From Desulfovibrio desulfuricans DSM 642 (lineage in GTDB: Bacteria; Desulfobacterota; Desulfovibrionia; Desulfovibrionales; Desulfovibrionaceae): a stretch of 64,000 nucleotides of DNA. Below, piece by piece: positions 1 through 64,000 of this stretch. Numbering within the stretch: the first letter of the stretch is position 1; each line of letters starts with the position of its first letter. The DNA is taken from the NCBI RefSeq assembly GCF_000420465.1, contig NZ_ATUZ01000011.1, positions 496,001 to 560,000 of the forward strand, written 5' to 3'. Under the pieces are notes generated by a model. It was given only the letters and a program-made list of their open reading frames with translations, was not told the DNA's origin and did not search any database. The position numbers and the translations under genes are program-made.

Positions 1-1749
1 GCCGCGATCATTGCCATGGACGGCACCGTACTTGGGTACCGCGTTGATAAGCAGCAGGGGAAGAACAAGTTCGTCGGCGCCAATTTTTCTGACAGGGAAT
101 ACTTTGTAAAGAGCAAGAATGGCCAGCCCAGTGTCGTCGGCATGGTTGATGCCACCACTGGTGAGGTGTTCACCGTGCTTGCCATGCCGCTCAAGCTGGA
201 CGGCAAAAACATGGCCGTGCTGGCAGCGGCAATCGACAGTAAAATTCTGGGCAAAAATACCACTGATAAAATCAAGATCGGGCAGAAGGGCATGGTCTAT
301 GCCTACGACCTTCAGGGGCGTATGGTTCTGAACCCGGATGGATCTGCTCTCGGGCGCAATGACAGCAAAATGCCCCATGTGGCGGCACTGCTGCAGCAAA
401 AGGAAGGACGCACCCGCTTTGACAATGGCAAGGGTGAGAAAGGGCTGTACTACAAGCCGCTGCCGCACGAAGGCTGGATTTTGTGCGTGGAATTTGACCG
501 TGGAGAAATCTTCAAACCCATCAGCGACCTGCTGACCAACGCCAGCCTGCTTACTCTGGCCTGTGCGCTGATAGTCGGAACCATGATCTTTTTCTCGGCC
601 CGGGGCATAGTGCGTATGGTGGGCGGTATTTCAGGCGTGGCCGAAGCCGTTGCCGGTGGTCGCCTTGAAACCGACGACAAGGAGCGCGCTCTTTTCAATG
701 CCGCTGAAAAGCGCGGTGACGAATTCAGTACCCTTGCGGCGGGTATGCGGCGCATGGTGCAAAGCATCAGACACCTTTTGAGCGAAAGTGAACATAAAAC
801 ACAGGCCGCGCAGCATGCTACGGAAGAGGCGGAAAAAGCCACAGCAAAAGCCGAAGAAGCTGCGCGTCAGGCCGAGAGCGCCAAGCGCGAGGGCATGCTG
901 ACGGCAGCGGGGCAACTGGAAGAAGTGGTGAGCATTATTTCCGCCGCTTCCACAGAGCTTTCCGCGCAGATCGAGCAGTCGGACAAGAGCGCCGTGGAAT
1001 CCGCACAGCGTCTGGCCGAGGCCGCCACTGCCATGAATGAAATGAACGCCACCGTGCAGGAAGTTGCCCGTAATGCCTCCGCGGCTTCGGCAGTGTCTGC
1101 GGAAACGCGGGCCAATGCTGAAAGCGGTGCGAATATTGTGGAAAACGCCTTGCAGAGCATAGGGCAGGTGCACAAGGTTTCGCTGGCGCTCAAGGGCGAC
1201 ATGACCACGCTGAACCAGCATGCCCAGGCAATTACCCAGATCATGAACGTGATTTCGGACATTGCCGACCAGACCAACCTGCTGGCGCTCAATGCCGCCA
1301 TTGAGGCCGCCCGTGCGGGCGAGGCCGGGCGCGGTTTTGCCGTGGTGGCTGATGAAGTGCGCAAGCTGGCAGAAAAAACCATGGCCTCCACCAATGACGT
1401 GGGCAATGCCATTTCTGCCATCCAGGGCAGCGCAGGGCAGAGTGTTGCCGCCATGGACAAAGCGCTGGCAGAGGTGGAAAAGGCCACCGAGCTTGCAAAG
1501 CAGTCCGGCGAAGCATTGCAGGGAATTGTGACCAAGGTCGAGGAATCGGCAGATCAGGTGAGCGCCATTGCCACGGCCAGCGAACAGCAGTCCGCAACCA
1601 GCGACGAGATCAACCAGTCCATTGTCAGCGTCAACGAAATGTCCAGCCAGACGGCGCAGGCCATGGGCGAGGCTTCGCGGGCCGTGAGCGAGCTTGCCCG
1701 CCAGGCCGAGCGCATGAGCGAACTTATCAGCGAGATGAAGCGCGGCTAG
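1..1749 (+). CDS. Methyl-accepting chemotaxis protein (5' end outside window)
   Basis: A membrane chemoreceptor that passes ligand binding to CheA/CheW. The reading frame is open from base 1, so the first ATG at 16 is probably internal and the N-terminus lies upstream. The visible part starts in the second half of a periplasmic dCache-like domain (NFSDREYF followed by KGMVYAYD). A membrane segment near residues 175-195 and a HAMP-like stretch follow. The cytoplasmic signalling coiled coil carries the conserved hairpin tip around [20 protein letters not shown]. The protein ends KRG without a CheR-docking pentapeptide. A strong hairpin follows the stop. The ligand cannot be told from the sequence. 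Confidence 0.93.
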
Positions 1750-1770
1750 TTCTGCATTTAGCTCAATGGC

Positions 1771-1804
1771 AAGCAGCCCCGGAATGCGTATTCCGGGGCT
1801 GCTT
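1771..1804. terminator. Intergenic hairpin between convergent genes
   Basis: A perfect 15-bp inverted repeat (AAGCAGCCCCGGAAT, loop GCGT) lies between the chemoreceptor stop and the stop of the convergent exporter gene. It probably terminates both, although no long T-run follows on either side. Confidence 0.6.
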
Positions 1805-1831
1805 GCGTTGAACTGTAGGGCCGTTGGTTTA

Positions 1832-2614
1832 TCAGTGCATGCTCGGCGCCAGAAAATACTGCCATACCAGGGTCAGCAGCAAGAGGCTGAGCGAAATGGT
1901 CAAAAAGCGGCGCACAGCCGCAGGTCCCACGCGAATAGCCAGACGGCTTCCCATCCAGTTGCCGAGGCAGCAGGCCGCAGCCATTGGCAGTGCCAGACTC
2001 CACACCACCACGCCGTTGACGATGAAAACCACGGCTCCGGCAAAGTTTGAGGCAAGGTTGAGCACCTTGGAGGTGGCGGAGGCTTCCATCAGCCCCATGC
2101 GCAGAATCCAGTGAAAGGCCAGGATAAGAAAGCTCCCGGTGCCGGGGCCAAAAAATCCATCATAGCCGCCAATAAGCAGGCATACAAGGGCTACGGGAAT
2201 CCAGAAGCGGGGGCCGGAGTGCGGCAGAGGCGTCTGTTTGTGTTCTTTCTTGGGCAACAGGGTTGCGCACATGCCTATGGGCAACAGGGCCACCAGCACC
2301 TTGCCAAGAACTGCGGCGTCCAGCAGCAGGGCAAGCCGTGACCCGGCCCACGAACCAACCAGCGAGAAAATAATGCCCGCCAGGGCCACCCGCCACAATA
2401 CCAGATTACTGCGGGCAAAGTTGCCAAGGGCAACCGTGGTGCCAAGGCAGGCGCTGACCTTGTTGACGCCCAGGGACTGGTGCGGCGGTACGCCGGAAAG
2501 CAGCAGGGCGGGCATGGTAATAAGCCCGCCTCCGCCAGCGATGGAATCAATAAATCCGCCGCCGAATGCCGCGGCTATGCCAACGGCGTAAGTAACCAGA
2601 CTGAAATCCAACAC
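1832..2614 (-). CDS. TauE/SafE family sulfite/anion exporter
   Basis: A polytopic inner-membrane protein of the TauE/SafE (DUF81) family, whose members are linked to export or uptake of sulfite, sulfoacetate and related organosulfur anions. The sequence shows the N-terminal GGGFIDSIAGGGGLITMPALL motif region and a second GGYDGFFGPGTGSFL repeat, the paired glycine-rich hallmark of the family. The length (about 260 aa) is normal. A GTG at 2626 lies inside the Shine-Dalgarno sequence itself. I therefore place the start at the GTG at 2614, 11 nt after AAGGAG. The gene directly follows the DUF486 gene and they probably form an operon. The substrate is not determined. Confidence 0.85.
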   Translation of the reverse strand: MLDFSLVTYAVGIAAAFGGGFIDSIAGGGGLITMPALLLSGVPPHQSLGVNKVSACLGTTVALGNFARSNLVLWRVALAGIIFSLVGSWAGSRLALLLDAAVLGKVLVALLPIGMCATLLPKKEHKQTPLPHSGPRFWIPVALVCLLIGGYDGFFGPGTGSFLILAFHWILRMGLMEASATSKVLNLASNFAGAVVFIVNGVVVWSLALPMAAACCLGNWMGSRLAIRVGPAAVRRFLTISLSLLLLTLVWQYFLAPSMH

Positions 2615-2619
2615 GTTGC

Positions 2620-2967
2620 CTACCACTCCTTAAAGATAATCCACGCTGCCAGCACTATAAGTGCAAAACCCACAAGGTGGTTCCAACGCAACGGCTCGTG
2701 CAGCCAAAAAGCGGAAAAGCCCATGAAAACAGTCAGGGAGATGACTTCCTGAATGGTTTTCAGTTCTGCCGCCGAAAAATATCCGTAGCCTATCCTGTTG
2801 GCGGGCACTTGCAAAACGTATTCAAAAAAGGCGATGGCCCAGCTTGTGATGATAACCAGCGGCAGGGCTGTGCTTCTGTAGCGCAGGTGCCCGTACCAGG
2901 CAAAGGTCATGAAAAGATTGGAACAGAACAGCAGGCCCACGGTGCTGACGGGAATTGGTATCTGCAT
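2620..2967 (-). CDS. DUF486 small membrane protein (DMT-like)
   Basis: A 115-residue protein with four predicted membrane helices, similar to the DUF486 family, a minimal half-size relative of drug/metabolite transporters. Characteristic stretches are TFAWYGHLRY, EYVLQVPANRIGYG and the C-terminal LAAWIIFKEW. The frame extends upstream to 3066, but those residues are hydrophilic and atypical, so I choose the ATG at 2967. Its stop lies a few bases before or inside the start region of the exporter gene, which suggests translational coupling. The function of the family is unknown. Confidence 0.8.
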   Translation of the reverse strand: MQIPIPVSTVGLLFCSNLFMTFAWYGHLRYRSTALPLVIITSWAIAFFEYVLQVPANRIGYGYFSAAELKTIQEVISLTVFMGFSAFWLHEPLRWNHLVGFALIVLAAWIIFKEW

Positions 2968-3183
2968 GGAAAATCCATCGGGCGGTCGCAAGAACAAATG
3001 CCTGGCAGGCCGGAAGAAGTTGAACTGAGCGTCAAATCTCATATCTGCTGCAACCTGGCGCGTCAACAGCCTGCAACGGGGCTCCGGGGCATTGCCGAGC
3101 GCCTTGTTTGCGGGGGCAACGCTGAAAGGTTATGCTGCGTAAGCGGCAGATTTTGCGTCGCGCAAGCAATGGAGGAACACTGT

Positions 3184-4023
3184 ATGGCGGCACGCTCACC
3201 GCGCGCTAAGAATGCCGAAAACGGTAGCTTCTTGAATCCGGGTATGTCATCCGTTTCTGCTGGCCCGCACACCCACACCACAGTGGAGGCTTCTCCTGAC
3301 AGGGTGACATGGCCGCTGTTCTGGAAAGCGGCCTTGCTTGTGATCGTTATTTGGGCAGCATCAGCCCTGCTGCTCTACTGGTCAGTGGAAGACTTCAGCA
3401 AGTCCGGCACCTTTGGCGATTCCTTCGGGGTGCTTAACACGCTGTTTTCAGGGCTTGCATTTGCGGGCATCATTGTTTCCATAAAAATGCAGAATGATGA
3501 AGTGCGCGAGCAGCGCAAAGAGCTGCAAAAGCAGAAAAAGGCTGCGCAGCTCTATCACCGGGAGCGCATGTTTCTGCTGCTCATGGACGAATTTAAAAAA
3601 TCGCGTGAGCACCGTTTCAGCATAGCAGACGTGCGGATGGTGGTGCGTGAATGTTTGAACGATGTAACCGCCTTAAACGCCCGTAGCGCCGAGGCCGGAG
3701 CGGCTCTTGCGCGCGAGGTGGAAGGCGTGCTTGCGGGCGCGCATGCGGAAACGCCCCTGTTGCAGGTTTTTGGCCGCAGAGTGTTTCGGCACGAGCGCTG
3801 CGAGGTATTTATCAAGACCTTCCGGCAGGCGGCTGAAAGCGCCAGAAAGATTGATCCGTCCAACAAGGCGGAATATTACGATATTGTCTGTAACAGTATG
3901 TCTGATGCGGAGGAGGCCCTGCTGTTCATGTGCGCTGTGGCGCGCGACGGGGCACAGGTTCTTAACGACCCGCAGGTCATGAAGCTTCGGGAAAGCTACG
4001 AAGAAATCCGGGCGAAACTCTGA
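3184..4023 (+). CDS. Putative AbiC-like (phage abortive infection) membrane protein
   Basis: A 279-residue protein. Residues about 45-70 and 80-105 form two hydrophobic segments around the sequence GTFGDSFGVLNTLFSGLAFAG. A charged coiled-coil region (EVREQRKELQKQKK) and a soluble helical C-terminal half follow. This arrangement is typical of the putative AbiC family (PF16872-like), membrane proteins often annotated as phage abortive-infection factors. That function is unproven for most members. The start at 3184 is supported by GGAGG 8 nt upstream; the longer frame back to 2677 overlaps the opposite-strand gene. It stands alone, without phage or restriction genes nearby, so a defence role is only a suggestion. 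Confidence 0.6.
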   Translation: MAARSPRAKNAENGSFLNPGMSSVSAGPHTHTTVEASPDRVTWPLFWKAALLVIVIWAASALLLYWSVEDFSKSGTFGDSFGVLNTLFSGLAFAGIIVSIKMQNDEVREQRKELQKQKKAAQLYHRERMFLLLMDEFKKSREHRFSIADVRMVVRECLNDVTALNARSAEAGAALAREVEGVLAGAHAETPLLQVFGRRVFRHERCEVFIKTFRQAAESARKIDPSNKAEYYDIVCNSMSDAEEALLFMCAVARDGAQVLNDPQVMKLRESYEEIRAKL

Positions 4024-4083
4024 ACAGCGGCAACTCCCGCTGCCCATATAGCCGCTTGCGGGTGGAATGAGCCGCCCAAACAC

Positions 4084-4113
4084 AAAAACCCCTGACGTAC
4101 ATCAGGGGTTTTT
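4084..4113. terminator. Bidirectional rho-independent terminator
   Basis: A 12-bp perfect stem (AAAAACCCCTGA with TCAGGGGTTTTT, loop CGTACA). It leaves a T-run on both strands and so serves the AbiC-like gene and the convergent TPR gene. Confidence 0.85.
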
Positions 4114-4190
4114 CCGGCGCTCCGTGCCGCCGTGCCCGATCCGGAGAACGGATCAATAGCGGCAGCGGCGCGTGGCTTCCCTCAGGGAAT

Positions 4191-4230
4191 GATTTTCCGG
4201 CCCCCGACACCCGCCAGGGGCCGGAAAATC
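4191..4230. repeat. 14-bp perfect inverted repeat downstream of the TPR gene
   Basis: The arms GATTTTCCGGCCCC and GGGGCCGGAAAATC are separated by 12 bases and lie 30 bases past the stop of the minus-strand TPR gene. No T-run follows, so it may be an mRNA 3' stabiliser rather than a terminator. Confidence 0.6.
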
Positions 4231-4259
4231 ATGTGGGGAGGGGAGTATGTACAGGCTGA

Positions 4260-4823
4260 CTAGGCAGCCATGGTGTCGAAAAGTTCCTTGGCATTGATGT
4301 TGGTGGGGTTGGCCCCCAACACCGCTTCAAGGTGCTGCCGGGCTTCTTCGGCGCGGCCCAGATAGATCATGCAGCCAGCCAGAGTGACGCGAACGGCCTC
4401 GGCTTCCACGCCGGAGCGCAGGGTGTCTTCCAGGTAGGGCAGCGCGTTTTCAACGCAGCCAAGCTGATAAGATTCGCGCACCAGGCAGTTGAGAGCCACA
4501 ATGTTTTCCCTGGATTTCTTCAGGGCAGCTGCAAAGTAGTCAAAGGCCTGCTGGTGGTCGCCCTTTTCCATGTACACAAGGCCAATGCCGCACAGGGCCT
4601 TGTCGGTTTCTTCCACAGAGGCGGCCTTCTGGTACAGAATCAGAGCCTTGTCCAGGTCAGAGCGCTGCACGGCCACGGTGGCCAGTCCCAGGAAGGGAGC
4701 CGCGCTCTGGGAGTTGCTGCCTGCGGCCTTGCGGTAGTATTCCTCGGCCTTGTCAAAGTCACCCATGAAAAGGTAGCACTCGCCCAATTCCTTATTGATT
4801 TCGTAATCCAGTTGATTGCTCAT
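4260..4823 (-). CDS. Tetratricopeptide repeat protein
   Basis: A 187-residue soluble protein made almost wholly of TPR units: GECYLFMGDFDKAEEYYRKAA, LGLATVAVQRSDLDKALILYQKAA, CGIGLVYMEKGDHQQAFDYFAAAL and two weaker units to the C-terminus. There is no signal peptide or catalytic domain, so it is likely a cytoplasmic scaffold whose partner is unknown. The ATG at 4823 is preceded by GGGAGG with 5-nt spacing, so I prefer it over the frame start at 4874. The gene is monocistronic by position. Confidence 0.85.
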   Translation of the reverse strand: MSNQLDYEINKELGECYLFMGDFDKAEEYYRKAAGSNSQSAAPFLGLATVAVQRSDLDKALILYQKAASVEETDKALCGIGLVYMEKGDHQQAFDYFAAALKKSRENIVALNCLVRESYQLGCVENALPYLEDTLRSGVEAEAVRVTLAGCMIYLGRAEEARQHLEAVLGANPTNINAKELFDTMAA

Positions 4824-4980
4824 GGTATCCTCCCCAACTGAGGCTGGTTTGTGGTCGGGCGCTTTATGCGCCACTGACTTGCTTTTTTACATGCACTGAA
4901 CGTGCCAATAGTAAAAGAGTGCAATAAATACAGTGTGGTGATTTGCAGTTTGTGCAAAATATACGCCAGGGGGGAAGCTT

Positions 4981-5022
4981 GGCACCGCTTAAAGCGCCAA
5001 AGCCTTGGCGCTCAGGGGTGCC
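4981..5022. ncRNA. Possible structured RNA element (nested hairpin)
   Basis: An outer pairing GGCACC/GGTGCC encloses a perfect 8-bp stem AGCGCCAA-agcc-TTGGCGCT. Two more short hairpins follow directly: CAGGA-ttt-TCCTG near 5035 and GGCAA-ttc-TTGCC near 5050. Then comes the terminator-like hairpin at 5095. The region lies between the cmk stop and the TPR promoter region. Strand and transcription are undetermined. It matches no RNA family I recognise. Confidence 0.3.
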
Positions 5023-5094
5023 GCACAGGCAGGATTTTCCTGGTTGGGCAATTCTTGCCGCAGTGCTTCACAGGCAGCCAAGGGGGAACAAAAG

Positions 5095-5123
5095 AAGGCC
5101 GAACCTGGAAACGGTTCGGCCTT
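5095..5123 (-). terminator. Terminator of the hisC-cmk operon
   Basis: An 11-bp stem AAGGCCGAACC/GGTTCGGCCTT with a 7-nt loop. On the minus strand it is followed by a T-rich run (CTTTTG), about 35 bases past the cmk stop. Confidence 0.75.
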
Positions 5124-5159
5124 TAAGGGTGCGAATTGGTGTGCGGATTACTCTGCGCG

Positions 5160-5855
5160 TCAGGCGGAGCGAAGGCTCTGCGTACCGCCATGCACGTTGA
5201 TGTGGTGCAGGATGACGCCCAGCACCCCTTCAATGTCAAGGTGGGACGTGTCCACAATCAGCGAATCCTGCGCGGGGCGCAGGGGGGCCACGGCGCGGTT
5301 GCGGTCAAGGGCGTCGCGCTGGCGGATCTGTTCGGTCAGGGTGGCGAGGTCCGCCTTCTGCCCGCTGGATTCAAGGTCGTGCAGACGGCGCGAGGCGCGT
5401 ACCTCAGGCGCTGCATCCAGAAAGAACTTGAAGCGCGCATCGGGAAAAACCACGGTTCCCATGTCGCGCCCTTCGGCCACCAGCGGGTACTGCTCGCCAA
5501 TGGCGCGCTGGGTGGCGCGCAGAATTTCGCGCACCACAGGCACGGTGGCTATGCGGGCCGCCAGCATGCCCACGGCCTCGGTGCGTACCTCGCCCCGCAC
5601 GGCCACGCCGTTGCAGAATAGTGTGGACTGCTGCCCAAGGCCCGAAAGGGTGAACGTCCACTCCGCGCAGCGGGTGCGCAGTTCTTCTTCCGGCAATGTT
5701 TCCGCCCCGGCGCCCAGCTTGAGCGCCATACAGCGGAACATGGCTCCGGTATCAAGGTAGGAAAGGCCAAGCCCTTCGGCCACACGCCGGGCCAGCGTGG
5801 TTTTGCCCACACCTGCCGGGCCGTCAAGCGTCACCACAGGAAGCCGCGCACTCAT
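5160..5855 (-). CDS. cmk: Cytidylate kinase
   Basis: Phosphorylates CMP and dCMP with ATP in pyrimidine nucleotide salvage in the cytoplasm. The 231-residue length is typical. The P-loop GPAGVGKT is at residues 12-19. The CMP-binding motif LSYLDTGAMFR follows, and VAEGRDMGTVVFPDARFKFFLDA and ASRRL lie in the lid half, as expected for Cmk. The start ATG overlaps the hisC stop (ATGA), showing translational coupling with the upstream aminotransferase gene. Nothing unusual is seen. Confidence 0.95.
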   Translation of the reverse strand: MSARLPVVTLDGPAGVGKTTLARRVAEGLGLSYLDTGAMFRCMALKLGAGAETLPEEELRTRCAEWTFTLSGLGQQSTLFCNGVAVRGEVRTEAVGMLAARIATVPVVREILRATQRAIGEQYPLVAEGRDMGTVVFPDARFKFFLDAAPEVRASRRLHDLESSGQKADLATLTEQIRQRDALDRNRAVAPLRPAQDSLIVDTSHLDIEGVLGVILHHINVHGGTQSLRSA

Positions 5856-6985
5856 GCCTCTTCCCCTTTGCGGGCAATAATATCTGCCATGGCGGAAAGG
5901 AATGCGAGGTTTTCCTGCTGGTTGCCAATGCTGACGCGCAGCAGATCCGGCAAGCTGTAGCTCTTGAGCGGGCGGATGATGATGCCGCGCGCGAGCAGGG
6001 TTTCAAAGCATTCGGCAGCGGTGGGCGCGCCCTCGGGCATGCCGAACATCAAAAAGTTCGCTTCGCTGGGCCACACCTTGCAGCCCAGAGCGGTCAGGCC
6101 CGCAAACAGTTCTTTACGGCCTGTGCGCACGGCATCCTGCGTGGCGTTGTAAAAAGTATCATCAGCCAGTGCCGCCAGAGCCGCTTCTTCTGCCAGAATG
6201 TTGACAGAGAAGGGCAGGCGAGCGCGCCAGACAAAATCCGCCAGATGGTCAGGCAAAATACCGTAGCCCACGCGCATGCCCGCAAGCCCGAAGCTTTTGG
6301 AAAACGTACGCATGAAGGCCGTGTTATGGGGCATGATGCCGCTCGCCAGCAGGGATGCGGCTTTTTCATCCTCGGCAAAATCCACGTAGGCTTCGTCCAC
6401 CACCAGTAGACAGTCGGGGGCTTTCTGCGCCAGATCGCGCGCAAGGGCCTCCACCGCAGCACGCGGGGGGCAAAAGCCAGAGGGATTGTCCGGCGTGGTC
6501 ACAAAAACAATGCGCGTGTTGGCGTCCACCAGTTCCAGCAGGGCGGCAAAGTTGAAGGAAAAGTCTTCCTCAAGGGGCTGCCGCCGGATTTCTACGCCGC
6601 AAATACGCCCCTGAATGGGGTAAATGCTGAAACATGGGTTGAAGCACACAATGTTGTGCGCGCCGGGGATCGCCAGAATACGGATAAGCAGGTCAATTAT
6701 TTCGTCCGAACCGTTGCCCACAACCACGCGGTGCTCGTCAACGCCGTGTCGCTGGCCCAGTGCCTTTGCCAGCCGAGGATTGCCGCCTTGCGGATAGCGG
6801 AAGGCTCCGGACGCGTGGCGTTCCACAGCTTCGCGGGCCAGAGGGGGCATGCCCAGCGGGTTTTCGTTGCTGGCCATCTTGATAACCTGGGGCAGGTTGT
6901 ACTTATCCTGGATTTCGGCAATGGAAAGACCGGGAACATAGGCCTTGAGGGCCATAATTTCCTGGCGCACACTGATCTCGGACAT
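5852..6985 (-). CDS. hisC: Histidinol-phosphate aminotransferase
   Basis: A PLP-dependent class I/II aminotransferase converting imidazole-acetol phosphate and glutamate to histidinol phosphate in histidine biosynthesis. The 377 residues show the family N-terminus (LKAYVPGLSIAEI, KMASNENPLG), the PLP phosphate-binding GNGSDEIID, the VDEAYVDF aspartate region, and the Schiff-base lysine in RTFSKSFGLAGMRVGYG. It is coupled to cmk and away from other his genes. Relatives also accept phenylpyruvate, so a role in aromatic amino acids is possible. Confidence 0.93.
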   Translation of the reverse strand: MSEISVRQEIMALKAYVPGLSIAEIQDKYNLPQVIKMASNENPLGMPPLAREAVERHASGAFRYPQGGNPRLAKALGQRHGVDEHRVVVGNGSDEIIDLLIRILAIPGAHNIVCFNPCFSIYPIQGRICGVEIRRQPLEEDFSFNFAALLELVDANTRIVFVTTPDNPSGFCPPRAAVEALARDLAQKAPDCLLVVDEAYVDFAEDEKAASLLASGIMPHNTAFMRTFSKSFGLAGMRVGYGILPDHLADFVWRARLPFSVNILAEEAALAALADDTFYNATQDAVRTGRKELFAGLTALGCKVWPSEANFLMFGMPEGAPTAAECFETLLARGIIIRPLKSYSLPDLLRVSIGNQQENLAFLSAMADIIARKGEEA

Positions 6986-7069
6986 GGTTACTCCACCGGT
7001 ATCGCCCGCAAGGGCGAAGATTCATGGCTGCGCATGGGCGCAAGGCGTTTTGCGGCGTTTGTCAGTATG

Positions 7070-7114
7070 TTTCAGCCAGCAAACCATCGCAATGCGACAG
7101 CTTGCTGGCTGAAA
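7070..7114. repeat. Perfect 13-bp inverted repeat upstream of hisC
   Basis: The arms TTTCAGCCAGCAA and TTGCTGGCTGAAA enclose a smaller TCGC-AAT-GCGA hairpin. It lies between the stress-protein stop and the hisC start, so it could end the first transcript or form a hisC leader structure. No T-run follows on the minus strand. Confidence 0.55.
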
Positions 7115-7196
7115 AAGTTGGAAAGCTTGTCTTTCTTTATGGCTCTGGTACTGGCGCAACTGCCCGCGTGCCTGCAGGAAGGGCCAGATCCGCCTG

Positions 7197-7649
7197 TTAT
7201 TCGCCTGCTTCCGTGGGGCGCACGGTCAGCACGGGCATGTCGGCGTTCTTGACCACCTTTTCCGCCACAGAGCCGAAAAGAATACGGTCAATGCCCTTGC
7301 GGCCATGGGTGCCCATAACGATAAGGTCGGCCTTTTCTTCACGGGCGCGGTTGAGGATTTCTTCGGCAGCATAGCCGATGAGCACCTGTCCCTTAGCTTC
7401 AACACCCACGAAATTTTCGGCCACAAACGATTCCATGGACTTTTCAGCGCCGGTCACAATCTCGCCGACAAAATTTTCAATGGTGTTGGGTGGCACATGA
7501 AAGCCCACGTACTGGCTCAGCGAGGGGGCAGTGTATACAACAAGCACGCTCGCATTGAGCCCCTTGGCAAGAAGCACCGCGTATTCGGCAACTTCCTTGC
7601 TGTGTTCGGAAAGGTCTACCGCGCAAAGAATCTTCTTGATATCCTTCAT
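7197..7649 (-). CDS. Universal stress protein (UspA family)
   Basis: A 150-residue cytoplasmic Usp-fold protein. It begins KKILCAVDLSEHSKEVAEYA and ends with the nucleotide-binding motif G-x2-G-x9-G-S (GTHGRKGIDRILFGS) followed by EKVVKNADMPVLTVRP. It therefore belongs to the ATP-binding subgroup. The ATG at 7649 has AGGAG 6 nt upstream; the longer frame to 7757 has no support. It is a single gene. The specific stress cannot be told. Confidence 0.92.
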   Translation of the reverse strand: MKDIKKILCAVDLSEHSKEVAEYAVLLAKGLNASVLVVYTAPSLSQYVGFHVPPNTIENFVGEIVTGAEKSMESFVAENFVGVEAKGQVLIGYAAEEILNRAREEKADLIVMGTHGRKGIDRILFGSVAEKVVKNADMPVLTVRPTEAGE

Positions 7650-7892
7650 GGCAAACTCCTGTTCCCCCCGGTAGGCAGATTGATTAACGGGCTGGCTGAA
7701 TATGGCCGACCAAGAGGGGGTTGGTTTGGGGTCGCAGCCTTTATCCTTTGCCTTCATCTGTAATAAATGGTAGTTTTTTTCGGCACAATAGACAAGACAT
7801 TTCGCCTAACGCCGCCAAGGGGCAGGGAAATTTTTTCCCCATTGCTTCTGCCAGCCTGTGAAAAATCAGCCTGTTATGGAAGTGAGCCTTTG

Positions 7893-7907
7893 TGGCAGGA
7901 TTTTTGC
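7893..7907 (+). promoter_or_regulatory. Sigma-54 promoter (-24/-12)
   Basis: TGGCAGGATTTTTGC matches the sigma-54 consensus, with GG and GC exactly 12 bases apart, followed by A. The predicted start of transcription is near 7919, just ahead of the Shine-Dalgarno sequence of the gene at 7948. Confidence 0.75.
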
Positions 7908-7947
7908 ATTTTTTCTGCAACGGCAGTACGCCAACCCTGGAGGCGAC

Positions 7948-8460
7948 ATGAAAGTTACCAACGATCAACTTGAGGCGCTGTTACGCCAGCAGAGCCAGAC
8001 CCCGGGCACAACCCGAGCGCAGACGGCGCAGGGCGGCTTTGAGGCGGCTTTGAGCGAACAGATGGGCCTTGAAAATGCCGTTGCATCTTCTGCGTTTCCC
8101 ACAGCGGCGGCGGGGCAGACTTCGCAGGCATCCATGATCAGTCAGATGCTGCTTGGCTCCACCCAGTCCGAATCGGTAGATGTGGACGAAGACGTTATCC
8201 AGAGCGCCTTCTCTCAGGCTTCCGGCACGCTGGACATGTGGGATTCGTACGTTAACGCCCTGGGCTCTTCGGGCCAGAATGGTTCCTTGCGCGAAGCCTA
8301 TTCCCTGTTGCAGGGGATAGACGGGCAGGTTTCCGCCCTCAAGAACAGCACGGCCTCTGTACGCGGCCAGAATGCTGGGCTTGATTCTCTGGTCAACGAG
8401 CTTGACGTGATGACAACGACAGAAAAGATCAAGTTCAACAGGGGCGACTATACCGCATAG
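7948..8460 (+). CDS. Conserved hypothetical protein, sigma-54 controlled
   Basis: A 170-residue soluble protein that I do not recognise beyond resemblance to Desulfovibrio hypothetical proteins. It has a Gln/Thr/Ala-rich N-terminal half (LLRQQSQTPGTTRAQTAQ), an acidic patch VDVDEDV, and a helical C-terminal half ending TTTEKIKFNRGDYTA. No signal peptide or membrane segment is seen. The ATG at 7948 has GGAGG 5-6 nt upstream, and a near-perfect sigma-54 promoter lies 41 nt before it. In this group sigma-54 drives many flagellar and envelope genes. The low-complexity helical makeup would fit a secreted or flagellar accessory protein, but this is inference. Confidence 0.8.
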   Translation: MKVTNDQLEALLRQQSQTPGTTRAQTAQGGFEAALSEQMGLENAVASSAFPTAAAGQTSQASMISQMLLGSTQSESVDVDEDVIQSAFSQASGTLDMWDSYVNALGSSGQNGSLREAYSLLQGIDGQVSALKNSTASVRGQNAGLDSLVNELDVMTTTEKIKFNRGDYTA

Positions 8461-8472
8461 CCGCCCGGACAG

Positions 8473-8510
8473 AAAAACCGCCGTGAGATCAGGGTTTCAC
8501 GGCGGTTTTT
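8473..8510 (+). terminator. Rho-independent terminator
   Basis: A 14-bp stem AAAAACCGCCGTGA/TCACGGCGGTTTTT, 12 bases past the stop, with its T-run on both strands. Confidence 0.85.
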
Positions 8511-8522
8511 GTTTGTGATCAG

Positions 8523-8554
8523 GCCGTCTGCTCCCATGAGCGGGCGGCTTTTTT
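8523..8554 (+). terminator. Second tandem terminator
   Basis: GCCGTCTGCTC pairs with GAGCGGGCGGC, including two G-U pairs, and is followed by six T on the plus strand. Confidence 0.6.
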
Positions 8555-8596
8555 GCGCATGGCGGTCAGGGTGGCTTATGCTGCGGCACAAACGCA

Positions 8597-8630
8597 CAAG
8601 CCTCCGGAATCATACGGTTCCGGAGGCTTG
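8597..8630 (-). terminator. Hairpin downstream of the ZraP-like gene
   Basis: A perfect stem CAAGCCTCCGGAA/TTCCGGAGGCTTG lies 52 bases past the minus-strand stop at 8683. It is likely the operon terminator, although the T-run is short. Confidence 0.6.
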
Positions 8631-8682
8631 CTTTATGGATGTTCGTTGCCCTTGACTGGGCTGGCGGTGCGTTGTTGGCAGG

Positions 8683-9288
8683 TTACTTGTTGCCGGTAGC
8701 GCCGGACTGCACGGCATTGCCTGTGGCATTGGTTGCGCCAGTCATGCCAGCCATGCCGGGGCAGTTGCCGGGGCCCATCATGCCGTTACCCATCATGCCA
8801 TGTCCCATGCCGTGTCCGCCCATGCGGTGTCCCATGCCACGGCCCATGCCGTGGCCAGCCATGAAGGGAATGCCCTTGTCAGACATCTGCTTGAGCATTT
8901 CGCCCTTGGCGCTGTACAGCTTGGCGTCGATTTCGCGCAGATCCTTCTGGGCGGCCTTGACGCGGGCATCGTCGGGCTTGGCGCCAGCGGCGGCAAGATT
9001 GTTCAGTTCAGCCATCTTGGAAAAGTGCTGCTGCATGGTGGGCTGTGTTTTTTCAACAAAGCCCTGGTGGATCTGCTGCATGGTTTCCATCTGCTCGCTG
9101 GACAATCCCATGCCATAGCCCATGCCAGAACCCATGCCGGGGCCCATACCCATACCCATGCCTGTGCCGGGTCCCATACCCGTAGGGCCTTGCCCATCGC
9201 CTTGCCGTGCAGAGGCAACGCCCGAAAGGCCGAGGAAAATGGCAAGGGTAAGGGCCGCGCCGCTAATAACGATCTTGGAGGTCTTCAT
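8683..9288 (-). CDS. ZraP/CpxP-like periplasmic metal-binding protein
   Basis: A secreted 201-residue protein. The signal peptide spans residues 1-27 (ending GVASA). A Gly/Met-rich stretch (GMGPGTGMGMG) follows, then a helical core LSSEQMETMQQIHQGFVEKTQP with an LTxxQ-like motif, and a His/Met/Gly-rich tail (MGHRMGGHGMGHGMM). This matches the Spy/CpxP/ZraP family of periplasmic chaperones and heavy-metal sensors that repress or support their two-component system. The start at 9288 has AGGA upstream; the frame to 9417 overlaps the next small gene. It is the last gene of the minus operon behind the sigma-54 promoter at 9885. The metal (Zn, Cu or other) is not determined. Confidence 0.82.
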   Translation of the reverse strand: MKTSKIVISGAALTLAIFLGLSGVASARQGDGQGPTGMGPGTGMGMGMGPGMGSGMGYGMGLSSEQMETMQQIHQGFVEKTQPTMQQHFSKMAELNNLAAAGAKPDDARVKAAQKDLREIDAKLYSAKGEMLKQMSDKGIPFMAGHGMGRGMGHRMGGHGMGHGMMGNGMMGPGNCPGMAGMTGATNATGNAVQSGATGNK

Positions 9289-9353
9289 TGTAGTATGTCC
9301 TTTTGGTTTGATGGTATTTTCGTGGTAATTATTTGCTCTGGCTGCCGGGAAGC

Positions 9354-9527
9354 TTAACGTCCATAACCATGACCGTGGCCGTGGGGGCCGTGCGAGGCGG
9401 ATTGACCACCGCCGCACCAGGTGGAACTGATCTGGGTATCTGCCGTGTTGGCGGCTGAGGCGTTTACCGCAAAAGCCAGCACCAGCGCCAGGGAAGCGAA
9501 AACCAGGGTAAGTTTGATAGAGTTCAT
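9354..9527 (-). CDS. 57-residue secreted His/Gly-rich peptide
   Basis: This short gene reads MNSIKLTLVFASLALVLAFA, then VNASA as a signal-peptidase I site. The mature part is about 32 residues, with one Cys in TWCGGG and the end SHGPHGHGHGYGR. The start has AAGGAG 7 nt upstream, which is ideal. It sits between the SHOCT gene and the ZraP-like gene on the same strand, so it belongs to the sigma-54 operon. The Cys and repeated His-Gly pairs suggest a small periplasmic metal binder. I know no named family for it. Confidence 0.75.
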   Translation of the reverse strand: MNSIKLTLVFASLALVLAFAVNASAANTADTQISSTWCGGGQSASHGPHGHGHGYGR

Positions 9528-9568
9528 GAATATTCTCCTTTATCTCGGCCTGTAGAGAGTAAGGCCGC

Positions 9569-9793
9569 TCAGATGGATTTTTTCAGTTTTTCGTATTCCT
9601 CAAGAGTGATTTCTCCAGAGGCAAGCCGTCTTTTGAGAATCGCCATGGAATCTGTGTAATCCATGTTTTTTCTCTGTAACGGGAATATTCTGCTGATAAA
9701 AGCGACCGCAAGGGAAATAATCAGTATCATGAATATGAGGTGCGTCATGCCATTTCCCCATCCCATTACGCTTCCTATATCGCAGCCATACAT
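9569..9793 (-). CDS. SHOCT-domain small membrane protein
   Basis: A 74-residue protein with one membrane helix (MTHLIFMILIISLAVAFI, residues about 16-33). The C-terminal SHOCT motif is MAILKRRLASGEITLEEYEKLKKSI. SHOCT proteins of this size are often found next to metal-resistance or CpxP-like genes. The start has GAGGA 7 nt upstream. It is the first gene after the sigma-54 promoter and probably leads an operon with the 57-residue peptide and the ZraP-like protein. Its role is unknown; an oligomerising membrane adaptor is possible. Confidence 0.82.
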   Translation of the reverse strand: MYGCDIGSVMGWGNGMTHLIFMILIISLAVAFISRIFPLQRKNMDYTDSMAILKRRLASGEITLEEYEKLKKSI

Positions 9794-9884
9794 ATCAGTA
9801 TCCTCAATGTGACGTTGCGCCGTCAGTTTGTTATTTGTCTTCTGATTGGTGCTGCGTATTTCAGCGCCGTTTGATGATGTATAC

Positions 9885-9899
9885 GCAAAGGCCGTGCCA
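9885..9899 (-). promoter_or_regulatory. Sigma-54 promoter of the SHOCT/peptide/ZraP-like operon
   Basis: On the minus strand the sequence reads TGGCACGGCCTTTGC, an exact match to TGGCACG-N4-TTGC. The predicted transcription start is near 9873, 80 bases before the SHOCT gene. The divergently encoded NtrC-type regulator is the obvious activator. Confidence 0.85.
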
Positions 9900-9989
9900 A
9901 CATGAGCTAAATATTATAACTTACTAAATTTATTGTATTAAATAAGGATGATGAAGAATGAGCGCTCTCTCGTCATCTTGGTGTTGTCC

Positions 9990-10057
9990 ATTTTTTACTC
10001 AGTTAGCTGGACAGCTATCCAATTTTTACCAGGGGGCTTGCGCGGTGAGTAAAAAAT
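9990..10057. promoter_or_regulatory. Candidate activator-binding inverted repeat
   Basis: ATTTTTTACTCA (9990-10001) and its exact reverse complement TGAGTAAAAAAT (10046-10057) lie in the divergent region, about 90 bases upstream of the sigma-54 promoter. Their centres are 56 bases apart, close to five helical turns. A further half-similar AATTTTTACC is at 10021. The GAGTAAAAA core resembles, from memory, the binding motif of enteric ZraR. Confidence 0.55.
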
Positions 10058-10093
10058 ACATACTTTTGATACTGCGCCGTTGAGGAAACACTC

Positions 10094-12091
10094 ATGATCC
10101 GTTTTCGCTCATCTTTCTCCCAGCGCTTGTCGCGCATGGGCCTTTCACCCTGGATGCTGATTGGGGCAGCCCTTATTCTCGGCCTGACTCTGGTGGGGCT
10201 TTCCGTTCGCAGCAATCAACGCGAACGGGCCTTTATGGTGCACAACCTTACGGACAGGGCCGAGGCGCTCATTTGGGCACTTGAAGCCGGAACCCGCACG
10301 GGCCTGCGCCTCAGCCCCGGCGCTGTGCTCGGCCTGCGTCCGCTGCTCAGTGAAACCGCCCGACAGCCCGGCATTCTCTATATGGCCGTGACCGACACCA
10401 GCGGGGCCATACTAGCCCAGAGCGGCGACAGTTCGCCAATCCCCGGTGTGCCGGATGACGCCGCGCCGGAATTTGTCCCTACCCCCATGCTGGTGCAGCC
10501 ACAGGATATCCCCAACCTTGCCCAAGTTTCAGACCGGCCCATGTGGAGAGTAAGGACGGTGGATGGAAAGGAAGTTTTTGAGGTTTTTCGTGTGTTTGCG
10601 CCCCTGAGCCGTTCACATGGGCAACAGCACATGGGCGGGCAACAACATATGGGTGGCGGGCATGGCCCCCACGGCATGGGCATGATGGGCCGGATGATGG
10701 GGATTGATGGCCCTGAGAGTGCTGGCGGCCCGTATGATCTCGATGTGTTTGGCAATCCGCCGCCGCCCCCTTCCGTACGGGGAGGGTTTGGTGCCCGCCC
10801 CGGCCCTGAGGCCCCCCGGCAGGTGGTGGGTGTGGCCTTGGTGGGCTTTGACGCGCGCCCCTTTGAGGATGCTCTGGCGCAGGACGCGCGCAATAACCTG
10901 CTTTCTGCCGCACTGGCTGCCGCCTTGGGGCTGGCCGCCTTTGTCTCCCTGTTCTGGATGCACAACAACCGGCGCTGGCGGCGTATTGTGCGCGATCAGC
11001 AAGTAATGGCCGCAGAGGTCGTGGCTAACCTCCCCCTGGGACTGGTGATCAGCGACCCGGACGGGCGCATTGCCATGATCAACGACACGGCTTTGACCAT
11101 GTTTGGCAAACAGCGCGCAGAGATATTTCCTTCTGGCGCGGCGGCCTCGCAAGGCGGCCCAGACAAGCCCGGCAGACCCACACGGGCAAGGCGGCTGAAC
11201 AGTCTACCCGGCCTGGAATGGGAAGCCCTGGCCGGCAAACTGGTTAAGGGATCGCGCATTCTGGAGCAGGAAACGACACTCGCCGTGCCGGGGATCAAAA
11301 CGCTGACCATCAGCCTTGGCGGCGCGGCCATGCGCAATGAGGACGGCGCTTTTTTGGGCAATGTATTTGTGTTGCGCGACATTACGGAAATGAAGCGCCT
11401 TCAGACTGACGCCCAGCGCAATGACCGGCTTGCGGCCCTTGGGCATCTGGCGGCGGGTGTGGCGCACGAAATCCGCAATCCTTTGAGCACCATCAAGGGC
11501 GTGGCCCTGTATATCGCCAAGCGCATGCCTCTGGGCGGGCGCGAGGAAGAAGCCGCCCAACGCATGATTGACGAAGTGGAACGGCTGGACCGCGTGGTTT
11601 CCGAGTTGTTGGAATTTGCGCGCCCCGGTTCGTTTGAAACAGTGCAGGCTGACTTGGGCGAGGTCATCGGGCGGGCGCTGCGGCTTGCCGAGGCCGACCT
11701 CAAGGCCAAGAGCATTGCCGTGGTTTTTGAAATGGATCCGGGTTTCCCGCTGGTACGCATCAGCATGGAGCGGCTTACTCAGGCCCTGCTGAATCTTTTT
11801 CTCAACGCGGTTCAGGCCATGGATCACGGCGGCACCCTGCGTGTGAGTACGCGCGCGCTGCCCGAGGGCATGTTCAGCATCACCGTGGCCGACACGGGGC
11901 CGGGCATCCCGGCAGAGATTCAGGCCTCCATCTTTACGCCCTATTTTACCACCAAATCATCGGGAACTGGCCTTGGCCTTGCCATTGTCTATCAGATTGC
12001 CGAGGGGCACGGCGGGCGCGTCAGCGTTGGCAACGCGCCGGGGCATGGGGCGGAATTTACGCTCACCCTGCCTGTAAACGGCAAAAACTAG
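10094..12091 (+). CDS. Sensor histidine kinase (ZraS/NtrB type) with His/Met-rich sensor loop
   Basis: A membrane kinase of 665 residues. The first helix is around residues 15-36. A periplasmic domain follows, interrupted at about residues 174-206 by a His/Met/Gly-rich loop (QQHMGGQQHMGGGHG). A second helix is near 275-292, then a PAS-like domain (ADVVSDPDG-type region LGLVISDPDGRIAMIND). The HisKA domain carries the phospho-accepting His458 in GVAHEIRNPLSTIKG, and the HATPase ends with DTGPGIP and GTGLGLAI. The His/Met loop suggests direct metal sensing. It is upstream of and co-transcribed with the sigma-54 response regulator. The start ATG has GAGGA 7 nt upstream. Confidence 0.92.
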   Translation: MIRFRSSFSQRLSRMGLSPWMLIGAALILGLTLVGLSVRSNQRERAFMVHNLTDRAEALIWALEAGTRTGLRLSPGAVLGLRPLLSETARQPGILYMAVTDTSGAILAQSGDSSPIPGVPDDAAPEFVPTPMLVQPQDIPNLAQVSDRPMWRVRTVDGKEVFEVFRVFAPLSRSHGQQHMGGQQHMGGGHGPHGMGMMGRMMGIDGPESAGGPYDLDVFGNPPPPPSVRGGFGARPGPEAPRQVVGVALVGFDARPFEDALAQDARNNLLSAALAAALGLAAFVSLFWMHNNRRWRRIVRDQQVMAAEVVANLPLGLVISDPDGRIAMINDTALTMFGKQRAEIFPSGAAASQGGPDKPGRPTRARRLNSLPGLEWEALAGKLVKGSRILEQETTLAVPGIKTLTISLGGAAMRNEDGAFLGNVFVLRDITEMKRLQTDAQRNDRLAALGHLAAGVAHEIRNPLSTIKGVALYIAKRMPLGGREEEAAQRMIDEVERLDRVVSELLEFARPGSFETVQADLGEVIGRALRLAEADLKAKSIAVVFEMDPGFPLVRISMERLTQALLNLFLNAVQAMDHGGTLRVSTRALPEGMFSITVADTGPGIPAEIQASIFTPYFTTKSSGTGLGLAIVYQIAEGHGGRVSVGNAPGHGAEFTLTLPVNGKN

Positions 12092-12163
12092 GGGCGTTCC
12101 GTACTGTTGCGTCATGCCCGTACGCAGGCGAAACCGCATACCGATCTGTGCAAGGATAGTGTT

Positions 12164-13525
12164 ATGACTGCAAATCCCGCCATGCAGCTGTTGGTGGTGG
12201 ATGACGACCACAACCACCGCGAAATGCTGCGCGCCCTGCTTGAAGAGTGGGGCTACGCGCCCACCGGGGCCTCCAGCGGCGAGGAAGCCCTGGAACTGTG
12301 CCGTGAACGTCCTTTTGACCTGATTCTCATGGATGTGCGCATGGGGGGCATGAGCGGCATAGAAGCCACACGGGCCGTCAAGGCTTACAATCCTGCAATT
12401 CCCATTTTGATCATGACGGCCTACTCGGACGTTTCCAGCGCCGTGGAGGCGCTCAAGGCCGGGGCGTACGACTACCTCACCAAGCCGCTGGCCTTTGACG
12501 CGCTCAAGCTTGCCCTTGAGCGCGCTCTGGATCATGCCAGCCTGCGGCATGAGGTGCGGACTCTGCGCCACGAGCTTGCGGCAGGTCTGGACGCCCGCAA
12601 CGTCATAGGGCAGAGCCAGGCCATGCGGCAGGTGCTGGATCTTGTTTCGGCCATTGCGCCCTCTGAGGCCACAGTGCTTGTGACGGGCGAATCCGGCACC
12701 GGCAAGGAGGTGGTGGCCAAGCTCATCCACGCCAACAGCAACCGCCGCTCTGGCCCCTATGTGGCCGTGAACTGCGCGGCCCTGACGGAAACCCTGCTGG
12801 AATCGGAGCTTTTCGGCCACGAAAAGGGCGCGTTCACGGGGGCGGAAAAGCGCCGCGAGGGGCGGTTTCTGGCAGCGGACAAAGGCACGATCTTTCTGGA
12901 CGAGATTGGCGATATCCCGCTTTCCATGCAGGTAAAGCTGTTGCGCGTCATTCAGGAGCGCGAGTTGCAGCGCGTGGGCGGTGATCAGACCGTGCGGGTG
13001 GATGTTCGTATTCTGGCGGCCACCAACAAGGATCTGGCGTGCGAGGTGGAAGGAGGGCGTTTCCGGCAGGATCTGTATTACCGGCTTAACGTGGTGGCCT
13101 TGCAGTTGCCGCCGTTGCGCGAGCGCGGTGAGGACATCCCCCTGCTTGCCATGCATTTTATGAAGCTTTTTGCCGAGCGCAATGGCAAGACTGTCAAGGG
13201 ATTTACGCCTGGGGCCATGGATCGCCTGTTGAAGCACAACTGGCCCGGCAACGTGCGTGAACTGGAAAATGCCGTGGAGCGGGCGGTGGTGCTGCTGGTG
13301 GGCGAATATATCAGTGAGCGCGAGCTGCCTCCTACCATTGGTGGGCAGGAGGCGGAGGCCCCGGTGGCGTCGCGGCTGGATTTTGCCAATATGACGCTTG
13401 AGGAGATTGAGCGTCTGGCGGTTATGGATACCTTGGCGCAGGTAGGCGGCAACAAGAGCGAGGCTGCGCGGCGTTTGGGGATTAATCGCAAGACGTTGTT
13501 GTCAAAGTTGGGGGACGGGAAATAG
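12164..13525 (+). CDS. Sigma-54-dependent response regulator (ZraR/AtoC type)
   Basis: A 453-residue NtrC-family activator. The receiver domain has phospho-acceptor Asp57 ([10 protein letters not shown]). The AAA+ domain has Walker A GESGTGKE, the sigma-54 contact motif GAFTGA and Walker B region [15 protein letters not shown]-terminal Fis-type helix-turn-helix ([20 protein letters not shown]) follows. All catalytic motifs are intact. The start at 12164 has AAGGA upstream. It pairs with the kinase 72 bases before it and very likely activates the divergent sigma-54 promoter at 9885. Confidence 0.94.
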
Positions 13526-13568
13526 CGCCGCAACGGTGACGAGGCAGCGGGGGAGTTTGTGGAGGGGA

Positions 13569-14280
13569 GAGCCTGTCGAGCGCATTTACGCAAACCCGAC
13601 TTTTTTGGCTTGACAGCGTTAACCTCCTGTTTTTGATGCTCACGTACATGAGTACGCTGCGCTCAAAAACAGGAGTTTTCCTTGTCAGTCCAGAAAAATG
13701 CGTATTTTGCAAATTCACTCAACACCAGCCATCGCCTCCGCGTTGCTTCGGCGAGTATAAGGAAGGCGACTCCACGACAATCTCCTGATGGGGAACAGAC
13801 TTTTCTGACTCGTAATTTATCCGCCTGGTCATGGTTGAAAGGCAATTGGCATCACCACAAGCGGAGTGAAGCTGTCGGTCATGTTCGTGTTGTAATTTGA
13901 TTTTTTTCAGGTTCGTGATGCCAAAATGTCCTGAGGCAATGGAAAAAGGTACAAAGCCATTTCCTGAAGCAGTTTCCGCATTAATGGTATTGGGCTGAAG
14001 CGTATTATTGGTCGAAGCGAAAGCGGACTCTGGCATTAACGCGTCGCGGAGGGAGATCACCTGAGTGAGCGTAGCGAGTGAGGGAAGCTCCCGCAGCAAG
14101 AGACGCGTCGCCCTCGCTGTTTTGTGAAAATTGAGAACCCTCTTTGGGGTGCTTCGGGGGGATGCAAGGGGGGCCGAGAAGGGGGCGTAGCCCCATAACC
14201 GGCCCCGCCTTGCTGCGCGCCGCACAGGCGTCCTAAACTTCGCCAGAGGGCGGAATCCAGTGCCCGAAGGGCAGCAAAAA
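13569..14280 (+). repeat. Long intergenic repeat, copy 1 (about 712 bp)
   Basis: This stretch without a convincing gene aligns end to end with 58757-59460 in the same orientation. Both start GAGCCTGTCGAGCGCATTTA and end TGCCC-GAA/GCA-GGGCAGCAAAAA. Several hairpins are shared: 13624-13675 (13-bp stem), GGGGC-GTA-GCCCC near 14185, and TGCCC-GAA-GGGCA near 14260. Short frames within it (for example 13682-13900, plus) are similar in copy 2, but they change many residues and have no ribosome site. I therefore treat it as non-coding, although a decayed gene is possible. Confidence 0.85.
13624..13675. other. Conserved hairpin in repeat copy 1
   Basis: The arms CTCCTGTTTTTGA and TCAAAAACAGGAG form a perfect 13-bp stem around a loop holding CGTAC-ATGA-GTACG. 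The equivalent in copy 2 keeps perfect pairing with different bases. Confidence 0.8.
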
Positions 14281-14332
14281 GGACTATCATCGGCTAGCCT
14301 AGGCGAAACCGCGCCGCGCAGGCATGAAACTC

Positions 14333-14365
14333 AAAAATCCCCGGTCACGCTACCGTAACCGGGGA
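14333..14365 (-). terminator. Terminator of the DUF4198 gene
   Basis: On the minus strand, TCCCCGGT/ACCGGGGA stems are followed by five T. It lies 18 bases past the stop at 14384. Confidence 0.8.
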
Positions 14366-14383
14366 CTCTCAATTTTCAGCAAG

Positions 14384-15520
14384 CTAGCGCTTCCGCGCCT
14401 CGCTGGAAAGACTGTCCACATACAACCAGAACAGCGTCCCCAGTTGCAGCGGCTTGGGCTGGCCGTCAGGCCCCTTGAGGGGATCGCCGGGAATGCTGGC
14501 CATGCAACACCACCAGCCGGGTTGGCTTAATACAAAGGAGAATTCTCCCTTGTTGTTGGTGCGGGCGGCGATATCCTCATGCCATGAGGTCGGCACGGGG
14601 CGTTTTTCGGTATTTATGCGCGACATGCGTACAGAAGCGGCGGCAAGGGGCTTGCCGTCCATGAGCACCACGCCGGAAAACATGGCGGGCGCAGTAAGAC
14701 CAAAGGGGCGGGAAAGCGGAACGATTTCAAAACGCTGGCCTACGGGCAGGCTCCAGCCGCGCTCAACGCCGTACACCGGCAGCGTTGTTTTGACGTAATG
14801 CTGCAAAAAGCGTCCGTGCGCGGCATCCCACCATGGGCGGCCTTCAATGATGAACTGGTAGAGGCCGGGCTTGGTCAGGGCAACGTTGGTTCCCCATGCC
14901 TTCTGGTTCAGGTAGCGGATTTCTTCCATGTCGCCCAGCAGGTCGCGCCGTTCGGGCTGCGCCACGCCGTCTTTTACCGGTGTGGTGCTGTCGTAACGCA
15001 GCACCGCAAACATCTGCGGCATGTCCATGACCAACCCTTCGTACTGGAAGGGGCGCATCATGGTGATAAGTACGTCTACTTCTTCATCTATCTGTGTGTC
15101 AGTGGGTGCTGGCGCGGGGGCCGCGGCCTGATCCGGCTTGGCCGGGGCGTCTGCCGGGGCAGCATCGCCGTTGGGTGCGGGTTTGCCTTCAGAAGCGGGT
15201 TTGCCTTCGGCAGTGGGTGCAGCGGGGGTTTGTTCCTGCTGTTTGCCAGCGCCATCAGTGGGTTGTTCTGCCTTGCCGGGTGCTGTTTTGGCGTCCTGCT
15301 GGCGTTTTTCGTCTTTTTTATCCTCGCGCTTGGCGGGGGCGTCCTGCTTTGGCCGGGGGGCGGGTGCTTCAATGCTGGGCTGGCTGGGCACCAGCAGGGT
15401 CACCTGCGCCTGCGCGGATGGCGCAAAAAAAAGGAAGGACAAAACAGCCCAACACGCGGCGACAACTGCACTTTTATGTTCAAATAACCCCAGATGACAG
15501 GAACGGTGTGCGCTGGGCAT
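14384..15520 (-). CDS. DUF4198-like periplasmic protein with Pro/Ala/Lys-rich linker
   Basis: A 378-residue exported protein. The signal peptide is at residues 1-36 (VLSFLFFAPSAQA). A low-complexity linker of about 90 residues rich in Pro, Ala, Lys, Glu and Gln follows. The C-terminal domain resembles DUF4198, a beta-sandwich family seen near metal-uptake genes (GLYQFIIEGRPWWDAAHGRFLQHYVKT; later GVVLMDGKPLAAASVRMSRIN and NNKGEFSFVLSQPGWW). The start at 15520 is fixed by AGGAG with 5-nt spacing; the frame runs on to 15814 without support. No transporter genes are adjacent. The linker looks like a spacer across the periplasm. Confidence 0.75.
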   Translation of the reverse strand: MPSAHRSCHLGLFEHKSAVVAACWAVLSFLFFAPSAQAQVTLLVPSQPSIEAPAPRPKQDAPAKREDKKDEKRQQDAKTAPGKAEQPTDGAGKQQEQTPAAPTAEGKPASEGKPAPNGDAAPADAPAKPDQAAAPAPAPTDTQIDEEVDVLITMMRPFQYEGLVMDMPQMFAVLRYDSTTPVKDGVAQPERRDLLGDMEEIRYLNQKAWGTNVALTKPGLYQFIIEGRPWWDAAHGRFLQHYVKTTLPVYGVERGWSLPVGQRFEIVPLSRPFGLTAPAMFSGVVLMDGKPLAAASVRMSRINTEKRPVPTSWHEDIAARTNNKGEFSFVLSQPGWWCCMASIPGDPLKGPDGQPKPLQLGTLFWLYVDSLSSEARKR

Positions 15521-15654
15521 GAAATCTCCTGTGCGCCCAAGCCTGCGGTATGCAGAGGGATTGGCTCTGTTTCCGCACGTAGAGGGCGGGGCGCTAGTGT
15601 ATGTGACCTGTGTATAGCCCAAGAGCATGAGCTTGTCATGTGCTGCGTGCACAC

Positions 15655-16491
15655 TCACCTCGCATGGCTTGGCATATCCGAAATTCCGGCGGCTGTGTTG
15701 AGCGGCGTTCTGGCCGCAAAGACCGCATCCACCCGCGCGGCTCCACCTGCGAGAAGGGCGCTGGCTGCTGCGTTCATGGTGCTGCCAGTGGTCATAACAT
15801 CGTCCACAACCCACACGCGCAGCCCCCTGGCCTCGGGCGAGGCGGCAAAGCTGTGACGCACGTTGCTGCGCCGGTCTCTTGCCCCAAGGCGCGCCTGTTC
15901 CTGACCGGGCACGGGGCGGGAAAGCAGCCTTGAAGACAAAGGCAGACCTGACAGGTCATGCAGGGCACGCGCCAGTTCGTGGGCCTGATTGTACCCTCGG
16001 CGGCGTAAATGGGCGGCATGCTGCGGTACTGCCACTATGGCATCTGGCCGGGGCAGGCAGGCCACGGATTCAAGCAGAAAATTCCCCAGCAGGGGGGCAA
16101 GGTACAGATGCCCGTCAAACTTGAACCGAAGCAGGGTGTGCCGCAGGGATCCCTGATAGAGGCCGTAGAAAGCAGCTCCGCTCCACGGCGGGGGATTTTG
16201 AAGGCATGCGCCGCAGATGCTGTTGCCAGCCTGTGGATCAGAAGGCGGGATTCCGCAGCGCGGGCATCTGGGCCCGGCGTATGGGGCGAGCAGGGCGCTG
16301 CATTGGGGGCAAAGGAGGGATTCCGGCGCTGGCGCGGCATGGGGGTGCGCCGCAAACGCAGGGGAAAAGGGACGCAGACAGTGCAAACAGCGGTCTTGGT
16401 TCAGCCCCAGTGCGTTTTGCATACGGGCCAACACAGAACCCAGCCAGTCATAACGAGCAGGTGGGTGCGGCTGGGGCTTGTTATGTGGCAT
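15655..16491 (-). CDS. ComF family phosphoribosyltransferase-like protein
   Basis: A protein of about 278 residues. The N-terminal zinc-ribbon-like part has paired cysteines (CLHC, CPQC, CPRCG, CGAC). A type I phosphoribosyltransferase domain follows, with the PRPP motif VVDDVMTTGSTMNAAA near the C-terminus. ComF homologues act in DNA uptake or purine salvage; the exact reaction is unknown. The ATG at 16491 is preferred to a TTG at 16512, though neither has a strong ribosome site. It follows the flavodoxin-like gene by 32 bases, probably in one operon. Confidence 0.85.
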   Translation of the reverse strand: MPHNKPQPHPPARYDWLGSVLARMQNALGLNQDRCLHCLRPFSPAFAAHPHAAPAPESLLCPQCSALLAPYAGPRCPRCGIPPSDPQAGNSICGACLQNPPPWSGAAFYGLYQGSLRHTLLRFKFDGHLYLAPLLGNFLLESVACLPRPDAIVAVPQHAAHLRRRGYNQAHELARALHDLSGLPLSSRLLSRPVPGQEQARLGARDRRSNVRHSFAASPEARGLRVWVVDDVMTTGSTMNAAASALLAGGAARVDAVFAARTPLNTAAGISDMPSHAR

Positions 16492-16523
16492 GGGGTGAAC
16501 AAGGGGGTACAAAATGGCGCGGT

Positions 16524-17210
16524 TTACGGTTTGTCCGCATCTTCGGGCAGGGGCTGGGTCAGTTCGTAGCTGGCATTTTCTGTGGCGAGCCTGTGGCCCC
16601 AGTCGTGCCCCCAGGCGTGCAGGGCGGCCATTACTGCGGGGCGTTCGTGCAGATCCTTGGTTGATTCAAGCCCGCGCAGCAGTCGGGTTTCCCGAACGGC
16701 AGCCCCAAGGGGGGCCAGAGCGTACTTGAGCGAAAGCAGAGAGCCTGAAAACAGCAGATTGCCGCGCCGACGCCCTGCGGTCATGGCTACAAGCACGGGC
16801 TTTGCGCGGGAAAGCGGCAGGGGAGCGCGATCCTCACCGCCCTGCATCATCCAGAATCGCTGGGTTCTGTCGATGAGGGCCTTGAAGTGCGCGGGCAGAA
16901 AATAGAAATAAATGGGGGAAGAAATCATGACCAGCTGTGCTTCGTTGATCATCTGGAAAATCTCTTCGGCCTGGTCCATCTGGGCGCAGGCATCGTTCTG
17001 GCCGGGGAGGGGCCGGTTGGCCAGAATGCATTTGTGCGGCGGCCTGGAGCAGCCGCCGCACCCCGTACAGGGCGAATATGCATAGTCGCGCAAGGCTACA
17101 GTGCGCGCTTCAATTCCGGCCTCGGCCATACCCTTTGTAAAAAGGTTTGCCACCGAATCAGAAACGCCTCCCACATGAGGACTGCACTGGAGCACAAGCA
17201 CGTTGTTCAT
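16524..17210 (-). CDS. Flavodoxin-fold NAD(P)H-dependent oxidoreductase (FMN reductase family)
   Basis: A 228-residue protein with the flavodoxin-like FMN-binding start VLVLQCSPHVGGVSDSVANLF and the later SSPIYFYFLPAHFKALIDR segment that packs on the flavin. A cysteine-rich loop CTGCGGCSRPPHKC at about residues 48-61 resembles iron-sulfur flavoproteins, so a cluster may be present. The start overlaps the MBL hydrolase stop by ATGA, showing coupling. It is a likely anaerobic redox enzyme; the substrate is not known. Confidence 0.83.
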   Translation of the reverse strand: MNNVLVLQCSPHVGGVSDSVANLFTKGMAEAGIEARTVALRDYAYSPCTGCGGCSRPPHKCILANRPLPGQNDACAQMDQAEEIFQMINEAQLVMISSPIYFYFLPAHFKALIDRTQRFWMMQGGEDRAPLPLSRAKPVLVAMTAGRRRGNLLFSGSLLSLKYALAPLGAAVRETRLLRGLESTKDLHERPAVMAALHAWGHDWGHRLATENASYELTQPLPEDADKP

Positions 17211-17833
17211 AGCTGAAATTCACCGCAAAAAGGGTTGCTCTTTTTTTCATCGCCAATAGTGGTGGAGGGACCATGCCCAGGGTACACCACGGCGTCTTCC
17301 GGCAGTTTGAAAAGTACTTCCGTCACCGAGCGCAGCAGGCCGTTGTGGTCGCCGCCGGGGAAGTCCGTGCGGCCAATGGAGCGGAAAAAAAGCGCATCTC
17401 CTGTAAAAACAAGTTTTTCAGTAGGGAAAAACAGCGAAACTCCGCCCGGGGTGTGCCCAGGGGTGGCAAGCACCTCGCATTCCATGCCGCCGAACGAGGT
17501 CTTGCCCATAGCTATGGGCTGCGACTGATATGGAGTCACAGTGGGAAAGCCCCACAGACCGCCCTGTGCGGATTCCGTACCCTCCAGGCAATCATCATCG
17601 GCGCTGATGTAAACAGGCGCTCCTGTGGCCTTCTGCAAGGGCGCCACGCCGTAAACGTGGTCGAAGTGCCGATGGGTAATGCAGATGGCAGCCAGTTTCA
17701 GACCGTGCGTAGCCAGATACTCCAGCATGGGCTCCGGGTCGCCGCCCACATCAACCGCAACGGCCTGAGTGCCGCTGTGGATAAGGTAGCTGTTGGTCTG
17801 CAAAGGGCCGAGGGGAAACATGGCAACTGACAT
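17207..17833 (-). CDS. MBL-fold metallo-hydrolase (glyoxalase II-like)
   Basis: A 208-residue metallo-beta-lactamase fold protein. The metal motif HxHxDH is THRHFDHVYG, with GHTPGGVSLFF and the final PGHGPSTTIGDEK supplying the other ligands. It begins FPLGPLQTNSYLI, as in the YcbL/glyoxalase II-like group that hydrolyses thioesters such as S-lactoylglutathione analogues. The start has AAGGA 6 nt upstream. It leads the operon MBL hydrolase, flavoprotein, ComF. Confidence 0.9.
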   Translation of the reverse strand: MSVAMFPLGPLQTNSYLIHSGTQAVAVDVGGDPEPMLEYLATHGLKLAAICITHRHFDHVYGVAPLQKATGAPVYISADDDCLEGTESAQGGLWGFPTVTPYQSQPIAMGKTSFGGMECEVLATPGHTPGGVSLFFPTEKLVFTGDALFFRSIGRTDFPGGDHNGLLRSVTEVLFKLPEDAVVYPGHGPSTTIGDEKKSNPFCGEFQL

Positions 17834-18169
17834 AAAAGTTCCTTTGGCTTGTCGATATCAGGTGCGCAGTGGTTTGCTGCGCGCAAAATTACCGACTTTG
17901 GATATACTATCGTGGATGGTGTTCACAGGCAAGCGCATGGCGCGTTAACAATGCCGCAGCGGCAAAATTTTATCCGCCACGGTGGCCTATATCCTTAAAT
18001 TTATCCGTACAATGGGGCAAAATCAAGTTGCGGGCATAACTTGGCCTCGGTGGGCAGATCCGGACATGGAACGGGAATGGCAAGGCCTTTCGTTGATGGT
18101 CAGGCAGATGATGGTTCCCTGTCTTGAAATTTTCTAGACAACCGGCCTTTGCCACACTACAATTTAAAG
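17834..18169. other. Divergent intergenic region
   Basis: No gene is visible in this 336-base stretch between divergent genes. It holds a GCGCAG-N7-CTGCGC hairpin at 17864-17882 and a TATACT box near 17904. No confident promoter pair or operator was found. Confidence 0.5.
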
Positions 18170-20719
18170 ATGCAAAAAAACTGCCCGCAGCTCGAACTCG
18201 CGCGTGAAGACCTCATGGAAATGGAAGGCCTGTTGTGTGAACAATTGTCTTCATTCCTGTCCTTTTCAGGGCACGCCCTGTATTTTCCCACCAGCCGCGC
18301 GCCCGAAGAGCCGCAGTTGCTGTCGCGGGAGCGCAGGCTGCTGCTGCCCTTGCGGCGCGACGACCATCTGCTTGGCGTTGCCATGCTGCACGGCGTCAAG
18401 GCGCGCGAGGCCAGGCCCCTTTTGCCCTTTCTGCCTGCCATAGCGGGCCTTTGCCTGGAGAATCTTGCCAGAGCCAAGGCCATGCGCACGGATTCCGTTA
18501 CCGGGCTTGCCACAGAAGAGGCCCTGTTTGCGCATATGGAAAATGCCGCAGAGCGTTTGCGGGCCTATCTGGAAGAGCCGGGCGCGGAAGAAAGCGGCCC
18601 CGCGCCCCTGCACTGGCTGTGCATGGGGATTGTGCTGCTGCGCCTTGGTAACGGGGATTCTGTGGTGCGGCGCGGCGGGCATGCTTTTGCAGAGAAATAT
18701 CTCAAGGCCCTGGCAGACGCCTGCCGCGAAGCCCTGCCATCGGATGTTCTGGCCGCGCGTGTGGGCCGCTGGGAGATTGCCTTGCTCTTTCCCGCCAGCG
18801 GACGCGGCGCCTGTCACAAGCTGGCCCGCGCAGCCCTGACGCGTATGGAAGCGGTACGCATGCCCTATCCGCTGTTGAAAAAGTCCGTGCGCCCGCGCCT
18901 TTGCGCCGGGCATGCGCTGTATCCCCAGGATATGCGCGGTACGGAAATGCACCTTGAAATGCACGATCAGGCCCGCCTGTGCATGGATCGCGCCCGCCTT
19001 GCCGCAGATGTGGCCGGGCAGGAGGCTGACGGCGCTCAGGCTGTGGAAAGCCGCATCATGCCCTTTGCGCGCATACTCCAAGAAGGCGGTATGGTGCTGG
19101 AATCCCTGCCGCTGGGCCGTGCGCGGCTTAGCCTTGGGCGTCAGGCCAAGGCCCGCGAAGGCATGCGTTTTGCCCTGTGGGGACAGGCAGAAAGCGGTTC
19201 GCCCCATTACAAGGGCGAGCTGGTGGTGCTGCACACGCGGGATACGGATTCCGTTGCCGAGGCTCTGCATCTGGTTGACGTTACCTGCCGCCCCGAGGTG
19301 GGGGACAGGCTCACTTTGCTGGGTGAAACGCCCGTTTTGAGCCCGGATCTGGACGAACAGGATTTTTCCGCCGCGCGCCCTGCCATTCCAGATGCGGCGG
19401 TGGCCGTGCAGGAACAAAACCAGAGGGCTGAATCCGCTGAAGGCGGCAAACACGCCGCTGCCGCGTGTGGTGCTTCCGCATCTGCCGTGTCCCAGTCAGC
19501 AGCGTGTGCTGGCGGTTTGTGCGGTCACGGTGATTTTTTGAACCGTTTTGCCGTTGAGGCGGAGCGGCGCAACCGCTTTACGCTTTGCCTGCTGCGGCTG
19601 GAGCCGGGCAATTCTGATGCGGGCGAAGCCGCACACCCCGATGCCGTGCCGCTGGAAGGCATGCATGATGCCCCGAGCCGGCAGGGGATTATTGAAACAG
19701 CTCTCAGCGTATGGCGCGATGCCCTTGGCAAGGCGCAGAGCCTGCCGCAGCCGATGGCTGGACGCTACGGCAGCAACAGTCTGATATTTTTCCATCCGGA
19801 TGTGGAAGCGCAAGCCCTTGTGTCTCTGTACGAGGGCGTGTGCGGTGCACTGAACAGCCGTGGCATTTCGGCTTCTGTGGGCCTCGCGGGGTATCCCTTC
19901 CTTCAGTTCCGCAGGGGGGAAATGCCCGACTGCGCCCTGAAGGCTCTGGAGTATGCCCTGCTGTTGCCAGACCCCAAGGTGGGCGTGTGCAATTCCCTTG
20001 CGCTGAACATCAGCGCCGACAGGCGGTACAGCCTAGGCGATGTTTTTGGCGCGGTGGAAGAATACAAACTTGCCCTGCTGGCTGACGAGGCCAATGCCAT
20101 GGCCTGGAATTCCCTTGGCGTATGTATGGCGGCCCTTGGGCGGCAGCATGAAGCCCGGCGGCATTTTACGGAAGCCCTGCGGCACGGGCCGGATAAAGCT
20201 CTTGCCGAACAGATTTACTACAATCTGGGCACGGTCTGTCAGGGGCTTGGTGAAAAGCGCGCAGCAGCCCGGTATTACCGACAGTGCGTCAAGGTTTCGC
20301 CCGAGCACCAGTTTGCCCACATCCGTCTTGGGCAACTGTGTGAGCAGGGCGGCAGAAGGGCCGAGGCCCGACGTTTTTATGAAATAGCCGCAGCCCTTGA
20401 GGATGCGCGCCCCGGCGCGCCCAGCCTTGCCCGCAGGCATCTTGCGCGTGTGGCTGTGCGCCAGCGCAAGGGGGGCGAGGCCCGCGAACTGCTGCACGAG
20501 GCCCTGGTGCGCAATCCGCAGGATGCGGCCTCCATGCTGCTGCTGGCAAATATCTATCTGGACAGCAATGAAGATCCGGCCATGGCGGAACTGCTGGCCC
20601 GCAAAAGCGCCGGCCTGCACGATAAGCCCGAGGCCTGGGAAACCCTTGCCCGTGCCCTGCGCAAACTTGGGCGGGAAGAAGAAGCCCGCGTGGCTGAAGC
20701 CAAGGCCGTGCTTTCCTAG
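18170..20719 (+). CDS. Protein with two degenerate GGDEF domains and C-terminal TPRs
   Basis: A soluble protein of about 849 residues. Near residue 105, DSVTGLATEEALFAHM is the usual entry of a GGDEF domain. The active motif, however, reads VGRWEIALLF where GGDEF is expected, so cyclase activity is lost. A second copy near residue 445-560 (NRFAVEAERRNRFTLCLLRLEP) ends RYGSNSLIFF, also degenerate. The last 230 residues are TPR units (AWNSLGVCMAALGRQHEARRHFTEAL, YYNLGTVCQGLGEKRAAARYYRQCV). It is probably a binding or scaffolding protein. The start is uncertain: ATG at 18170 or TTG at 18149, both with weak ribosome sites. Confidence 0.8.
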   Translation: MQKNCPQLELAREDLMEMEGLLCEQLSSFLSFSGHALYFPTSRAPEEPQLLSRERRLLLPLRRDDHLLGVAMLHGVKAREARPLLPFLPAIAGLCLENLARAKAMRTDSVTGLATEEALFAHMENAAERLRAYLEEPGAEESGPAPLHWLCMGIVLLRLGNGDSVVRRGGHAFAEKYLKALADACREALPSDVLAARVGRWEIALLFPASGRGACHKLARAALTRMEAVRMPYPLLKKSVRPRLCAGHALYPQDMRGTEMHLEMHDQARLCMDRARLAADVAGQEADGAQAVESRIMPFARILQEGGMVLESLPLGRARLSLGRQAKAREGMRFALWGQAESGSPHYKGELVVLHTRDTDSVAEALHLVDVTCRPEVGDRLTLLGETPVLSPDLDEQDFSAARPAIPDAAVAVQEQNQRAESAEGGKHAAAACGASASAVSQSAACAGGLCGHGDFLNRFAVEAERRNRFTLCLLRLEPGNSDAGEAAHPDAVPLEGMHDAPSRQGIIETALSVWRDALGKAQSLPQPMAGRYGSNSLIFFHPDVEAQALVSLYEGVCGALNSRGISASVGLAGYPFLQFRRGEMPDCALKALEYALLLPDPKVGVCNSLALNISADRRYSLGDVFGAVEEYKLALLADEANAMAWNSLGVCMAALGRQHEARRHFTEALRHGPDKALAEQIYYNLGTVCQGLGEKRAAARYYRQCVKVSPEHQFAHIRLGQLCEQGGRRAEARRFYEIAAALEDARPGAPSLARRHLARVAVRQRKGGEARELLHEALVRNPQDAASMLLLANIYLDSNEDPAMAELLARKSAGLHDKPEAWETLARALRKLGREEEARVAEAKAVLS

Positions 20720-20850
20720 CTTTCCAGAGGCAGGTTGCAGCGGGACGTGCTGCGGGGAGCCAGCACTCTAAAATTTTTTGTTTCAGATAGTTGCATGCAG
20801 TCTTCCGGCGGGTCGCGCCTGTCCGGCAGAGCCTGCTTCACAGATTATAG

Positions 20851-20874
20851 AACCGCCCCTTGGGGCGGTTTTTT
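20851..20874 (+). terminator. Rho-independent terminator
   Basis: AACCGCCCC-tt-GGGGCGGTT followed by six T in total on the plus strand. It lies 130 bases after the GGDEF/TPR gene. Confidence 0.88.
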
Positions 20875-20962
20875 CATGCCCGAAGCAGAGTGCCCGAAAC
20901 GCAAGCAAGGCCCCCTGTCGCCAGAGGGCCTTGCTGTTATGTCATTTGGGCAAAGTTTGAAG

Positions 20963-23900
20963 CTACACGTCAAAGAGCATTTCCAGATCTTCACGCGTAA
21001 GCGACTTCCAGGTGTCCTGACCGGGAATGATGGCTTCCGCAACGCCGCGTTTGGCTTCCTGCAATTTGAGAATCTTCTCTTCCACCGTATTCTGGCAGAT
21101 GAGCTTGTAGGAAAAGACCTGACGGGTCTGACCGATACGGTGGGTACGGTCTGTGGCCTGACTTTCCACGGCGGGGTTCCACCACGGGTCATAGTGGATA
21201 ACGTAGTCGGCGGAGGTCAGGTTGAGGCCCGTGCCGCCAGCCTTGAGCGAGATCAGGAAGATCGGGATTTCAGGCGTATTGTTGAACTTGTCTACCTGAT
21301 CGAAACGGTCTTTGCTCGCGCCATCGAGGTAGCAGAAGGGAATCTGCGAAAATTCCAGCCACTGCTTGATGATTTGCAGCATCTGCACAAACTGTGAGAA
21401 GACCAGCACCTTGTGGCCGCCTTCCACAATTTCCACGATCATGTCCTTGAAGGCATCGAACTTGCCCGAAGGCAGGTTGTTGGAGAAGCCGGGCATGTCG
21501 AGCTTGAGCAGGCGCGGGTGGCAGCATATCTGACGCAGCTTGAGCAGGGCATCGAGAATGGACATCTGGCTTTTGGCAAGGCCTTTCTGATCCACGTCTG
21601 CCAGCACCTGGGCGCGCAGCTTGCGGGCCAGGGCTGCGTACAGCTCGGCCTGCGCTTCTTCCAGCGCGCAACAGGTGACGCTTTCCACCTTGGGCGGCAG
21701 ATCCTTGGCCACTTCGGCCTTGGTACGGCGCAGAATGAAGGGGCGCACACGGGTGCGCAGATAGTCCAGCGTTTCAGCGTCGCCATCCTTGATGGGCTTG
21801 ACGATGCCCCGCTGGAAGGCGTGCTGCGAACCCAGAAAGCCCGGCATGAGGAACTCGAACAGCGACCACAGCTCGAAAAGATTGTTTTCGATGGGCGTAC
21901 CCGAGAGGCACAGGCGCATGCGGGCATTGATGCGGCGCACGGCGCGGGCTGTGATGGTGTTGGGATTCTTGATGTTCTGGGCTTCGTCAAGAATAACGGT
22001 GTTGAACTCGTATTTTTCCATCTCCTCCAGATCGCGCCGGAGCAGTGCGTAGGTGGTGATGATGAGATCCGAGCTGGAAATATGCTTGAACATGCCCTCG
22101 CGGCGGGTGCCATAGATGGTCAGCCGTTTGAGGCCGGGAACGAACTTTTCCGCTTCGCGCTCCCAGTTGGGCAGCACCGAGGTGGGCACCACAATAAGGT
22201 TTGGCCCGTCATGGTGCACGTCAATCATGTGCTGGATAAAGGCCAGGGTCTGCACGGTTTTGCCAAGGCCCATTTCGTCGGCAAGAATGCCGCCGAACCC
22301 GTATTCCGAAAGGAAGTTGAGGTACGAAAGGCCTTGCACCTGATAGCTGCGCAGGTTGGCATTGAGCCCCTTGGGCGGCGCGATGGGCCGCACCTCGCGG
22401 AACGAGCGGATTTTTTCGCGCAGGCTGTTCCAGAAGGAATCTGTGGCGGCACCGGGCAGGTCTTCCAGCAGGCTGTCGAGCACAGGGGCTTCAAACTGCT
22501 TGAATTTCTGCTGCGGGGGCTTTGAAGGGTCGAGTCCCAGGGCCGTGAGCTTGTGGGAGAGCTTTTCAAGCCACGCTTCGGGCAGGCTGGTATAGGAGCC
22601 GTCTTTCAACTGCACATAGCGCTTGCCTCGGGTCCAGGCCTTCCAGATCTTTTCCAGGGGCAGGCTCTGACCTTCGTATTCCACGTTGATGTCCAGCGAG
22701 AACCATTTTTCCTTTTCATTGCTGACCACCTGCGCCGTGATGTTGGAAGAAGCCGTGCGCACCTTGTAGCGCGAGAGGGCCTTTTCGCCGTAGACGCGGT
22801 AGTTTTCAATCAGCTTGGGGTACGAGTCGAGCAGGAAGGCAATGGCTTCTTCCGGCTCAAGGAACCACAGTTTGCTTGAGCGGGCCTGAAAGTCCATGCC
22901 GCTCAGTTCGTTCATCAACTGGGCTTCCTCGTCCTGATGGCGGCGCACCAGATAGGTCTGCCCTTCATAGGCGTAGCTGCCGGTCTGGAAGTCGGGGTTG
23001 GGCCCGTTGAGCGTAAATTCGCCGTGGCGCGTTTCATAGACGTTGTCGATTTCCAGCGTCAGCAGGCTGCCTTCTTCATCAAGGAAGAGCTTGGGATTAT
23101 AGGTGGCAGGCTGGAATACCGGTTCCATGAGCTTGAGGAACTGCTGCGGTTCGTAGAGTTCCGAGGCTGGCAGTCGCGTCCACACGCGGTCGAGAAATTC
23201 GGAAATTTCTTCGTGCGGCACAACCGGGCGTTCGTAAATAAGGTTGCGCACCAGCGAAGGATAGAGGCCCGTCTGCACCGGATAGAAATTGTGCTGGTAG
23301 CAGACCCAGAGGGGCATTTGCCCGTGAAAGGTGATGGGCGCGTCTTCCGGCGCGGTGCTCTCGGTCGGGTTGCGGTCACTGGGATTGCTGCGCCCCGCGC
23401 GGATGGGCAGCGGGGGGCGCCCCTCGCGCTTGAGCAGCACTTCAAAGCGAAAGCCCGAGTCGTCCAGAATGGGCTTGAGCTTGAGCGCAAAAGGCGTGCT
23501 CTCAATGCGGCAGGGTTTGTCAGTGTCCTTCCACAGCAGATAATATTCCTTGCGCACAGACCAGAAAAACCATGAGGTAAGGCCCTGGGGGATTTCAACC
23601 CGGTGGCCGTAATAGTCGAGGTGCTGGCCGATCTGGCGGGCCACATGCGGCAACTGGGGTGAAAATTCGCACCAGTCGGGGTTCTGGATGATCTGATCCA
23701 GCGTTACCTCGTTGTGCACGCTGGAAAGCCCGGATTTGTTCTGCCGCCCACGGAAAAAGGAAACCAGCAGACGGCCCTGTTCCGGTTCAAAGCGGAATAT
23801 GAGATAGTGGCGGCCTGGTTCCGGTTCCATGTCGGTAGAAAAAAAGTTGCGGAAGCTCTGTTTCCAGTCGGTGCTGGGGGGTGGGGTTTCTTCCGGGTCG

Positions 23901-24226
23901 CCCTGTTCCTTGCGCAGCTCTTCAACAAGGCGCAATGCAAGAGCGGCCACATGGCGGCAGATGCCTGAGAACGCATCAGAGCAGTTGCACTGGTGGTGGG
24001 TGCTGCGGTCCGTAATGGTGAGGGTCAGGCTCGGCGTGAAGACCTGCAGGTCTTCGCCCTGGATGACGCCTTGGACTTCCCAGGTTTCGCCCTCCTGGAT
24101 ATTTATTTTTTGCACCTCACCTTCGGACAGGATATAGTAGGCGGCGTCGCGGATGTATTCCGGCACACTATCGTGCAGGAAAGTCTGGCACATTTCGCGA
24201 ACGACGCTCTGTTCAGATCGACTCAT
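20963..24226 (-). CDS. SWIM zinc-finger SNF2-family helicase
   Basis: A 1087-residue DNA-dependent ATPase. The SWIM zinc finger has Cys80, Cys82, Cys90 and His92 (CNCSDAFSGICRH). A long middle region of unknown fold follows. The SNF2 motor starts near residue 625: motif I ADEMGLGKTVQT, motif II LDEAQNIKN, motif III LSGTPIENN. The helicase C half has VFSQFVQM, LKAGGTGLNLT and ATDRTHRIGQTRQV. It belongs to the bacterial HepA/RapA-like SNF2 group fused to SWIM and probably remodels protein-DNA or RNA polymerase complexes. The length and all motifs are intact. The gene is alone on its strand and divergent from the peptide-binding protein. Confidence 0.93.
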   Translation of the reverse strand: MSRSEQSVVREMCQTFLHDSVPEYIRDAAYYILSEGEVQKINIQEGETWEVQGVIQGEDLQVFTPSLTLTITDRSTHHQCNCSDAFSGICRHVAALALRLVEELRKEQGDPEETPPPSTDWKQSFRNFFSTDMEPEPGRHYLIFRFEPEQGRLLVSFFRGRQNKSGLSSVHNEVTLDQIIQNPDWCEFSPQLPHVARQIGQHLDYYGHRVEIPQGLTSWFFWSVRKEYYLLWKDTDKPCRIESTPFALKLKPILDDSGFRFEVLLKREGRPPLPIRAGRSNPSDRNPTESTAPEDAPITFHGQMPLWVCYQHNFYPVQTGLYPSLVRNLIYERPVVPHEEISEFLDRVWTRLPASELYEPQQFLKLMEPVFQPATYNPKLFLDEEGSLLTLEIDNVYETRHGEFTLNGPNPDFQTGSYAYEGQTYLVRRHQDEEAQLMNELSGMDFQARSSKLWFLEPEEAIAFLLDSYPKLIENYRVYGEKALSRYKVRTASSNITAQVVSNEKEKWFSLDINVEYEGQSLPLEKIWKAWTRGKRYVQLKDGSYTSLPEAWLEKLSHKLTALGLDPSKPPQQKFKQFEAPVLDSLLEDLPGAATDSFWNSLREKIRSFREVRPIAPPKGLNANLRSYQVQGLSYLNFLSEYGFGGILADEMGLGKTVQTLAFIQHMIDVHHDGPNLIVVPTSVLPNWEREAEKFVPGLKRLTIYGTRREGMFKHISSSDLIITTYALLRRDLEEMEKYEFNTVILDEAQNIKNPNTITARAVRRINARMRLCLSGTPIENNLFELWSLFEFLMPGFLGSQHAFQRGIVKPIKDGDAETLDYLRTRVRPFILRRTKAEVAKDLPPKVESVTCCALEEAQAELYAALARKLRAQVLADVDQKGLAKSQMSILDALLKLRQICCHPRLLKLDMPGFSNNLPSGKFDAFKDMIVEIVEGGHKVLVFSQFVQMLQIIKQWLEFSQIPFCYLDGASKDRFDQVDKFNNTPEIPIFLISLKAGGTGLNLTSADYVIHYDPWWNPAVESQATDRTHRIGQTRQVFSYKLICQNTVEEKILKLQEAKRGVAEAIIPGQDTWKSLTREDLEMLFDV

Positions 24227-24253
24227 GGGTTCCCCAAAAATACTCCGTTGAAA

Positions 24254-24273
24254 TTTCTGGAAAATTCCAGAAA
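24254..24273. promoter_or_regulatory. Perfect 20-bp palindrome in a divergent promoter region
   Basis: TTTCTGGAAAATTCCAGAAA lies 28 bases upstream of the helicase start and 73 upstream of the peptide-binding protein. Flanking CTCCG and CGGAG extend the symmetry. It is a good candidate operator or hairpin. Confidence 0.6.
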
Positions 24274-24345
24274 CGGAGCGATGTTATGACGTTTGCGATA
24301 AATAGCACAGGTTGGGGGGCGAAAGCAATATGAAGTGTGACTTTT

Positions 24346-26094
24346 ATGAAAAAAATAAATTTTGAGCGCGCAATCAATATGTTGGAATCAATATCGGCCC
24401 AACGGGCCCCCCGATTTTACGGGAAAAAGTGGATTCGTTGGGTCACAATTTCATGTGCTTTACTGTGCATTTGTGCATCATCGGCTTTTTGCGCCGATTC
24501 TGCGGGTGATCTGCCGGAAGAAACCGGCCTTGCCCCCTCGGGTGCGGCAGTCAGCCCGGCTGGCCCCCCGGCTTCGGGCGGCAGCATATTTTTTGGCACC
24601 ATTGGCGAGGCTTCAAATCTTATTCCCTACCTCACATCAGACTCCGCCTCGCATGAGGTGGCAGACCTTATCTACACGGCGCCACTGCGTTACAACAAGG
24701 ATTTGCAGCCTGAGCCATGGGCCGCGGAATCGTGGAGCATGGAAGACGGCGGCAAACGCATGCGTTTTACCCTGCGCAAGGGCATACTGTGGGAGGACGG
24801 GCAGGAACTGACCGCCGAAGACGTGGCCTTTACCTGCAAGCTGGCGGCAGACCCTGCCACCGGCAGCCCTTACGCCGAGGATTTTTTGCGTATCAAGGAG
24901 CTGCGGGTCATTGACCGCTATACGTTTGAAGTGCGCTATGACCAGTTTTTTGCGCGGGCGGTATCCACCTGGATGAACCCCATTTTGCCAAAACATATTC
25001 TGGAAGGGCAAAACATCCGTTCCACGCCTTTTGCGCGCAAGCCCATGGGGGCCGGGCCGTATCGGCTCAAGTCGTGGGAGCCGGGGAGCCGCATAGTGCT
25101 GGAGGCATCGCCCACCTATTTTGCGGGCAAGCCGCGCATTGACGAAGTGGTGTACAGGATCATTCCCGACAACGCTACCATGTTTATGGAAACCCGGGCG
25201 GGCAGGCTGGACGTGATGGATCTTTCGCCCCTGCAATACCTGCGGCAGACCTCCGGCCCGGAATGGCAGAGCAGATTCCATAAATTCCGCTACATTGCCT
25301 CTGTGTATATTTTCCTCGGCTTTAATCTGGAGCATCCGTTTTTCAAGGATGTTCGGGTGCGGCGGGCCATTTCCATGGCAATCGACCGCGAGGGCATCAT
25401 CAAGGGCGTTTTGCTGGGGCAGGGGGCTCCGGCTTTTGGGCCGTTCAAGCCCGGCTCGTGGCCGTACCATCCCGGCCTCAAGCCTATGCCCAGAAACATT
25501 GCCGCCGCCCGCGCCCTGCTGGCCGAGGCGGGCTTTGCCGATCATGACGGCGATGGCCGGCTTGACCGCGGCGGCCAGCCGCTGGCTTTTACCATTCTGA
25601 CCAATCAGGGCAACGAGCAGCGCATTCTTGCGGCTACCGTCATGCAGTCGCAACTGCGCGAGGTGGGTATTGACGTGCGCATCCGCACCGTGGAGTGGGC
25701 GGCCTTTATCCGCGAATTTGTCAACAAGGGGCGGTTTGACGCCGTGCTGCTGGGCTGGACAATACCGCAGGATCCGGACCTGTTTTCTGTATGGCATTCA
25801 TCCCAGACCTTTGAGGGCGGTCTGAATTTTACCCACTACCGCAATCCCGAGGTGGACAAGCTGCTTGAAGAAGCGCAATCCACGCCCGATCAGAAAAAGC
25901 GCGCAGAACTGTACTATCGCATTCAGGAAATATTTGATGCGGAGCAGCCCTACTGCTTTTTGTTTGTGCCCTATGCCCTGCCTGTGGTGCAGCGGCGGTT
26001 TCAGGGCATAGAACCCGCGCTGGCGGGCATAATGTATAATTTTGAAAAGTGGTGGATTCCCAAAGCGTTGCAGTATACGCAGATGCAGCCCTAA
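24346..26094 (+). CDS. ABC transporter peptide-binding protein (SBP family 5)
   Basis: A periplasmic solute-binding protein of about 582 residues in the OppA/DppA family. The long N-terminal leader has its hydrophobic core in WVTISCALLCICASSAFCA. Family hallmarks follow: LIPYLTSDSASHEVADLIYTAPLRY, the signature region AESWSMEDGGKRMRFTLRKGILWEDGQELTAEDVAFT, and VRRAISMAIDREGI. No permease or ATPase genes are adjacent, so it is an orphan receptor or works with a distant transporter. The start is unclear: ATG at 24346, or GTG at 24337, and neither has a good ribosome site. Confidence 0.85.
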   Translation: MKKINFERAINMLESISAQRAPRFYGKKWIRWVTISCALLCICASSAFCADSAGDLPEETGLAPSGAAVSPAGPPASGGSIFFGTIGEASNLIPYLTSDSASHEVADLIYTAPLRYNKDLQPEPWAAESWSMEDGGKRMRFTLRKGILWEDGQELTAEDVAFTCKLAADPATGSPYAEDFLRIKELRVIDRYTFEVRYDQFFARAVSTWMNPILPKHILEGQNIRSTPFARKPMGAGPYRLKSWEPGSRIVLEASPTYFAGKPRIDEVVYRIIPDNATMFMETRAGRLDVMDLSPLQYLRQTSGPEWQSRFHKFRYIASVYIFLGFNLEHPFFKDVRVRRAISMAIDREGIIKGVLLGQGAPAFGPFKPGSWPYHPGLKPMPRNIAAARALLAEAGFADHDGDGRLDRGGQPLAFTILTNQGNEQRILAATVMQSQLREVGIDVRIRTVEWAAFIREFVNKGRFDAVLLGWTIPQDPDLFSVWHSSQTFEGGLNFTHYRNPEVDKLLEEAQSTPDQKKRAELYYRIQEIFDAEQPYCFLFVPYALPVVQRRFQGIEPALAGIMYNFEKWWIPKALQYTQMQP

Positions 26095-26177
26095 GCGCTC
26101 GCACCGGGCACAGGGCAGCTTTTTTGCCCTTGCCTGCTGGCCTGCAGGCGCATATTCAGACCACGCGGATTTGAACA

Positions 26178-26205
26178 GGCCCTGGCTGGTTGTCCAGCCG
26201 GGGCC
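26178..26205 (+). terminator. Hairpin after the peptide-binding protein gene
   Basis: GGCCCTGGCTGG-ttgt-CCAGCCGGGGCC forms a 12-bp stem with one G-U pair. No T-run follows, so termination is only likely. Confidence 0.5.
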
Positions 26206-26249
26206 GCTGTGTTTGCGCGCTTTGGCCTACAATTCGGCTGCCCTCGGCG

Positions 26250-26279
26250 TTGACAAGGCCGCTTTAGTCGGAACATAGT
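26250..26279 (+). promoter_or_regulatory. Sigma-70-type promoter of the rel gene
   Basis: The -35 box TTGACA (26250-26255) is a full consensus match, and the -10 box CATAGT (26274-26279) lies 18 bases on. A small palindrome GGAAC-ATA-GTTCC overlaps the -10. Confidence 0.55.
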
Positions 26280-26328
26280 TCCAGAACTGGTTGAAGATAT
26301 TTTTTTACGCTGTGGGTGGACGTTACGC

Positions 26329-28494
26329 ATGATTCGTATTCAGGAAATTCTCGATAAGGTTTCGGCTGGCAACCCGAACGCGGATCTGGAGCTGATCCAG
26401 AAGGCGTATGTGTTTGCCGCCACTGCCCATGCGGGGCAAACCCGCCTTTCGGGCGAGCCGTACCTTTCCCACCCCCTGGCGGTTGCCAGCATTCTGGCGG
26501 GCATGGGTTTTGACGAACCCACCATTGCCGCTGGCCTGCTGCACGACACGGTAGAAGACACCAAGGCCACCATTGAAGAGCTGGACGAAAATTTTGGCGA
26601 AGAAGTGGCCGATATCGTCGACGGCGTTACCAAGATCAGCCAGATCACCTTTGAGAACAAGGAAGAAGCCCAGGCGGAGAATATCCGCAAGATGATCCTG
26701 GCCATGAGCCACGACATGCGGGTTCTTATGGTCAAACTGGCCGACCGCCTGCACAATATGCGCACGCTGGACTTTCAGAAAAGTCACAAACAGAAGCGTA
26801 TTGCCCAGGAAACCATGGATATCTACGCGCCCCTGGCCAACCGCCTGGGTTTGTACGTGATGAAGCGCGACCTGGAAGACCTGAGCTTCAAATACATGCG
26901 CCCCGACATTTACAACCAGATCGATCACTGGCTGGACAATCATCAGGTTGTGGAAAAGCAGATCATCGGCAAGGTTGTGGGCCTGATTCAGGATCTGCTG
27001 GAATCAAACGGCATCACCGGGCAGGTTTACGGGCGCATCAAGCACAAGCACAGCATCTATAAAAAGATGCAGGCCCAGTCCATGACACTGGACGAAATGC
27101 ACGACATCATGGCCTTTCGCGTGCTGGTGCAGGATATCAAGGACTGTTACGCCACGCTGGGGCTTGTGCATTCCCAGTGGAGGCCCGTGCACGGGCGCTT
27201 TAAAGATTACATTTCCATGCCCAAGACCAACGGCTACCAGAGCCTGCACACCACGGTCATCGGGCCTGAAGGCGAGCGTATTGAAATCCAGATACGCACC
27301 GAGGAGATGCACAGGCAGGCCGAACACGGCGTTGCCGCCCACTGGCTGTACAAGGAAAAAGGCCGCGTCAACAGTAAAGACCTAGAGCAGTTTGCATGGC
27401 TGCGCGAAATTTTTGAGCGCCAGAGTGAAGAAACAGATTCCCGCGAGTTCATGCATTCGCTGAAAATGGATCTGTTCAAGGACGAGGTCTACATCTACAC
27501 CCCGGCGGGCGATGTTAAGGAACTGCCCGAAGGCGCTACACCGCTGGACTTTGCCTTTGTGATCCACACCAAGGTGGGCCAGCATTGCAGCGGCGCAAAA
27601 ATCAATGGCCGCCTCATGCCCCTTGGCACGGAGCTGAAAAACGGCGACGTGGTGGAAATCCTCACCGACCCGGCGCGCAATCCCAACCGCGACTGGCTCA
27701 AGATTGTTAAAACCGCCAAGGCGCGCAGCCGTATTCAGCACTATCTGCGCACGGAAGAACGCACCCATGCCGTGACTCTTGGTCGCGAACTGCTGGAAAA
27801 AGAAGGCCGCAAGGTCAGCCTGAATGTGGGCAAGGCCACCAAGGACGGCCACCTGGCCATTGTGGCCCAGGAAATGAATTTTGACAGCGTGGATGATCTG
27901 GTTGCAGCTGTGGGCTATGCCCACACCACGCCGCGCAAGGTGCTCAACAAGCTGTATGCGGTGCTGCACCCCGAGGCCGCCACTGCTGCGGAACCTGCCA
28001 CCCCCACGGTAAAGGAAAGCAAGGAAGCCGCCTCCCGCAAGGGCGAGGGCGTGGGCATTTCCGGCGTGGACGGCGTGCTCATGCGTTTTGCCAAGTGCTG
28101 CAACCCGGTGCCGGGCGATCCCATTATCGGCTACATCAGCCGTGGTCTTGGCATCAGCGTACACCGTGCCGACTGCCCCAATGTTGCCAATATGGAACCG
28201 GAGCGCCTTATTTCCGTGCATTGGGACGGCATGGAAGAAAAGCCCTACGCAGCGGGCATATTCATTATCGCCAAGAACGAACAGGGCGTTCTGGCCAAGG
28301 TTGCCGAGGTCATGGCGCGCAACGGCGTCAACATTATTGGCCTGAACATGGACAATCAGGTGGATGGACGTGCCAGGCTGCGCATTACCGTTGAAGTGCG
28401 CGATGCCACCCAGCTCTACCAGCTTATTGAGGCCATTCGCGTATTGCCGCCCATTTTTGAAGTGGTGCGCGATACTGAGGCCGACGCCACATAA
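26329..28494 (+). CDS. Bifunctional (p)ppGpp synthase/hydrolase (Rel/SpoT)
   Basis: Makes and degrades the stringent-response alarmone. The 721 residues contain an N-terminal HD hydrolase (His72-Asp73 in LLHDTVEDT) and a synthetase domain (GRIKHKHSIYKKM, MPKTNGYQSLHTTV). The diagnostic motif near residue 290 is RFKD, the form found in bifunctional enzymes rather than the EFDD of RelA-only synthases. TGS (VYIYTPAGDVKELPEGATPLDFA), a zinc-finger-like CCNPVPGD region and a C-terminal ACT domain follow. A consensus -35 promoter lies upstream. It is likely the only long Rel of the organism, though that cannot be seen here. Confidence 0.95.
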   Translation: MIRIQEILDKVSAGNPNADLELIQKAYVFAATAHAGQTRLSGEPYLSHPLAVASILAGMGFDEPTIAAGLLHDTVEDTKATIEELDENFGEEVADIVDGVTKISQITFENKEEAQAENIRKMILAMSHDMRVLMVKLADRLHNMRTLDFQKSHKQKRIAQETMDIYAPLANRLGLYVMKRDLEDLSFKYMRPDIYNQIDHWLDNHQVVEKQIIGKVVGLIQDLLESNGITGQVYGRIKHKHSIYKKMQAQSMTLDEMHDIMAFRVLVQDIKDCYATLGLVHSQWRPVHGRFKDYISMPKTNGYQSLHTTVIGPEGERIEIQIRTEEMHRQAEHGVAAHWLYKEKGRVNSKDLEQFAWLREIFERQSEETDSREFMHSLKMDLFKDEVYIYTPAGDVKELPEGATPLDFAFVIHTKVGQHCSGAKINGRLMPLGTELKNGDVVEILTDPARNPNRDWLKIVKTAKARSRIQHYLRTEERTHAVTLGRELLEKEGRKVSLNVGKATKDGHLAIVAQEMNFDSVDDLVAAVGYAHTTPRKVLNKLYAVLHPEAATAAEPATPTVKESKEAASRKGEGVGISGVDGVLMRFAKCCNPVPGDPIIGYISRGLGISVHRADCPNVANMEPERLISVHWDGMEEKPYAAGIFIIAKNEQGVLAKVAEVMARNGVNIIGLNMDNQVDGRARLRITVEVRDATQLYQLIEAIRVLPPIFEVVRDTEADAT

Positions 28495-28515
28495 TACGCA
28501 TTTAAACGCGCTGTA

Positions 28516-28553
28516 AAAAGCCGACTGCTTCTCGCGAGGCAGTCGGCTTTTTT
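28516..28553 (+). terminator. Rho-independent terminator of the rel gene
   Basis: A 13-bp stem AAAAGCCGACTGC/GCAGTCGGCTTTT with further T, 22 bases past the stop. Confidence 0.9.
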
Positions 28554-28559
28554 GGCGGC

Positions 28560-29014
28560 GGGTGGCCACTAGGCGGCATTATTAAAGAAATTGGTTGTAT
28601 ATGGGAACAGCGTTCCCAGTGGCAAATGCCATAGGGGGGCTACAAAGGATTAATATAGAAATGTCAATTTCGATAATTTACACAAAAAATAAATCATTAC
28701 GCGATAATATTTTTCGAGTGCAAAAATATTGTTTATTTGAAAATATTGTAGATATTAAATAATTTATTTGTGAATTAGTTATTGTTATTTAATAAATTTG
28801 CATGGTGTTATTATTCAAAGATGCTGTAATTTATTTTTCAATTATCATTTTTATAATACAAGTTTGATACCTCACTGGCATGCTGCGAAATAAGTAAAAT
28901 ATTGAGTTTCGAAAAATACCCTAAATAAATTTTTTTGTTGTACGTTTTATAGAATATAGTCTAAGCGCATTCGCTATGGTAACCTCTTCAGAGCATCATG
29001 GGTAGGATATAACT
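28560..29014 (+). other. Strongly AT-rich leader region upstream of the chemoreceptor
   Basis: About 455 bases with no gene. From about 28640 to 28980 the composition is very AT-rich, in sharp contrast to the GC-rich surroundings, with many A and T runs. A TATAGAAT/TATAGT cluster near 28949-28963 could be a -10 box. It is probably the promoter and a curved or silencer-bound DNA region for the receptor gene. Confidence 0.6.
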
Positions 29015-30784
29015 ATGCAAAGAATTACGACAATGCAGAAGATGGCAGGCTTGAGTTTGCTCCTGTGCCTGTTCACGGTGATTATTGGCATGTTTGGCGT
29101 CAGCCGCCTGAGCAATCTGGCAACTGACGTTGAGGAACTGAGTTCCATGCACATGAAGGGGCTGGATTTGCTCAGAATGACCAATGTTGAAGTTTTGCGG
29201 ATTATTCGCGAAGAAAAAAATCTTATCATCAGCACCACCGAAGAAGGTAATCGCACCGTCCTGAATAATCTGCAAAAAGAATATGTGGTGCTGGATAAAT
29301 ACAGCAATGAACTGCCGCACTATTTTATGACCGAGACCGCCCGCAAGCTGCTTGCCGAACTGAACGGCCTGCTCAGTGAATGGCGTACAGAACATAACAA
29401 GATTGTTGAACTGGGCAGTACAACAGACCCGGCCATGAATGCAAAGGCGCAGGAACTTTCGTCCACCACCGGGCGGGCTCTGGCGCGAAAGCTGGCTGAT
29501 CTTTTGCACGATATTGGTGAAAAGAAGCTGGAGTTTGCTCAGGAGCTGAGCCGCAAAAGCATGCAGGAGTACGAACGCGCGCGGATGATAACCATTGTGG
29601 GCGTGCTGCTGTCAGTTTTGGTGGGCCTTGGCCTGGGGTATTTTCTTTCGCGCAACATGCTGCGCCAGCTTGGCGACGAGCCGGCCTCACTCTCAGAGCT
29701 TGCCTTGCAGATTGCAGGCGGGGATCTGGAGGCAAAGTTTAATCCTGCACGGCCTGAGATCGGCGTTTTTGGCGCAATGAAGCAGATGGTGGGCACCCTC
29801 AAGGGTAAAATTGCGGAGGCTGATCAAAAGAGCCAGCAGGCCAAAGAAGAATCCGAGCGCGCCCAGAAGGCCACTGCCGATGCGGAAGAAGCACGTCGCC
29901 AGGCCGAGCGCGCCAAGGCCGAGGGCATGCTTCAGGCTGCCCACCAGCTTGAAGGCGTGGTAGAAATCGTAACCTCCGCTTCCGAGGAGCTTTCCGCTCA
30001 GGTTGAGCAGTCGAGCCGTGGCGCGGACGAGCAGTCCGCGCGTGTGCGCGAAACCGCAACCGCCATGGAAGAAATGAACGCCACCGTGCTGGAAGTTGCC
30101 AGAAACGCGCAACAGGCTGCGGATGTCTCAAGCAATGCCAGAAAGCAGGCCATTGAAGGCTCGCAGATAGTGAATGAGGCTGTAAAGGGCATAAGCACCG
30201 TGCACACGCAGTCGCTGGCCCTCAAACAGGATATGGATGCCCTTGGCAAACAGGCTGAGAGCATCGGGCAGGTAATGGGCGTTATTGCCGACATTGCCGA
30301 TCAGACCAACCTGCTTGCGCTTAACGCCGCCATTGAGGCTGCGCGCGCTGGTGATGCTGGCCGTGGCTTTGCCGTGGTGGCGGACGAAGTGCGCAAACTG
30401 GCAGAAAAAACCATGACCGCAACACAGGAAGTGGGCCGAGCCATCAAGGAAATTCAGGAAGGCACAAAGAAAAACATTCAAAGCGTGGAATTCACAGGCG
30501 AATCTATTGAAGCCGCCACAAAGCTCTCCGTGCAGTCGGGCGAATCGCTGAAAAATATTCTTGAGTGTGTGCAGCTTGTTAACGATCAGGTGCAGTCAAT
30601 TGCCACCGCTAGCGAGCAGCAGTCTGCCGCCAGTGAAGAAATCAACCGCTCTGTGGAACAGGTGGCTACAATCTCTGCTGAAACCGCTCAAGCCATGGAG
30701 CAGGCTTCCAGCGCAGTCGCCGATCTTGCGCAGCAGTCGCAAACGCTTCAGCATCTGATTGGCGAGATGAAACGCCAGGGCTAG
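29015..30784 (+). CDS. Methyl-accepting chemotaxis protein (four-helix-bundle sensor)
   Basis: A complete 589-residue chemoreceptor. The first helix is at residues 10-28. An all-helical periplasmic domain of about 150 residues (4HB_MCP type) follows, then a second helix at about 192-212 ([19 protein letters not shown]) and a HAMP with the [11 protein letters not shown] start. A long coiled coil carries the signalling tip [20 protein letters not shown]. The signalling half is close to that of the receptor at the left edge of the window, but the sensor domains differ. It ends KRQG without a CheR-binding pentapeptide. The ATG has AGGA 7 nt upstream. No che genes are nearby. Confidence 0.94.
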
Positions 30785-30810
30785 GCACAATTCCATAAAT
30801 CCAGACCAGT

Positions 30811-30839
30811 AAAAGGCCGTCCAGTTGGACGGCCTTTTT
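30811..30839 (+). terminator. Rho-independent terminator of the chemoreceptor gene
   Basis: AAAAGGCCGTCCA and TGGACGGCCTTTTT form a strong hairpin with five T, 26 bases past the stop. Confidence 0.9.
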
Positions 30840-31070
30840 GTCGTATTTGCATCAAATTCTGCTGGTTATCAGACGAAAGGTTTTTCAAGGTTTCCTTTGG
30901 TGGCTATTATTACTTTTCTGCCTGTCCCGGTATTTTTGTGCACGGTGTCCGCATGTGATTGATCTGCAACAGTGCGAATAGTACTGTATTAAAAAAACTG
31001 ACATGTATTTGCCCGATGGCGGTTAGCCCGCAAAATTTACTTGCAACAAAATGATAATAAAAGGAAAGCC

Positions 31071-32360
31071 ATGAGCGAAAAGGAAATAACGCCTCAAGTG
31101 TCTTTGCGGGAAGCATTTCTTTACTGGTTCAAGCTCGGCTTCATCAATTTTGGCGGGCCTGCCGGGCAGATCGCCATGATGCATAAAAATCTGGTGGATG
31201 GCAGGGCCTGGATCAGCGAAAAGGTTTTTCTGCGGGCGCTCAATTTCTGCATGCTCTTGCCGGGGCCGGAAGCGCATCAACTGGCCGTGTACATAGGCTG
31301 GCGGCTCAACGGCTACTGGGGCGGAACCATTGCCGGGCTGTGCTTTTTGTTCCCCTCGGTTATTCTGATGCTCTTTCTTTCATGGCTGGCAGCCGCCAAG
31401 GGGCAGGTTCCCTTTGTGGCCGGGATTTTTCACGGAATCGCTGCCGCCGTTGTGGCCATTGTGATCGAAGCGCTTATCCGGCTTTCAAAAAAATCACTCA
31501 AGCACCTCGCACTGTATGCCTTTGCTGGCGGCTCGTTTGTATTGGGGCAGTTTCTGGGTGTATCCTTTCCGGTGATTGTTTTGCTGGCAGGTGTGGCAGG
31601 TGTCATTCTTGGCAAATTTCGTCCAGACATTTTTTGCCAGAAAAAGCCGGGAACAAATGAATGCCTGACTGACGCGCCGGAATCTTTCACCAACCTGCCG
31701 CCTTTATCCCATCTTTTCAAGGTGGTGGGGATATTCGCGGTGATCTGGATGGCTGTGATTCTGCCCGTTTTTGCATGGCGGAGCATGGGCGACATACTTT
31801 CCCAGATACCCATATTCTTTACCAAGGCCACCTTTGTGACCTTTGGCGGCGCGTATGCCGTGATTGCCTACATTGTTGAGCACGCGGTCAATTTGGGCTG
31901 GCTTACGGAAACGGAGATGCTGCTGGGTCTTGGCCTTGCGGAAACAACCCCCGGCCCGTTGATCATGGTAACGCAGTTTGTGGGTTTTATCGCCGCATGG
32001 AATCAGCCCGGAGGCCTGACGCCCATGACGGCAGGCATTCTGGGCGGGCTGCTCACCACCTTTACCACGTTTTTGCCGAGTTTTATGTTTATATTTGCCG
32101 GTGCGCCCTACATCGAGGCCATTACGGCCAACAAAAAACTCAATGCCGCGCTGACGGGAATATCCGCTGCTGTTGTGGGCGTTATCCTCAAAATCGGGGT
32201 ATTTTTTGCGTGGAACACCTTTTTCCCGGCAACGGGATTTGATACTTTTGCCGTTGGCGTTGCGCTGGTGTCGCTTGTGGCCTTGGTGCGTTTCAAGCTC
32301 TCCATGCACGCGCTGGTAGGGTTGAGCGGGCTTGCCGGGCTGATCTGGCAGATGCTCTGA
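31071..32360 (+). CDS. chrA: Chromate transporter, two-domain ChrA
   Basis: A 429-residue inner-membrane protein of the CHR family, exporting chromate or a related oxyanion. Both homologous halves are visible. The N half has FKLGFINFGGPAGQIAMM and LNFCMLLPGPEAHQLAVYIG. The C half has FTKATFVTFGGAYAVIAYI and LGLAETTPGPLIMVTQFVGF. The start at 31071 has AAGGA 5 nt upstream, in preference to the frame start at 31041. The rhodanese gene 125 bases downstream is probably co-transcribed. In a sulfate reducer the true substrate could be sulfate or molybdate. Confidence 0.93.
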   Translation: MSEKEITPQVSLREAFLYWFKLGFINFGGPAGQIAMMHKNLVDGRAWISEKVFLRALNFCMLLPGPEAHQLAVYIGWRLNGYWGGTIAGLCFLFPSVILMLFLSWLAAAKGQVPFVAGIFHGIAAAVVAIVIEALIRLSKKSLKHLALYAFAGGSFVLGQFLGVSFPVIVLLAGVAGVILGKFRPDIFCQKKPGTNECLTDAPESFTNLPPLSHLFKVVGIFAVIWMAVILPVFAWRSMGDILSQIPIFFTKATFVTFGGAYAVIAYIVEHAVNLGWLTETEMLLGLGLAETTPGPLIMVTQFVGFIAAWNQPGGLTPMTAGILGGLLTTFTTFLPSFMFIFAGAPYIEAITANKKLNAALTGISAAVVGVILKIGVFFAWNTFFPATGFDTFAVGVALVSLVALVRFKLSMHALVGLSGLAGLIWQML

Positions 32361-32485
32361 TAGCCTTGCTACGATACTTTGGCTGTGCGTTGCTCGTTTC
32401 ATTGCTGGCATGGGGAGCAGTCATGGCGATGCAGTCTTGCCCGCACAGGATTTTTATCCTTAACGTCTGACACGTGGGGGGACGT

Positions 32486-32788
32486 ATGAACGCAACCATT
32501 ACGCCGCAGGAACTCCAGGATATGCTGGCCGCCAATACCGCGACTGTTTGCGATGTGCGCAGGCGGGCTGATTATGAGGCTGACCCGCGCACTATCCCCG
32601 GTGCTGCGTGGCATGACCCGGAGCAGGTGAATGTGTGGGCGGCGCAGCTGCCCAAGGACAAACCCGTAGCCATCTATTGCGTGCGCGGTGGATCAGTAAG
32701 CAAGTCTGTCCAGGCGGCATTGGGGCAGAAAGGTTTTGACGTGCAGTATGTGGAGGGTGGGCTGGCAGCCTGGGATGAAGCCCAGTAG
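32486..32788 (+). CDS. Single-domain rhodanese-like protein
   Basis: A 100-residue sulfurtransferase domain. It starts ITPQELQDMLAANTATVCDVRRRADYE and holds the active-site Cys65 in YCVRGGSVSKS, then QYVEGGLAAW at the end. The active loop CVRGGS has a positive and Gly-rich form compatible with sulfane-sulfur transfer. The ATG at 32486 has a GGGGG stretch upstream. It follows chrA on the same strand. There is no signal peptide, so it is cytoplasmic. Confidence 0.9.
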   Translation: MNATITPQELQDMLAANTATVCDVRRRADYEADPRTIPGAAWHDPEQVNVWAAQLPKDKPVAIYCVRGGSVSKSVQAALGQKGFDVQYVEGGLAAWDEAQ

Positions 32789-32873
32789 CTGAACGCCGCG
32801 TAAAATGGGAGTCCATGCGCAGGCGGCTTTGCATCGCGGTGCGCCGTGCTGCCGCAAAGGAAACGCCGCTTCC

Positions 32874-32901
32874 CTGCGAAGGGAAGCGGCGAAGCCTGCG
32901 C
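32874..32901 (-). terminator. Hairpin downstream of the porin gene
   Basis: CGCCGCTTCCC/GGGAAGCGGCG, an 11-bp stem with a 6-nt loop. On the minus strand GTTTCCTTT follows, 38 bases past the stop. Confidence 0.65.
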
Positions 32902-32939
32902 GCCGGGAAGGGAACGGCGCTTACAAAAGGCTGAGAGGC

Positions 32940-34562
32940 TTAGAAGCTGTACTGGAAGACAACCTGGGCTTTCCAGGCGTCCTGCTTGTCAAAGCTGCCG
33001 TTGCCAGCGCCGTTGTTGTAACTGGCCTTTTTCCATGTGTCCTTGTCGATCATGTTGGCAACGTAGCCGAGTTCCAGATTCACACTCAGGTTTTCGTAGG
33101 CCTGCCATGTGTTGACGAGGTTGAATTCCAGCAGTCCGTCGTTGGTGGTCAGATAGGGACCGTCGCCGCCGTAGCCAGCCTGCCAGGAGGAGGCATCCTT
33201 CATGTATTTGACCATGGAGGTGGCGTTGGTGCCGCCCCAGTAGGCCAGACGGAAAGTGTGGGAGACGTTTTCAATAAAGCTCATGTCTTTCAGCTGTGCG
33301 CCGATGCCCCAGGTGCCGGCATAGCTCATGCTCCAGTCGCAACCATTGGCAACCGGGCTCCACGAAAGGTTGCCGTCGCCGACAAAGGAGGTGAAGTTGC
33401 CCGCGCCAGCAATGGAGGGCATGCGCTCGGAGCCGTTTTTCACGTTGCCGTCGTCACCGCTGGCGTACCAGCCGAAGATGCCGGGAACGCCCCAGTCCAG
33501 CTTGTATTCAACAAGGGCTTTTGCCAGCCAGCCCTGACGCTCGGTGCTGGCGCGCACGCTGTCCACGCCGCGCTTGAGCACATCGTAGTGGCCCATGGCT
33601 TCAGAGTAGCCGTAGTTGATGTCGAATTCGATGTTCAGAGGGTCGAACATGGTGATGGCCACCGGCAGACCCGCCCAGAACACGGAGCCGTATTGCTTGT
33701 TGGTGCTGGAGGAATTGAGGGGATTCAGGCCGTTGGCGTAGTTGAAGCCGGGGTTGGTGCCGGGAATGGTGAGGCCAAGTTTGCCATCGCTGGTTTCCCA
33801 GGGCGAACCGTAGGTTTCGTCATCCAGGCCGCGCAGGGAGTTTTTGCCGCGCATGCCGTACATGGCCCAGGGGGTGACTTCAACACCGTCAAAACTCAGG
33901 GGCATGGAGAGCATGAACAGATCAAGGTTGTCGAGGTAGTTGGTTTTTTCCGTGCTGGAATTGCCATTGCCGTCGACGAACGTACCATTAAAGTTGTCGT
34001 TGACAGGGCGCGCCCACATAAAGGTGAGGCCCACATTTTCGTTGAACTTGTAGTTGGCGGTCAGGGCTGCAACATCGCAGTCCATAATAGCGGAGCCGCC
34101 AGCCACGTTGGGCAGGGCGGCGGCCTGGAGGCCCATGCGCACGCGGGCGTCAGTCTGCGGAATCAGCCAGTCGATGTAGGCGTTTTTAACCTTGACCTGA
34201 TTGTTCCCGTCAGCGCCGAGAGCTGCGCCATCGCCCGATTTGCCCCAATGCTGGTCGCCAATTTCAAAATACACCGTGCCGGACAGAGCCTCGGAGGCCA
34301 CGGCGTCCAACTGGAGGCGGATGCGCTGGGAAGCGCCAAACTGGTCTTCGGTATTGGTTTTGGACTTGGCTCCGTCAGTATCTCTGGTGTTTTTGGTGAG
34401 GACGCCTTCGCCCACGCCAAAACCAACCAGCCATTCGCCCTTGGCCTTGAAGTCAATGGCCTTGGCCCCCCCGGCCACGCCCATCAGCATACCTGCTGCA
34501 AGCAGGGTGACCATGCACACCTTTTTAAAGCGGTTCAGACCATTCCTTTCTCGTGAACTCAT
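32940..34562 (-). CDS. Outer-membrane porin (Desulfovibrio-type beta-barrel)
   Basis: A 540-residue exported protein. A signal peptide (VTLLAAGMLMGVAGGAKA) precedes the mature start IDFKAKGEWLVGFG. The body has alternating aromatic beta-strands and ends FQYSF with the C-terminal Phe required for barrel assembly. It resembles the abundant Desulfovibrio homotrimeric porin family. The ATG at 34562 has GAGGAG 6 nt upstream; the much longer frame to 34925 runs into the preceding gene. It probably provides general diffusion of small anions such as sulfate. Confidence 0.88.
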   Translation of the reverse strand: MSSRERNGLNRFKKVCMVTLLAAGMLMGVAGGAKAIDFKAKGEWLVGFGVGEGVLTKNTRDTDGAKSKTNTEDQFGASQRIRLQLDAVASEALSGTVYFEIGDQHWGKSGDGAALGADGNNQVKVKNAYIDWLIPQTDARVRMGLQAAALPNVAGGSAIMDCDVAALTANYKFNENVGLTFMWARPVNDNFNGTFVDGNGNSSTEKTNYLDNLDLFMLSMPLSFDGVEVTPWAMYGMRGKNSLRGLDDETYGSPWETSDGKLGLTIPGTNPGFNYANGLNPLNSSSTNKQYGSVFWAGLPVAITMFDPLNIEFDINYGYSEAMGHYDVLKRGVDSVRASTERQGWLAKALVEYKLDWGVPGIFGWYASGDDGNVKNGSERMPSIAGAGNFTSFVGDGNLSWSPVANGCDWSMSYAGTWGIGAQLKDMSFIENVSHTFRLAYWGGTNATSMVKYMKDASSWQAGYGGDGPYLTTNDGLLEFNLVNTWQAYENLSVNLELGYVANMIDKDTWKKASYNNGAGNGSFDKQDAWKAQVVFQYSF

Positions 34563-34731
34563 TCCTTTCTCCTCGTAAAGGGTTTGCGCAACGGCCGCAG
34601 ACGCCACGGGCTCTTGCAACGCGCGCGTTATTTTTTCAGAAGACATCCCTGACGGGCTGGCGCTTGGCGTGCAGCCGCCGGGTGATGTCCTTGGCCTAAT
34701 ACGCCCCCATCTGCCGCAAGGGAGGTGGCGA

Positions 34732-35124
34732 TCAGTTTTCCGCGTGGTGGTTCTTGTGGTGGCCGCATTTGCAGTTGGCGCAGTTGCCCTTGCAGACGTG
34801 CTTTTTCTTTTGCTCGATGAGAACGCGATTGCCGGTAACGGCCATGTCAAAGCCGCTCTTGCCCTTGAATACGATACGTTCTGTGCTGAGACCGCCCAGC
34901 AGGAGCGAGGTCTTGAGGGCGTCAACGGCGGAAGGATGTGGGTTGGCTACGTGGCGCACGTCAATGAAAATGCGTTTGCAGTTGGCCTGATTGCACTGAA
35001 GAAGCTCAATAAGCGCAGTGGCCTGGGGAGGATCGAAGCGGGAAGAAACGGAAATGTGGAGGTTGTCGTGGCTGAAACGGTGGCTTAAACCCGTATGATC
35101 GGTAAACACCGGCTGCTGATCCAT
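34732..35124 (-). CDS. STAS-like protein with Cys/His metal-binding tail
   Basis: A 130-residue protein. Residues about 10-100 look like a STAS-type fold (LHISVSSRFDPPQATALIELL, then RIFIDVRHVANPHPSAVDALKTSLLLGG). Members of this fold act as anti-sigma antagonists or binding modules. The last 20 residues are KKKHVCKGNCANCKCGHHKN-type, with four Cys and four His, a probable metal site. The start at 35124 has GGAGA 7 nt upstream. It precedes the porin gene on the same strand. I know no named family with this tail. Confidence 0.7.
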   Translation of the reverse strand: MDQQPVFTDHTGLSHRFSHDNLHISVSSRFDPPQATALIELLQCNQANCKRIFIDVRHVANPHPSAVDALKTSLLLGGLSTERIVFKGKSGFDMAVTGNRVLIEQKKKHVCKGNCANCKCGHHKNHHAEN

Positions 35125-35365
35125 ATTTTTATCTCCGCTTTGCTGAATGTGCATGGCGGTACACTGTCACAGGCAGAGCGGCGTGTCAATAAAAATGAAA
35201 TTACTTTTCAAATTCAAATTATATCATACTGATTTTATTATTAAAAATTGTACAAAAAATTGTATTTTCCCTAACATGCTCAATTGGAAAAGAAAGATTG
35301 CCAATCGATTTTAGGCTGCGCATATGATGGCGCAGGGTTGAACTGATGGTTTTGCCAATAAATAG

Positions 35366-35394
35366 GGGCGGATGCTCCCAAGGAACATCCGCCC
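35366..35394 (-). terminator. Hairpin ending the YhaO/YhaN-like operon
   Basis: GGGCGGATG/CATCCGCCC with an 11-nt loop, 29 bases past the stop at 35423. On the minus strand CTATTTATT follows, so the T-run is weak. Confidence 0.55.
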
Positions 35395-35422
35395 GCTGTG
35401 CAGAAGGAGGATTTGTCAGCGC

Positions 35423-38400
35423 TTATGCGGCCTTGATGCTGCCGTCTTGCACATGGAACAGCGCGGCCTGGGGTTCTGCATTGCGCAGCAGCTCCGCCAT
35501 GTGCGGCTGGCAGGTAAAGTAAAGCAGCTGGTGGGCCTTGCCCTGGCTGCCGCCTGTCAGCTCCACAAAGGCGCGCGCGGTGCGCTCGGCCCTTTGCGGG
35601 TCAAAGTTGACCAGCACTTCGTCCATGATCACAGGCAGGGGCGCGGCATGCAGGGCATGATTTTTTATGTAGGCCAGCCGCAGGGCCAGATAGGCCTGTT
35701 CGCGCGCGCCCCGGCTCAGATTTTCCGGCGCTATGGGTTCGCCCTGCGCGGGCAGGATGGCAAGGCTGGCGTCTTCCAGCGAGGCGTTGATGCCCCGCCA
35801 GCGCTGGCCTGTAATGCGGGTGAAGATGCTTGAAGCAAGGCGGATGACCTCTGGCTGGCGCTCCAGTTCAAAGGTGCGCTTGGCTGTTTCAAGGATGCTG
35901 CGGGCAAGAGCCACGCGGCTCCAGGCAAAGGCCATGCGCTCCATGTCTTCCACAAGGGCCGCCTCCTGCTGCAATAGCTGCGAAAGCTCGTCGGTGCGCG
36001 AAAGGGCGTCCACCTTGCTGCGCAGTTCCGCCACGCGCTTGACCAGATTTTCTTCCTGCTCCTGAATGCCTGTCAGTTCTTCGCTGATGCTCGCGCTGCG
36101 GCGCTCCTGACTTTCCTGATCCTCATGCTCGAAGGAATCGAGAAAGTCCTTCATGGGGGTTTTGTCCGCAGCCAGCCGCAGGGCGTCTTCCAGATCCTGA
36201 CGGCGCAGGGTGAGTGCGCGCAGCTCTTCGTGAAGTGCGGCCTGACGCAAAAATTCTTCCGCATCGTGCGCGCCCGCCATGGCAAGCAGGGAGCGTTCCG
36301 CGCTCCGGGCGCTTTCAAGGGCGGCTTCCGCAGCGCGGGCCTCGTCCTCCATTTCCATCACTTCATTATCAAGGTTGCGGCGGCGGCTCTGCGCCTGCGA
36401 CATGGCTTCCGCCGCTTCCAGCGCGGCATCAAGGCTGAGCAGCCAGTCGGGGCGGTTGTCCGCATCCTGCTGCGGCGGCAGGCCAAGCTCTGCCAGCAGG
36501 GCTTGCAGCGGGTCGCGCAGGGCAGCCAGTTCTGTGCGCCCCTGGTTGAGCTGAGACTGGGCGCGCTGCACAGAAGCCTCGGCAGCGAGACAGTTTTCCA
36601 TGTATTTCAGGGCTTCCCGCACTGTTTCCGGGTCAAGGTCGGTGCCGAGGCCAAGATCATGCAGACAGGCCGTCCATTGCGAGCGCGCTTCGTTGAGCCG
36701 CTCCTGCGCCTGACGCAGTTCCGCGCTGGCTTCTGCCTGACGGGTGCGGGCGCGGTTGAGCTCGCTCTGCGAATTTTGCAGCGCGGCCTCGGCCTTGATG
36801 CGCAGTTCGCGGGCGGCATCGGCCTCGCGGCAGGATTCAAGCACCTGCCGCACTGCCTCCGCCAGTGAATCTGAATCCGCGTTGGCGGGCAGGCGCTCAG
36901 CCACGGCTGGCACCAGACGCATGCGGGCCTCTGTCTGACGCAGATCGTTATCCAGGGTTTGCAGCTCCGCATCGGTGGCGGCAACGCCGCCAAAGGCGAG
37001 CCGTGCTGATTCCGCCCGGGCAAAAAAGGCAGCCGCACCCTCGGGAGAGGGCACATTGGCCACGTGCAGGGCCAGCATGAATTCGTGCCAGCGGCGGCGG
37101 GTTTGCTGCACAATGCCTTCAACCTCGGAGCGCACGGCCTGCCGTTTGCTCACTTCCGTGCGGGCAAGGTCCATGGCGTGTTTGAGTTCGTCCATGTCCT
37201 TGCGGGCGCGTTCTTCTTCAAAGCATTGCTCGCGTTCGTGCTCAAGCAGCACTTCTCTGGCTTCAAGCGTCACCAGATCCATGCTCTGCACCCCAGCCGC
37301 AGCGCAAAGCTGGTTGGCCTGTTCGTCCAGTTCCGCCACATGGGCCGCGCACGAATCGCGTCTGCCCTGAAGTTGCAGATGTTCCATCTGGCGGCGTTTT
37401 GCCTCCGCCCCGGTGTGCGGTACGCCGCCCGCCATAAAGCCAACGCCGCAGAGCAGCATAAGATAGCCGGACCACAGGCTCACAGGCAGTTCAATGCCCG
37501 GCGAAAGTTCAATGCTCGTAATGCCCATGCGCCAGTAGGCCAGCAGCATGCCCGCGCCGCCAAGAAAGAAAGCAAGACCCAGAATCAGCAGCGGCAGGTT
37601 TTTTACCCTTGTGACGGGCGGCTCGTTGCCGATGCGGGCGCTGAATTCTTCCAGCCGCTCACGCTCCGTGCCCAAGGTGGCGGAAAGGGCGCGCAGCTTG
37701 CGCAGGGCAAGGGTTTGCCCGTCAAGATCCTCGCGGGTGGGGCCGTTTATGTGGCGCTGTTCTTCGCGCAGGGCTTCTACGCGGCCCTTGACCGCGGCAA
37801 CCTGTTCCTCCGCCTGACGCACGTCCTGCGCGGCATCGTCAGCCTGGTGCATTTTTTCCTGCACATCGGCGGCGAGGGCGAGGGCTTCTTCCTGCCGCGA
37901 AAGGAGCGAATCAAGCAGGGTTTCTGCCTGAGCGCCGTCACTTGCGCCGTTGACCACCAGCCGCAGCGGATTGAAAGCTCTGGAAAACGTTGTTTTTGCT
38001 TCGTTCACCGCGCGTTGGCGCAGGGGGCGCTGGCGGCGGGCTTCTTCCTGTCGGGCAAGGGCCTGACGCAGGTTGTCGCGGGCATCGTCATCCAGCGCGG
38101 CGGGGGGGGCGGGCAGCAGATCAAGGGCGGCAGTGTTGGAGGCCACCTCGCGTTCTGCGCTTTCCACTTCGCGGTTGCTCTGGGTGAGGCTGTCCACGGC
38201 GGCCTGATGGGCCGAGGCGGCGGCGCGCATTTCCCGCCCTTGGCGTTCAATATCCTCGCGGGCAAAGAGGGAGCGGTCGGTACTCCGGATGCGGTCGCAC
38301 GACCAGTCCGGCCCGAGGCGCGAGAGTTCGCGGGTGAGGTCTTCCTGCGCGCGCAGCAGGGCTTCTTCCTGCGCGGGCAGGGCGCTCAATGCCTGCCGGA

Positions 38401-39400
38401 AGCCGCTTTTGCGTTCGGCCATGCGGCGCAGGGCGGGCAGGGCCTCCAGCAGGGGATAATTGATCTCAAGTTCGTCACGCCGCTGGCGCAGCCGGGTGAG
38501 TTTTTCCATCTGCGCGGCCCATTGCCGCTCGCAGCCCTCGCGGGCCTCCTGCGCGCGGGCAAGGCGCTCCCTGCCGTTTTCGGGAAAGGTGGCGCTTATG
38601 GGGTCAAGGCGCTCAAGGCGCGCGCCCGCCATGCGCCATTCGTTCCACTGCAACCACACGCCAAGGCGGCGTTCAAGGATGCGGCGTTCTTCTTCAAGCT
38701 GGAGTTTGCGGTGGCGCAGATTTGCCAGATCGTCGCGCTTTTCGGCAAGGTCCATTGCCATGCTGTCGTACCCGGCGCATTCCTGTTCCAGTTCGATCTT
38801 GCGTTGCCGCAGTTCGGCAAGCTGGCGCAGGGCGGCGTTGAGGGCGGGCTTGCTGCCGCCGCTCTTGAAAATTTCATCGGCCTGTTTGTCCAGCAGCTTG
38901 AGCGCTTCGCCGGGCGAACGCAGCCCCGGCCCGAAACTTGCGCCGTACAGGGCGTTGCGCACGCCTTCGTCAGTGAGGCTGTTGAGGTCTTCAAGTTCAG
39001 TGAGGCTGAAGCCGAACACGTTGCGGTACACATCGCGGCTCACGCCGGAGAGCATCTGGCGCAGCATGTCCGGTTCCAGCGGTTTGCCGTCCGGATCGGT
39101 GAGGGTGAGCACGCCGCCGTTGCTGCCGGGCCGCCGGGTGAGGCGCAGAATGCCGCGTTCGTCCGAGCGCAGTTCCATGCTGCCGCCGGGCTGCCCGCCG
39201 CGCAGGGGGCCGGGAATACGCTTGTATTCCTTGTTGCGCGGGTCGGGATAGCCGATGAGTATGGTACGCAAAAATTCTAGGCAGGTGGATTTGCCCGCTT
39301 CGTTTTCACCCAGAAAGATGGAAAGCCCCGGTGAAAGATTTTCAACACTCACGTCAGAAAAAATACCGAAGCCGTCCATGTGGAAGGACTGGATATACAT
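35423..39400 (-). CDS. SbcC/YhaN-like AAA ATPase with coiled coils
   Basis: A 1325-residue SMC-type ATPase. Walker A GENEAGKS is at residues 31-38. Long Ala/Arg/Glu/Gln-rich coiled coils follow on both sides of the middle. The C-terminal half has the signature LSRGAREQAYLAL and Walker B PLPVIMDEVLVNFD. Near residues 610-670 there are two hydrophobic segments (LPLLILGLAFFLGGAGMLLAYW and LWSGYLMLLCGVGFMAGG). These replace the zinc-hook region and are a mark of the YhaN subgroup. It probably forms a nuclease complex with the gene upstream. The start has GGAGG 7 nt upstream and shares one base with the preceding stop (TGATG). Confidence 0.9.
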   Translation of the reverse strand: MYIQSFHMDGFGIFSDVSVENLSPGLSIFLGENEAGKSTCLEFLRTILIGYPDPRNKEYKRIPGPLRGGQPGGSMELRSDERGILRLTRRPGSNGGVLTLTDPDGKPLEPDMLRQMLSGVSRDVYRNVFGFSLTELEDLNSLTDEGVRNALYGASFGPGLRSPGEALKLLDKQADEIFKSGGSKPALNAALRQLAELRQRKIELEQECAGYDSMAMDLAEKRDDLANLRHRKLQLEEERRILERRLGVWLQWNEWRMAGARLERLDPISATFPENGRERLARAQEAREGCERQWAAQMEKLTRLRQRRDELEINYPLLEALPALRRMAERKSGFRQALSALPAQEEALLRAQEDLTRELSRLGPDWSCDRIRSTDRSLFAREDIERQGREMRAAASAHQAAVDSLTQSNREVESAEREVASNTAALDLLPAPPAALDDDARDNLRQALARQEEARRQRPLRQRAVNEAKTTFSRAFNPLRLVVNGASDGAQAETLLDSLLSRQEEALALAADVQEKMHQADDAAQDVRQAEEQVAAVKGRVEALREEQRHINGPTREDLDGQTLALRKLRALSATLGTERERLEEFSARIGNEPPVTRVKNLPLLILGLAFFLGGAGMLLAYWRMGITSIELSPGIELPVSLWSGYLMLLCGVGFMAGGVPHTGAEAKRRQMEHLQLQGRRDSCAAHVAELDEQANQLCAAAGVQSMDLVTLEAREVLLEHEREQCFEEERARKDMDELKHAMDLARTEVSKRQAVRSEVEGIVQQTRRRWHEFMLALHVANVPSPEGAAAFFARAESARLAFGGVAATDAELQTLDNDLRQTEARMRLVPAVAERLPANADSDSLAEAVRQVLESCREADAARELRIKAEAALQNSQSELNRARTRQAEASAELRQAQERLNEARSQWTACLHDLGLGTDLDPETVREALKYMENCLAAEASVQRAQSQLNQGRTELAALRDPLQALLAELGLPPQQDADNRPDWLLSLDAALEAAEAMSQAQSRRRNLDNEVMEMEDEARAAEAALESARSAERSLLAMAGAHDAEEFLRQAALHEELRALTLRRQDLEDALRLAADKTPMKDFLDSFEHEDQESQERRSASISEELTGIQEQEENLVKRVAELRSKVDALSRTDELSQLLQQEAALVEDMERMAFAWSRVALARSILETAKRTFELERQPEVIRLASSIFTRITGQRWRGINASLEDASLAILPAQGEPIAPENLSRGAREQAYLALRLAYIKNHALHAAPLPVIMDEVLVNFDPQRAERTARAFVELTGGSQGKAHQLLYFTCQPHMAELLRNAEPQAALFHVQDGSIKAA

Positions 39401-40683
39401 CAGCGTTCCTCCAGAAGATCCGTGCACAGGCGTTCGGCCTCTTCCAGAAGGGCTCGCATACGCGCATCGTCGGGTTGGGAGAGAATATGGCGGAGCTGCC
39501 CATGGTCATAGACCTGCTTCAGCGCCGGGGTTGCCACATCGTGCAGGGCGTCGCTGCTTTGCGCCATGCGCTCGGCCAGCCGCAGGGTTTCGCCAAGCAG
39601 GTCTTCACGTTGCAGATACTGGGCACGGTCTATGGCGGGGCTTGTTTCCGCCACCATGTCCTTGATCCACACGCTGGGGGTGCCTGTTTGCAGGTGTGCC
39701 AGCCGTTCGGCAAGGTCTTCCTGATTGGGGGCATCGCGCAGGGCGGCATCCAACGGGGTGCGCCCGCGCAAAACCACACGGGCCATCAGCGCCTCGCAGC
39801 CGGGGTCAGTGGATTCTGCGGCCTCTTCCAGCGCGCGGGTCATTCTGTTTTCCACCTCGTTGAGGTGGGCCACATCATCAAGCTCAACCTGCACCCTGGC
39901 CCACTGCACGGGGCCCAGGCGAACAAAATCCTCGTTGCAGGCATAGCCGCCGCCCGGTTGGGGGCTTGCCGTCACGCGCAGGCAGCCGCGTGGCCCCGGC
40001 TCGTTGACGTGCAGGCCCTGAGCGTTGCCGCTGTACGCGATAAAAGGGGCGGCGCAAAGTGTGGCCCGCTCGTGCACATGGCCCAACGCCCAGGCGTCAA
40101 GCCCTGTATTTTTGAGGTCGTCCAGCGAGCAGGGGGCGTAGCGGTCGGCCTTGCTCTGGCCTTCGACCGTGCAGTGCAGAACGCCAAGCTGAAAACAGTC
40201 GTGGTGCTGGTCGCGCCGGAACAGGCGGGCCAGGTTGCGGCCTTCCTTGATCTTGGCGTGGCTGATGCCGTGCACCACGGCCACGACCTTGCCGTCTTTT
40301 TCAACCGTATGGCTTTCGGCATCCGGCCCGAAAACAGTGACGTTGTCCGGCCACTGCACAGCCGCCAGCCTTGAGGAAAGGGGATCATGATTGCCGTGCG
40401 CCAGAAAAACGCGCACTCCGGCATCACGCAGGCGGCGGCAGCCGTCGCACAGCTTAAGCTGTGCTTTGACGCTGTGGTTTTCCTCATTATACACGTCGCC
40501 AGCCAGTATGAGAAAATCCGGCTTGTCTGATTCGCAAAGCCGGAAGAGGCGGTCCATGGCCTTGAAGGTGGCCTCTTGCAGCAGGCGCGCCAGATGCCCA
40601 CCCTGCGCCGCCGTGCGGGAAAGCCCCTGAAACGGCGTGTCCAGATGCAGATCGGCGGCGTGAATATAGCGGATGCCGTCCAT
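39400..40683 (-). CDS. YhaO/SbcD-like metallophosphoesterase (DNA repair exonuclease)
   Basis: A 427-residue calcineurin-like phosphoesterase. The metal ligands appear in order: IHAADLHLDTPF (DxH), LAGDVYNEENHS (GDxx), AHGNHDPLS (GNHD) and later VVHGISHAKIK and LGHVHERA (GHxH). This is the Mre11/SbcD nuclease arrangement of the YhaO subgroup. It is coupled to the ATPase by a TGATG overlap, so the two proteins are likely made in stoichiometric amounts for double-strand-break end processing. The start has GAGG 7 nt upstream. Confidence 0.92.
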   Translation of the reverse strand: MDGIRYIHAADLHLDTPFQGLSRTAAQGGHLARLLQEATFKAMDRLFRLCESDKPDFLILAGDVYNEENHSVKAQLKLCDGCRRLRDAGVRVFLAHGNHDPLSSRLAAVQWPDNVTVFGPDAESHTVEKDGKVVAVVHGISHAKIKEGRNLARLFRRDQHHDCFQLGVLHCTVEGQSKADRYAPCSLDDLKNTGLDAWALGHVHERATLCAAPFIAYSGNAQGLHVNEPGPRGCLRVTASPQPGGGYACNEDFVRLGPVQWARVQVELDDVAHLNEVENRMTRALEEAAESTDPGCEALMARVVLRGRTPLDAALRDAPNQEDLAERLAHLQTGTPSVWIKDMVAETSPAIDRAQYLQREDLLGETLRLAERMAQSSDALHDVATPALKQVYDHGQLRHILSQPDDARMRALLEEAERLCTDLLEER

Positions 40684-40876
40684 GTAAAAGCCTCGTTTAT
40701 GGATTTTTAGGGAAATATTGATGAAATCTAGACTTTTTCAAAATAAATGACAAGCGCAACGGCCAATTACGCCATTGCTTCAGACATGGCAGTGCAGTTA
40801 CAACAGTGCGCCAGAAAATTTGTGCTGCAAGTACAGGTGGATGGAAAAACAGAGGGAGCAGAGGGGAGGAGGGCAG

Positions 40877-40913
40877 AAAAAAAGCCAGACCACCGCTCTG
40901 CTGGAGGTCTGGC
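40877..40913 (-). terminator. Terminator of the glycosyltransferase gene
   Basis: On the minus strand GCCAGACC/GGTCTGGC is followed by seven T. It lies 35 bases past the stop at 40948. Confidence 0.9.
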
Positions 40914-40947
40914 CCTGGAGTCGCGCTGAAAAAGCGGATTGCCGTTT

Positions 40948-42030
40948 CTATTCCTGCACTGCGGGGTTGCCGTGCACTGGCAGGGAGCCGTTGCGGATAA
41001 AGTGATCCACAAGGCCGAAAACGGTTTCATTGCCGCAAAAGCACCCTGCGGCTATGGCCGCCTTGTAGGCAGGCAGGTTTGCCTCAAAGCGTTGCAGCAG
41101 CTCCGGCTCCAGCGTGAGCATGTCGGCCTGCATGCCGTAGTTCAGGCGCTCGATGTAGAGCGCGTTGAAGCGCTGTTCCACCATGGCCTTGAGGGGCAAA
41201 GTGAGTATGGGTTTGCCCAGGTGCAGGGCCTCGCCCATAAGGGTATGCCCGCCGCCCTGGATAACGTAGGAGCAGCCCTCCAGCAGCCGTAGAAAGCCTT
41301 CTTCGCTCTTGCGCATGAAGATGACGTTGTCCTCCTGCCCTTCGGTGCGATCATAGCCGAAGACGTAGCAGGTCTTGCGCGTGGCGGCGCGCAGAAAGTC
41401 CACCAGTTTGCGATGGGTGGAATTGCTCTGGTATACGAGCACATGGCCGTCATCGCGCGGATTGAGCGCAAGCACGCTGTCGCGCAGGATGGGCGGGGCC
41501 ACGCGCGCCTTGTACTGCGGCAGCACGGGCGGCGAGTAGAATGATATGATGAGGTTTTCCGCCGTGGGGCGGAAGAGATAGCGCGGGGTGAGGCCCTGCA
41601 CAAAGGTATCCCACCACATGTTGGGCGGCAGGTTGTGCTGGCAGCAGGTGATGATGTGCTGATGGTCGAGGGTCAGACAGGGCAGCTCGGCCTTTTCGGC
41701 GGCGCGCGGCACAAAGTATTCCAGATCTGTCATGCAGACATCGGGCTGGAATTCATCAATGAGGCGCGAAACCTGATCAATATAACGCTGCCTGTGCCAC
41801 AGCAGGGGCAGGGCGCGGCTGATGGTGGCGGCCATGTCCACCTTGTAGTCCTTGAACACCGTGCCCAGGTTGGGAAGGCGGCGCACGGGAAATTCCGGCT
41901 CAAGAATTTTCGGGGCGTCGTCGTCCGCCACAAAAAGAAATTCGTGCCGTGAAAGGCGGCGGGCTATGGTCAGGCCGCGCATGGCGTGCCCGTGGCCTGT
42001 GCCGTGAATGCCGTAAAGTACGCGCGCCAT
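40948..42030 (-). CDS. MJ1255/VC2487-family glycosyltransferase
   Basis: A 360-residue GT-B fold protein, beginning RVLYGIHGTGHGHAMRGLTIARRL. The middle has DFQPDVCMTDLEYF-type residues (EFQPDVCMTDLEYFVPRAA). The nucleotide-sugar site resembles VIQGGGHTLMGEALHLGKPILTLPL, as in MurG-like enzymes. It matches the MJ1255/VC2487 family, predicted glycosyltransferases of unknown acceptor. The start has AAAGGAG 5 nt upstream. It is divergent from a GT2 gene, so both may serve one surface glycan pathway. Confidence 0.85.
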   Translation of the reverse strand: MARVLYGIHGTGHGHAMRGLTIARRLSRHEFLFVADDDAPKILEPEFPVRRLPNLGTVFKDYKVDMAATISRALPLLWHRQRYIDQVSRLIDEFQPDVCMTDLEYFVPRAAEKAELPCLTLDHQHIITCCQHNLPPNMWWDTFVQGLTPRYLFRPTAENLIISFYSPPVLPQYKARVAPPILRDSVLALNPRDDGHVLVYQSNSTHRKLVDFLRAATRKTCYVFGYDRTEGQEDNVIFMRKSEEGFLRLLEGCSYVIQGGGHTLMGEALHLGKPILTLPLKAMVEQRFNALYIERLNYGMQADMLTLEPELLQRFEANLPAYKAAIAAGCFCGNETVFGLVDHFIRNGSLPVHGNPAVQE

Positions 42031-42208
42031 GGTTCTCCTTTATCCCTGCCGCTGAATAGGCGGCGGGTTTGCGGCGGCAAGCCTACCAATGCACGGCAGT
42101 AGCGTCAATTACCCGTCTTGACGCACAGGGGCCTGTTATCTACCATCACGTATTCATTGCTGTCTGTCACATCTGATTGCGGGGCGCAGCAGCGCCAGCG
42201 GAGCATAC

Positions 42209-43231
42209 ATGCACGAGCCCAGCACCGGGGCGAGCCCGCAGGGGCCGCTCTGCAACGTGACCATCCCGGTTTTTAACAGGCCTGCGGCCACGGAGCGCGC
42301 CATCCGCGCCCTGGCAGCCACCTCGCGCGAGGTGCCGTTCCATATCACGGTTGTGGACAATGGCAGCGAGCCGGAGCTTGTAAAAAAACTGCTGGCCTTG
42401 CGGGCAGAGGGCTTGGTCGACCATCTTTTTTTGCTGCCGCGCAATATGGGCGTGGCCTGCGCGGCCAATGTGGGCTGGCAGCTTGTGCCCGCGCCGCTGT
42501 ACATGAAGCTGGATAATGATACCGCCATTGTGCGCAAGCACTGGCTGCGCGACCTGCTGGCCCTGTGGAACCACGGGCAGCCGCTCTCCAATCTTGGCGG
42601 CGCGTTTAACCGCGAAATGCTGCGAAAAACTCCCGGCAGCCTGCAAACCCCGCACGGCGAGCTTGGGCTGTGCGTGGGCAACCTGCCCGGTCAGGCCGTG
42701 CTTGTGCCGCAGGCTGTTTCTGAAAAACTGGGTTTCTGGAATGAGGAATACGGCCTCTACGGCGGAGAAGACGGTGATTACGGCCTGCGCATGCAGGCGG
42801 CGGGCCTGCCGCAGTACTATTACCTGGGGCCCGAGTATTTTGAAAATATCAGGGAAGACGATGACGCGCGCGAAACCTATGCCGCGCGAGGCATAGACAA
42901 GCGCAGACTGCACCGCGAGCTGGTGGTCAGGGATAACCTGTGCATGGGCAAACTGTTCATGAATAAAATTCTCTACCTTTCCGGCCTGCGCTCTCTTGCG
43001 CCACTACGACGCTATGCTGTAGACGATGTGGACGGGCAGGGCCGGGTGCGGCTGACCGAGCGTAAGGAATACAAGGAATTTCAGCGTGATCTTGCGCAGG
43101 TGGCCGCAGGGCTGAACGCCCGTTTTCGGGATTATGTCATGTCCTACAAGCTGGATGCGCCTACGGCGGACGCCATGCGGCAGGTGCTTGAAAAACACGC
43201 GCAGGCAACAAAAATTGATAAGGGGCTGTGA
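42209..43231 (+). CDS. Family 2 glycosyltransferase
   Basis: A 340-residue GT-A enzyme. The Rossmann start VTIPVFNRPAATERAIRAL, the HITVVDNGSEPELV loop, and the metal-binding D-x-D in YMKLDNDTAIV are all present. The later GFWNEEYGLYGGEDGDYGLRM carries the likely catalytic acid region. It would transfer a sugar from a nucleotide donor to an unknown acceptor. The start has GGAG 5 nt upstream. Its stop overlaps the ATG of the next gene (TGATG), so the TPR-like protein is made with it. Confidence 0.9.
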   Translation: MHEPSTGASPQGPLCNVTIPVFNRPAATERAIRALAATSREVPFHITVVDNGSEPELVKKLLALRAEGLVDHLFLLPRNMGVACAANVGWQLVPAPLYMKLDNDTAIVRKHWLRDLLALWNHGQPLSNLGGAFNREMLRKTPGSLQTPHGELGLCVGNLPGQAVLVPQAVSEKLGFWNEEYGLYGGEDGDYGLRMQAAGLPQYYYLGPEYFENIREDDDARETYAARGIDKRRLHRELVVRDNLCMGKLFMNKILYLSGLRSLAPLRRYAVDDVDGQGRVRLTERKEYKEFQRDLAQVAAGLNARFRDYVMSYKLDAPTADAMRQVLEKHAQATKIDKGL

Positions 43232-43809
43232 TGAACGCACGTAAAGTCAGAGAAGACCTGGGCCGCGCCAAGGCCTGTTGCGCGCGCCGCGATACGGAAC
43301 GGGCGCTCTTTCTAACCATGTCGGCCCTCAAGGAGCTGGGCGGCCAGAGCGCTCCGCTCGATCTGCGCGGCGATTTTCGGGCCGCAGTGGCGGATCTGGC
43401 TGTTGATCCGGAGCTGAAAGCCGCTGGCGCGCCAGCCTTTGCCTATACTCCCGGTGCGGAAAAAGATCTGCTCCAGCTTCTTTCGCAGCTTTACCGCTCC
43501 CTTAAGGGACAGGAAAAGGAAGAGGAATATCAGACGGCCTTGCAGCGCAAGCTGAATCTTGACCACGGCTTCAGCGACGGCAAAAAGTTTCTGGCAGAGG
43601 GTAAGCCGTCAGAGGCTGATGCATGTTTTGCCGAGGCCCTCAAACACTACAAGGACGAAAAGGCCATCTTTGGCATGATGGCCCGGGCCATGATGGATGC
43701 GGGCGAATATGTGCGCGCCATCGGGCATGCGAGGGCCGGCCTCAAGGAACTGCCGGACGATGCGGAACTGACGGGCATTGTGGAGGAGTGCACCCGCCTG
43801 CGTCAGTAA
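43231..43809 (+). CDS. TPR-like hypothetical protein coupled to a GT2 enzyme
   Basis: A 192-residue soluble helical protein. The C-terminal third has TPR-like repeats (GKPSEADACFAEALKHYKDEKAIFGMMARAMMDAGEYVRAIGHARAGL). The N-terminal part (KVREDLGRAKACCARRDTERALFLTMSALKELGG) is similar in style. There is no signal peptide. The ATG at 43231 overlaps the GT2 stop, so the frame start at 43228 is not used. It is probably an accessory of the glycosyltransferase; I do not know its exact role. Confidence 0.78.
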   Translation: MNARKVREDLGRAKACCARRDTERALFLTMSALKELGGQSAPLDLRGDFRAAVADLAVDPELKAAGAPAFAYTPGAEKDLLQLLSQLYRSLKGQEKEEEYQTALQRKLNLDHGFSDGKKFLAEGKPSEADACFAEALKHYKDEKAIFGMMARAMMDAGEYVRAIGHARAGLKELPDDAELTGIVEECTRLRQ

Positions 43810-43881
43810 AACTTTCGGCGTATTTTTTGCATCGTTCTGACGAAAACTTGGCGGCGGCAAAAGCTGCCGCAGGGAGTCGTC

Positions 43882-44139
43882 ATGAACGGTCACAATCGCG
43901 TAAGGTCAGTTCCCTATATGGCATTGAGCGCGGCGCTTTTTGGCTGCGCACTGTTCTTTGCCGTTACCCTTTGGCGCGGCGAAAGCATGGGAGAAAGCGG
44001 CCAGTTTGCCTATACCCCAGGTTTTGATGTGCGGGCGGACGTGGTTAATTCCGTGCGGGTTGTGCCGCTGGCGGGAACCACCCTGCGCAGCCCCAGCGTG
44101 AACGCGGATAAATCTGCGGCTGTTTCCCTGGCCTATTAG
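43882..44139 (+). CDS. Small hypothetical protein with one membrane segment
   Basis: An 85-residue protein. A hydrophobic segment at about residues 12-30 (YMALSAALFGCALFFAVTLW) is followed by a hydrophilic tail with FAYTPGFDVRADVVNSVRVVPLAG. It may be an anchored periplasmic or exported small protein. The ATG has GGGAG 6 nt upstream. It is 72 bases after the TPR-like gene on the same strand and probably in that operon. I recognise no family. Confidence 0.65.
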   Translation: MNGHNRVRSVPYMALSAALFGCALFFAVTLWRGESMGESGQFAYTPGFDVRADVVNSVRVVPLAGTTLRSPSVNADKSAAVSLAY

Positions 44140-44177
44140 GCTGTTTTTATTTTGAAAAGTTGGATTGCCTCACACCA

Positions 44178-44198
44178 GTAGCGGGCTACCCTTTTTTT
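44178..44198 (+). terminator. Weak rho-independent terminator
   Basis: GTAG-CGGG-CTAC followed by CC and seven T, 38 bases past the small membrane protein stop. Confidence 0.6.
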
Positions 44199-44620
44199 AT
44201 GTATAGTTGATCACCTTTTTTGATCTTGTCCTTTCAGCGGTCTTTCTGCTGGAGGGCTGACGTGTCGCGCGTAGTTCTAAAAAGGAGATGCAGAAGTGTA
44301 TTTCTGGTCCGTTTTTTCTAACCGTATCTGAAGATCATTAATCGGGAACGGTTCTTCCCTTTGTTTTAAATTGCAATTAGCTGTAATTTTTAACGTATTA
44401 CTTTTAAAACATAGTAATTTGCCATGTTATATTGACTTTGTTTCAGAATGTGCCTACATTGTACAAGCTGCCCGATTAGAATGGATGAAAAGCCTTATTG
44501 TTCTCATCACTGTAGTGCCATGTTTAACTTCCTCATTTCTCCATAATATTAGTGAGTTACTGACCGATACTTTTTGTTCGGCAATAACATCACGCATTCT
44601 TTAAAGGACACGTTTGCGTT
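44199..44620 (+). other. AT-rich promoter region of hflK
   Basis: No gene is supported in this stretch. A 77-residue frame at 44371 starts at a TTG without a ribosome site and is rejected. It holds the promoter at 44432. Confidence 0.6.
44432..44460 (+). promoter_or_regulatory. Sigma-70-type promoter of hflKC
   Basis: TTGACT (44432-44437) and TACATT (44455-44460) are separated by exactly 17 bases. The transcript would have a leader of about 155 bases before hflK. Confidence 0.55.
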
Positions 44621-45781
44621 ATGAATTGGGACTGGGACAAACTTCAGGAAAAAAGACAGAAGCAGGGTTCTAACCCTCCGCCCCGACCTCCTCAGGATCT
44701 GGATTCTGACGATATGGGGCAGGAGGAAGAAACCCCTCGTGCCAGGCGCACCCCTTTTAACAATGGCCGTGGCCCCGGTGGTGAAAACCCTTTTTCCAAG
44801 ATAGCCCGAATGCGTTTTCCCAACGGGAGGGCGGCTGGCCTTGTGGGTTTTGCCATTGTGGTTCTGTGGCTTCTTTCGGGTATTTATATTGTTAATCCCG
44901 ATGAACAGGGCGTTGTTCTGCGCTTTGGCATGTATGACCGTACCGAAGGGCCCGGCCCGCACTACGCGTGGCCTGTCCCATTTGAATCAGTATACAAGCC
45001 GCAGGTGACGCAGGTTTTGCGCAGCGAGGTGGGCTTCCGCTCCGTTGGGCAGGCGGCCACCTTCCAGCAGGGGCAGTTGCGCACTATTCCGGAGGAAGCC
45101 TCCATGCTCACGGGCGATGAAAACATCGTCAACGTGCAGTTCAGTGTGCAATACAAGATCAGCGACCCTGTGGACTACCTTTTTAACGTTACCGCGCCCG
45201 CAGCGCTGGTGCGCAATGCCGCAGAGGCGGCCATGCGCGAGGTCATCGGCAACAGCCAGATCGACTCTGCCATTACCGATGGCAAGCTGAAAATTCAGAG
45301 CGAAGCCACCCAGTTGCTGCAAACCGTGCTTGACCGTTATGGCGCAGGCATACAGGTGCTGGCCGTGCAGTTGCAGGATGTGCACCCCCCGCACGAAGTT
45401 ATTGACGCGTTCAAAGATGTGGCTAGCGCCCGTGAGGACAAAAGCCGCATTATCAACGAGGCCGAGGCCTACCGCAACGAGTTGCTGCCCAAGGCCAGGG
45501 GCCAGGCTGCCGCAATGGGCAACGAGGCCGCTGCCTACAGTGCAACGCGCGTGCGCAACGCCGAGGGCGATGCCTCCCGCTTTGACGCCCTGCGCATCGA
45601 GCACGACAAGGCCCCCAAGGTCACGGAACAGCGTCTCTATTTTGAAGCCGTAGAAGACATCCTTTCCAACGCGAACGAAAAGGTGCTTATGGACAATCCG
45701 GCTGCTGGCCGCGCGCTGCCCTATCTCACCTTGCCTGGTCTCGGCGCTCCTGCTTCGCCCAAGACGCTGGAGAAGAAATAA
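44621..45781 (+). CDS. hflK: FtsH protease modulator HflK
   Basis: A 386-residue inner-membrane protein. A charged, Pro/Gly-rich N-terminal tail is followed by one helix at about residues 67-88 (LVGFAIVVLWLLSGIYIV). The SPFH/band-7 domain comes next (VNPDEQGVVLRFGMYDRTEGPGPHYAWPVPFESVYK) and a coiled coil (ARGQAAAMGNEAAAYSATRVRNAEGDASRF). With HflC it forms a cage around FtsH. The stop overlaps the hflC start by one base (TAATG). All expected domains are present. Confidence 0.95.
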   Translation: MNWDWDKLQEKRQKQGSNPPPRPPQDLDSDDMGQEEETPRARRTPFNNGRGPGGENPFSKIARMRFPNGRAAGLVGFAIVVLWLLSGIYIVNPDEQGVVLRFGMYDRTEGPGPHYAWPVPFESVYKPQVTQVLRSEVGFRSVGQAATFQQGQLRTIPEEASMLTGDENIVNVQFSVQYKISDPVDYLFNVTAPAALVRNAAEAAMREVIGNSQIDSAITDGKLKIQSEATQLLQTVLDRYGAGIQVLAVQLQDVHPPHEVIDAFKDVASAREDKSRIINEAEAYRNELLPKARGQAAAMGNEAAAYSATRVRNAEGDASRFDALRIEHDKAPKVTEQRLYFEAVEDILSNANEKVLMDNPAAGRALPYLTLPGLGAPASPKTLEKK

Positions 45782-46629
45782 TGAGTAAAAATCCTCTGGT
45801 GCTGATTATTGTTGCTCTGGTACTGCTTGTCGTTGTTACCCAGGGATTCTTTACCGTTCACCAGACCCAGAAGGCGCTGGTTTTGCAGCTGGGCGAACCA
45901 CTTTCGCGCGTGTACGGGCCTGGTCTGCATTTTAAAATTCCTTTTATCCAGAACGTGGTCTATTTCGATGCCCGGGTTCTGGACTATGAAGCGCGCTCCC
46001 GAGAGGCCTTTACCGTAGATAAAAAGGCCATTGTTCTTGATAACTATGCGCGCTGGAAGATCATTGATCCCCTGCAGTTTTACCGTACCATGCGTTCCAT
46101 TCCCGGTGCGCAGGCGCGGTTGGACGATGTCGTCTATTCACAACTGCGGGCACTTGTGGGTGCGTACACCCTTACAGAGGTCGTGTCCTCCCACAGGGCG
46201 GCCATCATGAAGGAAGTGACCAACAAGGTTTCCGACCTCATGCATGGCTACGGAGTCGAGGTGCTGGATGTGCGCATCAAGCGTACAGACCTGCCACCTG
46301 AAAACCAGCGTGCGATTTTTGGACGCATGCGGGCCGAACGTGAACGGCAGGCAAAGCAGTACCGTTCGGAAGGTGAAGAGGAGTCGACGCGTATTCGTTC
46401 CGATGCCGACCGCCAGCGCGCGGTCATTGTGGCAGAGGCGGCGCGCGCCGCGCAGATAGAACGAGGACAGGGCGATGCCACGGCTGCTGCGGTTTACGCC
46501 CAGGCCTATAACAAGGCCCCTCAGTTCTATGCGTACCAACGCTGGCTTGACGCCATGCGTAAATCACTAAAAGAGAACAGCAAGCTGGTGCTTTCCAACG
46601 AAACGCCACTGCTCAATCAGCAACATTGA
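45781..46629 (+). CDS. hflC: FtsH protease modulator HflC
   Basis: A 282-residue membrane-anchored SPFH protein. The N-terminal helix VLIIVALVLLVVVTQGFFTV is followed by VHQTQKALVLQLGEPL and VYGPGLHFKIPFIQNVVYFDARVLD. The coiled-coil part FGRMRAERERQAKQYRSEGEEESTRIRSDADRQRAVIVAEA is the conserved HflC segment. It is partner and co-operon member of hflK. In E. coli hflX sits beside them, but here hflX is 13 kb away. Confidence 0.95.
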   Translation: MSKNPLVLIIVALVLLVVVTQGFFTVHQTQKALVLQLGEPLSRVYGPGLHFKIPFIQNVVYFDARVLDYEARSREAFTVDKKAIVLDNYARWKIIDPLQFYRTMRSIPGAQARLDDVVYSQLRALVGAYTLTEVVSSHRAAIMKEVTNKVSDLMHGYGVEVLDVRIKRTDLPPENQRAIFGRMRAERERQAKQYRSEGEEESTRIRSDADRQRAVIVAEAARAAQIERGQGDATAAAVYAQAYNKAPQFYAYQRWLDAMRKSLKENSKLVLSNETPLLNQQH

Positions 46630-46662
46630 TGCGTGGTTTTCCACGCCAGGAGTCAAAGAGTT

Positions 46663-47354
46663 ATGCCCGGTTTTGCAGAGATATATGAACGCATCAAGTT
46701 GGCCACCAACAGCCGTACACAGGTTGAGCTGGCCGAGGTTCTGGACATCCGCCAGTCCAGTATTTCCGATGCGAAACGGCGCAATTCCGTGCCCGGTGAC
46801 TGGTTCATGAAGCTTTTCGAGAAGTTTGGGTTGAACCCTGACTGGCTCAAGCAGGGTGTAGGCCCCATGTACTTGCGCACCGAGCAGGGCTATGTGCCTG
46901 AAGACGCACCGGCCTCACTTGCCGAGACAGCTGCCCACTATGGCGATGCCATGGCCCGTGGCGGCATCCATTCCGTGTACGACGCCAAGTGCGTCTATAC
47001 TGATGATGCCCCCGTCCTGCCCTGGCTCTGGCGGGCAAGATATCGCTGCCGCTTTCACTCACCCGTGACGGCCTTCAGGTGCTGCGGGTGCGCGGCGCCA
47101 ACATGGCCCCCCTTATCTCGGAAGGGGCGCATGTGGGTGTGGATACAATGGATACGGATGTGGTGTCTGGCCGCATCTATGCCATTTTTGCTCCCAATGA
47201 GGGCGTTGTGCTGCGCAGGGTGTTTTTGAACAGCACCCAGGATGGCTATGTGCTGCGCTCCGAGGCTGCAAGCTTCCCCGAAACCCAGTTGGCTGCGGGC
47301 CTGCTTGCCAAGCGCATGCTTGGCCGCGTGGCGTGGGTGTTGCAGGAAGTGTAG
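46663..47354 (+). pseudogene. Frameshifted CI/S24-type transcriptional regulator
   Basis: The first part (46663 to about 47013) encodes a CI-repressor-like helix-turn-helix (RTQVELAEVLDIRQSSISDAKRRNSVPGDW). The second part continues one frame over (GKISLPLSLTRDGLQVLRVRGANMAPLISEGAHVGVD) as an S24/LexA-like domain ending WVLQEV at 47354. Adding one C in the five-C run at 47009-47013 would join them. The catalytic Ser of the family is Asn here (GANMAPL instead of GxSM), and the lysine position reads LRRV, so self-cleavage is absent even if the frame were whole. It could be a real lesion or a sequencing error. Confidence 0.75.
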
Positions 47355-47358
47355 AAAA

Positions 47359-48768
47359 ATGATGCTGCAACCGGCTTTTGCCGTTCATTCGTTTTGCCGA
47401 AGAGCCTGGTCGGTCTGTGGTCTTGCGGGCTGTCTGCTGTTGTGCGCCTGTAGCGGCGCACAGACAGCGGCCTCACGCGGTGGGGACGGTATTACATCGT
47501 ATGATTTGCCGTCCTCTCCTGCTGCAAGCCAGCCTTCCTGCAGCACGACTGGGGCACCCCCCGCCGCTTCGCCAAATACGGGGCAGGGCTATGCGACCCC
47601 CAATTATTCCGGCGGATATGCGGGCGGCAGCAACAGTGCGGGCACTACGGCGGCCCCAAGCTATGGCGAGCCGCAAAGCCAGGCTCCAGGCTATGCCGCT
47701 CCAGCTCCAACATATGCGTCCACGCCTGGGCCAGTGTATACCCCGTCATATCAGCAAAGCCAGCCGCAACCCGCGGCAGGCTCCGCTGCCATAGCTCCCG
47801 CATGGCGGCCCCTGGCTGATCGGCTTGCAGCTGACGGGCTTTCTGGCCCACGGGTGGACGCCCTGCTGGCTACGCTCAGCGCCACGCCCACGCAGTCGCC
47901 CATGGGCAGAAAAATGCGTGAGCTGTATAACCGCAAATTTTTCCCCAAGCCGCCTTCCACCGCGCCTGCGGCCCTGTATTACAAGGGTGTGCTGACCGAT
48001 GCCAATGTGCAGTTGTGCCGGCAGTTTGTGGCGCAGAACAAGCGCGCCTTTAATCAGGCCGAGGCACGTTTTGGCGTGCCTTCATCCATAGCTGTATCAC
48101 TGCTGTTTGTGGAAACCCGCCTTGGCAAGGTGCTGGCTGACGTGCCGGAAAACGCCTTTTATACGCTTGCCAGCATGTCGGTAACGCGTCAGCCCTCTGA
48201 TATCCCTGACTGGCTGCCGCGCATGCCCGGCTATCAGGAGCATCTCGACTGGTTTGCCGACATCATGCCCAAACGGGCGGATTGGGCCTACAAGGAAGTC
48301 AAGGCCCTGGTGGAGCATATGCTGCGCGATAATCTCGATCCGCACCACCTGCCGAGTTCCATCTACGGAGCGGTAGGCCTGTGCCAGTTCATGCCCTCCA
48401 ATATTGCCACGTACGGCGCGGACGGCGATGGCGACGGCAAGGTTGACCTGTTCACCATCCCCGATGCTGTGGCAAGTCTTTCCAACTATCTGGGCAAGCA
48501 TGGCTGGAAGCCCGGCCTGCCGCGCACAAGGCAGCATCAGATACTCATGGCCTACAATCATGCCGCTATCTATGCCAACACCATTCTGGCCCTGTCAGAC
48601 ATGATCAACGGCGCGCCTTCGCCAGAGACATCGGCCAAGCCCGCCCCGGCCACAACGGGCAAGCCTGCTCCGGCAAAAACCGGTAAGGCCGTTCCGGCCA
48701 AGGCTGCCAAACCTGCTGCGGCCAAACCGGCGAGCAAGGCCCCCAAGCCGGCTAAGCCCGCAAACTGA
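47359..48768 (+). CDS. Lytic murein transglycosylase lipoprotein (MltB-like)
   Basis: A 469-residue lipoprotein. The N-terminus has a lipobox-like LAGC (VCGLAGCLLLCACSG). A Ser/Pro/Ala/Gly/Tyr/Gln-rich linker of about 120 residues follows. The catalytic domain has the catalytic Glu252 in LLFVETRLGKV, and YGAVGLCQFMPSNIATYGADGDGDGKVDLFTIPDAVASLSNYL, typical of the SLT 2/MltB family. It cleaves peptidoglycan with anhydro-muramic acid products. The C-terminal 40 residues are a repetitive Lys/Pro/Ala tail (GKPAPAKTGK), an unusual addition that may bind the cell wall or nucleic acid. The start at 47359 has AGGA upstream. Confidence 0.88.
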   Translation: MMLQPAFAVHSFCRRAWSVCGLAGCLLLCACSGAQTAASRGGDGITSYDLPSSPAASQPSCSTTGAPPAASPNTGQGYATPNYSGGYAGGSNSAGTTAAPSYGEPQSQAPGYAAPAPTYASTPGPVYTPSYQQSQPQPAAGSAAIAPAWRPLADRLAADGLSGPRVDALLATLSATPTQSPMGRKMRELYNRKFFPKPPSTAPAALYYKGVLTDANVQLCRQFVAQNKRAFNQAEARFGVPSSIAVSLLFVETRLGKVLADVPENAFYTLASMSVTRQPSDIPDWLPRMPGYQEHLDWFADIMPKRADWAYKEVKALVEHMLRDNLDPHHLPSSIYGAVGLCQFMPSNIATYGADGDGDGKVDLFTIPDAVASLSNYLGKHGWKPGLPRTRQHQILMAYNHAAIYANTILALSDMINGAPSPETSAKPAPATTGKPAPAKTGKAVPAKAAKPAAAKPASKAPKPAKPAN

Positions 48769-48787
48769 CGGTTTTAATTATTCATAC

Positions 48788-48823
48788 AACATCCCGCTGT
48801 CCCTTGGTCAGCGGGATGTTTTT
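48788..48823 (+). terminator. Rho-independent terminator
   Basis: AACATCCCGCT/AGCGGGATGTT followed by TTT and G, 20 bases past the transglycosylase stop. Confidence 0.88.
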
Positions 48824-48977
48824 GTTTGCGCGGGCAAAACACGCGCGGTCAGGCATGAATGATCGGCAGTGCTCTGTGCCGGAAAGCCATGGATGGAATC
48901 CGGGTTGTATCTGCCGCTGACTGAAGGCCATCAGGGGCAATCTTGCCATCCCTTTATTGCGGTGGCATACTTTGAGG

Positions 48978-49640
48978 ATGAACACCAATTACGGCGCGCA
49001 GCCCCCGCTGAAAGAAAGCAACCGGCCTCTGGCCGACCTGCCTCCCTTGCCATCGCTTTGCAGCGCGGGCGCTCTGCGACCCGTACCCAGTGAAGCCGCA
49101 TGCCTGGCCCTGTGGGACAAATACGGCATGCTGCCGAACATTCGGCGGCATTCTTTGCTGGTGGCGCATGTGGCAGCCATGCTGGCCCAGCGGGCGGCAG
49201 ACAGGGGCTTTGCCGTGTGCGTTCCCGAGGTTCGCGCTGGCGGCCTTTTGCACGACATTGCCAAGACCTACTGCGTTAAGCATGGCGGCAGCCATGCGCA
49301 GGTAGGCGCAGCCTGGACCGTGGCTGAAACGGGTAACTATGCCATTGCGCAGGGCGTGATGATGCACGTGTGGTGGCCGTGGGCCTTGCCCCAGGGGCCG
49401 GGAATCTGTTCGCTGCCTTTTTTTGTGATCTATGCCGACAAGCGCATCAGGCACGATGCCTGCGTAACGCTTGAAGAACGCTATGAAGACCTGCTTGAGC
49501 GCTATGGCCGTACAGAGGCTGCGCGCGAGGGCATTGGCGTTGCCTACAGACAGGGAAAAAATATTGAAAGCGCCCTTGAGGCGCAGCTGGGATGGGCCTT
49601 ACATGAAAATTCTTTTGATTGCGGGCGGGTGGTCCACTGA
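48978..49640 (+). CDS. HD-domain phosphohydrolase
   Basis: A protein of about 220 residues with the HD fold: NIRRHSLLVAHVAAML supplies the first His, GGLLHDIAKTYC the His-Asp pair, and IAQGVMMHVWWPW a further His. It is in the HDIG-like group of predicted nucleotide or cyclic-nucleotide hydrolases; the substrate is unknown. The ATG at 48978 has GAGG directly adjacent, so the start is uncertain (TTG at 48957 is the alternative). Its 3' end overlaps ddl by 38 bases, giving strong coupling. Confidence 0.85.
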   Translation: MNTNYGAQPPLKESNRPLADLPPLPSLCSAGALRPVPSEAACLALWDKYGMLPNIRRHSLLVAHVAAMLAQRAADRGFAVCVPEVRAGGLLHDIAKTYCVKHGGSHAQVGAAWTVAETGNYAIAQGVMMHVWWPWALPQGPGICSLPFFVIYADKRIRHDACVTLEERYEDLLERYGRTEAAREGIGVAYRQGKNIESALEAQLGWALHENSFDCGRVVH

Positions 49641-50517
49641 GCGCGAAGTTTCGCTCAACGGCGCGCGCGCCATGCAGGAGGCGCTTGCGCAACGCGGCCA
49701 TTCGGTAACGTTTTTTGACCTGCTTTCAGGCTTTGACTGCCTGCTTGAGACTGCAGCCGCGCACGATTTTGCCCTCATCAACCTGCACGGCGCGCCCGGC
49801 GAGGATGGCCTTGTGCAGGCCATGCTTGAGCGGGTGGGCTGCCCATACCAGGGTTCCGGCCCTGCGGGTTCTTTTCTGGCGCTCAACAAAAGTGCTGCCA
49901 AGCAGATATTTCGGCAGGCGGGCCTGCCCACGGCAGACTGGGAATTTTTGCCTTGCGCCCCCGAGGCAGGCTGGCAGCCGCGCTTGCTCTATCCGCTCTT
50001 TGTCAAAAGCAATACGGGCGGGTCTTCGCTGCGCATGGGCCGCGCCAGCAACCGGGCCGAGCTTGACGCAGTGCTGGCATCCATTTTTGCCGCTGGCGAC
50101 GAGGTCATCATGGAACCTGTGCTCGCAGGGCGGGAAGTGACCTGCGGCATTCTGGGCGAGGAAGCCCTGCCGCCCATTCTTATTGAGCCTGTGGCTGGCG
50201 ATTTTTTTGACTATGAAAGCAAGTACGCCAAGGACGGAGCGCGCGAGATATGCCCCGCGCCCATCAGCGAAGCGCTGACCGCCCGCGTGCAGGAGCTTGC
50301 TCTTGCGGCCCACAAGGCTCTTGGCCTGAGCGGCTACAGCCGGGCCGATTTTATTCTTGGCCCGGACGACAGCCTGACCATTCTTGAGGTAAACACCCTG
50401 CCGGGCATGACGGCCACCAGCCTTGTGCCGCGCGAGGCCCGTACTGTCGGGTTGGATTTCGGCCAGCTGCTTGAGCGGCTTATAGAACTGGGCATGGCCG
50501 GGCAGGCTCGCGGCTGA
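49603..50517 (+). CDS. ddl: D-alanine--D-alanine ligase
   Basis: Joins two D-Ala with ATP for peptidoglycan precursor synthesis in the cytoplasm. The 304-residue length is normal. ATP-grasp hallmarks are present: GGWSTEREVSLNGARA at the N-terminus, INLHGAPGEDGLVQAML, the PLFVKSNTGGSSLRM loop, and YSRADFILGPDDSLTILEVNTLPGMTATSL for the metal site. The ATG at 49603 fits the conserved KILLIAGG start; the longer frame from 49471 lies inside the HD gene. Confidence 0.95.
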   Translation: MKILLIAGGWSTEREVSLNGARAMQEALAQRGHSVTFFDLLSGFDCLLETAAAHDFALINLHGAPGEDGLVQAMLERVGCPYQGSGPAGSFLALNKSAAKQIFRQAGLPTADWEFLPCAPEAGWQPRLLYPLFVKSNTGGSSLRMGRASNRAELDAVLASIFAAGDEVIMEPVLAGREVTCGILGEEALPPILIEPVAGDFFDYESKYAKDGAREICPAPISEALTARVQELALAAHKALGLSGYSRADFILGPDDSLTILEVNTLPGMTATSLVPREARTVGLDFGQLLERLIELGMAGQARG

Positions 50518-50556
50518 CAGCCTGGATTGCCGATGTCGGAGGGCAAGGGAGTTTCA

Positions 50557-51378
50557 ATGTCTGAAGCGTTGTCCCATCCAGCCGGTTTGGGTGACCAGCT
50601 GCATAAACGCCATGCGCGTTTTGTGCCCATTGATTTGGGCACATGGCCAAGACGCCAGTACTTTGACTACTATTTCAATAAAATAAAGTGCCGCTATTCC
50701 ATTACGGCGCAGGTGGACATAACCGGCTTGATGCAGGCGCGCGAGGGACGCAGGTTTTTTCCCTGCCTGCTTTATCTGCTCATGGCCGCTGTCAACGGAG
50801 AGCCGACGCCAGCAGAGAACTGCTCCGACACACCGGCGGCGAAGGACGAACACAGCCGGTGCAGCGTGCAGATGCCTTTGCCATTGCCGGAAGGCGGCTG
50901 GCCGGGCAAGGACGTGAGCCGTACCTTTCGCCTGTCGATGGACGCGGAGGGCAATCTTGGCTGGTGGACGTTCTGCAACCCGGTTTATACGCTGTTTCAT
51001 CAGAGCGATTGCAGCTTTTCTGATGTATGGAGCGAATGGACTGCGGATTTTTCCACATTTTATTCCCGCGTGCTTGAAGACATGGCACGTTATGGCGGCG
51101 CAACCGGGGTAACGGCACGCCCGGACAAACCCGGCAACTTTTGTTCCATATCCTCGTTGCCCTGGCTTTCATTTACTTCTTTTGCACAGGATACGTACGC
51201 CGAATCCCGCATGCTTTTTCCTCTGCTGCGCTCAGGCAAACACTATGAGCAGAGCGGCAGAACGCTGCTGCCGCTGTCTGTCTGCGTACACCATGCCGTG
51301 GCTGACGGGTATCACACCTCGTGGCTGTTTTGCCGCGTGCAACAGCTCGCGAACGCGGCCAGGCTCTGGCTGCGCTGA
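50557..51378 (+). CDS. Chloramphenicol acetyltransferase-like protein with insertion
   Basis: A 273-residue protein of the CAT family, longer than the usual 215-220. It starts FVPIDLGTWPRRQYFDYYFNKIKCRYSITAQVDIT, as CATs do. The catalytic histidine motif HHAVADGYH is near the C-terminus. An extra segment of about 40 residues at 81-119 (Glu/Pro/Ser/Cys-rich) interrupts the usual VN to RxF region. Resistance is possible but unproven; many relatives acetylate other substrates. The ATG at 50557 has GGGAG 5 nt upstream. It follows ddl by 39 bases. Confidence 0.82.
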   Translation: MSEALSHPAGLGDQLHKRHARFVPIDLGTWPRRQYFDYYFNKIKCRYSITAQVDITGLMQAREGRRFFPCLLYLLMAAVNGEPTPAENCSDTPAAKDEHSRCSVQMPLPLPEGGWPGKDVSRTFRLSMDAEGNLGWWTFCNPVYTLFHQSDCSFSDVWSEWTADFSTFYSRVLEDMARYGGATGVTARPDKPGNFCSISSLPWLSFTSFAQDTYAESRMLFPLLRSGKHYEQSGRTLLPLSVCVHHAVADGYHTSWLFCRVQQLANAARLWLR

Positions 51379-51485
51379 GCGGCTGGCACTGCCACGACTC
51401 CGCTTTGGGCCAGCCCCTTTGCGGAATTTTTGTCACCAGCCGCCTCTGGCTCAGTGATAAACCACTTTTTTATCCGGTTGGGTTC

Positions 51486-52403
51486 ATGACGCACAGCAAA
51501 ACTCTGACAGGGCATTTGGCGGCGCTGTTCTGCATTATTGTGTGGGGCACTACATTTATTTCCACAAAGGTTCTGTTGCGGGCTTTTACGCCCGTGGAAA
51601 TTCTTTTTTTCCGTTTTTTGCTGGGTTATGCGGCCTTGTGGATTGCCTGCCCGCGCTTGCTGCGCATTACGGACAAACGGCAGGAAGTGCTGTTCGCCCT
51701 TGCCGGGTTGTGCGGTGTGACATTGTATTTTCTGCTTGAAAATATTGCTCTTACCTACACGTTTGCTTCAAATGTAGGCGTGATTGTTGCCATATCGCCC
51801 TTTTTTGCGGGTTTGCTGGCCTTCTGGCTGCTGCGGGCCGAGCGTCCGGGGCTGAATTTCTTTTTGGGCTTTGTGGCTGCCATGCTAGGCATCGGCCTCA
51901 TCAGCTTTAGCGGCAGCACGCAACTGCGTCTCAATCCCCTGGGGGACATACTTGCCGTGCTGGCCGGGCTTTCCTGGGCCGGGTATTCAATTTTGACGCG
52001 CAAGCTCATGGCCTTTGGCTATAACAGCCTGCTGGTCACAAGGCGCTGTTTTTTCTATGGCCTGTTGTTCATGCTGCCTTGCCTGCCGTTCATGGAATTC
52101 CATCTGGGGCTGGAGCGGCTGGAAAATCCGGTCAACAGCATCAACCTGCTGTTTCTGGGGCTTGGGGCGTCCGCCCTGTGTTTTGTGGCCTGGACGTTTG
52201 CCATACAGCGGCTTGGTGCTGTCAAAAGCTGCGTGTATATCTACCTTATTCCCGTTGTCACGGTGATTACTGCGGTTCTGGTGCTGCATGAGCAGATTAC
52301 CGGGATGGCTGCGCTCGGAACAGCCCTGACGCTGGTTGGATTGGGCATTTCTGAAATGCGCAATTTCAGCCTGATGAAAAAGGCGGAGCAACTGAGCAAG
52401 TGA
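51486..52403 (+). CDS. EamA-family (DMT) transporter
   Basis: A 305-residue inner-membrane protein with ten predicted helices in two EamA repeats. The first begins HLAALFCIIVWGTTFISTKVLLRAFTPVEILFFRFLLGY, the second near GDILAVLAGLSWAGYSILTRKLM. Metabolite or drug export is the usual role; the substrate is unknown. The ATG at 51486 is inside a longer open frame from 51321, which overlaps the CAT-like gene and lacks a membrane start. The ribosome site is weak. Confidence 0.88.
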   Translation: MTHSKTLTGHLAALFCIIVWGTTFISTKVLLRAFTPVEILFFRFLLGYAALWIACPRLLRITDKRQEVLFALAGLCGVTLYFLLENIALTYTFASNVGVIVAISPFFAGLLAFWLLRAERPGLNFFLGFVAAMLGIGLISFSGSTQLRLNPLGDILAVLAGLSWAGYSILTRKLMAFGYNSLLVTRRCFFYGLLFMLPCLPFMEFHLGLERLENPVNSINLLFLGLGASALCFVAWTFAIQRLGAVKSCVYIYLIPVVTVITAVLVLHEQITGMAALGTALTLVGLGISEMRNFSLMKKAEQLSK

Positions 52404-52457
52404 CAGGAGGGCGTTATCGCGCCTCTTTGACTGACAGGCCTGGTAGCTTTCTTATGC

Positions 52458-52489
52458 GTGGGGGTACGGTCGCCGTATTCCCACTTTTT
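52458..52489 (+). terminator. Rho-independent terminator of the EamA gene
   Basis: GTGGGGGTACGG-tcg-CCGTATTCCCAC, a 12-bp stem with two G-U pairs, followed by five T. Confidence 0.75.
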
Positions 52490-52845
52490 GTTGCAGCATG
52501 CGGCAGATGACGCATGCAACTTGCTGGAGAATTGTGGACGCTATATGCATTTTCCCCAAAAGGTGCGGAATTAAAGCTGGTCAAGCGTGAATATTCTGAC
52601 AGGGTAAAGCCAGGCTGTTTGAGTGTGGATATCGCAGTAGATTAAAACGGGAGTTGCGGAATGACAAAAAGTCGCATATCACAACAGCCCGGCCTATTCT
52701 CATAGCGGTGATATACATTGCTATGGTGGTGAGATGCTGCTCGTAATAGCCGGGACATGCCTTGCGGTGGCATGTGCGCGGGATGTGGCGTCTTATTGCA
52801 AATTTTCTTCAACTCACCAAATATTTTAAGAAAACTAGAGTGTAT
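52490..52845 (+). other. Intergenic region upstream of the alanine symporter
   Basis: About 355 bases with no supported gene. It contains an imperfect inverted repeat near 52489-52520 (TTGCAGCATGCG with CGCATGCAA) and a repeated GGTGATAT/GGTGGTGAGATG stretch near 52710-52735. No confident promoter was identified. Confidence 0.4.
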
Positions 52846-54195
52846 ATGGAAAGTCTTATTGGCGTGCTGCAACAAATTCAGGAAATTGTCTGGGGCCCCC
52901 CAACCATGATCCTTCTCCTGATTACCGGGCTTTATTATACTCTCCGGTTGGGATTTCTTCAGTTTATCCATCTCCCCAAAGCCATCCGCTATATTTTTGA
53001 AAAAGAGGAAGGCAGTGTGGGCGATGTCTCCGCATTTGCTTCTCTCTGCACGGCGCTGGCCGCAACCATTGGCACAGGCAGCATTGTTGGCGTGGCAACC
53101 GCCCTGCGTGTGGGCGGGCCGGGCGCGCTCTTCTGGATGTGGGTTTCGGCTGTTCTTGGCATGGCCACAAAGTACGCTGAAGGCGTGTTGGCCATCAAAT
53201 ATCGCACCATAGATGAAAAGGGCGAAGTGGCTGGCGGCCCCATGTACTACATTGAGCAGGGCATGGGCAGTAAGTGGAAATGGCTTGCCAAGCTGTTTGC
53301 ATTTTTTGGCGCGGTGACAGCCCTGATGGGCTGCGGCACCTTCCCGCAGGTCAATGCGATCACGGAATCTGTCAGCAATGCCTTTAATATGCCGATCTCA
53401 CTGGTGGGCGCTGTTGTGACAATTGCCACCGCCGCCGTTGTTCTTGGCGGCATCAAGTCCATTTCCAGCGTGGCTGAATTTGTTGTGCCGCTGATGGCGG
53501 CCTTTTACGTTGCAGCTTCGGCCTATGTGCTGTTCAACCAGTCGGCGGCGCTTCCCGGTGCTTTCGCCCTGGTTGTGAAGTCTGCTTTTGAGCCGACTGC
53601 CGTAGCTGGCGGCGCTACCGGCGCTGTCATAGTTTCTGTAATGACCGCCATGCGCACCGGCATTGCCCGAGGTGTGTATACCAACGAAGCCGGGCTTGGC
53701 AGCGCCCCCATTGTGGTGGCCGCAGCCAAGTCTGATTCCGGCGTGCGGCAAGGCCTGATTGCCATGACCGGCGTTTTCTTCACGACTATTGTCATCTGCA
53801 CCATGACGGGGCTGGTTATTATCACCTCTGGTTTGCTGGACAGTTCAACGCTTGACGGCGGTATCCTTTCCAACGCCGCATTCAATGCTGGCATGTCTGG
53901 TGACATGGGGATGTATGTAGTTTCCATCGGACTGGTATTTTTTTCTTTTACAACAATCATTGGCTGGAATTACTACGGTGAACGGTGCGTTGTGTATCTG
54001 ACGGACGGGGTAAAATACGTAATGAGCTACAAAATACTGTATATTTTGTGCGTAGCTGTTGCCCCGTATCTGTCCATCAGGCCTATCTGGTATATGGCCG
54101 ATATCACCAATGCCTGCATGGCCTTTCCCAACCTTGTGGCACTGTTGGTGCTAAGCCCCATAGTCATAGCGGAAACAAAAAAGTATTTTCAATGA
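52846..54195 (+). CDS. Sodium:alanine/glycine symporter (AGCS family)
   Basis: A 449-residue inner-membrane transporter of about 11 helices. Family hallmarks are GPPTMILLLITGLYYTLRLGFLQF at the start, ATIGTGSIVGVATALRVGGPGALFWMWVSA, and the later GIARGVYTNEAGLGSAPIVVAAAKSD. It co-imports alanine or glycine with Na+. The ATG at 52846 gives the standard length, while the frame start at 52762 adds a basic, atypical stretch. The ribosome site is weak. It stands alone. Confidence 0.93.
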   Translation: MESLIGVLQQIQEIVWGPPTMILLLITGLYYTLRLGFLQFIHLPKAIRYIFEKEEGSVGDVSAFASLCTALAATIGTGSIVGVATALRVGGPGALFWMWVSAVLGMATKYAEGVLAIKYRTIDEKGEVAGGPMYYIEQGMGSKWKWLAKLFAFFGAVTALMGCGTFPQVNAITESVSNAFNMPISLVGAVVTIATAAVVLGGIKSISSVAEFVVPLMAAFYVAASAYVLFNQSAALPGAFALVVKSAFEPTAVAGGATGAVIVSVMTAMRTGIARGVYTNEAGLGSAPIVVAAAKSDSGVRQGLIAMTGVFFTTIVICTMTGLVIITSGLLDSSTLDGGILSNAAFNAGMSGDMGMYVVSIGLVFFSFTTIIGWNYYGERCVVYLTDGVKYVMSYKILYILCVAVAPYLSIRPIWYMADITNACMAFPNLVALLVLSPIVIAETKKYFQ

Positions 54196-54227
54196 CCCCA
54201 GGCTGTTCACGGGGGATCTGAAGGCGC

Positions 54228-54253
54228 AAAAAAAGCCGGAGAATCTCCGGCTT
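54228..54253 (-). terminator. Terminator of the rfb-ubiA operon
   Basis: On the minus strand AAGCCGGAG-att-CTCCGGCTT is followed by seven T. It lies about 98 bases past the ubiA-family stop. Confidence 0.85.
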
Positions 54254-54277
54254 GAACATGTCTGTATACATTTTTGA

Positions 54278-54327
54278 GGGCATTCCCGATTGCTGGTATA
54301 ACCCAGCAAGCAGGAATGCCCTTTTTT
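54278..54327 (+). terminator. Terminator for the alanine symporter gene
   Basis: GGGCATTCC and GGAATGCCC enclose an inner TTGCTGG-tataa-CCAGCAA stem and are followed by six T on the plus strand. Confidence 0.8.
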
Positions 54328-54350
54328 CAGTTGAATAAAGCCGTGCGCGT

Positions 54351-55328
54351 TTACAGCAGCACGCCCAGTATCAGGGCCGCGCCGCTGATGAGGTAGCATT
54401 TGCGCACCAGATGCCCGTGAGCGTCCAGCGGCAGCCAGTCGCCATCCCCGGCAAGACGGATGCGGCGGCAGGCTGCCAGATAGAAGGGCAGGCCCGCCAG
54501 ACACAACACCACCGGCCAACCCGCAAGCCCCGCTGCCCACAGATTGCACAGCAACAGCCACACCAGCGGCCACCACAGGCGGAACAGCAAAAATGCCCCG
54601 GCCTTGCCCAGAGTATTGGCAAGAGTATGCTTGCCCGCCGCCAGATCGGTTTCGATTTCCGGCAGGCTCTGGTAGTACAGCACCCCCCCCACCATCAGGC
54701 CCACGGGCAATGCCAGAGCAAGGCTGCACGGTTCAAAACGGCCCAGCAGCAGAGTGGCGCTGGCGCTCACCATGATAAAGCCCATGTTCAGGCACACAAA
54801 CACTTCACCCATGGCACGGTGCCCGTAGCGGATGGGCGGCGCCACATAAAAAACGGCGGAACCCACCGCGAACACGCTCAATGCCCAGAGTGCAGGCCGC
54901 AGGGCCGGGGGCAACCCCAGAATCAGCAGGCCGCCCACGGCAAGCGTTGCCGGGGTAAGCAGGAGCAGAACAATGGACAGTTGGCGCGGGCTGATAAGGC
55001 CGGACTGGATGACGCGCGAGCCGCCGATGTTGTCGCCGCCGTCCACGCCAAGAATATGATCAAAGAGGTCGTTGGCCAGATTGGCAATGGTCAGGCCCAT
55101 AAAGCAGCCAGCCAGCAGCAGGGTGTAGGTTGCCCACTGCCCTGGCCGGATGCTTCCTTGCAGGCGAAAGGTCAGTGCCAGAGCCAGCGTAACCGGGATG
55201 GCCGCCGTAATGAAAAAAGGCGGGCGGCAGGCCTGCCACCACGCCCTTGCCTGTTGGCGGAAAGTAAGCTTTGGCGCGAGGGCAGGGCGGGGAACCCATG
55301 CCTCGCGCAAAAGATCGCCGCAGCGCAT
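54351..55328 (-). CDS. UbiA-family prenyltransferase
   Basis: A 325-residue membrane enzyme of the UbiA superfamily. The first Asp-rich motif is NLANDLFDHILGVD, followed by GGSRVIQSGLISPRQ. The second is LPEIETDLAAGKHTLANTLGK. The pattern is close to MenA-like enzymes that prenylate a menaquinone precursor. Another UbiA member makes decaprenyl-phosphoryl-ribose. It starts one base after the epimerase stop, in an operon with CDP-sugar genes, so a glycolipid role is worth considering. The start has GGAGG 8 nt upstream. Confidence 0.87.
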   Translation of the reverse strand: MRCGDLLREAWVPRPALAPKLTFRQQARAWWQACRPPFFITAAIPVTLALALTFRLQGSIRPGQWATYTLLLAGCFMGLTIANLANDLFDHILGVDGGDNIGGSRVIQSGLISPRQLSIVLLLLTPATLAVGGLLILGLPPALRPALWALSVFAVGSAVFYVAPPIRYGHRAMGEVFVCLNMGFIMVSASATLLLGRFEPCSLALALPVGLMVGGVLYYQSLPEIETDLAAGKHTLANTLGKAGAFLLFRLWWPLVWLLLCNLWAAGLAGWPVVLCLAGLPFYLAACRRIRLAGDGDWLPLDAHGHLVRKCYLISGAALILGVLL

Positions 55329-55329
55329 G

Positions 55330-55827
55330 TTATACGCCTCCTTCACTCCATGTGTAGGGAATGGAAGGGTCATCGGCGGGCAGTCGCTGCCCTTCGGTGG
55401 GATCGTGGGGGATGTCGGCACAGTTGCAGATGAGCGCCGGAGCGTCACCCATAGCTGTAAAGCCGTACCACACATTCACGGGGATGCGCAGCAGACCGTA
55501 GTGTTCCGGTCTGCCAAGGGCCAGTTCGCACAAAACGCCGCGCGTCTCGGAATCTGGCCTGTCGTCATACATCACGATTTTCAGCAGGCCGGAAGGCACG
55601 GCAAAGTGCTGGGTCTGGCGGGTGTGGCGTTTCCAGGCCTTGACGTGGCCGGGCAGCACCTCTGAAAAATAGATTTCGCCAAAGCCCTTGCTGAAGTCTG
55701 GCAACAGGGGCGAGCCGGGGCGCAGCATGTGCAGCACCGGCCCGCCTTCTGTGGGAATGACCTTCAGGGGGTGCAGCAGTGCGCCTGCAATGCCCACATC
55801 CTGCGCAGCCATTTCTTCCGTATTCAT
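55330..55827 (-). CDS. dTDP-4-dehydrorhamnose 3,5-epimerase-like sugar epimerase
   Basis: A 165-residue cupin-like protein. LKVIPTEGGPVLHMLRPGSP, the FGEIYFSEVLPGHVKAWKRHTRQTQHFAVPSGLLKIVMYDDR core and VPVNVWYGFTAMG-like residues (RIPVNVWYGFTAMGDAPALICN) match the RmlC fold and active site. It would epimerise the 4-keto-6-deoxy sugar made by the upstream dehydratase. The start ATG overlaps the dehydratase stop by one base (TAATG). RmlC usually acts on dTDP sugars; here a CDP sugar is more likely from context. Confidence 0.83.
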   Translation of the reverse strand: MNTEEMAAQDVGIAGALLHPLKVIPTEGGPVLHMLRPGSPLLPDFSKGFGEIYFSEVLPGHVKAWKRHTRQTQHFAVPSGLLKIVMYDDRPDSETRGVLCELALGRPEHYGLLRIPVNVWYGFTAMGDAPALICNCADIPHDPTEGQRLPADDPSIPYTWSEGGV

Positions 55828-56942
55828 TACTTTACCCACACCTGATTGCGCTGTTCGGCGGCGTTGACGTAGGCCGCGATCTGCCCAAGGGTGAAGTCGA
55901 GCATGTTCTGGGGCTGTTTGCCGTTCTGCCCCTGATAGAAGCAGTGGTACCATTCGGCGGTGTAGCGGATGGTTTCCTCAAAGGTGAGGGTGGCCTTCCA
56001 GCCCAGATGCGCCAGTGCTTTATCGCAGCAGAGCTTGAGCAGGGTGCATTCTTTCATGCCGGCCTGACCATTCTTGTCCATTTCGCTGGCAAAGCCGGGC
56101 CAGTGCAGGGCAAGGGCATCCACCACTTCGGCGACGGTGTTGTTGACGTCTGCCGCAGGGCCGAAGTTGTAGGCCTGCCCGCGCAGGTTGAAAGGCTCGT
56201 TGAGGCCCAGCAGCAGGCGCGCTCCAAGCCACAGATAGCCGGAAAGAGGCTCCAGCACCAGCTGCCAGGGGCGCGTGGCCCATGGACTGCGGATCTGCAC
56301 AGGCTGCCCGGCGGCCCATGCGCGGGCGCAGTCGGGCACAATACGATCCTGCGCCCAGTCGCCGCCGCCAATCACGTTGCCGGCGCGCACGGTGGCGCAG
56401 GCTGGGCCATCCTTGAAAAAGCTTTCAAAATAGGAGTGGGCGATGATCTCCGCGCAGCCCTTGGAGGCGGAGTAGGGGTCGTGCCCGCCGAGGTGGTCGG
56501 TTTCGCGGTAGCCCCAGACCCATTCATCGTTGCGGTAGCATTTATCGGAAGTAATCATGATGACGGCCTGCACATCGGGGCAGGCGCGCACAGCCTCAAG
56601 CACGTTGAGGGTGCCCATCATGTTGGCTTCAAAGGTCAGGGCCGGGTCGTCATACGACTTGCGCACCAGCGCCTGCGCCGCAAGGTGGAAGACCACATCG
56701 GGGCGGAACTGGCGCATGGCCTTGATCATGCTTTCGCGGTCGCGGATGTCGCCGCGCACGTCGGCCTCGAGGTGCGCGCAAAGATCCATGGCGGCGTAGT
56801 GTGAGGGAGTGGTGGGCACGCAGTCGGAAAAACCGCCGACCACTGCGCCCATCTGGGTCAGCCATGCCGCAAGCCATGAACCTTTGAATCCCGTGTGTCC
56901 GGTTACAAAGACCCGGCGTCCTTTATATGCGTTGGCAAACAT
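55827..56942 (-). CDS. rfbG: CDP-glucose 4,6-dehydratase
   Basis: A 371-residue short-chain dehydrogenase-type enzyme that converts CDP-glucose to CDP-4-keto-6-deoxyglucose. The NAD site is RVFVTGHTGFKGSWLAAWL. The family-typical SDKCYRNDEWVWGYRETDHLGGHDPYSASKGCAEI holds the YxxxK pair. The substrate region RAGNVIGGGDWAQDRIVPDCARAW is intact. It follows rfbF by 124 bases and is coupled to the epimerase gene. No rfbH gene (3-dehydratase) is in the operon, so the final sugar is not the common 3,6-dideoxyhexose unless made elsewhere. Confidence 0.93.
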   Translation of the reverse strand: MFANAYKGRRVFVTGHTGFKGSWLAAWLTQMGAVVGGFSDCVPTTPSHYAAMDLCAHLEADVRGDIRDRESMIKAMRQFRPDVVFHLAAQALVRKSYDDPALTFEANMMGTLNVLEAVRACPDVQAVIMITSDKCYRNDEWVWGYRETDHLGGHDPYSASKGCAEIIAHSYFESFFKDGPACATVRAGNVIGGGDWAQDRIVPDCARAWAAGQPVQIRSPWATRPWQLVLEPLSGYLWLGARLLLGLNEPFNLRGQAYNFGPAADVNNTVAEVVDALALHWPGFASEMDKNGQAGMKECTLLKLCCDKALAHLGWKATLTFEETIRYTAEWYHCFYQGQNGKQPQNMLDFTLGQIAAYVNAAEQRNQVWVK

Positions 56943-57009
56943 GTTGGTTCCTCGTTGGGTTTTCGCGCGTTGGCTGACGCGGAAAGGGGATGTGCAGCCT
57001 GTGAAGCAC

Positions 57010-57040
57010 GCTTCGGCTACGGGCAGGCCGCAGCCGAAGC
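57010..57040 (-). repeat. Inverted repeat between rfbF and rfbG
   Basis: GCTTCGGCT and AGCCGAAGC with a 13-nt gap lie in the 124-base gap between the two genes. It could attenuate or process the message. Confidence 0.5.
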
Positions 57041-57066
57041 TTTAACTAAGTGTTGCGAAGCGCCGT

Positions 57067-57831
57067 TTAGATCCAGAAGGCCTTGCCCGCGTCCCACATC
57101 TCGTTGAGCTTGATGGAGTCGCGCAGCGTATCCATGCACTGCCACTGGCCGGGGTGCGGATACATGGAAAGCTGCCCCTCCGCCGCCAGCCGCTGCAAGG
57201 GTTCTTTTTCCAGATCGCAGGCTTCGTCCTCGGTGAGGTAGTCAAGAAATTCGCGCTTGAAGACGAAAAATCCGCAGTTGATAAATTCGTCCAGCACGGG
57301 CTTTTCTTCCCATGAAAGAATCTTGCCGTCGGCATCGGTGCGCACCGTGCCAAAGCGCGAGGGCATGCGCACACCCGTAAAGGTGCCGATGCTGCCCGAC
57401 TGCTTGTGGAATTCGATGAGCTTGTTCAGGTCGATATCGGCAACGCCGTCGCCGTAAGTAACCATAAAGCGGTCGGTGTCAATGTGCTTGGCAACGCGCT
57501 TGAGGCGGCCACCCTTTTGCGTTTCCTGTCCGGTGTCGCACAGGGTTACGCGCCAGTCCTCAATGGGATTGGGATAGGTGGTGATGTTGCCGCTCTTGAG
57601 GTCAACCGTAAAATCCGTATTGCGGATGTTGTAGTCGTGGAAATACTGCTTGATGACCTCGCCCTTGTAACCAAGGGGCAGGATAAAATCCTTGAAGCCA
57701 AAGCGCGCATAGATGGACATGATGTGCCAGAGCACGGGCCGTCCGCCGATCTCGACCATGGGCTTGGGTTTGACCGAGGTTTCTTCGCGCAGACGAGTAC
57801 CCTTGCCGCCGCACATGATGATGACTTTCAT
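57067..57831 (-). CDS. rfbF: Glucose-1-phosphate cytidylyltransferase
   Basis: Makes CDP-glucose from CTP and glucose-1-phosphate, the first step of CDP-sugar synthesis. The 254-residue length fits. The nucleotide-binding motif MCGGKGTRLREETSVKPKPMVEIGGRPVLWHIM, the VTYGDGVADIDLNKLIEFHKQ segment and the C-terminal GKAFWI are as in RfbF. The ATG at 57831 has GGAGG 6 nt upstream; the frame continuing to 58773 is not coding. It is the first gene of the four-gene operon. Confidence 0.94.
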   Translation of the reverse strand: MKVIIMCGGKGTRLREETSVKPKPMVEIGGRPVLWHIMSIYARFGFKDFILPLGYKGEVIKQYFHDYNIRNTDFTVDLKSGNITTYPNPIEDWRVTLCDTGQETQKGGRLKRVAKHIDTDRFMVTYGDGVADIDLNKLIEFHKQSGSIGTFTGVRMPSRFGTVRTDADGKILSWEEKPVLDEFINCGFFVFKREFLDYLTEDEACDLEKEPLQRLAAEGQLSMYPHPGQWQCMDTLRDSIKLNEMWDAGKAFWI

Positions 57832-58029
57832 TCTAAGCCTCCTGCCGCCGCGTTTCATGGCTTGTTCCGTTCGCGGCGTGTGGCCCATGTGTAGCAGAAG
57901 GGCGCGAGGAAAAAAAGCCCCGCAAGGGGGCTTGGGCCGCCGGGATGCTCTTTGCATTTGCGCCCGCACGGCGTAGAATAAGCAAAGCGCATTCAAACCC
58001 AAACTTTTTTGTGCGCAAGAGAGGTAGTT

Positions 58030-58704
58030 ATGAAGTTGTTTCGCCGTGGTTTGCTGTTGCCGCTGGTGCTGCTGATGGGCGCATTGGTTGCGGCCTGCGT
58101 TACTTCCGGCCCGCAAAAGGCGCTGAATGATGTGGCCGACGCCCTGAACAAAAATGACGGCGCGGCCTTTCTGGCACAACTGGACATGAAGCCCTTTGCA
58201 ACCAACCAGATTAAAAATATGACTCGTGAAGATCAGGCGCTCAACGCTCTGGATTCCATGGGGCGCTTGCTGGGGCTGGGCGGTATGGAAGACCTGCTGG
58301 GCAGCGTGGTGGACATGCAGGCGCGCCTGCAAAAGCAGTATATGCGCGGCGTGAGCACGGGCGAGCTGGTGGCCCAGTGCGGCAAGGCTGACACTCCTGA
58401 CTGCCCGTGGGTGCCTGAAAGCCTGAAGGCCGCCAAGATTACCGAGCTTGGGGCCGATGCGGCCGTTGTGCAGGTGACCACGCCCGCCCGCATGACCAGT
58501 TGGCTTGCCCTGCGCAAGGTGGGCGAGAAGTGGCTGGTGGTTGGGCAGGCCGTGATGGAAAGCACTGCTAGGGAATATGCGTTGCAGAAGGCCCCGGCGG
58601 CTCCTGAAAAGCCTGCGCCGGTTGCGCCCACGCCCAAGGAAGCGCCGGAGAAGACTCCTGTGCCGGGGAATCGGGCTGACAAGGATGGCGTGACGAAGAT
58701 TTAG
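58030..58704 (+). CDS. Hypothetical lipoprotein
   Basis: A 224-residue exported protein with a clear lipobox LVAAC at residues about 20-24 (PLVLLMGALVAAC). The mature part is helical with QKALNDVADALNKNDGAAFLAQLDM and a DUF4878-like ending (AAVVQVTTPARMTSWLALRKVGEKWLVVGQ). A Pro/Ala/Lys/Glu-rich tail follows. It is probably anchored in the outer membrane. The start at 58030 has AGAGG upstream. It stands alone, just before repeat copy 2. Function unknown. Confidence 0.8.
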   Translation: MKLFRRGLLLPLVLLMGALVAACVTSGPQKALNDVADALNKNDGAAFLAQLDMKPFATNQIKNMTREDQALNALDSMGRLLGLGGMEDLLGSVVDMQARLQKQYMRGVSTGELVAQCGKADTPDCPWVPESLKAAKITELGADAAVVQVTTPARMTSWLALRKVGEKWLVVGQAVMESTAREYALQKAPAAPEKPAPVAPTPKEAPEKTPVPGNRADKDGVTKI

Positions 58705-58756
58705 GGTGATTTTGCGGGCGCATTGGGGAGAAGCAAGAGGGTTTTGGCGGCGGGGT

Positions 58757-59460
58757 GAGCCTGTCGAGCGCATTTACGCAAACCCGACTTTTGCACCCTG
58801 AATGCGTCAGCGCCGGGATTTTGATGCTCACGTACTTGAGTACGCTGCGCTCAAAATCCCGGCGTTTCCTTTTCAGGCCGCAAAACGCGTATTTTGCAAA
58901 TTCGCCCAACACCAGCCATCGCCTCCGCTCTGCTCCGGCGAGTTTAAGGAAGGTAACCCCACAACCATCTCCTGATGGAGGAGATACTTCTTGGACTCGT
59001 AATTTATCTGTCTGGTCATGGCTGAATGGTAATTGGTATGACCACAGGTGAAGTGAATCTGTTGGTTATGTTAGTGTTGTAATTTGGTTTTCTCCAAGTT
59101 TGTGAGGCTGAAAGCTCAGAGCTGTCGAGAAGGGTATAAAGTCATTCCCAGAGTCAACACTGCATCAATGGTATTGGGCTGAAGCGGAATAGCATTCAAA
59201 GCAAAAGTGTACTCTGGCATTAACGCGGCGCGGAGGGAGATCCCCTGAGCGAGCGCAGCGAGCGAGGGAAGCTCCCGCAGCTATGGCCGCGTTGCCCTCG
59301 CCGTTTTGCGGAAGCTGAAAACCTGAAGGGGTGTTCCGGGGGGAGTGCAGAGGGGGCCGAGGAGGGGCGTAGCCCCTAACAGGCCCCCTTTGCCCCACGC
59401 CGCGCAGGCGTCCCAAACACCGCCGGAGGGTGGAACCCAGTGCCCGCAGGGCAGCAAAAA
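58757..59460 (+). repeat. Long intergenic repeat, copy 2 (about 704 bp)
   Basis: It aligns along its whole length with 13569-14280 in the same orientation, with the same start and end sequences and the same series of hairpins: 58811-58864, AGGGGC-GTA-GCCCCT near 59370, and TGCCC-GCA-GGGCA near 59448. It fills most of the gap between the lipoprotein gene and hflX. As in copy 1, frames inside it (58755-59051, plus) have no ribosome site. Confidence 0.85.
58811..58864. other. Conserved hairpin in repeat copy 2
   Basis: The arms CGCCGGGATTTTGA and TCAAAATCCCGGCG form a perfect 14-bp stem around CGTAC-TTGA-GTACG. The bases differ from copy 1 on both sides of the stem while pairing is kept. Confidence 0.8.
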
Positions 59461-59581
59461 GAATTAGTTTCTGGCAGGTTAGGCGTAAACACGCCGCGCA
59501 GGCGTCCAAACCCCGCCGGGGGCGGAATTTAGTGCCCGCAGGGCAGCAAAAATAATCAATCGCCGCCGCGCAGGCAGCCCC
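59461..59581 (+). repeat. Tandem partial copy of the repeat tail
   Basis: From 59491 the last ~64 bases of the repeat (starting ACGCCGCGCAGGCGTCC and ending GGGCAGCAAAAA) occur again, 94 bases after the first occurrence at 59397. A third truncated start (CGCCGCGCAGGCAG) is at about 59564. The hflX stop follows directly. Confidence 0.7.
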
Positions 59582-61231
59582 CTAATTCAGCACTGTCGGC
59601 GCATCAGTCGCCACCATACTCGCAGGATGCCGCAGCAATAAAAGCTCCAGCTCCTCCAGCAAGGCCTTGCAGCCCTCGCCATTCTTTGCGGAAATCGTCA
59701 ATGCATCGGGGAAGGCATCCGCCAGCTCAGCGCGGGCCGGGGCTTCCAGTTGATCCCACTTGTTCAGAATCATCAGCCTCGGCATGCGATCCAGTTCCAT
59801 TTCGGCAAGGATGCTTTCCACAGCGCTCATCTGCTGCAAAAGGTCAGGATGCGAGGCATCGGCAACGTGCAGCAAAAGATCCGCCGCTTCCAGCTCCTCA
59901 AGGGTCGCGCGAAAGGCGTCCATCAGCTCCTTGGGCAGATTGCGGATAAAGCCCACGGTGTCGGCCATGATGATTTCTTTTTCCGCAGGGAAGCGCAGCC
60001 GTCGGGTGGTGGGGTCAAGCGTGGCGAAGAGTTTGTTTTCGGCCAGCACTTCCGAGCGGGTAAGCGTGTTGAGCAGGGTGGACTTGCCCGCATTGGTGTA
60101 GCCCACAAGGGCCGCCAGCGGGATGCCCTGCCGTGAGCGCCGGGCGCGGGTAAATGAGCGCTGCCGCCGCAACTGGTCAAGCTCTTTGCGGATGCGGGCC
60201 ATGCGCTCGCGGATTTTGCGGCGGTCGGTCTCCAGCTTGGTTTCGCCGGGGCCGCGCCCGCCAATGCCGCCCATGAGGCGGTCCATGGCGCGGTTTCTGC
60301 CCACAAGGCGCGGTTGGGTATAGCGCAACTGGGCCAGCTCCACCTGGAGCTTGCCCGCGCGGCTCACCGCGTGCTGGGCAAAAATATCCAGAATAAGCTG
60401 GGTGCGGTCAATGACCTTGCGCTCGGTGATGTCTGCCAGATTGTGCAACTGAGCGGGCGAAAGCTCGCCGTCAAAAACCATCATGCCTGCGCGGCCTTGC
60501 AGGGCCAGCACTTCAAGTTCTGCCACCTTGCCCTTGCCCATGATGAGGCGCGGATTGATCTGCGCCACGCGCTGCACCATGCGCCCGGCTACAGTCAGCC
60601 CTGCGGTGCGGGCCAGTTCCGCCAGTTCGTCCAGATTGCGCTCCTGAATGATGCGCGGCTGCGTGCCTACAGAAACCAGCATGGCGCGGGGGGTATCGTC
60701 CGCCTCGCGGGCGTCCTCTGCCTTGCGGGCAAGCTCTTCTTCCAGGGCTTCCGCCGTGGCCACAAACTGTGATTCCGTGCGGTCCCAGGGCTGGGGTGTA
60801 TCAAGGTGATAGGGCTGGCCGCCCGAAGGATTGGGCAAAAGATGGGCCGCCTGCCACTGCACGGGGTCGCCAACCGGGTTCACTGTGAGCGCCACCACGG
60901 CATCCAGCCGCAGAAAGAGCATGTCCATCAGGTCTTCCTGACTGATGCCGCCGGGGGAAAGGTGGGTGTGCAGCAGGCGCAGGCCGCGCAGGCGTTCCTG
61001 CCCGCTGCGACCGCGCGGCAGTTCAGGAATCATGATGCTGCCCGCCTCGCCCACAATAACCATCTGCACCCGGCCCTTGCGGTCAATGAGCAGGCCCAGT
61101 TGCCGCCCCACGGCGCGTGAAAGCAGGGAGAGTTCCCGCGCCTGGTCAACGGTGTAGACTTCTTCCGCCGGGAAACGGCGGTTGAACAGACGGGTGAGTG
61201 CTGCAAGCTGGCTCGGCTTGAGCCCTTGCAC
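59582..61231 (-). CDS. hflX: Ribosome-associated GTPase HflX
   Basis: A 549-residue GTPase that splits or rescues stalled ribosomes. The HflX-specific region has the Gly-rich linker GGIGGRGPGETKLETDRR and arginine-rich helices. The G domain has G1 GYTNAGKST, G3 DTVGFIRNLP and G4 NKWD. It has an extra N-terminal domain of about 180 residues, as in long HflX forms. The annotated start GTG at 61231 has only AAGG nearby. A better AGGAG lies 27 bases upstream, where the frame is still open, so the true start may be further upstream at a non-standard codon (ATC at 61252). Confidence 0.92.
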   Translation of the reverse strand: MQGLKPSQLAALTRLFNRRFPAEEVYTVDQARELSLLSRAVGRQLGLLIDRKGRVQMVIVGEAGSIMIPELPRGRSGQERLRGLRLLHTHLSPGGISQEDLMDMLFLRLDAVVALTVNPVGDPVQWQAAHLLPNPSGGQPYHLDTPQPWDRTESQFVATAEALEEELARKAEDAREADDTPRAMLVSVGTQPRIIQERNLDELAELARTAGLTVAGRMVQRVAQINPRLIMGKGKVAELEVLALQGRAGMMVFDGELSPAQLHNLADITERKVIDRTQLILDIFAQHAVSRAGKLQVELAQLRYTQPRLVGRNRAMDRLMGGIGGRGPGETKLETDRRKIRERMARIRKELDQLRRQRSFTRARRSRQGIPLAALVGYTNAGKSTLLNTLTRSEVLAENKLFATLDPTTRRLRFPAEKEIIMADTVGFIRNLPKELMDAFRATLEELEAADLLLHVADASHPDLLQQMSAVESILAEMELDRMPRLMILNKWDQLEAPARAELADAFPDALTISAKNGEGCKALLEELELLLLRHPASMVATDAPTVLN

Positions 61232-61282
61232 GTTACCTTCTGGCTTTGGGATGGGAAGCTCCTAACGAAAAAATGTTAAACC

Positions 61283-61329
61283 GCACCCGCAACCACTGTA
61301 CCTCAAAAGGGGCAGGGCTGCGGGTGCGT
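61283..61329 (-). terminator. Inverted repeat between the IMP cyclohydrolase gene and hflX
   Basis: CGCACCCGCA/TGCGGGTGCG with a 27-nt gap; on the minus strand TTTAACATTTTTT follows. It may act as a weak terminator or attenuator ahead of hflX. Confidence 0.5.
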
Positions 61330-61361
61330 GAACAGATGCGGTGCGTGGGCTGTGTACAAGC

Positions 61362-61949
61362 CTAGGGACGCAGATACGAGGTGATCAGTGCGTCATAGCG
61401 CGAGGTTGCCTCAAAAGCGCGCGAGGCCATGACCTGCCGGAACTCAAGGCCCACGGTGGTGTCTTTTTCCATTTCTTCCATGGCGGCGGTGTACCACTGC
61501 GGGGAGGGCAACACCAGAATGCTGTGGAAGTTCTTGGCCGCAGCGCGCAGCATGCAGGGGCCGCCGATGTCAATTTCCTCCACGGCCTGCTCAAGCGAGA
61601 GGTGGCGTTCCACCGCGCCCGCAAAGTCGTAAAGGTTGACGCAGACAAGGTCAAAGGGGCGGATGCCCTTTTCTGACAGGGTCTGCATGTGCTGCGGCTC
61701 GTCCTTGTTGGCCAGAATGCCGGCATGAATCTTGGGGTGCAGGGTTTTGACCCGGCCCCCCAGAATCTCTGGGAATCCTGTTACCGTGCTTACTGCGGTA
61801 ACGGCCAGCCCGGCCGCCTCAAGGGCCTTCTGGGTGCCGCCGGTGGAGATAAGCTCCACCCCCCGCGAGGTAAGAAACGTGGCAAACTCCACAAGGCCGC
61901 TTTTGTCCGTAACGCTCAGAATAGCGCGACGAATTGGCAAAATATCCAT
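61362..61949 (-). CDS. purH: IMP cyclohydrolase (stand-alone domain)
   Basis: Closes FAICAR to IMP in the last step of purine synthesis. The 195 residues cover only the MGS-like cyclohydrolase half of the usual bifunctional PurH (RRAILSVTDKSGLVEFATFL, ELISTGGTQKAL, TGFPEILGGRVKTLHPKIHAGILA, and VNLYDF). The AICAR transformylase half (about 320 residues) is absent and must be encoded elsewhere. The ATG at 61949 has AAGGAG 6 nt upstream. It lies upstream of hflX on the same strand. Confidence 0.9.
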   Translation of the reverse strand: MDILPIRRAILSVTDKSGLVEFATFLTSRGVELISTGGTQKALEAAGLAVTAVSTVTGFPEILGGRVKTLHPKIHAGILANKDEPQHMQTLSEKGIRPFDLVCVNLYDFAGAVERHLSLEQAVEEIDIGGPCMLRAAAKNFHSILVLPSPQWYTAAMEEMEKDTTVGLEFRQVMASRAFEATSRYDALITSYLRP

Positions 61950-62113
61950 AAGCGACTCCTTGAAAAATGTCCCGAAAAGGGTTTGGCGGCGTATATACGC
62001 CCACATTCTTGATACCGCAAAAAGCCCGTTCTGGCAATGCGTTGCAGATAAAGCCATCCCTGAGGCCCCTTGCCCGCAAAACAAGGCAAGGCTATGCTGC
62101 GGCAGGAGGACGT

Positions 62114-62920
62114 ATGCAGCTCAAGCTTGTTTCATGGAATGTCAATGGTCTGCGCGCCGTGGCGGGCAAGCCCGAATGGGAATGGTTTTCGCGTACCGAA
62201 GCGCAGGTTGTGGCCTTGCAGGAAACCAAGGCCCACCCCGACCAGTTGAGCGAAGATGTGCGCGATCCTGACGGCTGGGAATCGCACTGGTCGTGGAGCA
62301 CGGTAAAAAAGGGGTACTCCGGCGTTGCGGTATTCAGCCGGATACCTTCGCTGAATGTAAGCGTGGAGCTGCCCCAGCCGGAATTTCAGGGCGAGGGCCG
62401 TCTGCTGCATCTGGAGTATCCGCAGTTCCACTTTTTCAATGGCTATTTTCCCAACGGCGGCGCGGAAGAACTGGACGACAACGGTAAGCCCACGGGCCGT
62501 TTCAAGCGTGTGCCTTACAAAATGGGCTTTTTCGACGCCTTTCTCGCCTATGCGGAAGAATGCCGCAAGAGCAAGCCTATCGTGGTTTGCGGGGATTTTA
62601 ATATAGCTCACAGGCCCATTGACCTCGCGCGGCCCAAGCAGAACGAAAAATATACGGGTTTTTTGCCCGAAGAGCGGGCCTTTCTGGATCGCTTTACGGC
62701 CATGGGCTATGTGGACACCTTCCGCCATGTGCATGGCGACAAGGCGGACAGTTATTCCTGGTGGTCGTACAAGAGCCGCGCGCGGGAAAAGAACGTGGGC
62801 TGGCGTATCGACTATTTCTTTGTATCGCAGGAGCTTGTGCCTGCTGTGCGCGATGCCTGGATTGAAACGGACGTCTTTGGTTCAGACCACTGCCCTGTGG
62901 GGCTGTGCCTGGAATTTTAA
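62114..62920 (+). CDS. xth: Exodeoxyribonuclease III
   Basis: A 268-residue AP endonuclease and 3'-5' exonuclease of the Xth family for base-excision repair. Active-site regions are KLVSWNVNGLRA (Asn), VVALQETK (Glu), VVCGDFNIAH (Asp and Asn), SYSWWSYK and GSDHCPVGLCLEF (Asp-His). All are intact. The start at 62114 has AGGAGG 5 nt upstream. It is divergent from the IMP cyclohydrolase gene. Confidence 0.94.
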   Translation: MQLKLVSWNVNGLRAVAGKPEWEWFSRTEAQVVALQETKAHPDQLSEDVRDPDGWESHWSWSTVKKGYSGVAVFSRIPSLNVSVELPQPEFQGEGRLLHLEYPQFHFFNGYFPNGGAEELDDNGKPTGRFKRVPYKMGFFDAFLAYAEECRKSKPIVVCGDFNIAHRPIDLARPKQNEKYTGFLPEERAFLDRFTAMGYVDTFRHVHGDKADSYSWWSYKSRAREKNVGWRIDYFFVSQELVPAVRDAWIETDVFGSDHCPVGLCLEF

Positions 62921-62940
62921 GGCCGCAAGTCACTTATGCC

Positions 62941-62978
62941 GCCGGGCTGGAATCAAGCGGTTCCAGCCCGGCATTTTT
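62941..62978 (+). terminator. Rho-independent terminator of xth
   Basis: GCCGGGCTGGAA/TTCCAGCCCGGC followed by ATTTTTATT, 20 bases past the stop. Confidence 0.88.
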
Positions 62979-63481
62979 ATTGCCTTATGCCTGCTCATTA
63001 CTGCGCGGCAATCCTGTGCTGGGTAAATGCATGCGACAACCACGAGCAGCGATCAAAAACTGCTTATGTATGGCTGGGCGTGCTGATTCAGCGGCTATCC
63101 ATAAAATGCAAAATTGCCAAAATAGCCGGATTTTAGACCAATTCAAGCGGTATTGCCTTCCTGAAAAAGGGAGCGTAACAGTACCGTTTATGGCAAAGAG
63201 CGTGAATATTGCGGTTTTCAACCGCGCAAAAGCCTGAATAACGTTCAAAGAACAGCAGATCCCCACTTTTGAGGCGCTCCATCAGCGGAGCGCGTCCGCC
63301 AGGAAACATCGCCCACCCCTTACATTGTCCGATACTCCTGAGTGCCGATACGTGGCCTATGTCCTTTTGATTCAGTCCTGCCTTCACCTGCTCTTGGGTT
63401 TGCCCCTTCTCTGATTTCCCCCTCCTGTCCCGGAGGGGAAAGGTTACCTTGCCGCGTCTGCGGCGCAGAATGAGGATTGTG
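62979..63481 (+). other. Intergenic region upstream of the molybdoenzyme gene
   Basis: About 500 bases with no supported gene on either strand. It has a GCGG-centred palindrome (63211-63225) and a CCCCTCC/GGAGGGG hairpin near 63420-63437 in the leader, about 45 bases before the start. Confidence 0.5.
63211..63225. promoter_or_regulatory. Palindrome GCGGTT-TTC-AACCGC
   Basis: A 15-base inverted repeat upstream of the molybdoenzyme gene. It is a possible operator; it does not match FNR or NarL sites that I know. Confidence 0.35.
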
Positions 63482-64000
63482 ATGAAAAAATATTCCGACT
63501 CCACCCCGCCTTTGCTCGCGCACAGGGAAGTGACCCGGCGCGAGGTTCTTAAATGGTGTGCCGCGCTTGGTGGCGCATCTCTTTTGCCCATGGGCAGCGG
63601 CTTGCCCGTGGGGCTTGCGCGGGCCGCCACCCAGCCGCCGTACGGCGCGGGCGAGCAGTGCTTTTATTCCGGCTGCGTGGTGAACTGCGGTTCGCAGTGT
63701 ACGCTGCGCGCTTTTGTCAAGGACGGTCGCGTCACGCGCGTTGAAACCGACAATTCCGATGACGGTCCCAACAACAGGGCCATCCGCGCCTGCCTGCGCG
63801 GGCGTTCCATGCGCAAGTATACCTATTCGCCTGACCGCATTAAGTATCCCATGCGGCGCATACCCGGTGCCAAGCGCGGCGAGGGAAAGTTTGAGCGCAT
63901 TTCATGGGATGAAGCCCTGGACACGGTAGCCAAGGAATGGGTGCGCGTACTGAACACCTACGGGCCGGAGTCCATCCACCGCATGTACGGCTCGGGCACA
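63482..64000 (+). CDS. Tat-exported molybdopterin oxidoreductase, DmsA-like (3' end outside window)
   Basis: The first 173 residues of a DMSO-reductase-family catalytic subunit. The twin-arginine signal is TRREVLKWCAALGGASLL at residues 18-35, so it is exported folded by the Tat system. The [4Fe-4S] site has Cys65, Cys69, Cys73 and Cys104 (SGCVVNCGSQC and RACLRGR). FERISWDEALDTVAKEW follows, as in DmsA-type enzymes. The start at 63482 has GAGGA about 6 nt upstream. The frame runs open to the window end; an electron-transfer subunit and membrane anchor are expected beyond it. The substrate (DMSO, TMAO, sulfur compounds or other) cannot be told. Confidence 0.88.
   Translation, partial: MKKYSDSTPPLLAHREVTRREVLKWCAALGGASLLPMGSGLPVGLARAATQPPYGAGEQCFYSGCVVNCGSQCTLRAFVKDGRVTRVETDNSDDGPNNRAIRACLRGRSMRKYTYSPDRIKYPMRRIPGAKRGEGKFERISWDEALDTVAKEWVRVLNTYGPESIHRMYGSGT

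Follow-up and report, generated by a model that had tools for sequence, protein, structure and literature searches.

The window analysed here, a stretch of 64,000 nt of the genome of Desulfovibrio desulfuricans DSM 642, carries two copies of a composite, non-coding, palindromic intergenic repeat that does not look like the remnant of a gene. We consider it probable that the repeat is an ERIC/BIME-like palindromic mosaic, related to a MITE, which is now immobile, whose copies are homogenised, and which is under a constraint of DNA type. Small bacterial repeats have mostly been treated as either mobile elements or hairpins in RNA. Sites that are stable between species and are occupied by copies still being homogenised differ from this usual view; what surprises in the picture is the constraint of DNA type, together with the stability of sites that lie behind rRNA operons and between convergent genes. 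An account of such a repeat was not found in the literature searched.

The two stretches (positions 13569-14280 and 58757-59460) had been noticed in a preliminary description of the window as intergenic sequences of about 0.7 kb in the same orientation that share a series of hairpins. Both observations were confirmed: the stretches align end to end (blastn, 80% identity over 1-712, E 1.8e-176), and the core of the module designated A folds as single-stranded DNA more stably than any of 200 shuffled sequences, on either strand of either copy (z -5.2 to -7.7). Nor do the sequences look coding. Stops interrupt all six frames in every one of the six full-length copies of the own genome; the frame with the longest open stretch (90 to 186 aa) varies from copy to copy, and so does the length (704-718 nt), by amounts that are not multiples of three. 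A coding remnant was rejected on these grounds, even though single copies are open over up to 186 aa (copy 1, minus strand). The suggestion of a decayed coding unit could not be upheld. Another pair of similar stretches in the window (835-1412 and 29867-30444; 29 kb apart, 72-81% identity) is placed inside long reading frames and may represent chemotaxis receptor paralogs.

A search of the own genome (G000; 3.39 Mb, 20 contigs), using 13569-14280 as the blastn query, revealed a family that could not be seen in the preliminary description: 37 pieces at 16 sites. Module A is present at 15 of the 16 sites, at one of them (C18:61138) in an interrupted form, and the remaining site (C13:313064-313444) carries modules C and E only; six copies align over their full length. 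Comparison of the copies across sites showed that the unit is a mosaic with the order A-B-C1-C2-E (Table 1). Module A (query positions 1-226, about 220 nt), the best conserved of the modules, consists of a long quasi-palindrome and a side hairpin. It is followed by the variable middle B, whose length and sequence depend on the site and which is alignable in some sites only, by the structured C1 (about 85 nt), by C2, a G+C-rich nested hairpin occurring in two versions, and by E (about 62 nt), found as one to three units per locus in the G000 and G013 loci examined. The modules come apart in other species: genome G017 contains C1/C2/E-like units without A, and each of 8 G058 sites has two to four tandem copies of module A. 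In every one of the eight G017 stretches read (L078-L085), the arrays are directed away from a central segment of about 270-450 nt. Inserts of about 150 nt were also encountered, in C2 of an rRNA-linked copy (L063:1165-1314, with a comparable gap in the C match of L075) and in module A of another locus, which is split at its apex (L066:2215-2368).

Table 1. Coordinates of the repeat modules and neighbouring genes in the window
Feature	Position	Strand	Basis and remarks
Gene before copy 1: sigma-54-dependent response regulator, NtrC/ZraR type	12107..13525	+	below curated cut-offs of single equivalogs
Module A, copy 1	13569..13791	+	R1 match 262.5 bits, positions 1-223; quasi-palindrome, side hairpin, conserved boxes
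Quasi-palindromic core of A, copy 1	13588..13712	.	apex ACGTACATGAGTACG, unpaired internal loops; fold z -5.2 (+), -6.6 (-)
Side hairpin of A (CGCC...GGCG), copy 1	13732..13755	.	consensus fold of A alignment
Variable middle B, copy 1	13792..14031	.	copy comparison, module blast
C1, copy 1	14032..14117	+	GGCATT..ACGCGTC..GAGGGAGATC..GCTCCC..GACGCGT..GCCCTCGC; alignment of 32 sequences, counts in 73
C2, copy 1	14146..14213	+	G+C-rich nested hairpin, from sequence
Tail E, copy 1, single	14217..14280	+	module E blast
Convergent gene after copy 1 (DUF4198)	14384..15814	-	family match
Gene before copy 2 (231 aa)	58009..58704	+	family search without match
Module A, copy 2	58757..58978	+	R1 match 260.1 bits; other stem type GCGCCGGGATTTTGA/TCAAAATCCCGGCG
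Quasi-palindromic core of A, copy 2	58776..58898	.	single-strand DNA fold z -6.5 (+), -7.7 (-)
Variable middle B, copy 2	58979..59215	.	alignment of copies
C1, copy 2	59216..59301	+	alignment
C2, copy 2, alternative hairpin version	59328..59396	+	alignment
Tail E, copy 2, first unit	59398..59460	+	module E blast
Tail E, copy 2, second unit	59492..59552	+	blastn; module E blast
Convergent gene after copy 2: GTP-binding GTPase (GTP-bdg_N/M, MMR_HSR1)	59582..61231	-	family match

A consensus stem runs through A, with the internal loops GCGTCA and TTCCTTG (GCGTTG and CGCCTTG in the version of genus g20) and an apex around GTAC-NNNN-GTAC. The quasi-palindrome is about 125 nt long; loops and apex are conserved, and the loops are unpaired. 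A covariation analysis of the copies, one of the checks proposed in the preliminary description, was performed on 34 copies from 16 genomes. In these, 93.6% of the cells of the stem were paired and 25 of the 34 stem pairs displayed double-sided changes, several pairs occurring in all four Watson-Crick types; helices covarying in this way are a feature of structured non-coding RNAs. None of 500 shuffles equalled the stem in its paired percentage, its double changes or its covariation score, though 161 of them reached its number of further pair types. Control structures slid along A had 42-51% of cells paired. The alignment used for testing had also served to predict the structure, which is favoured by this, but the margin over the controls is wide. 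The arm sequences of A thus change and yet remain complementary. The RNA fold of the minus strand of A is the more stable one in most genomes, which we did not count as evidence.

The distribution of the repeat among other genomes was studied with a covariance model built from A only (R1). Matches were obtained in 15 of the 61 genomes of the genus, and the majority of those listed cover the full length; G002 and G023 have one match each (partial in G002), and G006, G017 and G021 have none. Among 247 genomes of the order (nine candidates scored per genome), 33 gave matches, and these include further genera of the family. A second genus of the family, g20, contains 7 to 9 in each of six genomes, and two single weak matches were found outside the family. 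The repeat had no blastn match in the phage and plasmid collections. The exact apex pattern of A was absent from the genome contig collection. A C1 pattern occurred in 8 stretches from two metagenome-assembled genomes, and a C1 pattern was not found in viral contigs. Quasi-palindromes of about 150 bp, capped by an apex resembling that of A, are present in six contigs of the viral collection (L094-L099); the one in L098 matches 31 plasmid records, mostly of Sphingobium and Shinella. This may reflect either a wider class of elements or convergence.

In the window, A starts 43 nt (copy 1) and 52 nt (copy 2) after the stop of the upstream gene. Of the 16 G000 sites, three are linked to rRNA; heuristic gene calls for the other 13 placed the repeat in the sense orientation behind the upstream gene at 12 of the 13, 27-193 nt after the stop (distance to A, at one site to C). 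Ten of these 13 sites are located between convergent genes, an arrangement that 8 of the window's 39 gene pairs have (binomial p 2e-5). The placement is more varied when all 57 loci of 13 genomes are taken together (33 sense, 22 opposite, 2 unknown), and outside G000 just 9 of 44 loci are convergent. The ten upstream genes searched are ordinary ones, encoding an NtrC-type regulator, SpeA, AhpC, an MnmA-like protein, a family A DNA polymerase, CysK, LysO, CobI, a LuxR-type regulator and one protein without a match. At several loci A is preceded by 5S rRNA (L063 in G000, L232-L234 in G058, L270 in G181), and the G000 contigs C6 and C8 start with the sequence found after 5S in L063. In L063 a terminator-like hairpin (170-188) is situated between the 5S gene and A, which starts at 271 (the scan found 4 such sites, shuffles 2.4). 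In general, the promoter and terminator scans gave nothing clearly beyond shuffles. A replichore polarity was considered for G058, where the 21 full A copies of the 8 sites are on the + strand at 0.50-1.19 Mb and on the - strand at 2.37-2.74 Mb. Judged from coordinates without a located origin, it was rejected: a shorter match at 824095 is on the - strand, against the pattern, and G072 has no such order.

The balance of mispairs tells a DNA-type from an RNA-type constraint: if an RNA from one strand of A were the functional form, its stem should tolerate G-U pairs but not A-C pairs. In 82 copies of A from 22 genomes we counted 2508 Watson-Crick, 49 G-U, 60 A-C and 87 other pairs; the first set of 62 copies gave 43 G-U and 49 A-C, and a set with a maximum of two copies per genome 17 and 13, respectively. 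The control was RNase P RNA from the same genus, which a search recovered in 19 of 20 genomes; passed through the same pipeline, its 19 sequences had 1920 Watson-Crick, 161 G-U, 8 A-C and 16 other pairs. The contrast is strong (Fisher p 5e-22, a value that overstates it, the cells being non-independent because the copies are related), and it shrinks but persists when only pairs that are at least 80% Watson-Crick are considered (G-U to A-C 27:31 in A, 37:7 in RNase P). Since G-U and A-C are equally rare in A, without the strand-specific G-U tolerance of a structured non-coding RNA, the constraint appears to differ from that on a one-strand RNA. It is strand-neutral, of the kind exerted on a DNA hairpin or cruciform, or on hairpins in RNA of both strands, and looks like selection on the shape of DNA rather than on an RNA.

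A large structured RNA behind genes, either a 3' UTR or a stand-alone non-coding RNA with A and C1 as its domains, is an unlikely explanation. The preliminary description had named a structured RNA among its candidates; the structure is borne out, and the mispair balance of A speaks against a molecule of one strand. The conservation of stems and of unpaired boxes and the sense placement at 12 of 13 G000 sites would suit such an RNA, as would C1, with 10 G-U against 2 A-C in 73 sequences; this module leans towards RNA but is too conserved to decide between the two types. Against it stand, besides the nearly equal G-U and A-C counts of A, the terminator-like hairpin that precedes A behind 5S in L063 and the mixed orientation to genes in other clades. 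The Rfam families had no match in the window and matched only rRNA in the 39 loci scanned, and a known RNA family was rejected on this ground.

Hairpins working in the RNA of both strands would equally lack a G-U/A-C bias, as expected of a bidirectional terminator, or a protector of mRNA 3' ends, between convergent genes. The convergent placement of 10 of the 13 G000 sites and the strand-neutral complementarity of A are in line with this, and at copy 1 the interval from the upstream stop to A lacks any other site resembling a terminator. However, the simple scan found none in the element either (0 in 13400-14500), the element is far longer than a terminator, L063 already has a terminator-like hairpin before A, and the convergent arrangement is confined to 9 of 44 loci outside G000. 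Moreover, in G017 and G021 the gap between the copy-2 genes is short and holds an ordinary short hairpin instead. We consider such a function rather improbable.

The sites of the repeat proved to be stable between species. In genome G068, 14 of the 15 sites examined (13 of 14 stretches plus the copy-1 site, aligned over 2801 nt at 88%) map to sites of G000; the single unmatched stretch, L225, ends with its contig. G000 also has sites in common with G058, G013 and G011 (L232 and L233 of G058 gave no flank match; L169 and L170 were outside the comparison), and shared sites were detected between G007 and G054, between G004 and G054, and also within genus g20. At known orthologous sites the ortholog was the best G000 match in only 2 of 29 comparisons of A and 3 of 24 of C, and copies at different sites of G058 reach 95-100% identity. 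Within one genome, copies often resemble each other more closely than they do their orthologs. Such homogenisation of sequences that keep their positions points to gene conversion.

A possible origin of A is indicated by the copy-2 gene gap of other genomes. In G075 this gap contains a palindrome with the TIR ends GGGGCTGTYTCTAAAT/ATTTAGAAACAGCCCC, which has inside it the architecture of A, including the same internal GCTGCGTCA/TTCCTTGCC loops; G072 has a degenerate palindrome at this place. The end pattern of this MITE (up to 3 mismatches) was detected in 9 of 61 genomes, and a reversed control in none. G000 has three end matches with 2-3 mismatches (C11:78668, C16:259536, C16:159693), and there are none in the window. 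Sixteen loci of the GGGGCTGTYTCTAAAT MITE were read, 13 of them with both ends in reach; 7 of these 13 copies are 144-150 bp long and 8 are bordered by TA on both sides. R1 recognises the MITE in 6 of the 15 loci given to it (rough E 6e-7 to 9e-4) and misses 9. In view of the shared architecture and this recognition, A is best seen as a longer, immobile relative of the MITE, and on this comparison of sequences the whole unit is probably MITE-related.

Near-identical copies of the MITE occur in different surroundings (L280 in G000, L286 in G068), and these, together with the many dispersed copies of the repeat, would be consistent with a selfish, non-autonomous transposon family that is still mobile and needs its hairpin for transposition by an unknown transposase. 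This explanation has little probability, as the A-C-E sites are common to species and no matching transposase for A or the MITE was found in the two families searched. The Y1 transposase (PF01797) is absent from G000 (it is present in 34 of 61 genomes of the genus), and DDE_3 (PF13358) is absent from G000 and from all 9 MITE-bearing genomes (it was found in 2 of 21, G041 and G050); a REP family driven by RAYT and a DDE_3-driven element were rejected on these grounds. A TIR or target duplication around A was not made out by eye in G000. Of the mobile non-coding element envisaged in the preliminary description, therefore, the likely origin is retained and the present behaviour is not. It is just as improbable that template switching, correcting a quasi-palindrome as it is replicated, is all that keeps the arms complementary, with no function involved: this would account for strand-neutral complementarity without selection, but simple correction should erase the internal loops and apex of A, which are largely unpaired and conserved.

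The immobile, MITE-related mosaic that we prefer could have arisen as follows. Module A would be descended from, or share an ancestor with, a TIR/TA palindromic MITE of the genus; it would have been inserted long ago, lost its mobility and been held at stable sites. Homologous recombination would homogenise the copies, by gene conversion and by tandem gain and loss of A and E. A more tentative step is selection for a hairpin or cruciform formed by the DNA where transcription units end, behind rRNA operons or between convergent genes; such a structure may absorb torsion there or dock a protein that bends DNA or binds hairpins. We propose this torsional or docking role as a model; a nucleoid or chromosome-organising site, also considered in the preliminary description, is a candidate compatible with the data. 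The fuller version, in which DNA-hairpin sites occur throughout the family as domesticated descendants of a palindromic MITE, lie behind rRNA operons and core genes, are selected for the extruded structure, are homogenised over the chromosome by gene conversion and serve a topological or docking role where transcription units end, is possible but doubtful.

Among known systems, the GTAG/CGTC-tagged REPs resemble A in being palindromic DNA repeats for which cruciform formation is discussed, and differ in their size of 20-40 bp and in their unpaired tag (PMC3733652); 'Desulfo' has 0 occurrences in the main text of that paper. The REP units of REPs and BIMEs measure 20-40 bp, the modules described here about 60-220 nt. 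REP-built BIMEs (PMC2817692) are similar to our unit as intergenic mosaics of hairpin modules in variable number and tandem units; the present modules are far larger, and the genome lacks a RAYT/Y1 transposase (0 Y1_Tnp matches in G000). The palindromic TA-target MITEs Correia/NEMIS and RUP (PMC2229807) are paralleled by the GGGGCTGTYTCTAAAT element of the genus, which likewise has TIRs and, in part of its copies, TA flanks. An IS630-type MITE would be accompanied by a matching transposase in the same genomes, and the 9 MITE-bearing ones are without DDE_3 (PF13358); A itself is longer and not visibly bounded by TIRs.

There is also a likeness in architecture to ERIC/IRU/RU-1 of enterobacteria, which PMC2229807 presents as palindromes of the 100-200 bp class that are scattered between genes and have long stems, MITE-like and with TA at their ends; the same TA is found in part of the copies of the MITE related to A. 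Around A itself in G000, no TIR or target duplication was made out. ERIC/IRU is a single imperfect palindrome of about 127 bp; the palindrome of A, about 125 nt, is one module of a composite of about 0.7 kb, whose sites are shared between species and whose copies are homogenised. The comparison of G-U with A-C mispairs against an RNA control from the same genus is applicable to ERIC, BIME and other palindromic repeats as well.
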